Assembly: GCA_030041005.1 (NCBI GenBank)
Contig: JASHOR010000039.1
Location: 1-45,031, forward strand
Reading direction: 5' to 3'
DNA from: Xanthobacteraceae bacterium
GTDB lineage: Bacteria; Pseudomonadota; Alphaproteobacteria; Rhizobiales; Xanthobacteraceae
DNA length: 45,031 nucleotides
Under the pieces are notes generated by a model. The model searched no databases and was not told the DNA's origin. It worked only from the letters and a program-made list of their open reading frames with translations. This document shows, piece by piece, positions 1 to 45,031 of the stretch. The translations under genes and the position numbers were made by a program. Numbering within the stretch: the first letter of the stretch is position 1; each line of letters starts with the position of its first letter.

Positions 1-2
1 CG

Positions 3-548
3 AGCGCTACGACACCCAACGCGGTGGCGGTGGGGCAGAGCGCCACGGTGCTGGCGACGAACGGCACGGCGATCGGCGCCGGCGCGACGGTCCAGTCCGG
101 CGCAACGAACTCCGTCGCGATCGGCCAAGGCTCGATCGCGACCACCGCGAACTCGGTGTCGTTCGGCTCGCCCGGCAACCTGCGCACGCTCACCAACATC
201 GCACCCGGCGTCGGCCCGAACGATGCGGCGACTTTCGGCCAGCTCTCCAGCGTCGCCAGCACCTTTTCCACCGAGACGAACAGCCTGCAATCGCAGATCA
301 ACAGCAATGAAGTGGAGGCGAACCGCGGCATTGCGGCCGCGGTCGCCACCGCGAACGCGCCGATGCCGTCGGCACCGGGACGGTTGTCCTATCAGGCCCG
401 CGCCTCCACCTTCGAAGGCCAGGCTGGCTTCGGCCTCTCGGTGTCGTATCGCTTCGACACAAACGTCCCAATGGCTTTCGTCGGCGGCTACGGCAACGGC
501 GGCGGTACCGAGAACACCGGGTACATTGGGCTGCAAGGTGAGCTTTGA
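3..548 (+). CDS. Trimeric autotransporter adhesin, C-terminal part (5' truncated)
   Basis: This is the 3' end of a YadA-family surface adhesin; the reading frame is open to the left edge, so the start lies outside the window. The first ~60 residues are left-handed beta-roll head repeats with the G-x-x-A-I-G-x-G-A pattern (AIGAGA, SVAIGQGS). A neck/coiled-coil stretch with Asn/Gln-rich heptads (SLQSQINSNEVEANRGIAAA) follows. The last ~65 residues match the YadA anchor, which trimerises into an outer-membrane beta-barrel and exports the passenger. The final residue is Leu (GLQGEL) rather than the aromatic usual for outer-membrane barrel proteins. No partner gene is visible. The family call is firm; passenger and ligand are unknown. 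Confidence 0.85.
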   Translation, partial: SATTPNAVAVGQSATVLATNGTAIGAGATVQSGATNSVAIGQGSIATTANSVSFGSPGNLRTLTNIAPGVGPNDAATFGQLSSVASTFSTETNSLQSQINSNEVEANRGIAAAVATANAPMPSAPGRLSYQARASTFEGQAGFGLSVSYRFDTNVPMAFVGGYGNGGGTENTGYIGLQGEL

Positions 549-783
549 TGAGAGTGCCGCTGACTTTTTCCGAACTGGCGGGATGCCCAAGTGCCCAACC
601 CGGCGGGGCCTTTATGATTCATGTCGGGACCGGAAGACGAGAGGGCGGTTCTTGTCATTGATGAGAGCGCCTTCTCGAACCGGGGCAAAGCGTCGGGCGG
701 GGTGATTCCGCCCCTGGCGGACTTGGAGCCGGAATGGCTGCGACAGCACTTGCGGCCGCGAACCATGCGGCGCGGCCGTCTGC

Positions 784-1638
784 TCAAGGGTTCGGCTTGA
801 GGTTGTCCAGCCCGGAAACGCGAATGGCCTGTCCCTTCGGCGCGCCGACGGCGTGCGCGGGCGCGGCGCGCAGCGTAGCGGCGAAGTCTCCTCGATAGAG
901 GCGCTCGCCCGAGTGCGAGAGATTGGAATTGGCATCGACGTAAATCTCGCCGCCGAGCGCCTCCCACAGCCGGCAGAACCCATAGTCCTCCGACAGATAG
1001 CGGCGCGACTGCGGATCGACCATCACGTCGAAGAAGCGGAAATGAACGTTGCCCTTTGGCACCGTGCCTTCGGGCCAATCCGGCACGTAGGCGAGCTCCG
1101 GATAGCGCGCCATCAACCGGTCGAACACGCCGCGCTTGATGCACATGAAGCCGGTCGGCGCTTCCCGCACCTTGATGAAGCCGTCGCGGTCGATGACGAT
1201 ATCGACCCCGCTCCCGCCCTCGCGGCCGGTGTTGACCGTGTAGCGCTGGTAAAATTCCTCGAATTTGCGGCGCGTGGTGCCGGCCGGCACGCCATCGGCC
1301 GGCCAGTCCTCGCGCTTGAGCGGATAGACGCCCGCGGCGATGTCGTGACCGGACAAGAGCAGCCGAAACGCCGCCTGCGGCGAGAAGCCGATGTCGGCAT
1401 CGATCCAGAACAAATGAGTGTATTGCGGCTGCGACAGAAAGAAAGCGACGCAGTCGTTGCGCACGCGCGTCACCAGGCTATCGCCCGGCCGGAAATGGAA
1501 ATCGCAACTCATCTGCGCGGCGATGGCCTCGCGCTGCAACGGAATGATGCTGAGCACGTAATTCATGCACAGCTTCTCGCCGAAACAGGGCGTGACGAAC
1601 AACGGCCGGAAGGTTTTCAGCGTCGAATAGGGAAGCAA
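784..1638 (-). CDS. GT-A fold glycosyltransferase-like protein
   Basis: A 284-residue cytoplasmic protein resembling family-2-like glycosyltransferases. Near residue 80 the stretch HLFWIDADIGFSP has the D-x-D that binds metal and nucleotide-sugar in GT-A enzymes, preceded by an N-terminal FVTPCFGEKLC strand typical of the fold. No membrane segment is apparent. The ATG at 1638 is preferred over the one at 1566 because the first 24 residues contain that N-terminal strand and GGAGG lies about 8 nt upstream. It stands alone, converging on the adhesin gene across ~235 bp. Sugar donor and acceptor cannot be read from sequence; surface-polysaccharide or adhesin glycosylation is only a guess from position. 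Confidence 0.7.
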   Translation of the reverse strand: MLPYSTLKTFRPLFVTPCFGEKLCMNYVLSIIPLQREAIAAQMSCDFHFRPGDSLVTRVRNDCVAFFLSQPQYTHLFWIDADIGFSPQAAFRLLLSGHDIAAGVYPLKREDWPADGVPAGTTRRKFEEFYQRYTVNTGREGGSGVDIVIDRDGFIKVREAPTGFMCIKRGVFDRLMARYPELAYVPDWPEGTVPKGNVHFRFFDVMVDPQSRRYLSEDYGFCRLWEALGGEIYVDANSNLSHSGERLYRGDFAATLRAAPAHAVGAPKGQAIRVSGLDNLKPNP

Positions 1639-1842
1639 TGCCAGTGCCTCCGCCTGTTAATCCAAAATTCCATGTTGCGCCGAAATCGCCGCGACCGAAA
1701 GGGTCGCCGGGCGGCCTCTATCAAGAGTGTCGGCATTGCAGGCGTTTGGCGATGGCCGTTGAAACAGGGCTGGAGCAGAGGACGTCAATGACGGCCTCCG
1801 CGAGAAAGGTTATCCCCATCTTGCACCCAGGATCGTGCTCGC

Positions 1843-2700
1843 TCAGTACAGAATGGATGGCAGATAGGCGCCAGCCGGTTCGTTGTAGAGGCCGACGGTC
1901 ATCAGCGTCGCCTGTTTGACGAGTCGCAGACCGTGGTCGAGGCACCAGCAGAACACATCGTGGTTGCGCGTCGGCAGCAGGAATCCGGGGCCGCTGAAGG
2001 CGGATGCGGCGCCGATCAAAGCCATCACGTCCTCGTTGCTCTCGCCGACCGCATGGGCGAAGTAGCCGATGTCTGTGGCATAGCCGGTGATGCGGCCCAA
2101 ACGCTCGACAACGGCGGCGGTGCCTTGCACCACCGCGTCGGCGAGCTCGGCGCCGCGGTCGAAGCCATGCACGCGGCGGCACATTGCATTGCAGTCGGAG
2201 ATGTCGGCCTTCCCGGCCGGCCGCACCTCATAACTGGGAAGCTTAAGCTTGAGCGGCGCCCCTTGCATCACCGATAGCGGCTCGCGCGTTGCAAACCCCA
2301 GACGGGTATAAAGACAGAGCGAGCGACTGTGAAAGGCATCTTGCACCAGCCGGATGCCGGGCATGCGCTTTGCTGTAGCGCGCTCCATCACCGCTCGCAT
2401 GAGCTGGCGACCGATTCCTTTGTTCTGCACCGCAGGGTCGATGGTGATCGGGCCGACGCCGCCGATCGTCGAGCGCTCGTCGAGGAAATTGCCGCCGACG
2501 ATGCGCCCGTCGCTTTCCGCCACGACCCCGTAGAAGCCCGGATGGCCGATCAGCATCGCGGCGAGGCCGCTGGCAACTTCGGTCGATGGAAAATCACGGG
2601 GAAAGTTATGCTGGTCCGCGATCGCCGCAAAGGCCGCATGAATGATGCGGCCGCATGCCGCTGCGTCGTTCTCTCGCGCTTCGCGGATCGACGTAGACAT
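1843..2700 (-). CDS. GNAT family N-acetyltransferase
   Basis: A 285-residue acetyl-CoA-dependent acyltransferase. The N-terminal ~140 residues form a GNAT domain: GPITIDPAVQNKGIGRQL carries the Q/R-x-x-G-x-G/A acetyl-CoA pyrophosphate loop (QNKGIG), and SLCLYTRLGF is the usual C-terminal motif. Residues ~150-285 are a second, less typical module that could be a degenerate GNAT half. The ATG at 2700 is chosen because AGGGGGA lies ~6 nt upstream on the coding strand; an upstream in-frame ATG at 2745 lacks this. The gene is monocistronic and diverges from the cluster at 2944. The substrate is unknown. Confidence 0.8.
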   Translation of the reverse strand: MSTSIREARENDAAACGRIIHAAFAAIADQHNFPRDFPSTEVASGLAAMLIGHPGFYGVVAESDGRIVGGNFLDERSTIGGVGPITIDPAVQNKGIGRQLMRAVMERATAKRMPGIRLVQDAFHSRSLCLYTRLGFATREPLSVMQGAPLKLKLPSYEVRPAGKADISDCNAMCRRVHGFDRGAELADAVVQGTAAVVERLGRITGYATDIGYFAHAVGESNEDVMALIGAASAFSGPGFLLPTRNHDVFCWCLDHGLRLVKQATLMTVGLYNEPAGAYLPSILY

Positions 2701-2943
2701 GGCATCCCCCTGTTTGAAGTTGAGCGCCCGCTGCGGCCGTGACAAGCCTCGTCCCCATCCTATCGCCTTGGACGCCCTGACCGCCTTGCGCTGCGGCGAG
2801 GACGACTAAGCGGAGCCGGCCGGTGCCTGTCAGGCCCTTGCGAAGCGTGTCACGCCTCCTTGTCTGGCTATGCCGTCTTCGCTACTCCGGGGCTGGATCG
2901 CCGGCAGAACGGCAGTTAGGACGCTTGGTATGATGCAGCAGCG

Positions 2944-3777
2944 GTGGGGGCGAACGTGGACGTTTCGATTCGATTGTCCCTGAGGGGCGGGCATCATTGG
3001 GAGTTCGTCTGCGATGAGGACGACCCCATGGTGTTTGGGCTCGTTTCGGCATTGCCGGGCGCCAAGCTCGATGCGTCGCTGCCGCCGGACGGGCTGATCC
3101 AGGTTGAGGCTCGCAACGGTCAGCGCCTGTTCTTGTCGCGGTCGTCGCTGGTCGCACTGACCATCGAGCGGTTGCCCGTGAGCGCGGAGACCTCGCCTCG
3201 CGGTCCCGCTTTATCGCAGGAAGACGCGCCGCCACTTCTGGCGCCGACGCCGTTTGTCATGCACGCGGCCGTCTTCGATGCCGCAACGATCGAACAACTT
3301 GCGGGGGCGTCAGCTCTGTCGCCACCTGCCGAGCCCAGCGGAATGCAGGAGGTTACTCTAGACGCGCTACCGGAAGCGGCCGGCAAAGCCCTCGTTCGAG
3401 TGTTGTCCAGCGCCGGTTCTTACCTGCTGCACGGAGATCTCAAGGAGACCCACCTCGATCTTGCCGTCCGCCGCGTTTCGAGTCTGCGATCGGTTCGCCT
3501 TCCATGGCCGGCGGGATCGACGCGCTTGCTCGACTTCGTCATTTGGCTGCCGATAACCGAACAGGCGTCACCGTCGGTGGTAGCGGCTTTGCCCGATCGT
3601 TGGCTTGGCCGCGACGGCGGCGCGTCGACCACTGTGCGGATGCTTGCGCTTCAGGCAAACACTGCACTCGTCTTTCCGACCGCGCATGAGCTTGGCGATC
3701 TGGAGCTGCAAATCTCTGCCGACGCAAGCTCGGCCGCTGTCGTCGTGGGCAGTCTTTGCCAAGGGCGCCGCGAGTGA
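2944..3777 (+). CDS. Hypothetical protein, first gene of the PqqD/HprK cluster
   Basis: A 277-residue protein I do not recognise. It starts at a GTG and ends with TGA overlapping the GTG start of the PqqD/HPr-kinase-like gene, so the two are probably translationally coupled. No signal peptide or membrane segment is seen. It is acidic with an even hydrophobic pattern that looks like a soluble beta-rich protein (LLHGDLKETHLDLAVRR, LLDFVIWLPITEQ). The coupling suggests it works with the kinase, for example as substrate adaptor or a second modifying enzyme, but no catalytic motif can be named. Confidence 0.7.
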   Translation: MGANVDVSIRLSLRGGHHWEFVCDEDDPMVFGLVSALPGAKLDASLPPDGLIQVEARNGQRLFLSRSSLVALTIERLPVSAETSPRGPALSQEDAPPLLAPTPFVMHAAVFDAATIEQLAGASALSPPAEPSGMQEVTLDALPEAAGKALVRVLSSAGSYLLHGDLKETHLDLAVRRVSSLRSVRLPWPAGSTRLLDFVIWLPITEQASPSVVAALPDRWLGRDGGASTTVRMLALQANTALVFPTAHELGDLELQISADASSAAVVVGSLCQGRRE

Positions 3778-4913
3778 ACTCCTCTAATCTCCGAGCGCTG
3801 TTCGCCGACATGTCGTTTCATCCGACCGACGGCGGTGCGGTAATTTACGACGCGGCCGGCAAGCGGCTCTTCGCGCTGAATGAGACGGCGGCATTCGTCT
3901 GGTTGGCCGTTCGCGACGGCGTCGACCGGGAGACGATGACACGCGAACTGCGCGCTGCACTCAATCTGTCCGCAGAAGAAGCGGAGAACTGGATCGAGCT
4001 GGCGCTTGGCTCGCTTGACCAATTATCGCGCGCGGAGCGGCCGGAGCCGAGTGGCCGGTCCAACGAACCAGCCATTGCCGGCCCATCCCCCCTGCGTCCG
4101 GGAGTGGATTACGCACTGTTGGGCCGAACCGTCCGAATCTCGGCGCCCGAAGCGGCACTCGGGCGGATAGACAGCATGATCGGCCACCTCAAGCAATCGC
4201 CGTCCGACGGCGACTGCGTCAGCGCCGCGCTTTCTATCTCGGTGGAGGTCGACGGCGCGAAATTCGCGGTGTCGGGCGGAGGTGAACCGGCGGCCGTGAC
4301 CGGACCAGAGCAACTCGTCGCCGAGATCGAACGCCGCATCGTCCAAGGCTTGCTTCCACGCGTCCCGCACTTTCTCACTTTTCATGCAGCGCTCATGTAT
4401 GCGCGCGACCGCGGCGTTCTGTTTCCGGCCCCATCCGGCTCCGGCAAGACCACACTCAGCGTCGCACTCACCGGCGCAGGGTGGTCCTACCGGACCGACG
4501 AGATGGCGCTGCTCGATCGGAATCTGACATGGCAAGGCCTGCCCCTGCCTCCTTGCATCAAGGCAGCCAGTTATCTCTTGATCGAACCATTGCAGCCGAG
4601 CCTTCGTCATGCGATCGAGCATGATCGTTTTGGTTGCTTCGTAAAGTTTCTACCAGTTAAAGTAGAGAGCGGTGCCCTCACAGTTTCCGCCGTGGTCTTT
4701 CCACGCTATCGACCCGCTTCACAGGCCAGCGTCCGACCGCTGCGCCAAATGGAGGGTTTAACGCGCCTGCTGACGCAATGCCTCTATGTGCCCGAAGGGT
4801 TCTGCGGCGCAGACGTGGGCGCGTTGCTGGAGTGGCACGATCAGGCCAAGTACTACGAGATGGAATTCGGTTCGCCACGCCAGGCGGCCGCAGTGCTGTG
4901 CGAAACTCTATAA
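3774..4913 (+). CDS. PqqD-like (RRE) / HPr-kinase-like fusion protein
   Basis: A 379-residue two-domain protein. Residues ~10-85 resemble PqqD (LFALNETAAFVWLAVRDG, then a helical tail); PqqD folds are the leader-peptide recognition elements of RiPP pathways. Residues ~105-379 resemble the HPr kinase/phosphorylase C-terminal domain, with P-loop APSGSGKTT at ~219-227 and the following WSYRTDEMALLD strand. HprK-related kinases phosphorylate Ser in HPr and in some lasso-peptide precursors. The GTG at 3774 is chosen because it overlaps the upstream stop as GTGA and has AAGGG 8 nt upstream; a TTG at 3756 is the alternative. The next gene encodes a Thr/Ser-rich exported protein, a plausible substrate. 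I infer a peptide-modifying kinase; activity is unproven. Confidence 0.8.
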   Translation: MNSSNLRALFADMSFHPTDGGAVIYDAAGKRLFALNETAAFVWLAVRDGVDRETMTRELRAALNLSAEEAENWIELALGSLDQLSRAERPEPSGRSNEPAIAGPSPLRPGVDYALLGRTVRISAPEAALGRIDSMIGHLKQSPSDGDCVSAALSISVEVDGAKFAVSGGGEPAAVTGPEQLVAEIERRIVQGLLPRVPHFLTFHAALMYARDRGVLFPAPSGSGKTTLSVALTGAGWSYRTDEMALLDRNLTWQGLPLPPCIKAASYLLIEPLQPSLRHAIEHDRFGCFVKFLPVKVESGALTVSAVVFPRYRPASQASVRPLRQMEGLTRLLTQCLYVPEGFCGADVGALLEWHDQAKYYEMEFGSPRQAAAVLCETL

Positions 4914-4969
4914 TGGGTTGGCAAGACCTTCGTCTGGCCGTACTTTCAGCTACACGGGTGTCGGGTGCC

Positions 4970-5362
4970 ATGTCCGAGCATGACAATTCTGCCGCGGCTC
5001 CGGATCGAGACCGCCGTCTGTTCCTTGAGAAAGCAGGGCGTTTCGCAGCGGTAACGCCGCCAACGGTAGCGCTGATGCTGTCTGCAACAGGCCGTGCACG
5101 GGCTGCCACAGCCTCAGGCCGAACCACATTAACGACGACCACGTCGCCTACGACGACCACGGTACATACGACAACCACGTCACCTACGACAACCACGTCA
5201 CCTACGACAACCACGTCACCTACGACGACCACGTCCGCTACGACGACCACGTCCGCTACGACGACTACGTCCGCTACGACGACCACGTCACCTACGACGA
5301 CCGGCTCACCTCCGACAACCATGTTACCTACGACAACCCAGTCCTTTACTAGTCTCCTGTAG
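4970..5362 (+). CDS. Small exported Thr/Ser/Pro-repeat protein, candidate substrate
   Basis: A 130-residue protein. Its first ~45 residues hold a conserved-looking leader: DRRLFLEKAGRFAAVTPP, then a short hydrophobic run and ARAA. This reads as a twin-arginine-like export signal (R-R-x-F-L-x-K) or a RiPP-type leader. The rest is ten hexads of T-T-T-T-S-P/A type plus a degenerate Thr-rich tail, giving a disordered mucin-like mature region. The start at 4970 is favoured by the RR leader; an ATG at 4913 overlapping the upstream TAA (TAATG) would add 19 residues. Position directly after the PqqD/HPr-kinase-like gene suggests it is that enzyme's substrate (Ser/Thr phosphorylation) or a glycosylated surface protein. 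Function is unknown. Confidence 0.7.
   Translation: MSEHDNSAAAPDRDRRLFLEKAGRFAAVTPPTVALMLSATGRARAATASGRTTLTTTTSPTTTTVHTTTTSPTTTTSPTTTTSPTTTTSATTTTSATTTTSATTTTSPTTTGSPPTTMLPTTTQSFTSLL
5132..5311 (+). repeat. Ten tandem 18-bp coding repeats (TTTTSP/TTTTSA)
   Basis: Ten in-frame 18-bp units of the form ACGAC(A/G)ACCACGTCACCT, each encoding T-T-T-T-S-P, T-T-T-T-S-A or a variant (the second unit is TTTTVH, the last TTTGSP). Several neighbouring units are identical, so copy number may vary by slippage without breaking the frame. Confidence 0.95.
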
Positions 5363-5393
5363 TCGTGTAGCCGCTATTTCGCAGATCCTTCAA

Positions 5394-5427
5394 AAGCCAA
5401 GCCAATTTCGCCGGCGCTGCTTGGCTT
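5394..5427. terminator. Inverted repeat, possible bidirectional terminator
   Basis: AAGCCAAGC and GCTTGGCTT form a perfect 9-bp stem with a 16-nt loop, preceded by an A-run and followed by a T-rich stretch. It lies 32 bp after the Thr-repeat gene stop, between convergent genes, where a terminator is expected. The T-run is short. Confidence 0.5.
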
Positions 5428-5589
5428 CTTATTGGCGGACACCCTCCAGGGAACCGGATGGCTTGGCTCACCGGGCTCTCGGTACGCATCACGCGTAAGA
5501 GACGCCGACAAAAATTCTCTGCGGCTTGCCAAGCCGGCGCTTAGCGGTCGAATCGCAGATCGGTCGCGGTTCAGTGGCCGTCGCCCATG

Positions 5590-7452
5590 TTATTGTAAGG
5601 CGCTGAGTGCCTTGGCCATGGCTTGAAATACGCTACCCCAATCGTTCGGTCTCGGCTGGCGGAACAGCCGCACCGACGGGTACCAGCGGGATTCCGTCGT
5701 TCCTCGCTGCCAGCGCCATTCCGGCGTGTCGAGCAACGCGATCCAGGTGCGGGCGCCCAGAGCGCCGGCAAGATGCGCGAGGCCTGTGTCGCAGCACACG
5801 ACGAGATCGAGCGATGCGATCACCGCGGCCGCATCGATGAAGCCGTCCTCCCCGGCATCGAATTCAGGTCCGAGAGTTTCGACGACCATGCCCGGAGGCA
5901 GCCGTTCGAGTTGCTCCGCTGCCGTGCCGATCTGCAGGCTGATCAACCGAACCCCGGGCACGGCGGCGAGCGGCTGCATCTGCTCGAGCCGGAACGACCG
6001 CCAACCTGCTCCGCCGCCGTCGGTCCATCCCTGCCACGCAATCCCGACGCGGAGACCGTTGCTTCCAACGCGTGCAAGCCAGCGCTCGCGCAAGGCCGGT
6101 TCCGCCGACAGGTACGGAGCGGGCGGAATCGGCCATCCCAGTTGGTGGAATCGATAGGGCAGGCTCATCAGATGAATCTGAAAGTCCGGCTTTATGTGCG
6201 GGCCGATGGCGTCGAGCACCGTCACCGCTCCCGGCAGCGTGGACAGCAGTCGCTTGAGCCGCTTGGGGACGAACAGCGACACGTCGGCTCCAAGTTCGCA
6301 GAGCGCGCAAGCGTAGCGGCCGAATTGGATATAATCTCCGTTGGCCTGCTCGCCGAGCACGAGAATTGATTTGCCTTTCAGGTCCTCACCGCACCAGGGC
6401 CGCGCCTGAATGTCCTCGCGCAGTCCCTTGTTGCGGCCCATCGAGAACCGGTACTCGTAGTTCTCCCAACCGAGCCCGAATTCGCCGCGCGCCAAATGAA
6501 TGCAGCCCTTGCTGAAATGCACCACGCTGGAGTCCGGCTCGATCGCCAAGGCGCGATCGCAGGCCACCAGTGCTTCATCGAGACGATCCTGGCCAAACAA
6601 GGCAAGCGCCAGATTGGCATAAGTCGCAGCCGACGTCGGTCCCAGAACCAGCGCCCGGTCAAAAGCATCGACCGCTTGGCCATAATCTCTTGTCGCCAGC
6701 AGGGCGCAGCCGAGGTCGGACCACGCGCTCAGGTCGTCCGCGTGGCTGGCGACGACCTTGCGCAGGACCAGCACGGCTTCGGAGGCGCGCTTGGCCTCGA
6801 TGAAGACCTTGGCAAGGGCCAGCCCGGCTTCCAGGTGATCGGGACGGAGCGCGAGCACATGCTCCAGCGGCTCGATTGCCTCGGCGGGCCGCTTGAGGCT
6901 GCGCAGCGCCTCCGCCTTTTCCAGAACGATGGCTGGATTGTCGGGGCCGAGCGCGACTCCTTTTTCCGCGATCCGCAGCGCGTCCTCGAACTGACTCAGC
7001 AGCCGCAACGCGCGTGCAAGACCGGCCAGTGTGTCGATGTTGTCCGGGTCGCGAAAGAGCAGATCCTCGAAATTGAAGCGTGCATCCTTGGCGCGGTTCA
7101 ATGACAGCAGCGTGCGCGCGAGCGCCAGCTTCGTGGCGACCGCGGCGGGCGCATAGTGCAACGCGCGCTCGAAGCTGGTGAGCGCCTCTTCGTGTTTGCC
7201 GAGCGCGGCGAGCGCCAAGCCCAGTTCGTGGGCGACGTCGGCGTCGCGCGGATTGGCATGGAGTGCCTCCCGCCAAGCGGCTGCGGCCTCCTCGATCTTT
7301 CCCTCCTTGCCGAGCGTGGCCGCGCGCTGCCGCAACGCCAGCGCCGGGGCGGCGGGCGCTATGACCATCGGCTGGTCAGTGCGATCACAGCCAGCCAGCG
7401 GAGGCATCGGAATGATGATGTTGGAGCGATCGGGAGGGGTCTGCGGCTTCAT
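5590..7452 (-). CDS. TPR-repeat protein with GT9-like glycosyltransferase domain
   Basis: A 620-residue soluble protein. Residues ~35-330 are about eight to nine tetratricopeptide repeats (for example AVDAFDRALVLGPTSAATYA, with W/L-G-Y-A-x-P spacing). Residues ~370-610 resemble the heptosyltransferase-like GT-B domain of COG0859: the GIAWQG strand and the CDTGLAHLAGALG nucleotide-sugar loop near the C-terminus. Such TPR-GT fusions are common in Proteobacteria, and the layout is analogous to protein O-glycosyltransferases such as OGT, although the GT family differs. It converges on the Thr-repeat gene with a hairpin between, and the nucleotidyltransferase-like gene lies just upstream on the same strand (57 bp gap), so the two may be co-transcribed. 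Glycosylation of the Thr-repeat protein is an inference. Confidence 0.75.
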   Translation of the reverse strand: MKPQTPPDRSNIIIPMPPLAGCDRTDQPMVIAPAAPALALRQRAATLGKEGKIEEAAAAWREALHANPRDADVAHELGLALAALGKHEEALTSFERALHYAPAAVATKLALARTLLSLNRAKDARFNFEDLLFRDPDNIDTLAGLARALRLLSQFEDALRIAEKGVALGPDNPAIVLEKAEALRSLKRPAEAIEPLEHVLALRPDHLEAGLALAKVFIEAKRASEAVLVLRKVVASHADDLSAWSDLGCALLATRDYGQAVDAFDRALVLGPTSAATYANLALALFGQDRLDEALVACDRALAIEPDSSVVHFSKGCIHLARGEFGLGWENYEYRFSMGRNKGLREDIQARPWCGEDLKGKSILVLGEQANGDYIQFGRYACALCELGADVSLFVPKRLKRLLSTLPGAVTVLDAIGPHIKPDFQIHLMSLPYRFHQLGWPIPPAPYLSAEPALRERWLARVGSNGLRVGIAWQGWTDGGGAGWRSFRLEQMQPLAAVPGVRLISLQIGTAAEQLERLPPGMVVETLGPEFDAGEDGFIDAAAVIASLDLVVCCDTGLAHLAGALGARTWIALLDTPEWRWQRGTTESRWYPSVRLFRQPRPNDWGSVFQAMAKALSALQ

Positions 7453-7509
7453 GCGGCTTTTGCGGTCTGCATTCCGGCGGGCACAGGCCGGCGCCGCATC
7501 GACGGGCGC

Positions 7510-8622
7510 TCAGGCGGAGTTTAAACCGCGCTTCAGCGCCGCTCCAATGCGCCCCAGCCGCCGTCGGTTTACCAGGAAATGCGCACGCAGACTACGCTCG
7601 TCGCCGAGCTGCAGCCGATATGCGTCGCGCTCCCAGGCCAATGCCCCACAGACCACGCCGACCTGCCGCAGCGCGGCGTCGAGTGGCGGCCAGCGGCGCT
7701 GCAACAAGCAGCGCCGCAGGGATCGCCGGCCGCCTTCATCGCTGCGGAACGGCTCCGGCAGGTCGGCGCCCGACACATAGGCCGCCTTGTGCAGGGCGCC
7801 CGAAAGCGGTCCGAAAAAGCCGCGTCGGCGCGCCTCGTTCGCGAAGGCGAGCCAGTCTTCCGTCGCAAAATTGCTTTGCAGTAGGCGGCCTAGATCGAGC
7901 GAATCGCGAAAGCTCAGCGCCCCACCGATGAAATCTCCGTTGATGATCTGCGCATGTACGACATTGTGCATCATCCGGTGCAACGGCGAAGGCACCAAGA
8001 GCCCCTTGGCCACCCCTTGCGCTTTCGCCAGAACTTCATCGGCACCGAGGTATCCAGCGCGGAACGTCAGTTCGACATGCATCTCGATGCGCGTCGGCCA
8101 AAGCGGGTGCTCGAGCGGTCGGTCGTGAAAGTGTCCGCTCGCGTACTGAACCGCGAAGACAGGCTCATAGCCCAGTCCGGCCAAGACCGCCCGCGCGTCC
8201 TCCAAGGCGTGACGCGGCACCAGAAGATCGATGTCGCGCATCATGCGATCCTTGGCGGCGGGACCGGCTTCGAATAGCCAAGCGGCGCCCTTCAACAGCA
8301 CGCCGTGCAGCCCGCGCTGCGCCAGCGCATTCCCGACTTCAACGCATTGCTCGCGTATCCGCCGGTTTGCCTCCCCGTTCTGCACGAGCGCATAGCGCAA
8401 GAATCGCTGAACATCGGTCGGCGCGCGATCGAACAGACCGGCGTCGTCGAGCAGCGTGGCCAGCGCGGCGACGGCGAAATCCCGACTGACCGCCCGAACA
8501 GTTGCGGGCCAGTCGATTGCGTCATCGGACAGCGAAGCGATTGGCCGCTTCTTTCGTTGCGCCCGCTTCACGATCAGCCAGCGATCGAGAACCTGCTCCC
8601 GGTCCGCCGTGCCGGCTTCCAT
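7510..8622 (-). CDS. NTP_transf_5-type nucleotidyltransferase family protein
   Basis: A 370-residue protein resembling the uncharacterised nucleotidyltransferase family PF14907. Key signs are the KGAAWL motif followed by RMMRDIDLLVP, the metal-binding D-x-D of the polymerase-beta fold, then IEMHVEL, the third acidic strand. A helical region of the same family follows. Members of this family recur beside HPr-kinase-like and PqqD-like genes in peptide-modification clusters, which fits the genes at 2944-5362. It lies upstream of the TPR-glycosyltransferase gene on the same strand. The transferred nucleotide and acceptor are unknown. Confidence 0.75.
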   Translation of the reverse strand: MEAGTADREQVLDRWLIVKRAQRKKRPIASLSDDAIDWPATVRAVSRDFAVAALATLLDDAGLFDRAPTDVQRFLRYALVQNGEANRRIREQCVEVGNALAQRGLHGVLLKGAAWLFEAGPAAKDRMMRDIDLLVPRHALEDARAVLAGLGYEPVFAVQYASGHFHDRPLEHPLWPTRIEMHVELTFRAGYLGADEVLAKAQGVAKGLLVPSPLHRMMHNVVHAQIINGDFIGGALSFRDSLDLGRLLQSNFATEDWLAFANEARRRGFFGPLSGALHKAAYVSGADLPEPFRSDEGGRRSLRRCLLQRRWPPLDAALRQVGVVCGALAWERDAYRLQLGDERSLRAHFLVNRRRLGRIGAALKRGLNSA

Positions 8623-8718
8623 GGCGAAAACCCGTTCATATAGAGTCGCGACAGAAAAAAGTCTTTCGCGCCTCCTGTCAACGGCATCGACAGCAGAGTG
8701 TCATTAATGCGAGCGCTG

Positions 8719-9267
8719 TTAATAAACCGAGATGCGGTCAGGCAGGTGAACTGACCCGAGCGCATGCCCAGAGCCGGCATTGACGATCAGCAGACTTTCA
8801 GTGGCTTCGCTGTCACCGGAGTCGAAAAGCCTCAACGTGCAATGCGGATCAATCGCATTTCCTTCCCTGTTGAAGCCGCGCTCGGATCTTATGATCCGGT
8901 ACTCTGCGGCATCCTGATTATCCGATCCGGAACTAAAAAGGACATTGAATTTGGTGCCATCTTGCGCGGTAACCGTCGCGGCAAGCGACGAGGCTCCCAA
9001 CCCGGAAGTCCCGGCATTCCCTGTAAACGAGAAATACGGCGGCGAATCCGTGCCGCCCTGCGTGCTGGTGGTAAGATTGATTGACAGGGTTGAGGCATTA
9101 ATCGCTATGTTCCGGTAGCGAAAAAAATTGATGACGGCCTCTTTGATGGACGCCTGCAGCTTTGTCGTTGCCTCTTGCTCGTGTCCTTGGACACAAAGAT
9201 AATTCTCGCTGACGGGGGCAGCGAGCAAAGGGCCGCATAGGAGTAGCCAAGCCAGTACGGTTCGCAC
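8719..9267 (-). CDS. Secreted hypothetical protein
   Basis: A 182-residue protein starting at GTG with AAGGAG 7 nt upstream. The first 16-17 residues (RTVLAWLLLCGPLLAAP) form a classical signal peptide with likely cleavage after LLAA. The mature part contains two conserved-looking Cys, one near the N-terminus (YLCVQG) and one near DPHCTLRL that could form a disulfide, and Gly/Ser/Thr-rich beta strands. I do not recognise the family. It is the most upstream of the three minus-strand genes and could share their transcript across a 96-bp gap. Confidence 0.65.
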   Translation of the reverse strand: MRTVLAWLLLCGPLLAAPVSENYLCVQGHEQEATTKLQASIKEAVINFFRYRNIAINASTLSINLTTSTQGGTDSPPYFSFTGNAGTSGLGASSLAATVTAQDGTKFNVLFSSGSDNQDAAEYRIIRSERGFNREGNAIDPHCTLRLFDSGDSEATESLLIVNAGSGHALGSVHLPDRISVY

Positions 9268-9401
9268 GGTACGCTCCTTGGCGAAGCCCCATTATTAAAC
9301 CCAACTTGCCCGCTTCGCTCAATAGGCTGCACGTTCGTTTTTGTTCATCCGGGACAAGCTCATTGCCATTGCCTCTGTTGACTAAAGAGGGGCCTGCGGC
9401 C

Positions 9402-9550
9402 CGGCCCTGCTACATCATCCCAGAGGGCGAGGCAGACCATGAGTCGTTTGCGGTGATCCGGGAAGCGATCCGCAAGGAAGGCATGGTCGCCTTGGGCAAA
9501 GCGGCATTCAGCTCGCGCGAGCACATCATCGCGCTCGAAGCGCGCGGCAG
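9402..9550 (+). pseudogene. Remnant of bacterial Ku (non-homologous end joining)
   Basis: About 49 codons read as an internal Ku segment: YIIPEGEADHESFAVIREAI followed by RKEGMVALGKAAFSSREHII and ALE. In intact Ku this lies in the beta-barrel ring (..Y-x-x-P-D-G-x..F-A-V-I-R-E-A-I..R-E-H-I-I-A-L-E-P). Ku homology stops abruptly at both ends, and no ligD or second ku is in the window. It is therefore a decayed fragment, although the reading frame inside it is still open. Confidence 0.75.
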
Positions 9551-9643
9551 ATCGTCCGGACCGGATTCGTCATTCTGTAGCGCGCCAGGTATCCAAGCGT
9601 CCGGAAAAATGCCGATCACAGGATCTATCCGCATTCCGTCGCT

Positions 9644-11629
9644 CTAAATAAGCGTTAGGGCCAGGATAATAACTAACAGCCCGCCGATAAGCGAAAGATA
9701 GAAATTAAGGTGACCGGATTGCAGCGCTCTTAGCCTGTTCGCCAATGAGTAGACCGCGCGCGTTATCGGGGCGAAAAGGTAGGGTCCGAAGATCGGCGCT
9801 ACGTCGTGGTTAAATCGCAAGCGATGCACGAAATACTCCACCCCGCGGGCCTCGCTCTTGACCTCTTCAGTCGGTCGATAAATGAAGCTGTAGAAGGTCC
9901 GCATGGCGTTGGAAAAGGTCAGGGCGGTCGTCGAAGCCCGCTCCGGGTCGTGATCGAAGCCACCGTACCAAACGGGTGCGCGCCGCACCGCATAGCGTCG
10001 ATTTGCTAAAATCAGCAAGATCGGGAGGATGGCAAGCAGCGGCATCACGACAACAAGGAGGGTCGGCGAAATAAAGGCAAACTTCGCCGTCAGCGGGACC
10101 AGCAATAGACCGTCATGCATCTCGCTTGCGGCCTGCGTGTTGAATGCGGACGCCACCGCAACACGCAGCGAATCGAGCCAAGCCGGCATACCGACGGCAA
10201 GGATCGCGACCGACAGTCCGAGCAAGCCGACGACGATCGCGTTACCGGCCGAAACCGGCGTTACCCTCCGGGTCGAACGCCCGAGCAGCCCGATGCCGAA
10301 CACCTTAACGAAGGTGGCGAAAGCGATCGCGGCCGTGAGGGCCAATCCGGCACCCGCCAGCGCCATAGCCAGGCGATCCGCGACAGTACCAAGATGAAAG
10401 CCCTGAAATACGGTTTGGAACACATACCACTCGCTGACGAACCCTGCTTGCGGCGGCATCGCGGCAAGGCTCATGGCTGCGAATAATGCGCCGAAGCCGA
10501 ACACCCAAGAACTGCGCCGCAGGAGGTCGGAGTGGAAGATATTGTAGCCGCCCGTGGCCCGGTACACGCCATCGGCCGTCAGGAACAGACCACCCTTGGC
10601 AAGCGCGTGGGCGGCCAAGTGCAGGAGAGCGACTGTCCACGCCAAACTCGCAAGCTCGCGTTGGCCGTCGCCGCGGAACATCAGCGTCGCGCCCAGCATC
10701 GCTGCGGCGACAGAGGCGTTCTCGGCCGAAGAAAAACTCAACAGAGACCGCCAGTCTTCCTGTTGAAAGGCATAGAGGGCGGTCAGAATCGCGCTGATGA
10801 CCGATACGATCAGCAGAAATGTTCCCAACCCTGCCGTCCCGTCGGCGTTGCCGGCCGGCAGCCAGTCAAGCAGCCCGCGACTCAGCCCAAAAAACGCGGC
10901 ATTGAGCACGATGCCCGACAGCAGGACGCCCGACGCGCCGCTGCCCGAGCCATAGAGATTTGGAAACCATTCGTAGAATGGCAGAAGGCCGAGCTTGGCG
11001 CCAAAGCCGATGATCAACAAAAGGCCCACAAGCACCGCAATCATCGCCGGCAGACCGGCCGCCGTCGTATGAAAGAGGCCGAAGTCAAAACCGTCCGCTC
11101 GCGACGCGAGTAGCAGGACGGCGGCGATCAACGCGACAGCCCCGACTTCGAGAGATCCTAACATGAACAGCACAGGTCGTCCGACTTCGGAGGACAGCTT
11201 TTCGCTCATGATCAATACGGCACCGCCGAAGCTCATGATCTCCCAAGCAATCAGAAAGCTCACTCCATCCTGCAGGCCAAAGACGCCAAGCGCGCCGACG
11301 AGGCTCATGGCTGCGCCGAAAAGCCAGCCCGCCTGGCTATTGGACGAAGGCGGCGCCAGGGCGCAGGCGAGCGCCGCCGGTGCCGCGCCGAAGCCAAGAA
11401 GCCAAAGCGCGGCCGGCGCCAGCAAGAACTTCACCGGTCCGCCGGCGAGAGCGGTCGGCAAATTGGCCACTGGACTGCCGTCGGGCAAACCCATGATCGC
11501 CCCGCAGATCGCCGCCACGCATCCTGCGAACAGGAGAACGCGCCCCAGGATCAATCCGCGTCCGGTCAGCGCACCGACGCCGGCAATCAGCCACGCGATG
11601 AACGCGGCGGCGATCAGCTCATTGGTCAA
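9644..11629 (-). CDS. Ehr complex antiporter-like membrane subunit (HyfB/NuoL-type)
   Basis: A 661-residue polytopic inner-membrane protein of the proton-conducting NuoL/M/N-MrpA family. It has about fourteen or more hydrophobic helices; the central region carries the family's charged helix and broken-helix features (GAKLGLLPFYEWFPNLYGSG and HLAAHALAKGGLFL), and the C-terminal half matches HyfB (APVWYGGFDHDPERAST). In Ehr/Hyf complexes it is one of the ion-translocating subunits. It is the last gene of the operon and overlaps the Fd-NuoB-like gene by 11 bp. It normally pairs with the HyfF-like subunit encoded upstream. Confidence 0.88.
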   Translation of the reverse strand: MTNELIAAAFIAWLIAGVGALTGRGLILGRVLLFAGCVAAICGAIMGLPDGSPVANLPTALAGGPVKFLLAPAALWLLGFGAAPAALACALAPPSSNSQAGWLFGAAMSLVGALGVFGLQDGVSFLIAWEIMSFGGAVLIMSEKLSSEVGRPVLFMLGSLEVGAVALIAAVLLLASRADGFDFGLFHTTAAGLPAMIAVLVGLLLIIGFGAKLGLLPFYEWFPNLYGSGSGASGVLLSGIVLNAAFFGLSRGLLDWLPAGNADGTAGLGTFLLIVSVISAILTALYAFQQEDWRSLLSFSSAENASVAAAMLGATLMFRGDGQRELASLAWTVALLHLAAHALAKGGLFLTADGVYRATGGYNIFHSDLLRRSSWVFGFGALFAAMSLAAMPPQAGFVSEWYVFQTVFQGFHLGTVADRLAMALAGAGLALTAAIAFATFVKVFGIGLLGRSTRRVTPVSAGNAIVVGLLGLSVAILAVGMPAWLDSLRVAVASAFNTQAASEMHDGLLLVPLTAKFAFISPTLLVVVMPLLAILPILLILANRRYAVRRAPVWYGGFDHDPERASTTALTFSNAMRTFYSFIYRPTEEVKSEARGVEYFVHRLRFNHDVAPIFGPYLFAPITRAVYSLANRLRALQSGHLNFYLSLIGGLLVIILALTLI

Positions 11630-12434
11630 GCCTGCCTCCCGAGACTCGTTGCGGGATGCGGTCGAGGAACATCAGCAGCGCGTGAACGATGGCCGCGGGG
11701 TTGGGCGGACAGCCCGGCAGGTAGACATCGACGGGAAGAACACCATCGAGGCCGTGGCCTGACGCGTAGCCGCCTTCGGCAATGCCGCCGGAGATCGCGC
11801 ATGTGCCGATCGCCATGACCCAGCGCGGCTCCGGCATCGCCTCATAGGTGGCGCGCAGCGGCGTGAGCATGGCGTTGGTGACCGGCCCCGTCACCAACAG
11901 AAGATCGGCGAAGCGCGGCGATGCCGTAAAGAAAATGCCGAGGCGATGCAGATTGTAAAAGGGATTGTTCAAGGCCTGAAGTTCGGATTCGCATCCGTTA
12001 CAGGAGCCCGCATCGACGTGTCGGATGTGCAAGCTGCGGCGAAAGCTTCGGCGGCTTCTGTCTGCAGGCGCGATTGGTGCCGAGGGCCGGGTCCGCCATA
12101 CCAGGTCTTCCCGACGCGCGGCTCCGAAAGCCCAATCCGACGATGGGGTCATCGCATCCGTCGGGCACGCTTCGGTGCAAAGCTGACAGACGACGCAGCG
12201 GCCGTAATCAACGTCAAGGCGTCCGGCCTTGCCGTCGCCTTCGTCGGCAGTCTGCCGCATGGTGATGGCGCGGGTTGGGCAGACGTCGGCGCACGCCTGG
12301 CACGCATCGGTGCAACGCTCCGGATTGTAGCGCGGCATGCCGATGAAGCCGGCTTGGCCGTCGGCACCGACCGTCCGGGGCCAAGGCGCGGTCTGCTTGC
12401 CTTCCATCAAACCCAGCAAGGTCCAAAGCGGCAT
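11619..12434 (-). CDS. Ferredoxin-NuoB fusion subunit of Ehr complex (HyfH/HyfI-like)
   Basis: A 271-residue electron-transfer subunit that fuses a two-cluster ferredoxin domain to a NuoB/HycG domain. The ferredoxin part has CTDACQACADVCP and CVVCQLCTEACP. The NuoB part keeps all proximal [4Fe-4S] ligands: SCNGCE, GTCAISGG and GCPPNP. In E. coli Hyf and Hyc these are separate polypeptides (HyfH/HycF and HyfI/HycG), so this is a fusion or the ancestral layout. Retention of every cluster ligand, while the neighbouring large subunit has lost its NiFe site, implies that electron transfer still matters. It follows the large subunit by 10 bp. Confidence 0.87.
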   Translation of the reverse strand: MPLWTLLGLMEGKQTAPWPRTVGADGQAGFIGMPRYNPERCTDACQACADVCPTRAITMRQTADEGDGKAGRLDVDYGRCVVCQLCTEACPTDAMTPSSDWAFGAARREDLVWRTRPSAPIAPADRSRRSFRRSLHIRHVDAGSCNGCESELQALNNPFYNLHRLGIFFTASPRFADLLLVTGPVTNAMLTPLRATYEAMPEPRWVMAIGTCAISGGIAEGGYASGHGLDGVLPVDVYLPGCPPNPAAIVHALLMFLDRIPQRVSGGRLDQ

Positions 12435-12444
12435 TTGTCATCTC

Positions 12445-13935
12445 CTAGCGATCGCAGCCGGCGATCGTGAGGCCGAAACTCGCCTCGTTGATCGCATAGT
12501 CCATCATGTTGCTGCCGTGCACCGTGAACGGAAACACCCGCCAATTTGAAAAAGACGGAGACTTGATCTTCACGCGGGCAAGGCGTCCCCGATCGTCAAA
12601 ATGCACGGCATAGAACAGGGTGCCTCGCGGCGATTCGGTCCAACCAAGGCCTTCCGATCTCGGAGGCGCCTTGCACTCGGTTGCGATGGGTCCGTCCGGC
12701 AAGAGCAGCAGGACCCGCTGAATGAGGCCGATGCTGGCGTCGATCTCGGCCATCCGTATTTGCGCGCGCGCGTGGGCATCGCCCGACTTCCGCACCGGAA
12801 CCGTTACGGGGAGTTCGCCATAGCCGGCATAGGGGTGATCGCGGCGCAGATCGCGGTCGAAGCCCGATGCACGCTGGACCGGTCCGGTGGCGCCCTGATC
12901 AAACGCGACGCGTTGCTCCAGCACGCCGGTCGTTATCAATCGGTCGAGATGACTGTCCGTGCTTTCAAGATGGCGCGCGTAGATCGAATATTTCTCGTGC
13001 AGGTTCTTCAGCTCCGCACCAAGCCATTGCTTGGGTGACAGATCTCGCCGCAGGCCGCCCGGAGTGAGGATGCTCCGGAGAAAGCGGCTGCCGGTCAACC
13101 TGGCGTTGATCTGCTTCGCGCGTTCGGCCAGCAGCTTGCCTTGCGCCTCGCCAACTTTAAGCGTCGTGGTGTGACAGAGGTGGCCGAGATAGTAGAGATG
13201 ATTGTAGAGACGCTCCAATTCGGCAAGCAACACGCGAAGAAGGCGGGCGCGCCGCGGAACGGCGCAGTGAGCGGCCGCCTCAACCGCCTGGCAATAGGCC
13301 AGCGCATGGGCCACGCTGCCGACGCCGGACACCCGTTCCGCGACGACGACGCCACCCATGGGAATGAGGCCCTCAAAGCGTTTTTCCATGCCGCGATGTT
13401 TGAAAAAAAGCCGCGGCTGGTAGTGCAGAATGGCCTCGCCAATGTAAAAGAACAGAAACTCACCGGACTCGAGGACATCGGCGCGGACCGGCCCAAAAGG
13501 CAGCAACTGCACGTCGTCCGTCGCCCCGACCACTTCGGGTACGGCTTGCCGCACAGGTTCTGGCTGGATCGGCACGTCGGCGGGATATTTCGGACTGAAC
13601 GGCGGGCAGACGGGATTGGCGCCGTCGTGCAAAACGAGCCGCTGCGGCTGAGGGTGTTCGCTGAAATCAATGCCGAAGAGGTCGGTAATTTCGCGTTCGT
13701 ACCATCCCATCAGGGGCCAGATGGAGGCCAGGCTGGGAACAGGACCGGTGGGCGCGCATCCCCAGATCGCGAACTCGTCCTGCTTGGCCTCCGTCGCGAC
13801 ATAGCGCAACTCGATGCGGTCCGGCTCCGGATACCACGCATAAGCCATCTGCATGCGGCCGTCGCTGTTGCGCAGGCGCGTTGCCGCATCCCGCAATTGC
13901 GCCGGCTGCAAGGATATAGGCTGGGCCACGTTCAT
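12445..13935 (-). CDS. NuoC-NuoD/HyfG-like large subunit lacking NiFe ligands
   Basis: A 496-residue protein joining a NuoC-like 30-kDa domain (~residues 1-130, WYEREITDLFGIDF) to a NuoD/hydrogenase large-subunit domain. In hydrogenases the NiFe site needs R-x-C-G-x-C near the start of the large-subunit domain and D-P-C-x-x-C at the end. Here the first reads R201-V-S-G-V-G206 and the last G488-L-T-I-A-G493, so all four Cys are replaced. It therefore cannot hold a NiFe site and fits the energy-converting hydrogenase-related (Ehr) class. The ATG at 13935 forms an ATGA overlap with the HyfF-like gene; a longer upstream frame would run back into that gene. The electron donor or acceptor is unknown. 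Confidence 0.88.
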   Translation of the reverse strand: MNVAQPISLQPAQLRDAATRLRNSDGRMQMAYAWYPEPDRIELRYVATEAKQDEFAIWGCAPTGPVPSLASIWPLMGWYEREITDLFGIDFSEHPQPQRLVLHDGANPVCPPFSPKYPADVPIQPEPVRQAVPEVVGATDDVQLLPFGPVRADVLESGEFLFFYIGEAILHYQPRLFFKHRGMEKRFEGLIPMGGVVVAERVSGVGSVAHALAYCQAVEAAAHCAVPRRARLLRVLLAELERLYNHLYYLGHLCHTTTLKVGEAQGKLLAERAKQINARLTGSRFLRSILTPGGLRRDLSPKQWLGAELKNLHEKYSIYARHLESTDSHLDRLITTGVLEQRVAFDQGATGPVQRASGFDRDLRRDHPYAGYGELPVTVPVRKSGDAHARAQIRMAEIDASIGLIQRVLLLLPDGPIATECKAPPRSEGLGWTESPRGTLFYAVHFDDRGRLARVKIKSPSFSNWRVFPFTVHGSNMMDYAINEASFGLTIAGCDR

Positions 13936-15398
13936 GGCGCACCGCTTGCGAGCGTGTGCGCTATGGCGGAAAAATGCTGCCACATCGCCGAGGGCCACCA
14001 GAGACCGAACAACAGGAGCGGCGCCAGCGCCAGCCACATCGGCGCAATGCACCACGCGCTGAGGGCCACACGGCAGGTTCCGCTTGGTCCCGCAGGCGGA
14101 AAGTACATTTCGCGAAAGTGATTGAGGAAGCCGACGAAGATCACGATGAGAAGAATGAGCATGGCCGCGACGGCCCAGGCGTAGCGGGCTTCAAGGCCGC
14201 CGCGCAGAATAATGAGCTCGCTGAGAAACAAACCGAAGGGCGGAGCCCCGGTGATCGCCGCCGCGCCGGCAAGCCATAGCGATCCCTGCACCGGATAGAA
14301 TCGCCACACGTCGCGTATCTCTGCGATCTCCTTGGTGCCGAAGCTGCGCATGACATTGCCGGCACCAAAGAACATCAGAGACTTGTTCAGGGAGTGATTA
14401 AGCATGTGATAAAGCGCGCCGGCGACGCCGAACAGGCCGCCAAAACCGACGCCAAGCGCAATGACCCCCATATGCTCGACGCTCGAATAGGCCATCAACC
14501 GCTTGATGCCATCCTGACGCACAATGAACAGCGCACCGATGACCAACGACAGCACACCGAGCGCCACAAGGACGGTGCGGGCAAAAGACCCCACGCCCGC
14601 CGAATCCGCGACCGCAAGGTAGCGGACGATTCCGAGCATCGCGGCGTTGAGCAGCGCCCCTGAAAGCATCGCGGAGACTGGCGCCGGACTTTCACTGTGC
14701 GCGTCCGGGAGCCAGGTGTGCATCGGGGCGAGGCCGACCTTTGTGCCGTATCCGATCAGCACCAGCAAATAGGCCAGAATGACCAGCGCCGGGTTCATCC
14801 TGGAGGCGCTCTGCTGCAGGGCCGACCAGGTCATGTCGTACACCGGTCCCAGAACGAAGCTGCCGCTCCAGTAAAACAGTACGGTGCCGAGCAGCGCCAG
14901 GCTGATGCCCGCCGACACGATGATGATGTATTTCCACGCCGCCTCGACACTCTCCGCCGCACGCTCAAAGCCGACCAAGAACGTACTGACAAGCGTAGTC
15001 AGCTCGATGACGATCCAGTAGAGGCCCGCATTGTTCATCACCGCGCTAAGCAAAATCGTCAGCGCAAAACTCGAAAACAGCGCGTAGAAGCTCCAGAGTT
15101 TCTCCCCCTCGCCTTCCAGGAGCCGCATGTAGCCAACTGAATAAATCGAGGCGAGAAGATAGACGATCGCCGTGCACAGCGTGACCCACGCGCCCGGCAT
15201 GTCAACGATGATGTAGTTGTCCCAAAAAAGATAAGGTCCCTTGGCGCTGAGGATGGTCACAGCCATGGCGGTGACGAACACGATGACGCTCGCGACCAGA
15301 TTCAATCCTTCCGCGATGCGCTGTCGATGTATTAGCAGACAGCCCGCTGCGGCACCCGCAGGCGACAGCATCATCACCAGAAGAAGAGCTCCAACCAT
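13932..15398 (-). CDS. Ehr complex antiporter-like membrane subunit (HyfF-type)
   Basis: A 488-residue NuoL/M/N-family membrane protein similar to HyfF. It has repeated transmembrane helices, and the family helix segments GYGTKVGLAPMHTWLPDAHS and YHMLNHSLNKSLMFFGAG carry the conserved Lys and His residues of the ion channel. The ATG at 15398 is chosen because it follows the HyfE-like stop by 4 bp and starts directly with a hydrophobic helix; an extension to 15494 would read through that gene. It overlaps the large-subunit start by ATGA, typical of a translationally coupled complex. Proposed role is H+ or Na+ translocation coupled to the redox arm. Confidence 0.88.
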   Translation of the reverse strand: MVGALLLVMMLSPAGAAAGCLLIHRQRIAEGLNLVASVIVFVTAMAVTILSAKGPYLFWDNYIIVDMPGAWVTLCTAIVYLLASIYSVGYMRLLEGEGEKLWSFYALFSSFALTILLSAVMNNAGLYWIVIELTTLVSTFLVGFERAAESVEAAWKYIIIVSAGISLALLGTVLFYWSGSFVLGPVYDMTWSALQQSASRMNPALVILAYLLVLIGYGTKVGLAPMHTWLPDAHSESPAPVSAMLSGALLNAAMLGIVRYLAVADSAGVGSFARTVLVALGVLSLVIGALFIVRQDGIKRLMAYSSVEHMGVIALGVGFGGLFGVAGALYHMLNHSLNKSLMFFGAGNVMRSFGTKEIAEIRDVWRFYPVQGSLWLAGAAAITGAPPFGLFLSELIILRGGLEARYAWAVAAMLILLIVIFVGFLNHFREMYFPPAGPSGTCRVALSAWCIAPMWLALAPLLLFGLWWPSAMWQHFSAIAHTLASGAP

Positions 15399-15402
15399 GT
15401 CG

Positions 15403-16083
15403 CTATCCCACCAGCCGCTTGAGTTTGAGGCTGCTGGTGGTTCCAGCGTGCGCGAGCAGGTACCGAACAAGAACGCCAAAACAGGCAACGACAATAAGAA
15501 GATCGAAAAGGATCACGATCTCAATGAGCACCGGCATTCCAGGCACGAGAATTTGCGCGCCCAAAAAGATACCGTTCTCAAGCACCAACAGGCCGAGAAT
15601 TTGGCTTAAGGCTTCGTGACGCACGGCGAGCATCAAGAAGCCGATCAACTTCATCGACAGCATGACCGTCAGCGCCAAGACGGCAACGGTCGCTGCAAGA
15701 CCGAGCGACTGCCCTACGCGGTAGCCGACCATCAGGGAGAAGATGACGCAAAAGGCTCCGGCAACGAGGGCGGAACTGGGTTGCAGGAATTCGTGAATCT
15801 CGCGCGTCACGTCGAGACGCTTGACGATCCGCCATAGCAGGTAGGGAAGGAACAGGCCGCGGAACATCGCCGTCAAGATCGCGATCAGATAAAGCTCCGG
15901 ATAACCGCCATAAAATCCGACAGTTGCCGAGAGAGCGGCGATGACCCACGATTCGGCGGCGAAAGCGTAGAGGTAGTTGTTGAGCCATCGTGAACCAAGC
16001 ATGACGAAGGCAAGCAACAGGCTCGCGATCGCCATAAGGCTGAAAATCGAGGCGGCGAGCGGATCGAGGTGGGCGACCGGCAT
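15403..16083 (-). CDS. Ehr complex small membrane subunit (HyfE-like)
   Basis: A 226-residue membrane protein close in length to E. coli HyfE (~216). It has about six hydrophobic helices and a NuoK-like middle (ALSQILGLLVLENGIFLGAQ, whose Glu in the membrane is the NuoK-family proton-channel residue). The ATG at 16083 lies 2 bp after the HyfC-like stop; the open frame continues upstream only as out-of-frame sequence of hyfC. Order and spacing place it in the ehr operon. Confidence 0.85.
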   Translation of the reverse strand: MPVAHLDPLAASIFSLMAIASLLLAFVMLGSRWLNNYLYAFAAESWVIAALSATVGFYGGYPELYLIAILTAMFRGLFLPYLLWRIVKRLDVTREIHEFLQPSSALVAGAFCVIFSLMVGYRVGQSLGLAATVAVLALTVMLSMKLIGFLMLAVRHEALSQILGLLVLENGIFLGAQILVPGMPVLIEIVILFDLLIVVACFGVLVRYLLAHAGTTSSLKLKRLVG

Positions 16084-16085
16084 TG

Positions 16086-17030
16086 TCAACTCAACTGGTT
16101 TCCGACGATGGAAAGGATTGCGAACACGAAGGAAGCCGCGAGGAGCTCCTGGTAACGATAGAAACGCAGCCGGGATTGGGCTGTCTCGACGACAACGACG
16201 GCCAGCGCGACAAGCAGAAATTTCCCCAGCAACGCGATGATGGACCCGACCACGCCGATGACCGCGCCCCGGTGGGAAAGACCCCACGGCAGCAGCAGAA
16301 CGTTGGTGAAGATCGTGTAGAGGATGAATTGCTTCATCGTCGAGGCCCATTTCAGGAGCGCAAGAAGGGGCCCGGAATATTCAAGGATGCGAGCCTCTTC
16401 GATCATGTAGATTTCGAGATGGGTACTGGAATGGATCGGCAACCGATCCGTTTCGACAATGAGAAGGGTGAAGAAAGCCGCGATGAGAAAAAGATGCGCA
16501 GGCCCCCAGTAGACCGCGGTATTTCCCACCAGCAGATGGTTGACGACGAAGGGAAGCATGGACTTCGCCAGCAACGTAATGCCAACGAACACGACGATGA
16601 GAGTCGGCTCGGCGAGAATGGCAACCATCACTGCGCGGCTCGACCCGATGCCCCCGTAGGCACTGCCGCTGTCGAGACCGGCGAGCACGATCATGAAAGA
16701 GCCGAGCGTCAGGATCAGGCCTCCGCCGAGAATGTCGCCCATGTCCGACAGCGGAAGGGGAAAATCGGTCAGCACCGGGATCAGGATTGGAACGGTCAAC
16801 ATCGCCGTGAACGCGACGATCGGCGTAATCCAGTAAATCCACGATGCCGTTTCCGGCACGACGATCTGTTTGTGAAAGAGCTTCCAGAGATCCCGATAGG
16901 GCTGGAATATGCCGGGCCCCTTGGCCATCTGCACACGCTCTTCGAATTGCAGAATGAGGCCCTGAATCAGCGGCGCGAAAGCGAGAACGGCAGCGACTTG
17001 AGCAATTTGCAGCAGAACGTCTCGGGTCAT
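16086..17030 (-). CDS. NuoH/HyfC-like membrane anchor subunit of Ehr complex
   Basis: A 314-residue membrane protein of the NuoH/HycD/HyfC family, the arm that joins the hydrophilic module to the antiporter subunits. It shows eight or so hydrophobic helices and the acidic cytoplasmic loop VETDRLPIHSSTHLEIYMIE near the quinone-chamber position. The start at ATG 17030 is supported by AGGA about 9 nt upstream and by an ATGA overlap with the stop of a 32-codon leader ORF. An upstream in-frame TTG at 17045 is less likely. It is the first gene of the six-gene operon and is preceded by a fluoride riboswitch. Confidence 0.88.
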   Translation of the reverse strand: MTRDVLLQIAQVAAVLAFAPLIQGLILQFEERVQMAKGPGIFQPYRDLWKLFHKQIVVPETASWIYWITPIVAFTAMLTVPILIPVLTDFPLPLSDMGDILGGGLILTLGSFMIVLAGLDSGSAYGGIGSSRAVMVAILAEPTLIVVFVGITLLAKSMLPFVVNHLLVGNTAVYWGPAHLFLIAAFFTLLIVETDRLPIHSSTHLEIYMIEEARILEYSGPLLALLKWASTMKQFILYTIFTNVLLLPWGLSHRGAVIGVVGSIIALLGKFLLVALAVVVVETAQSRLRFYRYQELLAASFVFAILSIVGNQLS

Positions 17031-17125
17031 TGCGACGTCCTGCAAGATATCTCAAGGTCCACGCAGGCTGCCGACCAGCGCGGGATGACACCAGGCAAAT
17101 TCAGCAATCGAGCCGAAGAGCGCAT
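17027..17125 (-). CDS. 32-codon leader ORF coupled to the Ehr operon
   Basis: A short frame begins at ATG 17125 with AGGAG 6 nt upstream and ends in TGA that overlaps the hyfC-like ATG as ATGA. The peptide (MRSSARLLNLPGVIPRWSAA... ending RTSQ) resembles nothing I know. Its Shine-Dalgarno is part of AGGAGUC (17130-17136), complementary to the 3' strand of the fluoride aptamer. It probably transmits riboswitch state to hyfC translation by coupling. It is too short for coding statistics, so evidence is positional. Confidence 0.55.
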   Translation of the reverse strand: MRSSARLLNLPGVIPRWSAACVDLEISCRTSQ

Positions 17126-17155
17126 GAACGACTCCTCTCCTCCGCAAACGGATGA

Positions 17156-17201
17156 AAGGAGTCATCAGCCAAACGGCGGTTTTAGGCGGAACCCCATCGC
17201 C
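17156..17201 (-). ncRNA. Fluoride riboswitch (crcB motif) upstream of Ehr operon
   Basis: On the minus strand the aptamer reads GGCGAUGGGGUUCCGCC, then UAAAACCGCC, a UUU loop and GGCUGAUGACUCC. This matches the fluoride-aptamer layout: pseudoknot GGCG/CGCC, P1 GGGGUU/GACUCC with G-U pairs, and P3 GCC/GGC, with the hallmark GGCUGAUGACUCCU 3' end. Downstream, AGGAGUC (17130-17136) is an exact 7-nt complement of GACUCCU and contains the leader ORF's Shine-Dalgarno. I infer translational control: without fluoride the SD is paired, with fluoride the aptamer holds GACUCC and frees it. A weak TTGACT-N17-CATAGG promoter (17226-17254) lies upstream. Confidence 0.88.
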
Positions 17202-17326
17202 TCGCCGGGCTCGGCCGGCGCATTGCCTATGCATTATGAGTGGCCCCAAGTCAAGGTTCGCAACCGCATTGCACCACTTGACGCTCGCTTCTTCCACCGG
17301 CTGCATCGATATCTTTTTTCACCCTC

Positions 17327-17395
17327 GTGTCCCGATTCCGAAGTTCGCATCATTATACGGCACCCTCGTTTGCGAACTTCGGAATCGAAGGACAC
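17327..17395 (-). repeat. Dispersed palindromic repeat, element B (inverted copy)
   Basis: A 69-bp copy of palindrome B, reverse orientation relative to the copies at 39 kb. Arms GTGTCC..GATTCCGAAGTTCGCA and TGCGAACTTCGGAATCGGGACAC pair, around a loop containing CGAGGGTGCCG. It differs from the 39-kb copies at one loop base (GTATAATGA for GCATAATGA). It lies between the two aptamers that precede the Ehr operon. Confidence 0.9.
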
Positions 17396-17623
17396 TAGGC
17401 GCGCGACATGGAATCTCCGATACGGCGGGGTGAGAACGCCTTACCGCGGGAGCCTCCATGGCCGCAGCAATTTCACCGATCAAAGCTGACGCGAGGCCGC
17501 GTCGTTCTCGCCGGCCAAATGTCAATAGGCCGAACACCACTGCCTGCCTCCCGGTTGCGCGCATGTTTTCTGCAGCTTCGCACGACGGCGGGCGCCGAAC
17601 AGAGTTCCATCGTCCTGTGCACG

Positions 17624-17674
17624 GCAGGAGTCATCAGCCCAATGGGCGGTTTTGCTCCGGCGATCCCATCCCCA
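17624..17674 (-). ncRNA. Degenerate fluoride-riboswitch-like aptamer
   Basis: The minus strand carries AAAACCGCCC, AUU, then GGGCUGAUGACUCCUGCC, a strong match to the 3' half of the crcB motif, preceded by GGGGAUGGGAUCGCCGG. The 5' half is imperfect: P1 would have an A-C mismatch (GGGAUC/GACUCC), and the only plausible pseudoknot (CUGG/CCGG) needs a 2-nt insertion. UCCUG/CAGGA just downstream could form a competing hairpin. No gene follows before the next aptamer. It may be a decaying duplicate or belong to a lost gene. Confidence 0.5.
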
Positions 17675-17728
17675 GTTCGCTGTAGACGGTCACTGCCGCG
17701 CAATGCCAGGGGCAAACGACGAGCGGGC

Positions 17729-19345
17729 CTAATTGGGTCCTGCGGCACGGACTGAGTTCTCCGCTGCATGCGCCGGCGCGGCGACATCGTCGCCGAAAAT
17801 CGCCGCGTACAGGTCATGCCCGTAACTGGTTTGCAGCGGCTTTGCTTCGATGAGCTTGAACGGCCTCGTGCCGTCGGAATTTCGCTCGGCACGCAAGAAT
17901 ACCGCATTGCGCATGTCTCTGGCAACAAACGCGCTGGTGAATTGATAAAGATGGGTGACGAAAAACACCTTCACACCTCGGTCCAACAGCGCATTAACGA
18001 TCTGGCCGGCTATTTCTGAGCCTTCCCGCTCGTTGGTCGAGGCAAAGGATTCGTTGAACAGCACGAGTGCGTTGGGCCGGAGGCTATCCACAATCTTGCT
18101 CATTCTGCCGAGTTCTTCGTCCCATTTCCCGCTTTCCATTGCGGCGTCCTCTTCCCGCTTGAAATGCGTGAAAAGTCCATCGGATATTTCGGAGACGAAT
18201 GACTTCGCCGACACGAACATGCCCGCTTGCATCATGAGGCCGGCAAGGCCGATGCTGCGCAGAAACGTCGATTTGCCTCCCGTATTTGCGCCGGTGATGA
18301 TGATGATGTCCTTGCCGTCAGCCTCGAGGTCGTTACCGACAACCGATTTGCCCATGCTGAGCGCCAACGACACGTCATGCAGACCGGCAAACGACAACGT
18401 TCTTCGCCCGCCGGGCGCCGCGACGGGAAAGCAAACCGGCTCGCCAAGCTCCGCAAGCCGCGCATGCAGATTCAGGCATCCTATGTAGAAGGCAAGCTCC
18501 ACGCGCAGCATCTGAAAGAAGCTCAGAATGTGGTCTGTTGACTGGGCGAGAGCATTGGCGACCGGGTTCACGCCCTGGTCTTGCAGTCGCGTTAAGGCTT
18601 GTGCGCCCGCTTCGTCTCGTGGATGAAGCTGGAAGGAGTAGCTCCGTGGCTTTTCCCCGAGCAGCCGCATCAGCCAGCCTCGCTCGTCCTTGAGCGGCCT
18701 GCGAAGCACATAGTTACCGCCCTTATTCCCTTTCCCGAGATGAGCGCTGATCAGCGCTCCCGCGCGAAACTTCAACCTATTGAGATGCTCCTCGATATCC
18801 GAAAAGTAATCGTCGCTGAGTTCGTCCAGCAACATCGCAAGGAAATTCGAAAAGGCTTCCGAATTGAATTTCGCGGAATGCTGGTCGGCTGTTTTACGCA
18901 GCCTTTTGAGCGCACCGACGAACATCAGCAGGACTTCGACCGACCGGTGCAGGATGGCCGACGGAGAGCGTGCGTACATCCAGTAATTCTTTCTTTGGCC
19001 GCTGATCGCATCGACGACGATTTGATAGAGTTCCCTTATGACTTGCGGATTCCTGGCGCAGTCCTGATAGGCTTGTTGGCGGTATCGGATCGTCTCCAAA
19101 TCCGACAGGCTCGACAACACTCCGACTTGCGCCACATCGAAGAGGAACCCGTCGTCCCGCGCCATTGCATGAAAGATGAGGTCAAGCCCGAGGTCTTGCC
19201 GCAATGCCGCCTCGTTCCACGGGAGGGCTTGATCAAGGTCCAATCCCTGCGCGTTTCCGCGTCGATTGCGCAATTCATTATCGCGCCGCGCAAAGAGCTG
19301 TTCGGGGTCGAAATCACGCCCCTTGAACATCAAAAATGCTTTCAC
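17729..19345 (-). CDS. MutS-like ATPase B of fluoride-riboswitch operon
   Basis: A 538-residue protein whose C-terminal half is a MutS domain V-type ATPase: Walker A GANTGGKST at ~352-360, Walker B LVLFNESFASTNE and H-loop VTHLYQF. The helical N-terminal half corresponds to the lever/clamp region. The ~500-residue length leaves no room for the N-terminal mismatch-binding domain of MutS1, and there is no Smr nuclease as in MutS2. It begins at GTG 19345, overlapping the stop of gene A as GTGA. Small MutS relatives of this kind are of unknown function and have been noted behind crcB-motif RNAs. A heterodimer with A is a reasonable inference. Confidence 0.82.
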   Translation of the reverse strand: MKAFLMFKGRDFDPEQLFARRDNELRNRRGNAQGLDLDQALPWNEAALRQDLGLDLIFHAMARDDGFLFDVAQVGVLSSLSDLETIRYRQQAYQDCARNPQVIRELYQIVVDAISGQRKNYWMYARSPSAILHRSVEVLLMFVGALKRLRKTADQHSAKFNSEAFSNFLAMLLDELSDDYFSDIEEHLNRLKFRAGALISAHLGKGNKGGNYVLRRPLKDERGWLMRLLGEKPRSYSFQLHPRDEAGAQALTRLQDQGVNPVANALAQSTDHILSFFQMLRVELAFYIGCLNLHARLAELGEPVCFPVAAPGGRRTLSFAGLHDVSLALSMGKSVVGNDLEADGKDIIIITGANTGGKSTFLRSIGLAGLMMQAGMFVSAKSFVSEISDGLFTHFKREEDAAMESGKWDEELGRMSKIVDSLRPNALVLFNESFASTNEREGSEIAGQIVNALLDRGVKVFFVTHLYQFTSAFVARDMRNAVFLRAERNSDGTRPFKLIEAKPLQTSYGHDLYAAIFGDDVAAPAHAAENSVRAAGPN

Positions 19346-20976
19346 GGCCGGGGGCGCCGCTTGATCATGTCGTATGTGAGCCCGTACCGTCGGGCGATCG
19401 CCATGGCGTAAGCGAGACCATCAGCGGGACGCCGCGCAATCTTAAAAGTCCGCAGCTCCGGGTTCTCAGGCACCACCGTGCTCACCATGGAAACGACCTG
19501 GGGGCCGAACGACGCCAGCTCCTCGACAAAGGTAACCCACACGCATGGCGCCCCGAGTTCGATCAAGCGCTCCATTACTCTTTCGCTTAAGAAGGTTTCG
19601 TCCAGAATTGTCGTGGAGGTAAAAATCTCATTCATAATGACGACTGACAGTGGCGTCGTCCGATCAAGGATGTCGCGTATGCGCAACAGGTCATCCTCAA
19701 GCTTGCCGCGCAAATTCTCTACTTTTTCCTCCCTTTCGAAATGCGTTAGAAGCTTATCGAAAAAGAGCAGCGTGGCTTCGCTGCCTGGCACCGGGCACCC
19801 GAGTTTGGCCAGATAGTGGAGCTGCCCGAACGCCCGGGCGAAAGTGGTCTTTCCGCCCTGATTGGGTCCGGAGACGACAAGAATGCGTTCCGGCCCATCA
19901 AGATGGAAATCATTGCAGACGATGGGCAGGCCTTGCTTGAGAAGCTTGTGGGCTAACGCGAGATCGAAACCATCGCGGCTGCGGATCTGCCGGTCGGCAC
20001 TCGAAACCGCGGGGTAGCAGAACGGCAAGCCCGCGCGTCTGAGCGGCGTTATGTATTCCAAATAAGCGAGATAGAACTGGATTTCGCGGTCGAAAACAGC
20101 GATGGTTCGATCGACGAAATCGCGATTCCTTGCGCTGAACTCGGCAAGCGCCCGAAAAACTTCAGGGTATAGATTGGCAACGAACTCCAATATCTTCGCT
20201 TCAACATGGTTCATATCTGCGCTGATGGAGAACTTTACCCTGTAGTCTTTTGCCGCGCTCTGCTTGAATTTGTGGAACGTGCGCTCGACATCGGCGCTGT
20301 AGTCACCTTCCCGTTGATATTTGCGGACCGTGAATCCATTTCCCTTTACGAGCACGCAATATTCGATCTTGGCCAGTTCGACCTTGAGTTCTGTCGCGCG
20401 CGCATGCATCGACTGAAAATGTTCTGCGCGGGAGTAACCGATGAGATAATCGCGAAACGCCATGAAGCCCCGTGACCGCAGGTCGCAATCCGCAAGCTCC
20501 GCTGCAAAGACCTTGATGACCTCGCAATAAATCTCGACCCCGTCGAGAAACCAGGCTTCCTTCTGTTCCTTGTAAGGCATCTTTTCGGTTTGAATGAGGT
20601 GGCTGCGCACCGCCCGCATCTGCTCGGCGAAGGCGCACACGCGTTCGCACAAGCCGGGACGTTCGAGATCCCGCATCACTTCATGGCGATACTCGATGGC
20701 ATCGATGCGCGGCAGGCAGGCGTAGAAGAGAGGCTTCAAATTGTACTCGTCTCGCTTCGCTGTGATGGCCTCGACGATCTGGTCGCAGTTCAGGTCGGAG
20801 AAGAATTCCGGGGGCAACAGCGTCTTGTCGTTGGTGCTATCTTCAGGTCTTGCGAAAAGAATGCTGCAGAACGGAGAAGGATGGCGCATCTCAACCAATG
20901 AGACGCCGGCGTTGGCGATCGGCGGCCGGCGGGCGCCGTTGAGTCTGGCGACATTGATTTTCGGTGCCGCAGCCAT
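19342..20976 (-). CDS. MutS-like ATPase A of fluoride-riboswitch operon
   Basis: A 544-residue paralogue of the next gene. Its domain V has Walker A GPNQGGKTT at ~370-378 and Walker B LSVVIMNEIFTSTT. Where MutS proteins have a T-H in the H-loop, this has VTFVEELASF, so the His is missing. The helical core and the HFEREE segment before the Walker B align with HFKREE of protein B, supporting common ancestry. ATG 20976 follows GGGAG. The 5' leader of ~270 nt holds a fluoride riboswitch and terminator. DNA binding is possible but no mismatch-recognition domain is seen. Confidence 0.82.
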   Translation of the reverse strand: MAAAPKINVARLNGARRPPIANAGVSLVEMRHPSPFCSILFARPEDSTNDKTLLPPEFFSDLNCDQIVEAITAKRDEYNLKPLFYACLPRIDAIEYRHEVMRDLERPGLCERVCAFAEQMRAVRSHLIQTEKMPYKEQKEAWFLDGVEIYCEVIKVFAAELADCDLRSRGFMAFRDYLIGYSRAEHFQSMHARATELKVELAKIEYCVLVKGNGFTVRKYQREGDYSADVERTFHKFKQSAAKDYRVKFSISADMNHVEAKILEFVANLYPEVFRALAEFSARNRDFVDRTIAVFDREIQFYLAYLEYITPLRRAGLPFCYPAVSSADRQIRSRDGFDLALAHKLLKQGLPIVCNDFHLDGPERILVVSGPNQGGKTTFARAFGQLHYLAKLGCPVPGSEATLLFFDKLLTHFEREEKVENLRGKLEDDLLRIRDILDRTTPLSVVIMNEIFTSTTILDETFLSERVMERLIELGAPCVWVTFVEELASFGPQVVSMVSTVVPENPELRTFKIARRPADGLAYAMAIARRYGLTYDMIKRRPRP

Positions 20977-21055
20977 CTCACTGCTCCCGAATTGGCGTCA
21001 ACTCGCCCATCATGCGGCCCATGCGCCTCCGGTGCGGTGATCGCGGCGAGATCCG

Positions 21056-21079
21056 GCACCCGCGGGCGATCGCGGGTGC
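21056..21079. repeat. Perfect 9-bp inverted repeat in the mutS-like leader
   Basis: GCACCCGCG and CGCGGGTGC flank a 6-nt loop. There is no T-run, so it is not an intrinsic terminator. It lies between the riboswitch terminator and the first MutS-like gene and may stabilise the 5' end of the transcript or be an operator. Confidence 0.5.
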
Positions 21080-21147
21080 GCATTCATCCCGGCCGCGGGC
21101 GATGACGGGGGAGAAGTTGCCGCCGCTCCTGAGTTCCGGGCCGCAAC

Positions 21148-21170
21148 AAAAAACCCGCCTTCGCGGCGGG
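21148..21170 (-). terminator. Intrinsic terminator of the fluoride riboswitch
   Basis: Minus strand CCCGCC-GCGAA-GGCGGG followed by six U. It lies ~32 nt after the aptamer and ~170 nt before the MutS-like gene A, so read-through must be controlled for the operon to be expressed. Confidence 0.88.
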
Positions 21171-21201
21171 TCGAGGAATCTCTCCCACCGCGATCATCCG
21201 C

Positions 21202-21247
21202 GGTAGGAGTCATTAGCCTTTCGGCGGATAAGGGCGACTCCATGCCC
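21202..21247 (-). ncRNA. Fluoride riboswitch (crcB motif) upstream of the mutS-like pair
   Basis: The minus strand reads GGGCAUGGAGUCGCCC, UUAUCCGCC, GAAA, then GGCUAAUGACUCCUACC. This gives pseudoknot GGGC/GCCC, perfect P1 GGAGUC/GACUCC, P3 GCC/GGC, and the crcB-motif 3' signature. The expression platform is legible. The aptamer 3' strand CUCCUACCGCGG (21198-21209) can pair with CGCGGUGGGAG (21182-21192). That second strand can instead pair as CGCGGUGGG with CCCGCCGCG (21162-21170), which destroys the CCCGCC/GGCGGG terminator. Fluoride binding should therefore favour antitermination, turning the operon on. Confidence 0.9.
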
Positions 21248-21254
21248 TTTGGCG

Positions 21255-21282
21255 AATATAGAGAGCCCAGGGACAGCGTCAA
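21255..21282 (-). promoter_or_regulatory. Sigma70-type promoter for the riboswitch-mutS-like operon
   Basis: TTGACG (21277-21282) and TATATT (21255-21260) on the minus strand with a 16-nt spacer. The expected transcription start falls at about 21247-21249, immediately before the first aptamer nucleotides. Confidence 0.75.
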
Positions 21283-21506
21283 GCCGTATGCCACAGGCCG
21301 GACACTTGTTGGTCCAGGACCGTCCGGTTGGTTTGCGGGCGTAATGATGCCCGCGTTCTGCAGTTCGGGTCAGTGCGGCGGCAAGCGAGTTCCCTGGCTT
21401 GTACCCACTCGAAACGTACAAAATCTGCGCAAGGATCGTCGGGGAACCGTGGGATTTTTCGCGCAAGCATCAACGAGCATCAATATGAGATCAGCGTCGA
21501 CGATAC

Positions 21507-21896
21507 TCAGCAGCAACGTTTAGGCTCATCATCACCCTCATCGGGTTCGCTAGAAGCCTCTCGCCCCATCCTGGATTCCTGTTCTCGCAGCCAAGACAGG
21601 ATGTCACCGCGCTGGCCGCCGATCGGGCGCGCCCAACGCAGGCTCTTCAATGGCTTGTTCTCGGCGCCTGCCCACCAATATTCCTTGATCACCATAAGTG
21701 ACCAGCCGCGACGACCCAGCCGCGTGAGGGTGAAAATATCGATCGTTAGGCCGTGCTTCGGTCCGCTTGCGCTGTGCCGCTGGCGTTCAAACTCGACATC
21801 GTCGTGGGTCCAGCATGACCGCGTCAGGCCTCGATTTGTGGTGCTAACCAAAAGGTCGAACACCCTGAAGAATGATGGGTCGGCGAAGCTTTTCAT
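21507..21896 (-). CDS. Conserved hypothetical protein
   Basis: A 129-residue soluble, tryptophan-rich protein (VIKEYWWAGAENKPLKSLRW, then GGQRGDILSWLREQE) with an acidic tail. I cannot assign a domain. The ATG at 21896 is the only good start. It is upstream of the riboswitch promoter on the same strand with ~220 bp between, so it is likely transcribed separately. Confidence 0.55.
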   Translation of the reverse strand: MKSFADPSFFRVFDLLVSTTNRGLTRSCWTHDDVEFERQRHSASGPKHGLTIDIFTLTRLGRRGWSLMVIKEYWWAGAENKPLKSLRWARPIGGQRGDILSWLREQESRMGREASSEPDEGDDEPKRCC

Positions 21897-22234
21897 GGCA
21901 AAGCTGCATTCATACGCCGGGTCACACGCAGACTCGATGCTTCGAGGGATTGCCGCCGAAATTATTGTCCGTCGTGGAAGCGTTGCGCAAGTTCAGCGAA
22001 GGTATTTCACTGGCAAAATCGCTCATGCGTCTCTGGGGCGAGCGTCGCCCGCCATATCAATCGCGACAAATGCCTTGCAAAAGGAACAAGTGAAAGCCGT
22101 CCTTCTGGGCGCCAAAGATTGGTCGCTCTCGTGGCGGCGCTGCCGGAGCCGCAATTAAATTTCGCGTTGGCAAAGCCTCCTTTCGCGGCTAGCATGCTGT
22201 CTTCTTGCGGCGTTGTCCCAAACTGGGCTCGATC
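21897..22234. other. Intergenic stretch without recognised gene
   Basis: Divergent region between the 129-residue hypothetical gene and the copper cluster. Short open frames are present on the plus strand but none has a recognisable domain or a good ribosome site. I see no repeat or RNA motif here. Confidence 0.4.
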
Positions 22235-22612
22235 GTGCATCAGCGTTTCGCCAACAGGCCGTTGCTTCGGCGCGTTATTGCGCTCACGGCCGCCTATGCG
22301 ATCGCGCTGGCCAGCCTGATCGCAAGCCTGTCGGCGGTACGCGCCGCGGTGGTCGACGCTACGTCCTCGGACATCGTCATCTGTCAGCCGACCCTGGTCG
22401 GGCAGTCGGGGCCGACGGGCCTCCCGCGTGATTGCCAGTCGTGGTGCGTCGGCTGTGTGGTTCTGCTTGCCGCCGTTCCGCCACCGCCCAGCGCGTCGAT
22501 AGCGGTCGAGCAGGCGCCGGGTCGGCCTCTCCCGCTGCCGGCGAAGCACGAACTGCCTTCCGATCCGCAACCCAGATCGCACCAGTCGCGAGGACCTCCC
22601 ATCGCCGCGTGA
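22235..22612 (+). CDS. DUF2946-like small membrane/periplasmic protein
   Basis: A ~125-residue protein with one N-terminal hydrophobic helix (VIALTAAYAIALASLIASL), a central pair-of-cysteines motif (CQSWCVGC), and a Pro-rich tail. Layout and cluster position match DUF2946 proteins, which occur beside copper-handling genes. The GTG at 22235 is preferred because it gives a short basic n-region before the helix; a TTG at 22205 is possible. It begins the plus-strand copper cluster. The cysteines could bind Cu(I), an inference. Confidence 0.55.
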   Translation: MHQRFANRPLLRRVIALTAAYAIALASLIASLSAVRAAVVDATSSDIVICQPTLVGQSGPTGLPRDCQSWCVGCVVLLAAVPPPPSASIAVEQAPGRPLPLPAKHELPSDPQPRSHQSRGPPIAA

Positions 22613-22671
22613 CCTCTGCCGCCGCAGCCGCGGCGGTTCGGACCTTTGTCACGTTGCTATGGAGAACCCTC

Positions 22672-23583
22672 ATGCCCAGGACCTCTGGGTCACCGCGCGC
22701 GTTCGCGCTCGCGCTTGTCCTTCTTCCCATGTTCTTTTCTCACGCCTTCGCTCACGCCGTCTGCGGCGACCGTATCTTTCCCGCCACGCTTGGCATCGAC
22801 GATCCCGGCGTCGGCGACGAACTGGCCCTGCCGACGTTGACGTGGCTGCCGCAAAACTCCGACGGATCGGAAGAGTTCGACGCGAGCTTCAGCTACACCA
22901 AGACCATCTTTCCGAATTTCGGGCTATCGGTCACCGACGGCCCGACCTGGCTTAGGCCCGGCGGATACGGCTGGGGTGACGTCGACACCGAGGCCAAATA
23001 CAATTTCGTGTGCGTTGCAGATCACGAATTCATGGCTTCGGCGGGTTTCGACGTGACCTGGGCCAATACCGGCACGCCGAACATGTCGGACCCATTCAAT
23101 ACCTATCAGCCGGTGCTCGACATCGGTAAAGGCTTCGGCGACCTGCCGGAAAGCCTGAACGTCCTGCGCCCGTTGGCGGTGACGGCCGAGTTCAGCGAAA
23201 GTGTGCCGGGCCAAGGCTGGACGAACGGGAACCCGAACTCGACCAACTTCAATTGGGGGTTCACCGTGCAATACAGCCTGCCCTACTACAATTCCAACGT
23301 GGCCGCGATCGACAACGCCTTCCTCAAGCGGCTCGTCCCCATCACCGAGTTCACCTTCAGCCAGCCGGTCGCGAATTACCTGCCGGGAACCAATCAGACG
23401 ACCGGCACGATTCAGCCGGGAGCGATCTATATGGCGAACACGTGGCAATTCGCGCTTGAGGCGATCATTCCGATGAACGCCGAGAGCGGTCGCGGCATAG
23501 GCGCCGTCGGCGAACTGCACTTCTTCCTCGACGACATTTTCCCGGACTCGCTTGGCAAACCCATCTTCGGAGGAAAATCATGA
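22672..23583 (+). CDS. Secreted unknown protein of the copC operon
   Basis: A 303-residue exported protein. The signal peptide covers ~residues 1-27 (FALALVLLPMFFSHAFAHA). The mature protein is rich in aromatic residues and Asn with alternating beta-strand patterns (FDASFSYTKTIFPNFGLS, NWGFTVQYSLPYYNSN), suggesting an outer-membrane or periplasmic beta protein. It ends with TGA overlapping the CopC start as ATGA, so the two are coupled. Proteins of this sort are found next to copC, but I cannot name a function; copper binding or export is inferred only from context. The start was chosen just before the signal sequence. Confidence 0.7.
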   Translation: MPRTSGSPRAFALALVLLPMFFSHAFAHAVCGDRIFPATLGIDDPGVGDELALPTLTWLPQNSDGSEEFDASFSYTKTIFPNFGLSVTDGPTWLRPGGYGWGDVDTEAKYNFVCVADHEFMASAGFDVTWANTGTPNMSDPFNTYQPVLDIGKGFGDLPESLNVLRPLAVTAEFSESVPGQGWTNGNPNSTNFNWGFTVQYSLPYYNSNVAAIDNAFLKRLVPITEFTFSQPVANYLPGTNQTTGTIQPGAIYMANTWQFALEAIIPMNAESGRGIGAVGELHFFLDDIFPDSLGKPIFGGKS

Positions 23584-23939
23584 AACGCATACTCATCGCC
23601 TCTACTGTCGCCGCTCTCGCTTTCCTGTCCGGCCCCCAGGCCTTCGCGCACGCCTTCCTCGACCATGCGACTCCGCCGGTCGGCGGAACTGTCGCATCGG
23701 CGCCGCGCGAACTGACCCTGTCGTTCACACAAAACCTCGAGCCGGCATTCAGTACGGTCCAGGTCACCGGACCCAATGGCGCCAGCATCGCTCAGGGCAA
23801 AGCGCGGATCAGCGGCAACACCATGCATGTATCGATCAAGGCCGCGGGCCCGGGCACCTATCACGTGCACTGGCACGCGCTGTCGGTCGACACCCACACC
23901 ACGCAGGGAAGCTACGAGTTCCATGTCGGCGGACGGTAA
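23580..23939 (+). CDS. copC: CopC copper-binding periplasmic protein
   Basis: A 119-residue periplasmic cupredoxin-like copper carrier. A signal peptide ends at ..PQAFA, leaving His as the mature N-terminus (HAFLDHATPPVGG); this N-terminal His with the later H-x-H-W and D-T-H residues (YHVHWHALSVDTHT) forms the Cu(II) site of CopC proteins. Length matches the family. It overlaps the upstream secreted gene by 4 bp and precedes copD by 36 bp, so the three are probably one operon handling copper import or tolerance. Confidence 0.93.
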   Translation: MKRILIASTVAALAFLSGPQAFAHAFLDHATPPVGGTVASAPRELTLSFTQNLEPAFSTVQVTGPNGASIAQGKARISGNTMHVSIKAAGPGTYHVHWHALSVDTHTTQGSYEFHVGGR

Positions 23940-23975
23940 CGGGTTTCGCAAAAGAAGGCGGCGCGCGCGCTGCGG

Positions 23976-25304
23976 ATGGAGGAGGCTTTGACCAACCTAC
24001 TCTATGACGCGCGCGCCGTGCATTTCGCTGCGACCATCATGGCGAGCGGGATCGTCTTCTTCGCCGTGCTTGTTGCCGATCCAGCGTTGCGAAAAGCGCA
24101 GCATGAAACAGCCATGGCCGCGACGCTGCGTTCCCGCCTCGCCTGGATTGCCTGGATCAGCCTCGCCCTTGCCGGCCTCTCCGGCGCGACCTGGCTGCTG
24201 CTGACGGCGTCCTCGATGAGCGGCCAGGCGGTGGCCGACGTGCTTTCGCAGGACGTGCTGTGGACGGTGCTCTCGCAAACCGATTTCGGCAACGATTGGC
24301 TGGCGCGCGCAGGAATGCTGTGTCTGCTCGCTGCCGTTGTCCTGCCGCTCCTGTCGGCAAAAAGGACTTCGTCGGGTTGGCTCAAGGCAGCGGGAATTCT
24401 CCTGGCCGCCTGTTTCGTCGGCTCATTGGCTTTTGCCGGCCATGGCATCGGCGACGAAGGTGTCGCCGGCATCGTTCATCCGATTGCCGACATTCTGCAT
24501 CTGATTGCGGTGGCCGCCTGGGTTGGCGGGCTCGTCCCGCTTGCGCTCCTGCTCGCGATGACAAAAGGCAGCGTGGATGCGCTTGCCGTGGCGCGCACCG
24601 CGACCCTGCGGTTTTCCAACCTCGGCATCGCCTGCGTCGCGACCATCCTGCTGACCGGCATCGTCAACAGCTATTTCCTCGTCGGCAGCATTCCGGCGTT
24701 CACCGAGACCCTGTATGGCCAACTGCTGCTGGTGAAGATCACGCTGTTTGCGCTGATGGTCGGGATCGCGGCCTGGAACTGGTCGCGGCTGACGCCCAGA
24801 CTGATCGAGGACCCGAGCTTGGCCGTCGCGCAGAGCGCGCGCCGCGCCCTCTGCCGCAATGCCGCGGTCGAGGCGGCGATCGGCGCCCTCATTCTCACGA
24901 TCGTCGCAGTGCTGGGAACGCTGGCGCCGGCGAGCCATGCCAATCACCATGCGATCGAAGGCGGCATCCCCGCCGACGCATCGTTTCAGCATATCCATAC
25001 CGAGTTCGGCATGGCTGATGTGTTGATCGAGCCCGGCCGCGTCGGAACGGCAAGCGTCACCATCCATCTGCTCGACGATGACCTGGAGACGCTGCCCGCG
25101 CGAGCCGTGATCCTCACGCTCGCCCCGCCAGGGGGAGCAGGCGAGCCAATCAAGCGCGCCGCGCTGCAGGATGCTGACAGCCAGTGGCACGTTGACGGCA
25201 TCACGCTTGCCGAAGCGGGCAACTGGACGGTGACCCTGGACGCGATACTCACTACCAACAGACGCCTGGAGCTCGCCGCTCCGATCGTGATCAATCCTAA
25301 ATGA
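23976..25304 (+). CDS. copD: CopD-family copper membrane protein with C-terminal YtkA-like domain
   Basis: A 442-residue inner-membrane protein. About eight transmembrane helices (~residues 12-325) match CopD, including conserved His in AVHFAATIM and HPIADILHLIAVAAWVGG. The last ~110 residues are a soluble beta domain like YtkA/FixH-type domains (HIHTEFGMADVLIEPGRVG, then GAGEPIKRA), probably periplasmic. With CopC it is thought to move copper across the membrane for cuproenzyme assembly. It is followed by a truncated palindromic repeat rather than a clear terminator. Confidence 0.9.
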   Translation: MEEALTNLLYDARAVHFAATIMASGIVFFAVLVADPALRKAQHETAMAATLRSRLAWIAWISLALAGLSGATWLLLTASSMSGQAVADVLSQDVLWTVLSQTDFGNDWLARAGMLCLLAAVVLPLLSAKRTSSGWLKAAGILLAACFVGSLAFAGHGIGDEGVAGIVHPIADILHLIAVAAWVGGLVPLALLLAMTKGSVDALAVARTATLRFSNLGIACVATILLTGIVNSYFLVGSIPAFTETLYGQLLLVKITLFALMVGIAAWNWSRLTPRLIEDPSLAVAQSARRALCRNAAVEAAIGALILTIVAVLGTLAPASHANHHAIEGGIPADASFQHIHTEFGMADVLIEPGRVGTASVTIHLLDDDLETLPARAVILTLAPPGGAGEPIKRAALQDADSQWHVDGITLAEAGNWTVTLDAILTTNRRLELAAPIVINPK

Positions 25305-25435
25305 TGCGTTTCGGCGCGCCTCGGCCGGGAGTTCAACCTTGCGCGCAATCGTCGCCTTATCGAGAAAGAGGAACCGCAAGCCTGCAGCGCGGGTTGAAAA
25401 CAATGAACACGGCAAAATAAGCGGACGGCGCGATG

Positions 25436-25525
25436 ATGCGGATTTCAGAACCAAAGCCACACGAGATCAATAAGTTGCGAGTGTCCTTCGATTCCGAAGT
25501 TCGCAAACGAGGGTGCCGCATAATG
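25436..25525 (+). repeat. Truncated copy of the A-B palindromic repeat
   Basis: This 90-bp copy keeps the right arm of element A (GGATTTC..GAACCAAAGCCACACG) and the left arm of B (GTGTCCTTCGATTCCGAAG), ending at GCCGCATAATG. The outer arms are missing, and two bases differ from the 39-kb copies. Neither palindrome can fold, so it is a relic or a half-site. Confidence 0.9.
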
Positions 25526-25596
25526 CTTCGACGTGGCCGGGTTCCAAGCGTAAATTTTTGATGGCGGCTGAGCACATTACATGTCAGATTCATAAC

Positions 25597-26004
25597 ATGT
25601 TCCGGCTATGGCCATCTGCCCCGTCGAGACGTTCGAGTCGGGTGCTTGCCCTCTGCATCGCCTATTCGCTCGCGATTCAAGCGATGATGGCGAGCGTGGG
25701 GCTCGGCATGTCCGCCTTCGCAGCGAACGGATCTGTCGGCTTTGCCATCTGCAGTCACGCCACGACGGGGCAGCCAACGCCGGGTGACCATCAAAATCCT
25801 AACCCTTCGCCACCCTGTCCGTTCTGCTTCGTCGCATCCCAAAGCGCCGGCTATATCCCGTTGGTCGTCAAGGCACCGCCATTGCCGGTCTATGCGGGCC
25901 GACCGATAGCTCCCGTGGCGGATCGCATCGGCGACACCGGTTACGTCCCTCAATTCCGCCGCATGGCGGGGGCGCCGCGCGCTCCTCCGGTCTTCTCCGT
26001 CTGA
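25597..26004 (+). CDS. DUF2946-like protein, second copy
   Basis: A ~135-residue protein with an N-terminal hydrophobic helix (ALCIAYSLAIQAMMASVGLG) and a CPFCFVASQSA motif typical of DUF2946. Its layout resembles the protein at 22235 (helix, C-x-x-C-type pair, Pro-rich tail). It directly precedes the PCuAC and SCO1 genes, supporting a copper-related role. An ATG at 25561 is an alternative start; 25597 gives the usual basic stretch before the helix. The function is unproven. Confidence 0.6.
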   Translation: MFRLWPSAPSRRSSRVLALCIAYSLAIQAMMASVGLGMSAFAANGSVGFAICSHATTGQPTPGDHQNPNPSPPCPFCFVASQSAGYIPLVVKAPPLPVYAGRPIAPVADRIGDTGYVPQFRRMAGAPRAPPVFSV

Positions 26005-26071
26005 CGCTGTCTGATGTTCGTATCCGCTCCGCGGCCGCGGAGCGATCACTCACGCGCTTATGGAGAACACA

Positions 26072-26608
26072 ATGCGCTTCTTATCCAAGCTCGCCATGTT
26101 GGCGATTCTGACCGCTGCCGTGCCCGCCGCTTTCGCTCAAGGCGGGGGAACCTCAACGATTGCCGTCGAACAGCCCTGGGCCCGGGCGACACCCGCGGGC
26201 GCCATGACCGGCGCCGTCTACATGACGCTCGCCAACAAGACCAAGGACGCGGATCGTCTCACGGCGGCGTCTTCGACCGTCGCCAGCAAGGTGCAAATTC
26301 ACGAGATGGCGGTCGTCAAGGGGATCATGAAGATGCGTCAGCTCGTCAACGGTCTCGCGATACCGGCTGGCGGATCGGTGACGCTCAAGCCCGGCGGCTA
26401 CCACGTGATGTTGATCGGATTGAAGAAACAGCTGATCGCGGGGCAGACGCTGCCGCTCACGCTTACTTTCGCGAAAGCCGGCAACGTCTCCATTACCGTT
26501 CCGATACAGGCCATTGGCGCCACTCACGCCGGCAAAGGCGGCATGGGAATGGGAGGGATGCAAGGCAAGAAGTCGGGGGGCGGCATGGACAGCATGGAGA
26601 TGAAGTGA
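26072..26608 (+). CDS. PCu(A)C periplasmic copper chaperone
   Basis: A 178-residue exported copper chaperone. The signal peptide ends near AAFAQG. The domain shows QPWARATPAGAMTGAVYMTL, then VQIHEMAVVKGIMKMR with the H-x-x-M copper ligands and GGYHVMLIGLKK, the H(M)x10Mx21HxM-type site. The tail is Met- and His-rich (GKGGMGMGGMQGKK, GGGMDSMEMK) and may add copper sites. ATG 26072 has GGAG 8 nt upstream; 26060 is an alternative. The stop overlaps the SCO1 start (TGATG), matching the well-known partnership in delivering copper to the oxidase CuA site. Confidence 0.92.
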   Translation: MRFLSKLAMLAILTAAVPAAFAQGGGTSTIAVEQPWARATPAGAMTGAVYMTLANKTKDADRLTAASSTVASKVQIHEMAVVKGIMKMRQLVNGLAIPAGGSVTLKPGGYHVMLIGLKKQLIAGQTLPLTLTFAKAGNVSITVPIQAIGATHAGKGGMGMGGMQGKKSGGGMDSMEMK

Positions 26609-27216
26609 TGCGGGCGCGCCAGTGGGTTGTAACGGCCATCGCCGGCGTTGCCGGCTTCGCCGTGGTGGCGCTTGCGCTCACGTTTGCGTTAGCTCCTCGA
26701 CGAATCGAACAGGCCACGGGCGTCGCGTCTATTGGCGGCCCGTTCACGCTGGTGGATGACACTGGCGCGACAGTGACCGACAAGACGCTCTTCGGCAAGC
26801 CGTATGCGATCTACTTCGGTTACAGGTATTGCCCGGACGTATGCCCGACGACGCTCTTTGACCTGACGCGCTGGATCAAGGAGCTTGGGCCGGACGCCGA
26901 CAAGCTCAACTACGTCTTCGTGACGGTCGATCCGGAGCGAGATACGCCGAAGCTGATGCATGAATACCTGGCGTCCTTTGACAAGCGCATCCGCGGCTTC
27001 ACCGGCACGCCGGCGCAGATTGCGAAGATCGCCAAGGAGTATCGCGTGTACTACAAGAAAATTCCAACCAGCGACGGCAGTTACCTCATGGACCACTCCG
27101 CCATGATTTATCTGATGACCGCGGACGAAAAATTCGACACGGTCATACCATATCAGGAGAAGGACTCCTTAGCGCTCGCCAAGCTGAAAGCGCTTATTGC
27201 GACGCCGTCGTCTTGA
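26608..27216 (+). CDS. SCO1/SenC copper chaperone for cytochrome oxidase
   Basis: A 202-residue thioredoxin-fold protein tethered by one N-terminal helix (~residues 7-27). The copper site C-P-D-V-C-P is at ~75-80 and the distal His ligand is in LMDHSAMIYL near residue 158. VTVDPERDTP is the family's conserved strand. It delivers or reduces copper for CuA of cytochrome c oxidase. Start codon overlaps the PCuAC stop. The next gene begins 174 bp later, so the operon may end here. Confidence 0.94.
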   Translation: MRARQWVVTAIAGVAGFAVVALALTFALAPRRIEQATGVASIGGPFTLVDDTGATVTDKTLFGKPYAIYFGYRYCPDVCPTTLFDLTRWIKELGPDADKLNYVFVTVDPERDTPKLMHEYLASFDKRIRGFTGTPAQIAKIAKEYRVYYKKIPTSDGSYLMDHSAMIYLMTADEKFDTVIPYQEKDSLALAKLKALIATPSS

Positions 27217-27390
27217 TTTTTCCTGACCAAGAACGATCGGTTCTTGCACTGCTCGAATCGCGCGGGATGGCGGTGCTGCAGTGCAAGAGTCCGAAATTGG
27301 CTCGAAGCGACCCCGTGCGACGGTTGGGATCGTGCGCGCTCGGCCGTCGGCAGCGCATAAACCGGTCGAACGCCCGGAAGCGGAATTGAC

Positions 27391-29181
27391 ATGAAAATCA
27401 GGTTGCCCCAGCGGATCGGCCTCTTCCGACTATCTCTCATTGCTGTCTGCGTGGGACTCATCACGGGATTCGGCGCTGTTGCCTTCCGCGCGTTGATCGG
27501 TCTCATCCACAACATCGGTTTTCTCGGCTCGTTGTCTGTTCCATATGACGCGAGCATTTTCACGCCGCCAAGCCCTTGGGGACCGTTCGTGATCCTCGTG
27601 CCGGTCGTTGGCGGAATCATCGTCACCTTTTTGATCAATAATTTCGCGCCGGAGGCGCGCGGCCACGGCGTGCCGGAGGTCATGGACGCGATCTACTACA
27701 ACAACGGCGTGATCCGGCCGATCGTCGCGCTCATAAAGTCTCTCGCCTCCGCGCTCGCCATCGGCACCGGCGCAGCAGTCGGCCGCGAGGGCCCGATCAT
27801 CCAAATCGGCTCCGCGCTCGGTTCGACGTTCGGCCAGGTGATTCACATGGCGCCCTGGCAGCGCATCACGCTGGTCGCCGCCGGAGCGGGGGCCGGCATT
27901 GCTGCCACCTTCAATACGCCGATCGGCGGCGTGATGTTTGCCATCGAGCTGATGATGCCGGAACTGAGCGCGCGCACGTTCCTGCCCGTCGCACTGGCGA
28001 CCGGCACGGCGACGTTCATCGGCCGCATTTTCTTCGGCATCCATCCGGCTTTCACGGTTCCCACCGATCTGATCACCTCGGCCCATCCGGCGACCCTGGC
28101 CGCATTGTTGCTGTTCGCTGCGCTCGGCGCGATCGTCGGTGTCGTTGCAGCAGGCTTTGTCCGGGGACTCACTTTGGCCGAGGACTTATTCGAGCGCATA
28201 AAAAATACCTACGTGCGGCACATGCTCGGCATGCTGGCGCTCGGCATTCTGATGTACGTGCTGTTGCGCACGGCCGGTCACTACTACGTCGAAGGCGTCG
28301 GCTACGCGACGATTCAGGCGATCCTGACCGGCGGGCTAAACCTCCCCATGCTGCTGATTCTGCTCTTCGTGGCCAAGCTTTGCGCCACGTCAACGAGCCT
28401 CGGCTCCGGATCTTCCGGCGGAATATTCTCGCCCTCGCTGTTCATGGGTGCGACGATCGGCGGCGCCTTCGGCGCCTTTGTCACTGCGGTCCAGCCGGCG
28501 GATGGCGTCACCACGGCGACCGGCGCGATCATCGGTATGGCTGCAATGGTCGGCGGCGGCACCGGCGCCGCCATGACCGCGGTCACCATGATCTTCGAGA
28601 TGACGCGCGATTACGACCTGGTAATGCCGAGCATCGTCGCCGTGGCGCTGGCCATCGGCGTGCGCCGGCTGCTGTCGGCGGAAAATATCTACACCATCAA
28701 GCTCGTCGGCCGAGGCCACTTCATACCGAAGGCGTTGTACGCGAATATGTTTCTGGTTCGACGCGCCAGCGCCGTGATGCAGCGGAAGATCGTCGTCGTG
28801 AGCGCTGATGCCGATCTAGATGAATTTCTACGCCGGCATTGCGGTGAACAGGGCTTCATGCATGTCGTCGTGACACGAGGTGATCACGTCGCCGGAATAG
28901 CGCGCGTCCACACCGGCCTGCACCGCGGCGCCGAGACGGCTTACAAGGGAATAAGTTTCGGCGAGATCGCGCAGCGGAATTTCACCCTCGCCCGCGAGAC
29001 TGACGTTATGTTCGACGTGGTGCAGCGCATGGCGCGCCGCAACGCCGACATGGCAATAGTCACGAGCCGCGATGGACGCTGGCGGCCATCGCAGATCGTC
29101 GGCATCGTCACCAAGGAACACATCGCCGACTCGGTCGCCGAAAGCATCAAACCCTTTGGGCACGCTGCCAAGAGCGTCTAA
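27391..29181 (+). CDS. ClC-family chloride channel/antiporter with CBS domains
   Basis: A 596-residue membrane protein. The three ClC selectivity motifs are present: GHGVPE, GREGP at ~131-135 with the gating Glu133, and GSGSSGGIFSP. The ~140 C-terminal residues form a CBS-pair module (MQRKIVVVSADADLDEF; MARRNADMAIVTSRDG). Motifs are the ordinary chloride type, not those of the fluoride-specific ClC-F branch, so it is not the missing fluoride exporter by this evidence. It moves Cl-, probably against H+. No riboswitch is seen in the 174-bp upstream gap. Confidence 0.9.
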   Translation: MKIRLPQRIGLFRLSLIAVCVGLITGFGAVAFRALIGLIHNIGFLGSLSVPYDASIFTPPSPWGPFVILVPVVGGIIVTFLINNFAPEARGHGVPEVMDAIYYNNGVIRPIVALIKSLASALAIGTGAAVGREGPIIQIGSALGSTFGQVIHMAPWQRITLVAAGAGAGIAATFNTPIGGVMFAIELMMPELSARTFLPVALATGTATFIGRIFFGIHPAFTVPTDLITSAHPATLAALLLFAALGAIVGVVAAGFVRGLTLAEDLFERIKNTYVRHMLGMLALGILMYVLLRTAGHYYVEGVGYATIQAILTGGLNLPMLLILLFVAKLCATSTSLGSGSSGGIFSPSLFMGATIGGAFGAFVTAVQPADGVTTATGAIIGMAAMVGGGTGAAMTAVTMIFEMTRDYDLVMPSIVAVALAIGVRRLLSAENIYTIKLVGRGHFIPKALYANMFLVRRASAVMQRKIVVVSADADLDEFLRRHCGEQGFMHVVVTRGDHVAGIARVHTGLHRGAETAYKGISFGEIAQRNFTLARETDVMFDVVQRMARRNADMAIVTSRDGRWRPSQIVGIVTKEHIADSVAESIKPFGHAAKSV

Positions 29182-29410
29182 GGCGTAGCCTTCTTGCGCC
29201 TTTGATGCGGGCGTCGGCGTGGGGCGCGACGATATGAGATCTCATCAATCGCTGCGTCGTAAGCTAACTGGGTCGTAAGGCGCATCGCTTGCGGTGGCGC
29301 CGCCGGCCCGACGGACTGCTGGCTCTTGCTGCTGGCTCTTGCCACACGCCCGCCACAGATTCGGGCAGTCCTTCGGAGCGTCGGTTGTTCAGAGAAACCT
29401 ATATCTAATC

Positions 29411-30418
29411 GTGGCCAGAGTTCCGAGCGCGGCCGAGTTCCTCGACTCGGTCAATCCCGTCGCCAAGCCGGCAGAGATCGGTTACGTCCTGCTGTTCGCC
29501 ACCGCTGTGCTGCTGTGGTGGCTGTGCAAGACGCACGTCTCGATCCTGCCGTTCTGGGCCCCGTGGGACTTTTCCTTCGTTGAATTCCTGTCCACATGGT
29601 TGGCCGTCTGGTGGTACATACGCGGGCTCGCGCTGCTTGCTCCGGAAGAGCGGCCTTCGCTGGCGCGACGGATCGCATTCTTTGCGGGAGTGGCTGTAAT
29701 CTATGGCGTCCTCGAAACCCACTTCGAGTACTACGCCGAACACCAGTTCTTTGTTAACCGCATTCAGCATGTGGCCATGCATCATCTGGGCCCGCTGCTG
29801 CTTGGCCTGTCTTGGCCGGGACCAACGCTGTGGCGGGGATTGCCGACACCCGTGCGCCGCATCGTCCGACATCCGCTGCTGACCGGAACGGTTGGCTTTC
29901 TCCAGCAGCCCGTGCTCGCGGCGTTCCTGTTTTCCGGATCATTTTTCTTCTGGCTGATCCCCGCGATTCACTTCCGCGCCATGATCGATCCGAACCTCTT
30001 TAGCCTGATGAATTGGACCATGGTCATCGACGGCATTTTGTTCTGGTTCCTGGTGCTCGATCCGCGGCCGGCGCCGCCGGCGCGAGTGTCGTTTGGCGTG
30101 CGCGCCGGCTTGGCATTTGCGGTGATGTTTCCGCAGGTCATCGGCGGCGCCGTCATCGCCTTAAGCTCCCGCGATCTCTACCCATTCTACACTTTGTGCG
30201 GCCGCATCTATCCGCAGCTCGGCGTCGGTTTCGACCAAGCCATCGGCGGCCTGATGATATGGATCCCGCCGGGCATGATGAGCGTAGCGGCGGTTCTGTT
30301 TATCTTGAACTCCATGCGCAAGACCGAGGCAGAGGCAGCCAAAGGGGCGGGCAATGACAGGACGGACAATGACAAGGACGTATGGATCGTGGACTCCAGC
30401 TCGTGGACCGGACTTTAG
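29411..30418 (+). CDS. CtaG-like (caa3) cytochrome oxidase assembly membrane protein
   Basis: A ~335-residue protein with about seven transmembrane helices, similar to the Caa3_CtaG family. Signs are WDFSFVEFLSTWLAVWWYIRG, then HHLGPLLLGL (conserved His pair after VAMH), and PAIHFRAMIDPNL; the His are likely copper ligands. The family assists copper insertion in heme-copper oxidases. The GTG at 29411 is chosen because it precedes the first family-like segment; the open frame extends to 29294 with low-complexity sequence. Placement after SCO1 and PCuAC fits. Confidence 0.8.
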   Translation: MARVPSAAEFLDSVNPVAKPAEIGYVLLFATAVLLWWLCKTHVSILPFWAPWDFSFVEFLSTWLAVWWYIRGLALLAPEERPSLARRIAFFAGVAVIYGVLETHFEYYAEHQFFVNRIQHVAMHHLGPLLLGLSWPGPTLWRGLPTPVRRIVRHPLLTGTVGFLQQPVLAAFLFSGSFFFWLIPAIHFRAMIDPNLFSLMNWTMVIDGILFWFLVLDPRPAPPARVSFGVRAGLAFAVMFPQVIGGAVIALSSRDLYPFYTLCGRIYPQLGVGFDQAIGGLMIWIPPGMMSVAAVLFILNSMRKTEAEAAKGAGNDRTDNDKDVWIVDSSSWTGL

Positions 30419-30419
30419 G

Positions 30420-30444
30420 GCCGCTTCGCGCGGCTGATAGTTTT
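30420..30444 (+). terminator. Weak hairpin after the CtaG-like gene
   Basis: GCCGC-TTCGC-GCGGC followed by TGATAGTTTT two bases after the stop. The stem is only 5 bp and the T-run short, so termination is tentative. Confidence 0.35.
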
Positions 30445-30535
30445 GGTATTCGGCCGGAGCAAATACAGAAAGCCATCACAGGCGGCGAGCTTTCGGGGCG
30501 ACGGCGGCGGGCAATCGCCTGGCGGATGAGGTCGG

Positions 30536-32656
30536 CTACTGCCTCAGCAATTCGGCCATGATGCGCTCGCGCGTGAGCGGCAGGTCGCGGATGCGGATGC
30601 CGAGTGCGCGGGAGGCCGCATTGCCGATCGCGGCGGCGGCCGGCCCGGCGGTGGCTTCGCCGGCGCCGAGCGGGACGTCGGTGCCTGCGTCCACCAATTG
30701 CACATCGATCTCGGGCACTTCGCTAAAGCGCAGCACCGGATAGCTGTCCCAATCGATCGGCCCTGCGGCATCGTTATCGAAGCGCACCTGCTCCTTGAGC
30801 ACCCAGCTTGCCGACTGGATGATGCCGCCTTCGAGCTGATTGATGAGCGCGTCCGGATTGACCACGAGACCGGCGTCGGCGGCGCACCAGGCCCGCAGCA
30901 GACGGACCGATTCCTCGACCTCGACTTCGACGATAACCGCGGCGTAGGCCGCGCGGTTCTTGTATTGCGCAAAGCCGAGCCCCTTGCCGCGGCCGGTTCC
31001 GCGCGGCGCCTCCGGCCGCCAGTTCGCCATATCCGCCGCCCGCTCGATGACGCGGCGCCCGCGCGGATCGGCCAGGCGTGCCAGCCGGTACTCGACCGGA
31101 TCCCGGCCCGCGCGCTCGGCCAGCTCGTCCATGGCGCATTCGAGCGCAAAAATGTTGGGCATGGCGCCGAGGCCGCGCAGCGATGATGTCCGCCGCGGCA
31201 CCTCCGGCACCAAGTGATGGATGATCCGCTTTTGCGGAATGTCGTACAAAGGTTCGGCATTGCGCGTAGCGCCGCCACCGGCTGATTCCGGCACGTCGGT
31301 CGGGGCCGGCACCGGCGGCGGATTGGGCAGCGCCTCGGCCGCCAACAGGTTGGCGCCGCCGCCCGGCCGTCCCTGATGCGTGCCGCTCCAAATCTCCGCC
31401 GTCCAATCGGCAGGATTGCCGGCCTCGTCGAGCACGGCACGGACCTTCACCACCATCGCCGGCGCGACCGGCTCGTGCGCGAACTCCTCCTGCCGTCGCC
31501 AGCGCACGCGGACCGGACGGCCCGGTCGTCGCAAAGCGATGATGGCGGCGTCGGTTGCGGCGTCGTCGGCACCGTTATGGCCGTAGCAGCCAGGTCCCTG
31601 GACGTGACGCACCGAAATCCTCTGTGGATCGAGCCCGAGCGTGCGGGAAAGCGCGGCACGCAGCGGATAGACACCCTGGCAATGCGTCCACACCGTCAAG
31701 TGCCCGTCGCGGTAGAGCGCAAGGCCGCAGGACGGTCCGATCGAGGCGTGAGCGAGATGCGGGCGCGAATAGGTCGCTTCGAAGACTTGCCGCCCGCGTG
31801 GCGGCGACTGCGGCTGCGGCGCGCCAATGACGCGATCGACCGACGGCCGCTGCAACAGCCATGCCGCCTCCTGTTGCAGCGCGCGCGGCGGCTCGGCGCC
31901 GCGCCAAATGACGTGGTCGCTCGCCGCCGACGCAGCCGCCTCCACCGCGGTCTCATCGTCGCCGACGATGGCCAGGAAATTGCCCTCACGCACAAATTCG
32001 ACCGGCGACCGCGCAATGCGCCGGAGCGCAGCCTCGTCAATTGAGGCCAGCGTCGCACCGCGATTGGGCTGGCGTACGACGCGCGCATGGGCCATGCCGT
32101 CGAGCACCATGTCGTGAATGAAGATCGGCTGGCCGAAGATCTTGGCAGGCAGATCGAGCCGCGGGGCATTGCTGCCGACAATAGTGTAGTCGGCGGCGGC
32201 CTTGCGCGCCGCCGCACCGGTTGCATCCGTGGCCAGGCTGACGGCAGCGGCGAGCGACCAGTAATCGTGCGCGGTCGGCATGCCGTTGCGCAAAACGCGG
32301 CCGTCGCGAACGGTCAATTCCGCAGCCGGGCAGCCGAGCGCGCTCGCGGCACGCGCAAGAAACAGCGCCTTTGCTTCCGCGCAGGCCTGGCGGAGCGCAA
32401 TCCCGCCGGCCTGCATCGATTGGCTGCCGGCGGTGTAACCTTCGTTCGGTGCGCCATCGGTATCGCCGGAGCGAATGGCGACGCGCTCAACCGCGACGTC
32501 GAGTTCTTCGGCAGCAAGCTGCGCCATCGCGGTGAGCACGCCCTGGCCGAACTCGACGCGACCGGTCGAAATAGCCACCTTCCCCGGCGTCATGAAAACG
32601 ACCCAGCGATCGAGCTGTGGGTTGTCCGCCAGAATGCCGGGCAGCGGCGCCGTCAT
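30536..32656 (-). CDS. Molybdopterin-binding subunit, isoquinoline 1-oxidoreductase/xanthine dehydrogenase family
   Basis: A 706-residue catalytic subunit of a molybdenum hydroxylase. The family motif VEFGQGVLTAMAQLAAEELD lies near the N-terminus and GAGEATAGPAAAAI, holding the active-site Glu, near the C-terminus. The layout (MoCo domain starting without the XDH N-terminal extension) resembles IorB-like two-subunit enzymes. The 2Fe-2S subunit is encoded immediately upstream with an ATGA overlap (start 32656). No FAD subunit is in the window, so electrons likely leave to a cytochrome or quinone. The substrate, perhaps an N-heterocycle or aldehyde, is unknown. It is the final gene of the ABC-kelch operon. 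Confidence 0.88.
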   Translation of the reverse strand: MTAPLPGILADNPQLDRWVVFMTPGKVAISTGRVEFGQGVLTAMAQLAAEELDVAVERVAIRSGDTDGAPNEGYTAGSQSMQAGGIALRQACAEAKALFLARAASALGCPAAELTVRDGRVLRNGMPTAHDYWSLAAAVSLATDATGAAARKAAADYTIVGSNAPRLDLPAKIFGQPIFIHDMVLDGMAHARVVRQPNRGATLASIDEAALRRIARSPVEFVREGNFLAIVGDDETAVEAAASAASDHVIWRGAEPPRALQQEAAWLLQRPSVDRVIGAPQPQSPPRGRQVFEATYSRPHLAHASIGPSCGLALYRDGHLTVWTHCQGVYPLRAALSRTLGLDPQRISVRHVQGPGCYGHNGADDAATDAAIIALRRPGRPVRVRWRRQEEFAHEPVAPAMVVKVRAVLDEAGNPADWTAEIWSGTHQGRPGGGANLLAAEALPNPPPVPAPTDVPESAGGGATRNAEPLYDIPQKRIIHHLVPEVPRRTSSLRGLGAMPNIFALECAMDELAERAGRDPVEYRLARLADPRGRRVIERAADMANWRPEAPRGTGRGKGLGFAQYKNRAAYAAVIVEVEVEESVRLLRAWCAADAGLVVNPDALINQLEGGIIQSASWVLKEQVRFDNDAAGPIDWDSYPVLRFSEVPEIDVQLVDAGTDVPLGAGEATAGPAAAAIGNAASRALGIRIRDLPLTRERIMAELLRQ

Positions 32657-33138
32657 GCGCGGACTCCTGCACGCATTCGCATCGCCGCCTTCTCGATCGC
32701 GCGCATGATCCGGTTGTGCGTACCGCAACGGCACAGATTGTCGTCGAGCGCGCGTGCGATCTCCGCGCGCGTCGGCGACGGGTTGCGGTCGAGCAGCGCC
32801 TTGGCGGAGATCAGAATGCCGCTGAGGCAATAGCCGCACTGACCCGCCTGCTCTTCAAGAAAAGCCTGTTGCAAGGGATGCGGCCGGTCCGGCGTGCCCA
32901 GCCCCTCCACGGTGACAACATTGCGGCCCGCCACCGCGGACAATGGCCGCATGCAGGATTTCTCCGGTTTGCCGTCGATCAGCACGGTGCAACAGCCGCA
33001 TTGCTCGAGCCCGCAGCCGAACCGCGTGCCCATCAATCGCAGCTCGTTGCGCAGCACGGCGAGCAACGGGGTGTCCTCGTAGGCCACCGCAACATTGACG
33101 GAGCGGCCGTTGACCGTGAATGCGACGGTGGTGGCCAT
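32653..33138 (-). CDS. 2Fe-2S subunit of molybdenum hydroxylase (IorA/CoxS-like)
   Basis: A 161-residue iron-sulfur subunit with both [2Fe-2S] motifs: the plant-type FGCGLEQCGCCTVLIDG with a later KSCM, and the helical-domain GQCGYCLSGIL with LCRCGTHNRI. It passes electrons from the Mo site of the large subunit. ATG 33138 gives the standard start (ATTVAFTVNGR). It overlaps the downstream catalytic-subunit start by 4 bp and begins 16 bp after the kelch gene stop. No Tat signal is seen, so the enzyme appears cytoplasmic. Confidence 0.94.
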   Translation of the reverse strand: MATTVAFTVNGRSVNVAVAYEDTPLLAVLRNELRLMGTRFGCGLEQCGCCTVLIDGKPEKSCMRPLSAVAGRNVVTVEGLGTPDRPHPLQQAFLEEQAGQCGYCLSGILISAKALLDRNPSPTRAEIARALDDNLCRCGTHNRIMRAIEKAAMRMRAGVRA

Positions 33139-33154
33139 CGCCGGATCGCCGATA

Positions 33155-34180
33155 TCAGGAGAACGTGAATGCGTCGTGGTAGGCGCCCTGCACGCTGCCG
33201 CCGGGCACCGGACCACCGCCGGGCACGTGCACCATATCGCCGATCAGGGCCACGGTAGCGCCATGCAGGCCATGCCGCGGCACCCGCATCGGCGTCAGCG
33301 ACTGCCAGGTGTCGGCATTCGGATCGTAGGCCTCGTTGGTGCCGAACACGCGGCCGGTGGCTTCGCCGCCGAACACGATGATCTTGCCGCCGATAGTGAC
33401 CGCCGATACGCCGCTGCGCGCGGTCGGCAACGGCGCGCGGAAGCTCCAGGCGTCTGCCTTCGGGTCGTAAACCGCGTTCAAGCTGGTGTTGAAATCGTAG
33501 GAATCCATGCGCCCGGCAATGGCATGGATTTTTCCGCCCACAACCGCGACGCCCATGTGGTCGCGCTGGCCGACGAAAGGCTGCGTTCCGGTCGAGCCCC
33601 GCATATTGGCGCGGTCCGCATATTTGTTGGCGGCAGGGTCGTATACCTCGTGCCACTCGACCGAGCGCACGTCGCGCCCGCCGAGAAGGTGGATCAGGCC
33701 GTCGAGCACGATCGCCGAAATGGCGCCACGCGGGCGCGACAGAGCCGCGATCGGCGCCCATTGGTCGGTCGCGGTGTCATAGACGAAGCATTTGGAGTGC
33801 GGACACCGGTTCTGCTCAATGAAGCCGCCGAAAGTGTAAATCCTGTCGCCGACGGCGACGCCGGCGACGTGGTTGCACGGCAGCGGAAACGGCGCTTTCA
33901 GCGACCAGGTGCGCGATCTCGAATCGTAGACCTGGTGAAAGTCGCCGTCGACGCGATGCTTGGCATAGCCGGCGATGACGTGAATATTGCCCTGGCACTC
34001 GATCACCGCATGCTCGCCGGTCGGAATCGGCAGCCGCGGCATCTCGATCCATTTGCCGGGATTGGCGGCCGGCGGCGCAACGCTGGTCATGTAGCGCTGC
34101 TTCTCGACCGTCTTCGGAATGTCGACGATGGATTTGTCGGTAAGTCCGAGGAAAAGCGGAAGTTCCTGCTCTGCTGCCAT
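33155..34180 (-). CDS. Kelch-repeat beta-propeller protein
   Basis: A 341-residue protein with about six kelch repeats (each G-G / Y-D-P / W pattern: VGDRIYTFGGF, DGLIHLLGGRD, GGKIIVFGGEATG, YDPNADTWQSL). No signal peptide; cytoplasmic unless exported another way. ATG 34180 precedes MAAEQELPLF; the open frame extends further but overlaps the isomerase gene. It sits between the TIM-barrel isomerase and the Mo hydroxylase, so it is probably part of the same catabolic operon, as a lyase-like propeller or a structural partner. Substrate unknown. Confidence 0.82.
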   Translation of the reverse strand: MAAEQELPLFLGLTDKSIVDIPKTVEKQRYMTSVAPPAANPGKWIEMPRLPIPTGEHAVIECQGNIHVIAGYAKHRVDGDFHQVYDSRSRTWSLKAPFPLPCNHVAGVAVGDRIYTFGGFIEQNRCPHSKCFVYDTATDQWAPIAALSRPRGAISAIVLDGLIHLLGGRDVRSVEWHEVYDPAANKYADRANMRGSTGTQPFVGQRDHMGVAVVGGKIHAIAGRMDSYDFNTSLNAVYDPKADAWSFRAPLPTARSGVSAVTIGGKIIVFGGEATGRVFGTNEAYDPNADTWQSLTPMRVPRHGLHGATVALIGDMVHVPGGGPVPGGSVQGAYHDAFTFS

Positions 34181-34188
34181 GATCGACC

Positions 34189-35028
34189 TCAATTTGAGTA
34201 ACCGGGGACGGCGTCCCGCAACAATTGTCTGGTCAGCTCGACGCCCTCGCGCGCCACATCGTAAGGCGAGCGCGCCCATTGATCCGGATTGGGCGCTTCG
34301 TAGCTCAGATAGCCGGTGTAGTTCTTCTCCGCCAACAGGCCGAAAATCTCGCGCCATTTGACGACGCCCTTGCCGGGCGCCAACCGATCGGTCGGCCGCC
34401 GCATGCCGGTCACCGGATTGGCCGAAAGGTCGCTGTACTGGAAGCAGAAGATCTGGTCCGCCGGAACGTCTTCGAAGCCGCGGCCGCTGGCGCCGCTGCG
34501 CGTGAAATGGTAGGCGTCGATCAGGTAGCCGCAATTGCGTTTATTGGCGCCCTCGAGCAGTTCGCGCAGCACCGAGAGCTTGTTGAGCACGTCATGCTGC
34601 GAGTTGAATTCGATGGCAAGCCGCAGATTATATTCGGCGGCAATATCGCCGGCCTCGCGCAGATATTTGATCGCGTCCGCGATGGTACCGTTGATCTGGC
34701 CGGGCGCGCTCATGAGCATGGTGCAGCCGAGCGCCACGGCGTTCTCGCACGACTCGCGGAACACCTTGAACAGCCGCTTGCTCTCGTCGCCGGTGGCGAA
34801 CAGCCAGCCGTATTCGACCCCGAGCACGCCGACCGGGATGCCGCTGTTGCGGACCAGATCGAGCACCTGAGCGTTGCTCATTCCGGCATCGAAGCAGCGC
34901 TTGAAATCCGTGCGTCGCAGCTCGACCGCGTCATAGCCGGCCTTGCGCGCGGCATCGAGGGCGGTCGCAAGCGGCGTCGTGTCGATGGTCCACATATGCA
35001 GCGCCAGCCGTCCGAACTTCTCCGCCAT
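34189..35028 (-). CDS. Sugar phosphate isomerase/epimerase-type TIM barrel
   Basis: A 279-residue TIM barrel of the AP-endonuclease-2/xylose-isomerase-like superfamily. Strand-end acidic residues and His typical of the metal site are seen (DAVELRR, LRLAIEFNS, YLIDAYHFTR, TGYLSYEAPN). These enzymes isomerise, epimerise or dehydrate sugars and keto acids using a divalent metal. It starts 97 bp after the permease gene and ends 8 bp before the kelch gene. The exact substrate is not evident. Confidence 0.82.
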   Translation of the reverse strand: MAEKFGRLALHMWTIDTTPLATALDAARKAGYDAVELRRTDFKRCFDAGMSNAQVLDLVRNSGIPVGVLGVEYGWLFATGDESKRLFKVFRESCENAVALGCTMLMSAPGQINGTIADAIKYLREAGDIAAEYNLRLAIEFNSQHDVLNKLSVLRELLEGANKRNCGYLIDAYHFTRSGASGRGFEDVPADQIFCFQYSDLSANPVTGMRRPTDRLAPGKGVVKWREIFGLLAEKNYTGYLSYEAPNPDQWARSPYDVAREGVELTRQLLRDAVPGYSN

Positions 35029-35125
35029 GCCTCAAATGCTCCAGTTGCGACGGAGCCCGCACTTGCCGCCAAAGCCGCGCCGGCGCGGACCATGCGATGC
35101 TATAGCGCGGCGCTCCGTTCCCGCG

Positions 35126-35929
35126 CTACCCCCCGTACCACGGCGCTACCGTCCGGCGGGCGCGGATCATGAGCGCGCGCACGCCGACGGCGAAAACCGC
35201 CAGACACACGACATAGACGAGGGAGGCGTTTTCGTTGAGCTCCGCCGATTGGGTGAACACTGACATGCCCATGCCATTGATGCTCGCCAATACTTCCACC
35301 GCAATCGCATTGGTGATGCCGCGGGCAAAACCCATTTCGATGCCGGCGACGATGTACGGCAGCGCTGCCGGCAAGGCGATGCCGAACCAAACGTGATGGG
35401 TGCGCGCGCCGAACATTTTGCCGACGTCGAGATATTCCTTGGCGATGGCGCGGGTGCCGTCGGCAGTCGTCACCGCGACCGGCAGGAAGGCCGAGATGAT
35501 CACGATGATCATCCGCGCGGCCGGCTCGTAGCCGACCCAAATGATGACGATCGGCACCAGCGCCACCAGCGGAAGCGCATAGAGCGCGCGGATATAGGCC
35601 GACAGGAACCAATTCAGCTCGCGCACGCGGCCCATGACGACGCCGATCAATATGCCGGCGACCGACCCGATAAAGACCCCTTCGAGGATGGCGCCCAGGG
35701 TGGCGGCGACGTCGCTCCAGAATCGCGCCTTCGCCAATGTCGAGGGGAAGGCCTGGACGATGCCGAGCGGCGTTGCGACGAAATCGGGCAAGCGCGCCTC
35801 GACGTAGACCTGCCAGAGAAGCAGGAACGCCAAGCCGGCCACGACCGGCGCAAGCCGCTCGGCGGTGAGCCAGCGCGACAGGCCGCCACGCGGCGGCGCG
35901 CCCGCTATCCGATCGCCGAGTGCCGCCAT
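35126..35929 (-). CDS. ABC transporter permease (SsuC/TauC type), second
   Basis: A 267-residue inner-membrane permease with about six helices and the EAA cytoplasmic loop (SAYIRALYALPLVALVPIVI; later KMFGARTHHVWFGIALPAAL). The family imports nitrate, sulfonates, pyrimidines or similar small molecules. The start overlaps the preceding permease gene by 25 bp. It should pair with that permease, the receptor and the ATPase. Confidence 0.9.
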   Translation of the reverse strand: MAALGDRIAGAPPRGGLSRWLTAERLAPVVAGLAFLLLWQVYVEARLPDFVATPLGIVQAFPSTLAKARFWSDVAATLGAILEGVFIGSVAGILIGVVMGRVRELNWFLSAYIRALYALPLVALVPIVIIWVGYEPAARMIIVIISAFLPVAVTTADGTRAIAKEYLDVGKMFGARTHHVWFGIALPAALPYIVAGIEMGFARGITNAIAVEVLASINGMGMSVFTQSAELNENASLVYVVCLAVFAVGVRALMIRARRTVAPWYGG

Positions 35930-36723
35930 CGCAACAACCGCCTCTCGATCAATTCGCCGACGCTCACGAGCAGGACTGCAATCGCGGCAACGAAGAGGGT
36001 CACCGCCAGCACCGAGGCCGAATCGAGCGTGGTGGTGCCCTCCAGCAGCACCGCCGCCAGCCCGTCCGGATTGAGAAAGAACTCGCCGACCAGCGTGCCG
36101 GCCATGGCCAGCGCAATCGACTGCTTGATGCCGGTCATCGCGTGCGGGGTGACGTAGGGCACGACGACATCACGCCAGAGCTGACCTTCGCTCGATCCGA
36201 ACATCGCTGCCACATCCAGATGCTGGTTCGGAATGGAGCGTGCGCCCTCCATGACTCCGATCAGAATCGGGAAAATGGAGATCAGCACCGATACCAGCAC
36301 CTTCGGCCAGAAGCCGAAGCCGCAGATCACCGAAATGAACGGCACCAGCGAAATCGTCGGTGTCGCGTAGAGGATGAAGACGTAGGGCTCGAAGGCGGCC
36401 GCGATCAAACGGAAGCGCGCCAGCGCCAGACCGATCGCGATGCCGATCACGATCGAGAGCGCGAGCGACACCAGGTAGAGTTCGCCCGACACCCACAACG
36501 CGCCGAGCAACGGCCCGCGATCGAGCATCGCCCACAGCGCGCGCACCGTGGCCGTGAACGGTACGAACAGCACGCCAAAGCTGTCGCCGAAGGCCTGCCA
36601 CGCGGCGAACAGCAAAACGAGGCTCGTCGCGTAGCAGGCCAGCCGGATCGGCCCGGCATGGACGCTGCGAAGACGCGCCAGGCGCCGGGACAATGACGCG
36701 CTTGCGGCAGCCACGGCCGTCAC
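35905..36723 (-). CDS. ABC transporter permease (SsuC/TauC type), first
   Basis: A 272-residue inner-membrane permease, paralogous to the next gene. It shows six or so helices and the EAA loop region (DVAAMFGSSEGQLWRDVVVP). The start follows the receptor gene by 19 bp. Two different permeases imply a heterodimeric channel. Confidence 0.9.
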   Translation of the reverse strand: MTAVAAASASLSRRLARLRSVHAGPIRLACYATSLVLLFAAWQAFGDSFGVLFVPFTATVRALWAMLDRGPLLGALWVSGELYLVSLALSIVIGIAIGLALARFRLIAAAFEPYVFILYATPTISLVPFISVICGFGFWPKVLVSVLISIFPILIGVMEGARSIPNQHLDVAAMFGSSEGQLWRDVVVPYVTPHAMTGIKQSIALAMAGTLVGEFFLNPDGLAAVLLEGTTTLDSASVLAVTLFVAAIAVLLVSVGELIERRLLRWRHSAIG

Positions 36724-36742
36724 GACCCCATCGCCGCCGCCT

Positions 36743-37783
36743 TCACTTGCCGATGCTGCCGAATTCAGCCTCCACCTTCTTCATTGCCTCGGCGTACGGC
36801 TGCTTGTCGACGATTCGAGCGTAAGTCGGCTTTTTGTCTGCCTTCACCGAGCCGACTTGGACCAACTGGTCGAGCTGGCTCATCATCTGGTCCTCGTTGA
36901 GCCCGTCGCCGTTCACCCAGTAATGAAAGCTCTGGTAGGCGTTGATGGCATTGAGCGCGACCTCGAATGCGTCGCCATTGGCCTTGGCCGCGGCGGCGGC
37001 AAAAGCCACCTTATCGGCGGGCGAGGTCCCCGACATCATGTTCTGCGTCAGGATCCAGCCCTCGAGAAAGCCGACGATGCCCGCATGGTTCGACGCCAGC
37101 GCCTTCTTGCTGGCGAGAAGCACCGCGTAATGCAGCGACTTCTCCAGCGCCTCGGGCGTTTTGATGTGAAGCCATTTCTTGCCGGTCTTGTACTCGATCT
37201 GGGCCAATTCATCGACGTGGAAGACGGCGGTGTTCACCTGGCCGGCAATGGCCGCCTTCACCAGCGGCGCATTGGCCAGATTGATGAGCGTGACGTCGGA
37301 GAGCTGCAGATTGCAGGTCTTCAGCAGCGCCTCGACGTAAAGGTAACGCGCATTATTGATGCCGTCGGCCGCGATCGTCTTGCCCTTCAGATCTGCGCAA
37401 CCGTGCACGCTCGGATCATCGGAGCCGACGAAGAAGTCCTGGTTCGGCTGGCCGGCCACCACCACAACAGGCGCGCCGGCCGCGATCAGATTGAGCGCAG
37501 GCTGGGTGGCGGTGAAGCCGATCGCCACGTCGCCGGTGACCACCGCCTTTGCGGTATCGGAGCCGCGTTGAAACCAGCGGAAATTGACATCGACGCCGGC
37601 CGCCTTCCAGAAGCCCATGTCGTTACCGACGTCGGCAAAGGTATTCGAAAAGATCGGCGGCCGTCCGATCGCGGACGCATTGACCTTGATCAGGTCGGCG
37701 GCGCCGGCGCCGCTCGCGTCGAGCATCACCAGCGCCGCGGCTGCGGCAGCAACGCGCAGAAGCGATTTCGATGTTCCAGACAT
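36743..37783 (-). CDS. ABC transporter substrate-binding protein (SsuA/NMT1-like)
   Basis: A 346-residue periplasmic receptor. The signal peptide ends ~GAGAAD. The mature protein has the SsuA/THI5 pattern: NDMGFWKAAGVDVNFRW, then DVAIGFTATQPALNLIAAGA and VAGQPNQDFFVG, and a KGKTIAADGINNARY hinge. These receptors bind sulfonates, nitrate/cyanate or pyrimidines. ATG 37783 has AGAGGA 6 nt upstream; an ATG at 37810 overlaps the ATPase gene and lacks this. It follows the ATPase gene by 23 bp. Confidence 0.9.
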   Translation of the reverse strand: MSGTSKSLLRVAAAAAALVMLDASGAGAADLIKVNASAIGRPPIFSNTFADVGNDMGFWKAAGVDVNFRWFQRGSDTAKAVVTGDVAIGFTATQPALNLIAAGAPVVVVAGQPNQDFFVGSDDPSVHGCADLKGKTIAADGINNARYLYVEALLKTCNLQLSDVTLINLANAPLVKAAIAGQVNTAVFHVDELAQIEYKTGKKWLHIKTPEALEKSLHYAVLLASKKALASNHAGIVGFLEGWILTQNMMSGTSPADKVAFAAAAAKANGDAFEVALNAINAYQSFHYWVNGDGLNEDQMMSQLDQLVQVGSVKADKKPTYARIVDKQPYAEAMKKVEAEFGSIGK

Positions 37784-37806
37784 GGCTAGTCCTCTCTTGT
37801 GAAGTG

Positions 37807-38625
37807 TCATTTCCGCCCCGCCGCCGAGCGCACGCCGCGCCCGCGCGACGCAGTCTCACCATCGGTCGGCTGGCCAAACAGATCGTGCCAGACTTGTTCG
37901 CGCAGATTGAGAAATTCCGGACTCGTCACCACGCTGCGCTCGCGCGGGCGCGGCAGGTCAACCCGACGCAAGGCGCGCACATGGGCGGGTCGCCCCGCCA
38001 GGACGACCACCCGGTCGCCCATCAGCACCGCCTCGTCGATGGAATGGGTCACAAACATCATTGCCGTCGGGCGCCGGTCCCAGATCCGCAGCAATTCGAA
38101 CTGAAGTTGCTCGCGGGTCTGCGCGTCGATGGCGGAAAAAGGCTCGTCCATCAGCAGCAGCTTCGGCTCCATCACCAGCGCACGGGCAAGCCCGGCGCGT
38201 TGCTGCATGCCGCCGGAAAGCTGATGCGGATAGGATTTTTCGAATCCTTTCAGCCCTACCATCTCGATCGCGGCATCGACGCGGCGCGCGATCTCCGCCT
38301 TCGGCGTACGGCGCAGCATCAGCCCGTAAGCGATGTTGCTCCACATATTGCGCCAGGGAAAAAGACCGAAATGCTGGAATACCATCGACACCATCGGCAG
38401 CGGCTTCTCCACCCGCTGGCCATCAATGCGGATTTCTCCGCCATTGAGCTGGTTCAAACCGCCGACGCAGCGCAGCAGCGTGGTCTTGCCGCAACCGGAA
38501 GGGCCGACGATGCTGACGATTTCACGGGATTGCACCGTCAGGCTCACGTCCGCGAGGACATCGAGCGCGCCATAGTGCAGGCTTGCGTTGTCGACCACAA
38601 GGCGCGGGTCATCGCTCGGCGGCAC
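37807..38625 (-). CDS. ABC transporter ATPase (SsuB/TauB type)
   Basis: A 272-residue ATP-binding subunit. Walker [11 protein letters not shown]-loop [10 protein letters not shown], signature LSGGMQQR, Walker [13 protein letters not shown] and H-loop THSIDEA are all intact. It energises the adjacent receptor/permease importer. It is the first gene of an eight-gene minus-strand operon ending with the Mo hydroxylase; the 700-bp region upstream holds the tandem palindromes and the divergent LLM gene. Confidence 0.94.
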
Positions 38626-38950
38626 CGCTTTCTCTCCCTTCGGCGCCGGCTTGCCGACGGCGCATCGCTCGCTCTTGCGTGGCGACTATGAGGCTCCCGC
38701 GAACATGCGTCGGCTTTCACCCGCTCAAGTGCGAGGCGCGGGAGCACCATGGTTTTTAACGGAGCGGGCGCGCCAACCCAACACGTCGCGCCTGTGGCGT
38801 CGCGCCGCACAACCGCCGGCCCGCCGGCGGCGATTCCACCCCCATTCTCTTCCAGCTCCGACGGCCGCGCCCGCGCCGGCCGATCGCGCGGGTGTCAGAG
38901 AGGGCTCTGTGGGGGCGCCGTGGCGTGGCATGCAGCGGCCGCCTGGGCTA

Positions 38951-39111
38951 GTGTGGCGGTTCAGAAATCCGCATCAGTTCTGCCGCGACCTCGTCATGCG
39001 GATTTCTGAACCAAAGCCACACGAGATCAATAAGTTGCCAGTGTCCTTCGATTCCGAAGTTCGCAAACGAGGGTGCCGCATAATGATGCGAACTTCGGAA
39101 TCGGGACACTC
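38951..39111 (+). repeat. 161-bp palindromic unit A-B, copy 1
   Basis: Element A is a palindrome with arms GTGTGGC..TTCAGAAATCCGCAT and ATGCGGATTTCTGAA..GCCACAC. Element B has arms GTGTCC..GATTCCGAAGTTCGCA and TGCGAACTTCGGAATCGGGACAC. They are joined by GAGATCAATAAGTTGCCA. The unit is identical to the copy that follows. Confidence 0.95.
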
Positions 39112-39272
39112 GTGTGGCGGTTCAGAAATCCGCATCAGTTCTGCCGCGACCTCGTCATGCGGATTTCTGAACCAAAGCCACACGAGATCAATAAGTTGCC
39201 AGTGTCCTTCGATTCCGAAGTTCGCAAACGAGGGTGCCGCATAATGATGCGAACTTCGGAATCGGGACACGA
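39112..39272 (+). repeat. 161-bp palindromic unit A-B, copy 2
   Basis: An exact tandem duplicate of the preceding unit through the GGGACAC that closes element B. The last two positions drift into unique sequence ahead of the LLM gene. Confidence 0.95.
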
Positions 39273-39325
39273 GGGTTGACTCTGCTGCACGAAGGCCTCG
39301 GAATGGGGTCCGAGGGAAGGAACAC

Positions 39326-40465
39326 ATGATCAAGAAATTCCACGTCCTCTATGTCGGTCAGATCGAGCTCGACAATGTCGGGCTCGCCGGCACGCCCGCC
39401 GACGAACGGCGCTATTCCGACGAGCGGCTGCGCGAGGCCTTCTTTACCGCGCGCGAGGTGGCGCAGCTCATGGACGAGCTTGGCTTCGACGTGCTGTGGA
39501 CCGCCGAGCACCATTTTCAGCGCGAGGGCTACGAGGTCTTCCCCAACCTGATCCAGCTCGGACTGTGGCTCGCCACCCAGACCAGGCGGCTGAAGTTCGG
39601 CTGCGCCTTCAACGTCATGCCGATGTGGCATCCGATCCGGCTGGCCGAGGACTACGCCATGGCCGACATCGTCACCGACGGCCGCGTCGTCATGGGCGTC
39701 GGTCGCGGCTATCACAGCCGCGAGGTCGAAAGCTTCGGCGCGCCGCTCATCGATGCCGACAAGAACCGCGAATTTTTCGAGGAACAATTGCAGCTTCTGC
39801 TGACCTGCTTCAACAAACAATCGTTCCACTTCAAGGGCAAATATTACGAAGCTCCGCCGCCGGTCGATTATCGCGGCTACAAGCTCGCCGACATCACCAT
39901 GGTGCCGCGGCCGAAACATCTGCCGGTGGAAATCTGGATGCCGATCGCCAGCGGCAGGACCATCGAGATGATGGCGCAATACGGGCTCAACGCCATGGTG
40001 ACGCTCAACGGCGAAAAGATTCTCGATGACGTGGTGCGCGCCTACCAGGCCGCATGCCGCAAACACGGCCGCGCCAAGGAACTCGGCGAGGATGTGATCT
40101 GGGGCGCCGGCGTCTATCTGGCCGACAGCCGCGAGGAGGCGATCCGGCGGCTCGAACCGGCCCACGACGAGCGCTTCAAGTGGTTCGCGCCGTTCGGCTT
40201 CGTACGCTATGCCGACGAACAGGGCCGCACCTGGGGCACGCCCGGCGCGCCGACCACCGTGCCCAAATTGGTCGACGGCGTGCAGCAGAAAGCCTGGTTC
40301 TGCGGGCCGCCCAAAGAGGTCATCGACGGCATCAAATCGATTGCAGCGAAATATCCCGGACTGGAGCACTTCATGATTCATTGGGCCGAAGGGCTTGGGC
40401 CCAAGGAGTTCAAGGAGCAGCTCCGCTGGTTCGCCAAGGACGTGATGCCGGCGCTGCGCTCCTGA
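39326..40465 (+). CDS. LLM-class flavin-dependent monooxygenase
   Basis: A 379-residue luciferase-like TIM-barrel monooxygenase using reduced FMN from a partner reductase. Features: DELGFDVLWTAEHHF near residue 55, LKFGCAFNVMPMWHPIRLAE, and GRVVMGVGRGY, the usual flavin-pocket strand. Length is typical. ATG 39326 has AAGGAAC upstream. It begins a plus-strand operon with an oxidoreductase, creatininase-like hydrolase, cupin, M20 hydrolase and solute receptor, so it likely oxidises the imported or ring-opened substrate. The substrate is unknown. Confidence 0.9.
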   Translation: MIKKFHVLYVGQIELDNVGLAGTPADERRYSDERLREAFFTAREVAQLMDELGFDVLWTAEHHFQREGYEVFPNLIQLGLWLATQTRRLKFGCAFNVMPMWHPIRLAEDYAMADIVTDGRVVMGVGRGYHSREVESFGAPLIDADKNREFFEEQLQLLLTCFNKQSFHFKGKYYEAPPPVDYRGYKLADITMVPRPKHLPVEIWMPIASGRTIEMMAQYGLNAMVTLNGEKILDDVVRAYQAACRKHGRAKELGEDVIWGAGVYLADSREEAIRRLEPAHDERFKWFAPFGFVRYADEQGRTWGTPGAPTTVPKLVDGVQQKAWFCGPPKEVIDGIKSIAAKYPGLEHFMIHWAEGLGPKEFKEQLRWFAKDVMPALRS

Positions 40466-40513
40466 CCACTGATCCGTTGGCCGGCAAGCGCCGCGCGCAA
40501 GAAAGAAGCCGTC

Positions 40514-41599
40514 ATGAACACGACTCCCGTCAAACTCGGCATCGTCGGGCTGGGACGGTGGGCCAAGGTGCTCGCCAAAGCCGCCGAAAATTCGGATCGG
40601 CTCGCGATCGTCGCCGGCTACAGCCGTACGGAAGACAAACGTCAGGCCTTCGCGCGCGAGACCGGCGTTTCCGCCGTGCCCGATCTGAAAACCATGCTCG
40701 CCGACCCGCAGATCGAGGGCGTCATTCTCACCGTGCCCAACGAGCAGCACCTGGCGCTGGCGCGCGAAGTCGCCATGGCGAAAAAGCACGTCTATACCGA
40801 GAAGCCGATCGCGGCGACGCTTGAGGATGGATTGCAGATCGAGGCGCTGCAGCGCCGCTACGGCGTCACGGTCACGGTCGGCCACAGCGCGCGGCTGATG
40901 GCCGGCATCCGCCGCATTCGCGACGCCATCGACGCCGGCGAGCTTGGCCGCGTCGCCTTCATGGAGGCGAATTTTTCCAACGAGCGGGCGCTCGAACTCA
41001 CCCCGCAGACCTGGCGGTGGTACCGAAATCGCGCCCCTGGCGGTCCGCTGTCGCAGCTCGCCATCCACCAATTCGACGTGCTGCATTACCTCGGCGGCGA
41101 GATTGTCGAGGCGAGTTCGCTCGCCTCGAAGCTGTCGCCGGTCGGCGCCGAAGTGGACGACCAGTCGATGACGGTGCTCAAGTTCGGCGACGCCAAGATC
41201 GGTTACGTCGGCTCGTGCTGGACTTCGCCCGGAATTTTTGCCGTGCGCGTGTTCGGCTCCAAGGGTCTCATGCACTACGAAATCGATTTCGCCACCTGGG
41301 ACACGCCGCACAAGCTGCACGAAAGCTCGACGCTCTACATCCAGCGCGGCAAGGGCGGCTATGGCAGCCGGGAAGTTCTGCCGGTCCCGGAAAGCGACAT
41401 GTTCCGCATCGAGCTGGAAATGTTCGCCGCAAGCTGCCGGTCGGGCTGCGCCAACGAGCTTTCGGCCCGCAACGGCAACATTGCCTTGGCGGTGGTCAAC
41501 GCGGCATTGCGCTCCATCGAACGGCGCGGGCAACTCGTGGCCGTCGCCGAGATGATCGCCGAGGCGGAGCGCGCCGAGGGCGTACGCCATGTTGCCTAG
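40514..41599 (+). CDS. Gfo/Idh/MocA-family NAD(P)-dependent oxidoreductase
   Basis: A 361-residue oxidoreductase. The N-terminal Rossmann motif GIVGLGRWAKVL and the EKPIAATLEDG catalytic-lysine segment (E-K-P) near residue 97 are characteristic, followed by the C-terminal alpha/beta domain (GGPLSQLAIHQFDVLHYLGG, with the H-x-x-D-x-x-x-x catalytic His). Members oxidise or reduce sugars, inositols and related compounds. The start is 48 bp after the LLM gene, and its end overlaps the creatininase gene by 11 bp. Confidence 0.92.
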   Translation: MNTTPVKLGIVGLGRWAKVLAKAAENSDRLAIVAGYSRTEDKRQAFARETGVSAVPDLKTMLADPQIEGVILTVPNEQHLALAREVAMAKKHVYTEKPIAATLEDGLQIEALQRRYGVTVTVGHSARLMAGIRRIRDAIDAGELGRVAFMEANFSNERALELTPQTWRWYRNRAPGGPLSQLAIHQFDVLHYLGGEIVEASSLASKLSPVGAEVDDQSMTVLKFGDAKIGYVGSCWTSPGIFAVRVFGSKGLMHYEIDFATWDTPHKLHESSTLYIQRGKGGYGSREVLPVPESDMFRIELEMFAASCRSGCANELSARNGNIALAVVNAALRSIERRGQLVAVAEMIAEAERAEGVRHVA

Positions 41600-42401
41600 C
41601 CGCTACTTCATCGAACTGACGCAGCCGGAAATCGCGGCGCAGCTCAGGGCGAACCCGCTGGTCATCCTGCCGGCCGGCAGTGTCGAGCAGCACGGGCCGC
41701 ACCTGCCGACGGGGACCGATACGTTCGCCGCCACCGTCATCGCGCACGCGGTCGCCGAGCGCATGGACGCGCTGGTGCTGCCGGCGACGCCGTTCGGTGT
41801 CACCCCCATGCACATGCCGTTCGAGGGCACCATCACGCTGACGCCCGAGACCTACATGCGCGTGACGACGGAGACGGCGGTGTCCACGGCCAGACACGGC
41901 GCCAAATACCTGCTCATTCTCAACTGGCACGAAGGCAACATCCCGTCGCTCGCCATCGCCGCCGAGGCGCTGCATCGCGACCACGGCATGACGGTGGTCA
42001 CGGTGCAGGCCTGTTATGTCGCCGAGGAAATGTACGGCCATTCCTGCAACGGCTTGACGCATGGCGGCGAGATCGAGGCTTTGGCCGTGCTGGCCCATCG
42101 TCCCGACCTCGTTCATTTGGATCGCATCGGCAATTCGTCCGACCAGGGCCACGGCCACAGGATGGACAAGCTGCGGCGCACGCGCAGCTATCAGCCGGTG
42201 CTCACCGATATTCGCTCGATCGCGCCGACCGGCTGGTTCGGCAGCCCGCAACACGCCACCGCCGAGAAGGGAACGCGCATGCTCGCCGATATCGCGGCGG
42301 CGATCGCCAAAGAGTCGGCCGACATCTTCCGCAAGCTTGACGCGGTGCAAGGCGGCACCGCCGCGATCAAGCTGCTGCGCCAGGCCGGCGAGACGGCGTA
42401 A
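41589..42401 (+). CDS. Creatininase-family amidohydrolase
   Basis: A 270-residue metal-dependent hydrolase. The creatininase metal motif GSVEQHGPHLPTGTD gives Glu33, His35 and Asp44, and NWHEGN and THGGEIEA supply the later His and Glu ligands. The family opens cyclic amides such as creatinine or formamide-type ring bonds. It overlaps the oxidoreductase gene by 11 bp and the cupin gene by 1 bp. A cyclic amide intermediate in the pathway is a reasonable inference. Confidence 0.92.
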   Translation: MLPSRYFIELTQPEIAAQLRANPLVILPAGSVEQHGPHLPTGTDTFAATVIAHAVAERMDALVLPATPFGVTPMHMPFEGTITLTPETYMRVTTETAVSTARHGAKYLLILNWHEGNIPSLAIAAEALHRDHGMTVVTVQACYVAEEMYGHSCNGLTHGGEIEALAVLAHRPDLVHLDRIGNSSDQGHGHRMDKLRRTRSYQPVLTDIRSIAPTGWFGSPQHATAEKGTRMLADIAAAIAKESADIFRKLDAVQGGTAAIKLLRQAGETA

Positions 42402-42775
42402 TGGCGCGGCTCCTCAAGCCTGCGGATGCGAAGCTGCTCGATCTGCCGGGGCGCGTGTCGCGCGAGGCAGTATCCGGCGCGATCGGCTCGCGCATGAGCT
42501 TCCGCATCGTCGAGATCGCACCGGCGAAACCGGGCGGCAAGGCGCGCGGCCCGCACCTGCATCGCGATTTCGAGGAATGCATTTATGTCCTCTCAGGCGC
42601 GGGCGAGATGCACGCCGAGAGCGGCGTGCAGGCGGTCGGTCCCGGCGACGTCGTGCTGGTGCCGCCTGGAGAAAAGCACATGACCGTCAACACCGGTCGC
42701 GCAACGCTGGTGCTGCTGTGCTTCTTTCCCGTGCCCGACGTGGGCGCTGGAACGACGGAATTCGCCCAGTTCTGA
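42401..42775 (+). CDS. Cupin-domain protein
   Basis: A 124-residue single-cupin protein. Motif 1 GPHLHRDFEECIYVLSGAGE carries the H-x-H and Glu metal ligands, and motif 2 GDVVLVPPGEKH the last His. It may be an isomerase, dioxygenase or metal-binding pathway protein. ATG 42401 overlaps the creatininase stop; its own TGA overlaps the next ATG (TGATG). Confidence 0.88.
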   Translation: MARLLKPADAKLLDLPGRVSREAVSGAIGSRMSFRIVEIAPAKPGGKARGPHLHRDFEECIYVLSGAGEMHAESGVQAVGPGDVVLVPPGEKHMTVNTGRATLVLLCFFPVPDVGAGTTEFAQF

Positions 42776-44079
42776 TGGCGCACGATGCGGGCCGAGCGAT
42801 GACTCATCCGGATATCGAAAAAGCCGCTGCCGCCATCACCCCGGACGTCGTGCGCCAGACATTGCTGGACATGATCGACATCAGGAGTCCGACCGGCGCC
42901 GAAGCCGGCATGGCCGACTACGTGGTCGATCGGCTGCGGCGCGCCGGCATCGATGCATCGCAACAATTGGTCGAAGAAGGGCGGCCCAACGCCGTCGCCC
43001 GCTGGCCAGGCCGTGGCGATGGGCTCAATCTCCTGCTCACCGGCCACATGGACACCTCGTACAGCGGGGACGAACCGCACCTGCACGGCGAAGGATTCAG
43101 ACCCAAAGGGATCTACCGCGATGGCTGGATCTGGGGGCTCGGCGCCAACAACATGAAGAGCGGCCTCGCCGGGATCGTGGTCGCTTTGGAGGCCATCGCC
43201 AAAGCCGGGATCGTGTTGCGCGGCGACATTTCACTCGGCGCGGTGGTCGGCGAAATCGAAAAGGCCCCGGTCGAGGAATTCCAGGGGCGCGACTATTCCG
43301 GCTACGGCATCGGCACCAAGTATCTGGTCTCGCACGGCGTCACCGCCGACTTTGCGCTGCTCGCCGAGCCGACCGGGATGCGCATCTGCACCGCGAACAT
43401 GGGCTGCGTATGGGCGCGAATAACCGTCGGCGGCACGGTCGCGCACTCGGCGCTGACCGACAAGGCGGGAACGGTCAATGCCATAAAGGTGGCGCGGCAA
43501 TTGTGCGAGGACATCGATCTCTGGGCGGGCGAATTCCGCAACGCCAACGTCTGCATGAACGAGCACGCCCACGTCACGCTTGCCGGCATCCGCGGCGGCG
43601 ATCCCTGGCGGCTGTCGCGCAATCCGCATGCGTGCAGCGTCTATCTGGACATCCGCACGCTGCCCGGTCAGACGGCGGATCAGATCAAGCGCGAATTGCG
43701 ATCGGTCCTGCGGCGCTTCGCGGAGCGGCAGCGCATGGAAGAACCGGCGCTGACCTTGCTCGTCGCCGACCCGCCGCTCGTCATCGCCGAGGATTTGCCG
43801 GTCGTGACCGCGCTTTCCGCCGCGTATCGATCGGTCACGGGCGAGACCACCGCAACCTATCTGCGCCGGCCAGGTTCCGATGCCGTGCACTTGAGCCGTT
43901 ACGACGTGCCGTGCGTGCAATTCGGACCGGGAGGCCGGCTGCATCCCGACGCCAAGGGGCGCTCAATGCACGCGGTCGGCGACCACGTGCTGCTCGACGA
44001 TGTCGTTCTCGCCGCCCGCATCTATCTGCAGACGGCGCTCAATCTATGCGACAGGCCCGCCCGCAAAGAGGCCGGTTAA
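42775..44079 (+). CDS. M20-family metallohydrolase (ArgE/DapE-like)
   Basis: A 434-residue two-domain hydrolase. The M20 metal motifs are LLLTGHMDTSY and GLGANNMKSGLAG, then GEIEKAPVEE and the dimerisation domain, ending near SMHAVGDH. Ordinary M20 enzymes have a bridging Asp in G-A-x-D-M-K and a D-E-E pair; here these read GANNMK and GEIEK, so one metal ligand may be missing or the subfamily differs. ATG 42775 is coupled to the cupin stop; ATG 42799 is an alternative. It probably hydrolyses an N-acyl or amide intermediate. Confidence 0.85.
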   Translation: MAHDAGRAMTHPDIEKAAAAITPDVVRQTLLDMIDIRSPTGAEAGMADYVVDRLRRAGIDASQQLVEEGRPNAVARWPGRGDGLNLLLTGHMDTSYSGDEPHLHGEGFRPKGIYRDGWIWGLGANNMKSGLAGIVVALEAIAKAGIVLRGDISLGAVVGEIEKAPVEEFQGRDYSGYGIGTKYLVSHGVTADFALLAEPTGMRICTANMGCVWARITVGGTVAHSALTDKAGTVNAIKVARQLCEDIDLWAGEFRNANVCMNEHAHVTLAGIRGGDPWRLSRNPHACSVYLDIRTLPGQTADQIKRELRSVLRRFAERQRMEEPALTLLVADPPLVIAEDLPVVTALSAAYRSVTGETTATYLRRPGSDAVHLSRYDVPCVQFGPGGRLHPDAKGRSMHAVGDHVLLDDVVLAARIYLQTALNLCDRPARKEAG

Positions 44080-44089
44080 GGGGATGACC

Positions 44090-45031
44090 ATGAGACGACG
44101 ATTGTTGTCGCTGCTGAGCCTTGTCTCGGCGACGATCGCACTGATGATCGCGGCGCGGGCGGAGAGCTTTCCCAGCCGGACCATTACTCTGATCGTGTCG
44201 TTCGCGCCGGGCGGGCTGACCGACGTACCGGCGCGCATCCTGGCGCCGAAACTGCAAAAGCTTTTGGGCCAGTCGGTCGTCGTCGAGAACAAGGCCGGCG
44301 CATCCGGAGTGGTCGGCGCCAATTATGTCGTTCACGCCGCCCCAGACGGTTATACGCTGTTGGTCAGCGGCATCTCGGAGGTGCAGAATTTCTACTATAT
44401 TCACGTCCCCTATCACGTCCTGACCGACTTCTCCCCGGTCGCCATGATCGCCGACGGCCCGCCGCTGGTTCTCATCGTCAACGGCAAGGCGCCGTTCAAG
44501 ACCGTCGCGGACCTTGTCGCCTACGCCAAGGCCAATCCGCAGAAGACCAACGTCGCGACGACGGGGCCGGCCACCAGCCCGGCCATCGCGCTGTCGCAAC
44601 TCAACGCGCTCGCCGGAACGGCGATGGTCGCGGTGCCGTTCAAGGGCTCCGGCCCGGACGCGACCGCGGTGGCGAGCGGCACCGTCGAAGCGGGATTTAC
44701 CTTCTATCCGCCGGTTGCGGGCCTCGTCGCCAGCGGCCAGGTGCGCGTCCTGGCGGTGGCAAGCGCACATCGCATGTCGAGCCTGCCGAACGTGCCGACA
44801 ATGGACGAACTGGGGTTCAGGAATTTCGACCACGACGCTTTCGTCGGCCTGTTGGCGCCGCGCAACACGCCTCAATCCGCCATCGCCATCCTCAACAAGG
44901 CCGCCAACGAGTCGATCCACGCGCCGGACTATGCCAGGCGGCTCGAACCGTTCGGCATGACCGTGCCGCCACCGCCCAATACGGCCGACGATTACCGGCA
45001 GTTCCTGAAAAAGCAGATCGCCTTCCAGGGC
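44090..45031 (+). CDS. Bug-family tricarboxylate-type solute receptor, 3' truncated
   Basis: The frame is open to the right edge, so the C-terminus is missing; 314 codons are present of the usual ~320-330. A signal peptide (RRRLLSLLSLVSATIALMIA, ending RAES) leads into FPSRTITLIVSFAPGG, the canonical start of TctC/Bug receptors, followed by VVENKAGASGVVGA and SLPNVPTMDELGF. These periplasmic proteins bind carboxylates for TTT transporters or signal their presence. ATG 44090 is chosen with AAGGGG 6 nt upstream; ATG 44084 sits too close. It follows the M20 gene by 10 bp and is the operon's putative substrate sensor. Confidence 0.92.
   Translation, partial: MRRRLLSLLSLVSATIALMIAARAESFPSRTITLIVSFAPGGLTDVPARILAPKLQKLLGQSVVVENKAGASGVVGANYVVHAAPDGYTLLVSGISEVQNFYYIHVPYHVLTDFSPVAMIADGPPLVLIVNGKAPFKTVADLVAYAKANPQKTNVATTGPATSPAIALSQLNALAGTAMVAVPFKGSGPDATAVASGTVEAGFTFYPPVAGLVASGQVRVLAVASAHRMSSLPNVPTMDELGFRNFDHDAFVGLLAPRNTPQSAIAILNKAANESIHAPDYARRLEPFGMTVPPPPNTADDYRQFLKKQIAFQG

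Follow-up and report, generated by a model that had tools for sequence, protein, structure and literature searches.

According to Weinberg 2010 (PMC2864571), the crcB motif of fluoride riboswitches precedes genes for mutS and for formate hydrogen lyase, and since this association has been in print from 2010, the link between the riboswitch and mutS genes is not new. In the B. cereus crcB switch, which serves as a model of co-transcriptional folding (PMC11077080), the aptamer competes with a terminator, and the hairpin capturing the aptamer strand is itself the intrinsic terminator, as far as the accessible parts of two reports go (PMC11077080, PMC13273304). The word "anti-terminator", where it appears in the available text of PMC8752731, denotes the docked state of the B. 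cereus RNA. Terminator, antiterminator and anti-antiterminator have been named as three separate stems for the TPP and FMN riboswitches of B. subtilis (PMC4448311, available text). In the partly accessible open literature we found no fluoride riboswitch described with a distinct antiterminator stem. A three-stem platform thus appears to be new for this family, while the sensor family, the mutS link and the three-stem logic are already known.

Here we describe a locus of a Xanthobacteraceae bacterium contained in 45,031 nt of contig JASHOR010000039.1 (this whole stretch is referred to as the window), in which two MutS-like ATPase genes are proposed to be controlled by a transcription attenuator of the fluoride-ON type whose three stems compete; we assign this reading a probability of roughly 0.7. 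An initial annotation had interpreted the leader as a fluoride-ON antitermination circuit in front of a tandem MutS-like pair. Judged from sequence, the circuit is supported, since every predicted element is present, the energies fit and the layout recurs in relatives, and the pair was confirmed as two overlapping genes downstream of the switch, each encoding MutS domain V. The features of the locus, all located on the minus strand, are:

21255..21282 (-), sigma-70-like promoter; -35 TTGACG 21282-21277, 16-nt spacer, -10 TATATT 21260-21255
21197..21256 (-), fluoride riboswitch aptamer RF01734; cmscan 45.2 bits
21182..21209 (-), hairpin 1, proposed anti-antiterminator; 21209-21199 with 21192-21182, 11 bp
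21162..21192 (-), proposed antiterminator; 21192-21184 with 21170-21162, 9 bp, -16.3 kcal/mol
21148..21172 (-), intrinsic terminator; 21172-21165 with 21159-21152, 8 bp, -15.3 kcal/mol; U-tract 21153-21148
19342..20976 (-), MutS-like ATPase A; 544 aa
17729..19345 (-), MutS-like ATPase B; 538 aa, 4-nt overlap with A
17618..17682 (-), second fluoride riboswitch (switch 2); 37.1 bits
17149..17210 (-), third fluoride riboswitch (switch 3); 49.4 bits
9644..17045 (-), Hyf/Ech-like membrane complex genes (HycD-, HyfE-, HyfF-, HyfG-, HyfI- and HyfB-like), behind switch 3

Searching the whole window with cmscan matched RF01734 at 21256-21197(-) with 45.2 bits as compared to a gathering score of 34 (E 1.9e-9), and the crcB aptamer proposed initially was thus recovered by the Infernal search with the Rfam model that had been suggested as its check. 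Read by eye against the known fold, P1 is formed by 21247-21244 and 21235-21232 and the pseudoknot by GGAGUC (21241-21236) and GACUCC (21211-21206); the conserved AUGACUCCU is present. According to covariance-model searches, the host genome (4.9 Mb, 95% complete) carries three fluoride riboswitches, all within this locus; the initial annotation covered one of them, and the two others (17682-17618 and 17210-17149) lie on the same strand. The near-consensus promoter was found at the position given initially, its hexamers TTGACG and TATATT, 16 nt apart, agreeing with 10/12 consensus letters. Since 3 promoter-like sites occurred in the 4.5 kb scanned versus 1.2 +/- 1.4 in shuffled sequences, the promoter match taken by itself says little. 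Among eight close homologous leaders (the window; L007:7757, 4103 and 943; L009:4294; L010:6215 and 4512; L008:7780), TTGACG is present 35-41 nt before the first G of the aptamer in seven; in the eighth, L007:4103, the script picked a nearer TTGACA, and TTGACG is also present further upstream. A good -10 match is confined to the window (5/6 letters), the other seven leaders retaining 3 or 4 of 6. As 7 nt lie between the -10 box and P1, whose first base is 21247, transcription may plausibly begin at the aptamer or just upstream of it. Upstream of the promoter, a 129-aa gene (21507-21896(-)) yielded no Pfam or NCBIfam match; a protein of locus L010 (1162-1590), 61% identical to its product over 113 aa, is encoded behind a fluoride riboswitch (849-915).

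Downstream of the aptamer, hairpin 1 is formed by the arms CUCCUACCGCG and CGCGGUGGGAG (11 bp, -20.7 kcal/mol) and uses the CUCC of the pseudoknot. The pairing of 21182-21192 with 21198-21209 had been proposed for this element: the 11 bp are exact, but 21198 is one base too far, the arm ending at 21199. The terminator was located where it had been placed initially, comprising an 8-bp stem of -15.3 kcal/mol with six U (21153-21148) at its 3' side. No U-tract follows hairpin 1 in the window, where AGAUUCCUCG comes next; the U-tract is found only behind the second hairpin. The antiterminator, likewise claimed initially for 21162-21170 with 21184-21192, comprises 9 bp (-16.3 kcal/mol), a pairing that was reached by 0/2000 shuffles of the terminator 5' arm and loop. 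Hence, one strand, the 3' arm of hairpin 1, can enter two mutually exclusive stems, one of which would block the terminator, and because this arm complements the 5' arm of a separate terminator, hairpin 1 can act as an anti-antiterminator. Sequence and comparison thus provide the aptamer family, the promoter match, three possible stems, their recurrence in relatives and the gene order.

From this arrangement we infer fluoride binding by the window RNA, an order of folding and a change in expression. Without fluoride, hairpin 1 would capture the 3' strand of the aptamer pseudoknot; having no U-tract of its own, it would hide the 3' arm capable of forming the antiterminator, so that the separate terminator could fold and transcription would halt before the genes. 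With fluoride, which the aptamer is known to bind as a Mg-fluoride complex, the pseudoknot and the next U would be locked and hairpin 1 would shrink from 11 to 6 pairs. Its freed 3' arm would then capture the terminator 5' arm, in this scheme a mimic of the aptamer 3' strand, before the terminator 3' arm is made, and polymerase would continue.

With the B. cereus switch, as described in the accessible literature, the window shares the aptamer family, the capture of CUCC by a downstream hairpin and the expected fluoride-ON control of transcription. However, in the B. cereus type a U-tract directly follows the capturing hairpin, whereas in the window this hairpin is devoid of one and a second hairpin terminates, linked to the first by the possible antiterminator. 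The TPP and FMN attenuators follow the same logic of three mutually exclusive stems in the available description, but the sensor in the window is a fluoride pseudoknot, i.e. another aptamer and ligand, and the expected logic is ON. Alternatively, the window could harbor a two-state switch as in B. cereus: hairpin 1, in competition with the pseudoknot, would itself terminate transcription effectively or make the polymerase pause, while the second hairpin would be just a back-up terminator and the antiterminator complementarity incidental. Hairpin 1 indeed occupies the position of the B. cereus terminator stem (PMC13273304, available text), but the AGAUUCCUCG behind it in place of a U-tract speaks against such a role. 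We regard this two-state switch as rather unlikely, also in view of the specificity of the second terminator and of its complementarity to hairpin 1, as detailed below.

The sequence of the second terminator is nearly confined to riboswitch sites. The exact string CCCGCC-N3-6-GGCGGGTTTT occurs once in the 4.9-Mb host genome, at the riboswitch of the window, and its arm-swapped form yielded 0 matches there. In eight relatives, picked for having matches to R2, a model of the layout described below, 10/13 sites of the terminator sequence coincide with R2 riboswitch sites, and the other three are not near any match to R1, our riboswitch model. The possibility that CCCGCC/GGCGGG represents an ordinary terminator was consequently rejected for the host genome (1 site) and mostly rejected for the eight relatives (10/13 sites at riboswitches).

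The succession of aptamer, hairpin 1 and terminator is common to the eight leaders (alignment A2), and the R2 model matched in 34/397 genomes of the order, the host included. R2 was run on 62 chosen sources, and 30/42 order-scan matches outside the host, i.e. those within loci examined, were used. After one of 182 instances (L128) was dropped for lack of a recognisable motif, 181 were classified by our own rules: 47 exhibit a CUCC hairpin followed by T-rich DNA, arranged as in B. cereus; in 44 a terminator stands apart further downstream, and the remaining 90 show neither. The 47 instances, which include six of the three-stem candidates, are in favor of a two-state switch. These candidates number 45 in total: 39/44 separate-terminator instances (5 were left out because their stem or T run was weak) and 6/47 instances with CUCC hairpin and T-rich DNA. 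In some of them, e.g. L009:4294 and L010:6215, T-rich DNA follows hairpin 1, which might for this reason terminate weakly on its own in such leaders.

The complementarity between hairpin 1 and the second terminator, which a two-state switch would leave to chance, was assessed in all 45 candidates. When the 3' arm of hairpin 1 was compared with the terminator 5' arm and loop, shuffle p values were <= 0.05 in 28/45 and <= 0.01 in 16/45 candidates; they exceeded 0.05 in 17/45, including L007:943 of the eight close leaders. Cognate pairing averaged -14.24 kcal/mol as compared to -11.91 +/- 0.35 (sd) kcal/mol for permuted partners, and 0/5000 permutations were as good; these 45 candidates were not selected on the pairing itself, and cognate pairing was likewise the stronger in a set with such selection (n = 40). 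Both permutations and shuffles leave common descent among the alphaproteobacterial leaders in place. They were chosen as control because the alphaproteobacterial loci provided 10 background terminators only, which is too few. At the centre of the shared arm, which a regular expression placed in 30/40 cases, the letters are C-G in 13, U-G in 11, U-A in 5 and the mismatch C-A in 1; covariation at this single column was not significant (Fisher p = 0.18) and was rejected as proof. Other sequence solutions, outside the CCCGCC/CCCACC type, were found in L015:11346, L065:1863, L066:5479 and L013:198, where 0, 0, 1 and 1, respectively, of 123 background terminators paired as well as the cognate one.

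Folding calculations were carried out to compare the states energetically. When the whole platform of the window was left free, the minimum comprised hairpin 1 and the terminator (-37.4 kcal/mol). Holding CUCCU, as stand-in for the fluoride-bound pseudoknot strand and the linchpin U, shifted the minimum to the antiterminator (-29.9 kcal/mol) as compared to a shortened hairpin 1 plus terminator (about -24.6 kcal/mol by our own sum of the two stems), and the probability of the terminator stem decreased from 0.97 to 0.37. At equilibrium, the terminator was lost upon holding the pseudoknot strand in only 10/45 candidate leaders, the window among them; in the near-identical leader L010:6215 it stayed at 0.97, and of the four leaders with other sequence solutions only L065 switched. 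Equilibrium folding was therefore rejected as general proof of switching, and the 35/45 candidates that do not switch to the antiterminator in this calculation would fit a two-state switch. Before the terminator 3' arm exists, however, the antiterminator reached a probability >= 0.5 in 41/45 leaders with the strand held and in 17/45 with the strand free. The window belongs to both groups: at this stage its antiterminator has a probability of 0.74 without and 0.75 with the pseudoknot strand held. Since these values are about equal, the OFF state of the three-stem attenuator would require that hairpin 1 forms first and is kept, i.e. kinetic trapping, and with 10/45 leaders switching at equilibrium, most leaders would need kinetic folding. 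The contrast between 10/45 leaders at equilibrium and 41/45 versus 17/45 at the intermediate stage suggests that the order of folding during transcription decides, by analogy to what has been reported for the B. cereus switch (PMC11077080, accessible text).

Taken together, the balance tips, less firmly than for the window itself, towards a second, undescribed class of transcriptional platform among fluoride riboswitches. In this class, the hairpin capturing the pseudoknot would serve as anti-antiterminator and a separate terminator would mimic the aptamer 3' strand; it would be frequent in Alphaproteobacteria, exist with other sequence solutions in other phyla and command fluoride-stress islands, including the MutS-like ATPase pair with a target other than mismatches. 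A study of covariation across whole riboswitches, according to its available text, aligned experimentally validated terminators located 5-40 nt after the aptamer (PMC13273304). In the window, 49 nt lie between the Rfam aptamer end and the last U, and this leader may for this reason have been left out of that alignment.

Control need not be of the same kind at all three switches. In switch 3, folding pairs the strand CUCCUUUC with the Shine-Dalgarno-like GAGAGGAG preceding an ATG, and this switch looks translational for that reason, as far as modelling goes. By extension, the leader of the MutS-like genes might chiefly govern ribosome access to mutS-A. We consider this the least probable of all readings, because about 170 nt separate the terminator from the annotated mutS-A start and a terminator is present in the leader at all. 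Behind switch 3 lies the Hyf/Ech-like operon. The large subunits of [NiFe] hydrogenases carry two CxxC motifs that form the Ni site. In the large subunit encoded here (12445-14055(-)), ERVSGVGS stands in place of the first CxxC and a DPCxxC is lacking; the Ni-site cysteines are also absent from its counterpart in L007, a locus of a Xanthobacteraceae metagenome-assembled genome, and no DPCxxC was found in 8 other relatives, several of which are cut off. As the large subunit is devoid of the Ni-site cysteines, the operon probably encodes a hydrogenase-related complex and not formate hydrogenlyase. A short open frame of 32 codons (17027-17125(-)) is located between switch 3 and the HycD-like start and has a partner in L007. 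In Lucifera butyrica (L076:4669-4934(-)), three fluoride riboswitches in a row precede a Hyf-like operon, each with a CUCC hairpin followed by T-rich DNA; two of them scored above the cmscan cut-off, and the third was detected by R1.

Switch 2 possesses no terminator by our own rule, and no recognised gene lies behind it, the short frames there being outside the family search. In L007, the counterpart of switch 2 (11268) lies in front of a DUF190 gene; a DUF190 remnant behind switch 2 was considered and rejected, since tblastn returned nothing significant. Given that switch 2 is devoid of both a recognised platform and the DUF190 gene of its counterpart, decay may have occurred in this locus. 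The first leader could likewise be a constitutive tandem terminator or a decayed switch, with an aptamer that no longer regulates, as may hold for switch 2. This is very unlikely: the eight homologous leaders all retain the aptamer core together with hairpin 1 and the terminator, the window switches in equilibrium folding and both MutS-like frames are open. A palindromic repeat, CGATTCCGAAGTTCGCA-N21-reverse complement, is found at 17333-17387 and 39049-39264. Allowing up to 2 mismatches, its CGATTCCGAAGTTCGCA half-site has 309 matches in the host genome versus 1 for the backwards control; some copies of the repeat are 161 bp apart, and one copy lies between switches 2 and 3, where L007 carries the DUF190 gene.

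We next consider the products of the genes that the three-stem attenuator is proposed to control. The true start of MutS-like A may be located further downstream than annotated, because its closest relatives align from residue 8-17 and many of 80 relatives from about 32-38. MutS domain V (PF00488) is the only Pfam domain in A and B; Pfam detected neither the mismatch-binding domain I nor the connector domain in either protein, and the NCBIfam MutS1/MutS2 models scored 58-73 bits as compared to cut-offs of 400-642. Assignment to KamC, the reactivase of lysine 5,6-aminomutase, was also rejected (31.7 and 67.3 bits versus the NF052383 cut-off of 300); the stretch of the pair matching this model best is the ATPase part. 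Walker A is kept in both proteins, while the Asp of Walker B is replaced by Asn in both (NE, where the aligned chains of MutS2 and MutS read DE); this residue is invariant in 28/28 A proteins (N449) and nearly invariant (at least 90%) in 28 B proteins (N431). The predicted fold of MutS-B comes nearest to those of MutSbeta and the MutS2 core with TM-scores near 0.5; the AlphaFold model (mean pLDDT 70) was used for the fold class only, and that of MutS-A (mean pLDDT 59) was discarded. The pair hence resembles MutS2 core and MutS family ATPases in domain V and in the fold of B, but differs from them by its size of about 540 aa, by having no Pfam match outside domain V and by the Asn in Walker B. 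We infer a heterodimeric ATPase of the MutS type with a target other than mismatches.

Relatives of MutS-A were collected by a scan of genome contigs, and the best 80 of 265 were analysed. Among these 80, which include Xanthobacteraceae, Moorella, Thermoanaerobacter, Desulfosporosinus, Chloroflexi, Campylobacterota and Paraburkholderia, MutS-B directly follows MutS-A in 78. A riboswitch, with R1 matches accepted up to E 0.1, is located <=600 nt upstream of MutS-A in 45/80 and somewhere in the locus in 66/80, leaving 14/80 with none; in the 10 of these 14 loci that were submitted to cmscan, it detected no fluoride riboswitch. The upstream count of 45/80 is probably too low, because R1 misses some pseudoknot variants, as exemplified by L075:12093-12165, found by cmscan only. 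L007 contains seven R1 matches, followed among other genes by those of the MutS pair and the hydrogenase-like operon, by DUF190 and FtsH genes and by a block coding for enolase and a NUDIX protein. In the L010 contig, labelled Candidatus Acidiferrales, MutS genes and leaders closely resemble those of Alphaproteobacteria; the contig is perhaps mis-binned or transferred. Within the order, MutS-A was found in 3/297 genomes, the host included, and thus has a patchy distribution; the idea that the order carries the pair in general was rejected.

Of 72,556 plasmid records, 45 also carry relatives of MutS-A; 21 of these 45 are typed as conjugative, and the hosts include Klebsiella, Enterobacter, Citrobacter, Burkholderia and Rhodococcus. 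In pY546 of Enterobacter roggenkampii, a fluoride riboswitch is followed by genes for an antiporter, a universal stress protein, MutS-A and finally MutS-B, the latter matching in two overlapping pieces; crcB, phosphoglycerate mutase, enolase, universal stress protein and a DHHA2 protein are neighbors. This gene set resembles the fluoride operon of E. cloacae FRM in its accessible description (PMC5533749). The host genome (95% complete) itself yielded no match for CrcB/Fluc and six for CLC. One CLC channel-like gene with a CBS domain is located in the window (27391-29181(+)), and no riboswitch was found nearby.

Relative to the cases of 2010, as far as the accessible text goes, the same two gene classes stand behind the same motif, but here both are united in one locus with three riboswitches (PMC2864571). 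In the locus described here, the mutS-like genes stand in tandem, no domain for mismatch recognition was detected in their products, and the "formate hydrogen lyase" is devoid of Ni-site cysteines; the comparison with the 2010 cases covers the motif and the gene classes.

If true, the three-stem version would represent a second naturally evolved readout of the same small pseudoknot. The locus bundles the MutS-like pair and a hydrogenase-like complex lacking the Ni site behind separate fluoride switches, to which a relative adds FtsH, enolase, NUDIX and DUF190, and owing to this bundling, the function of the MutS-like pair could be tested by removing its genes.
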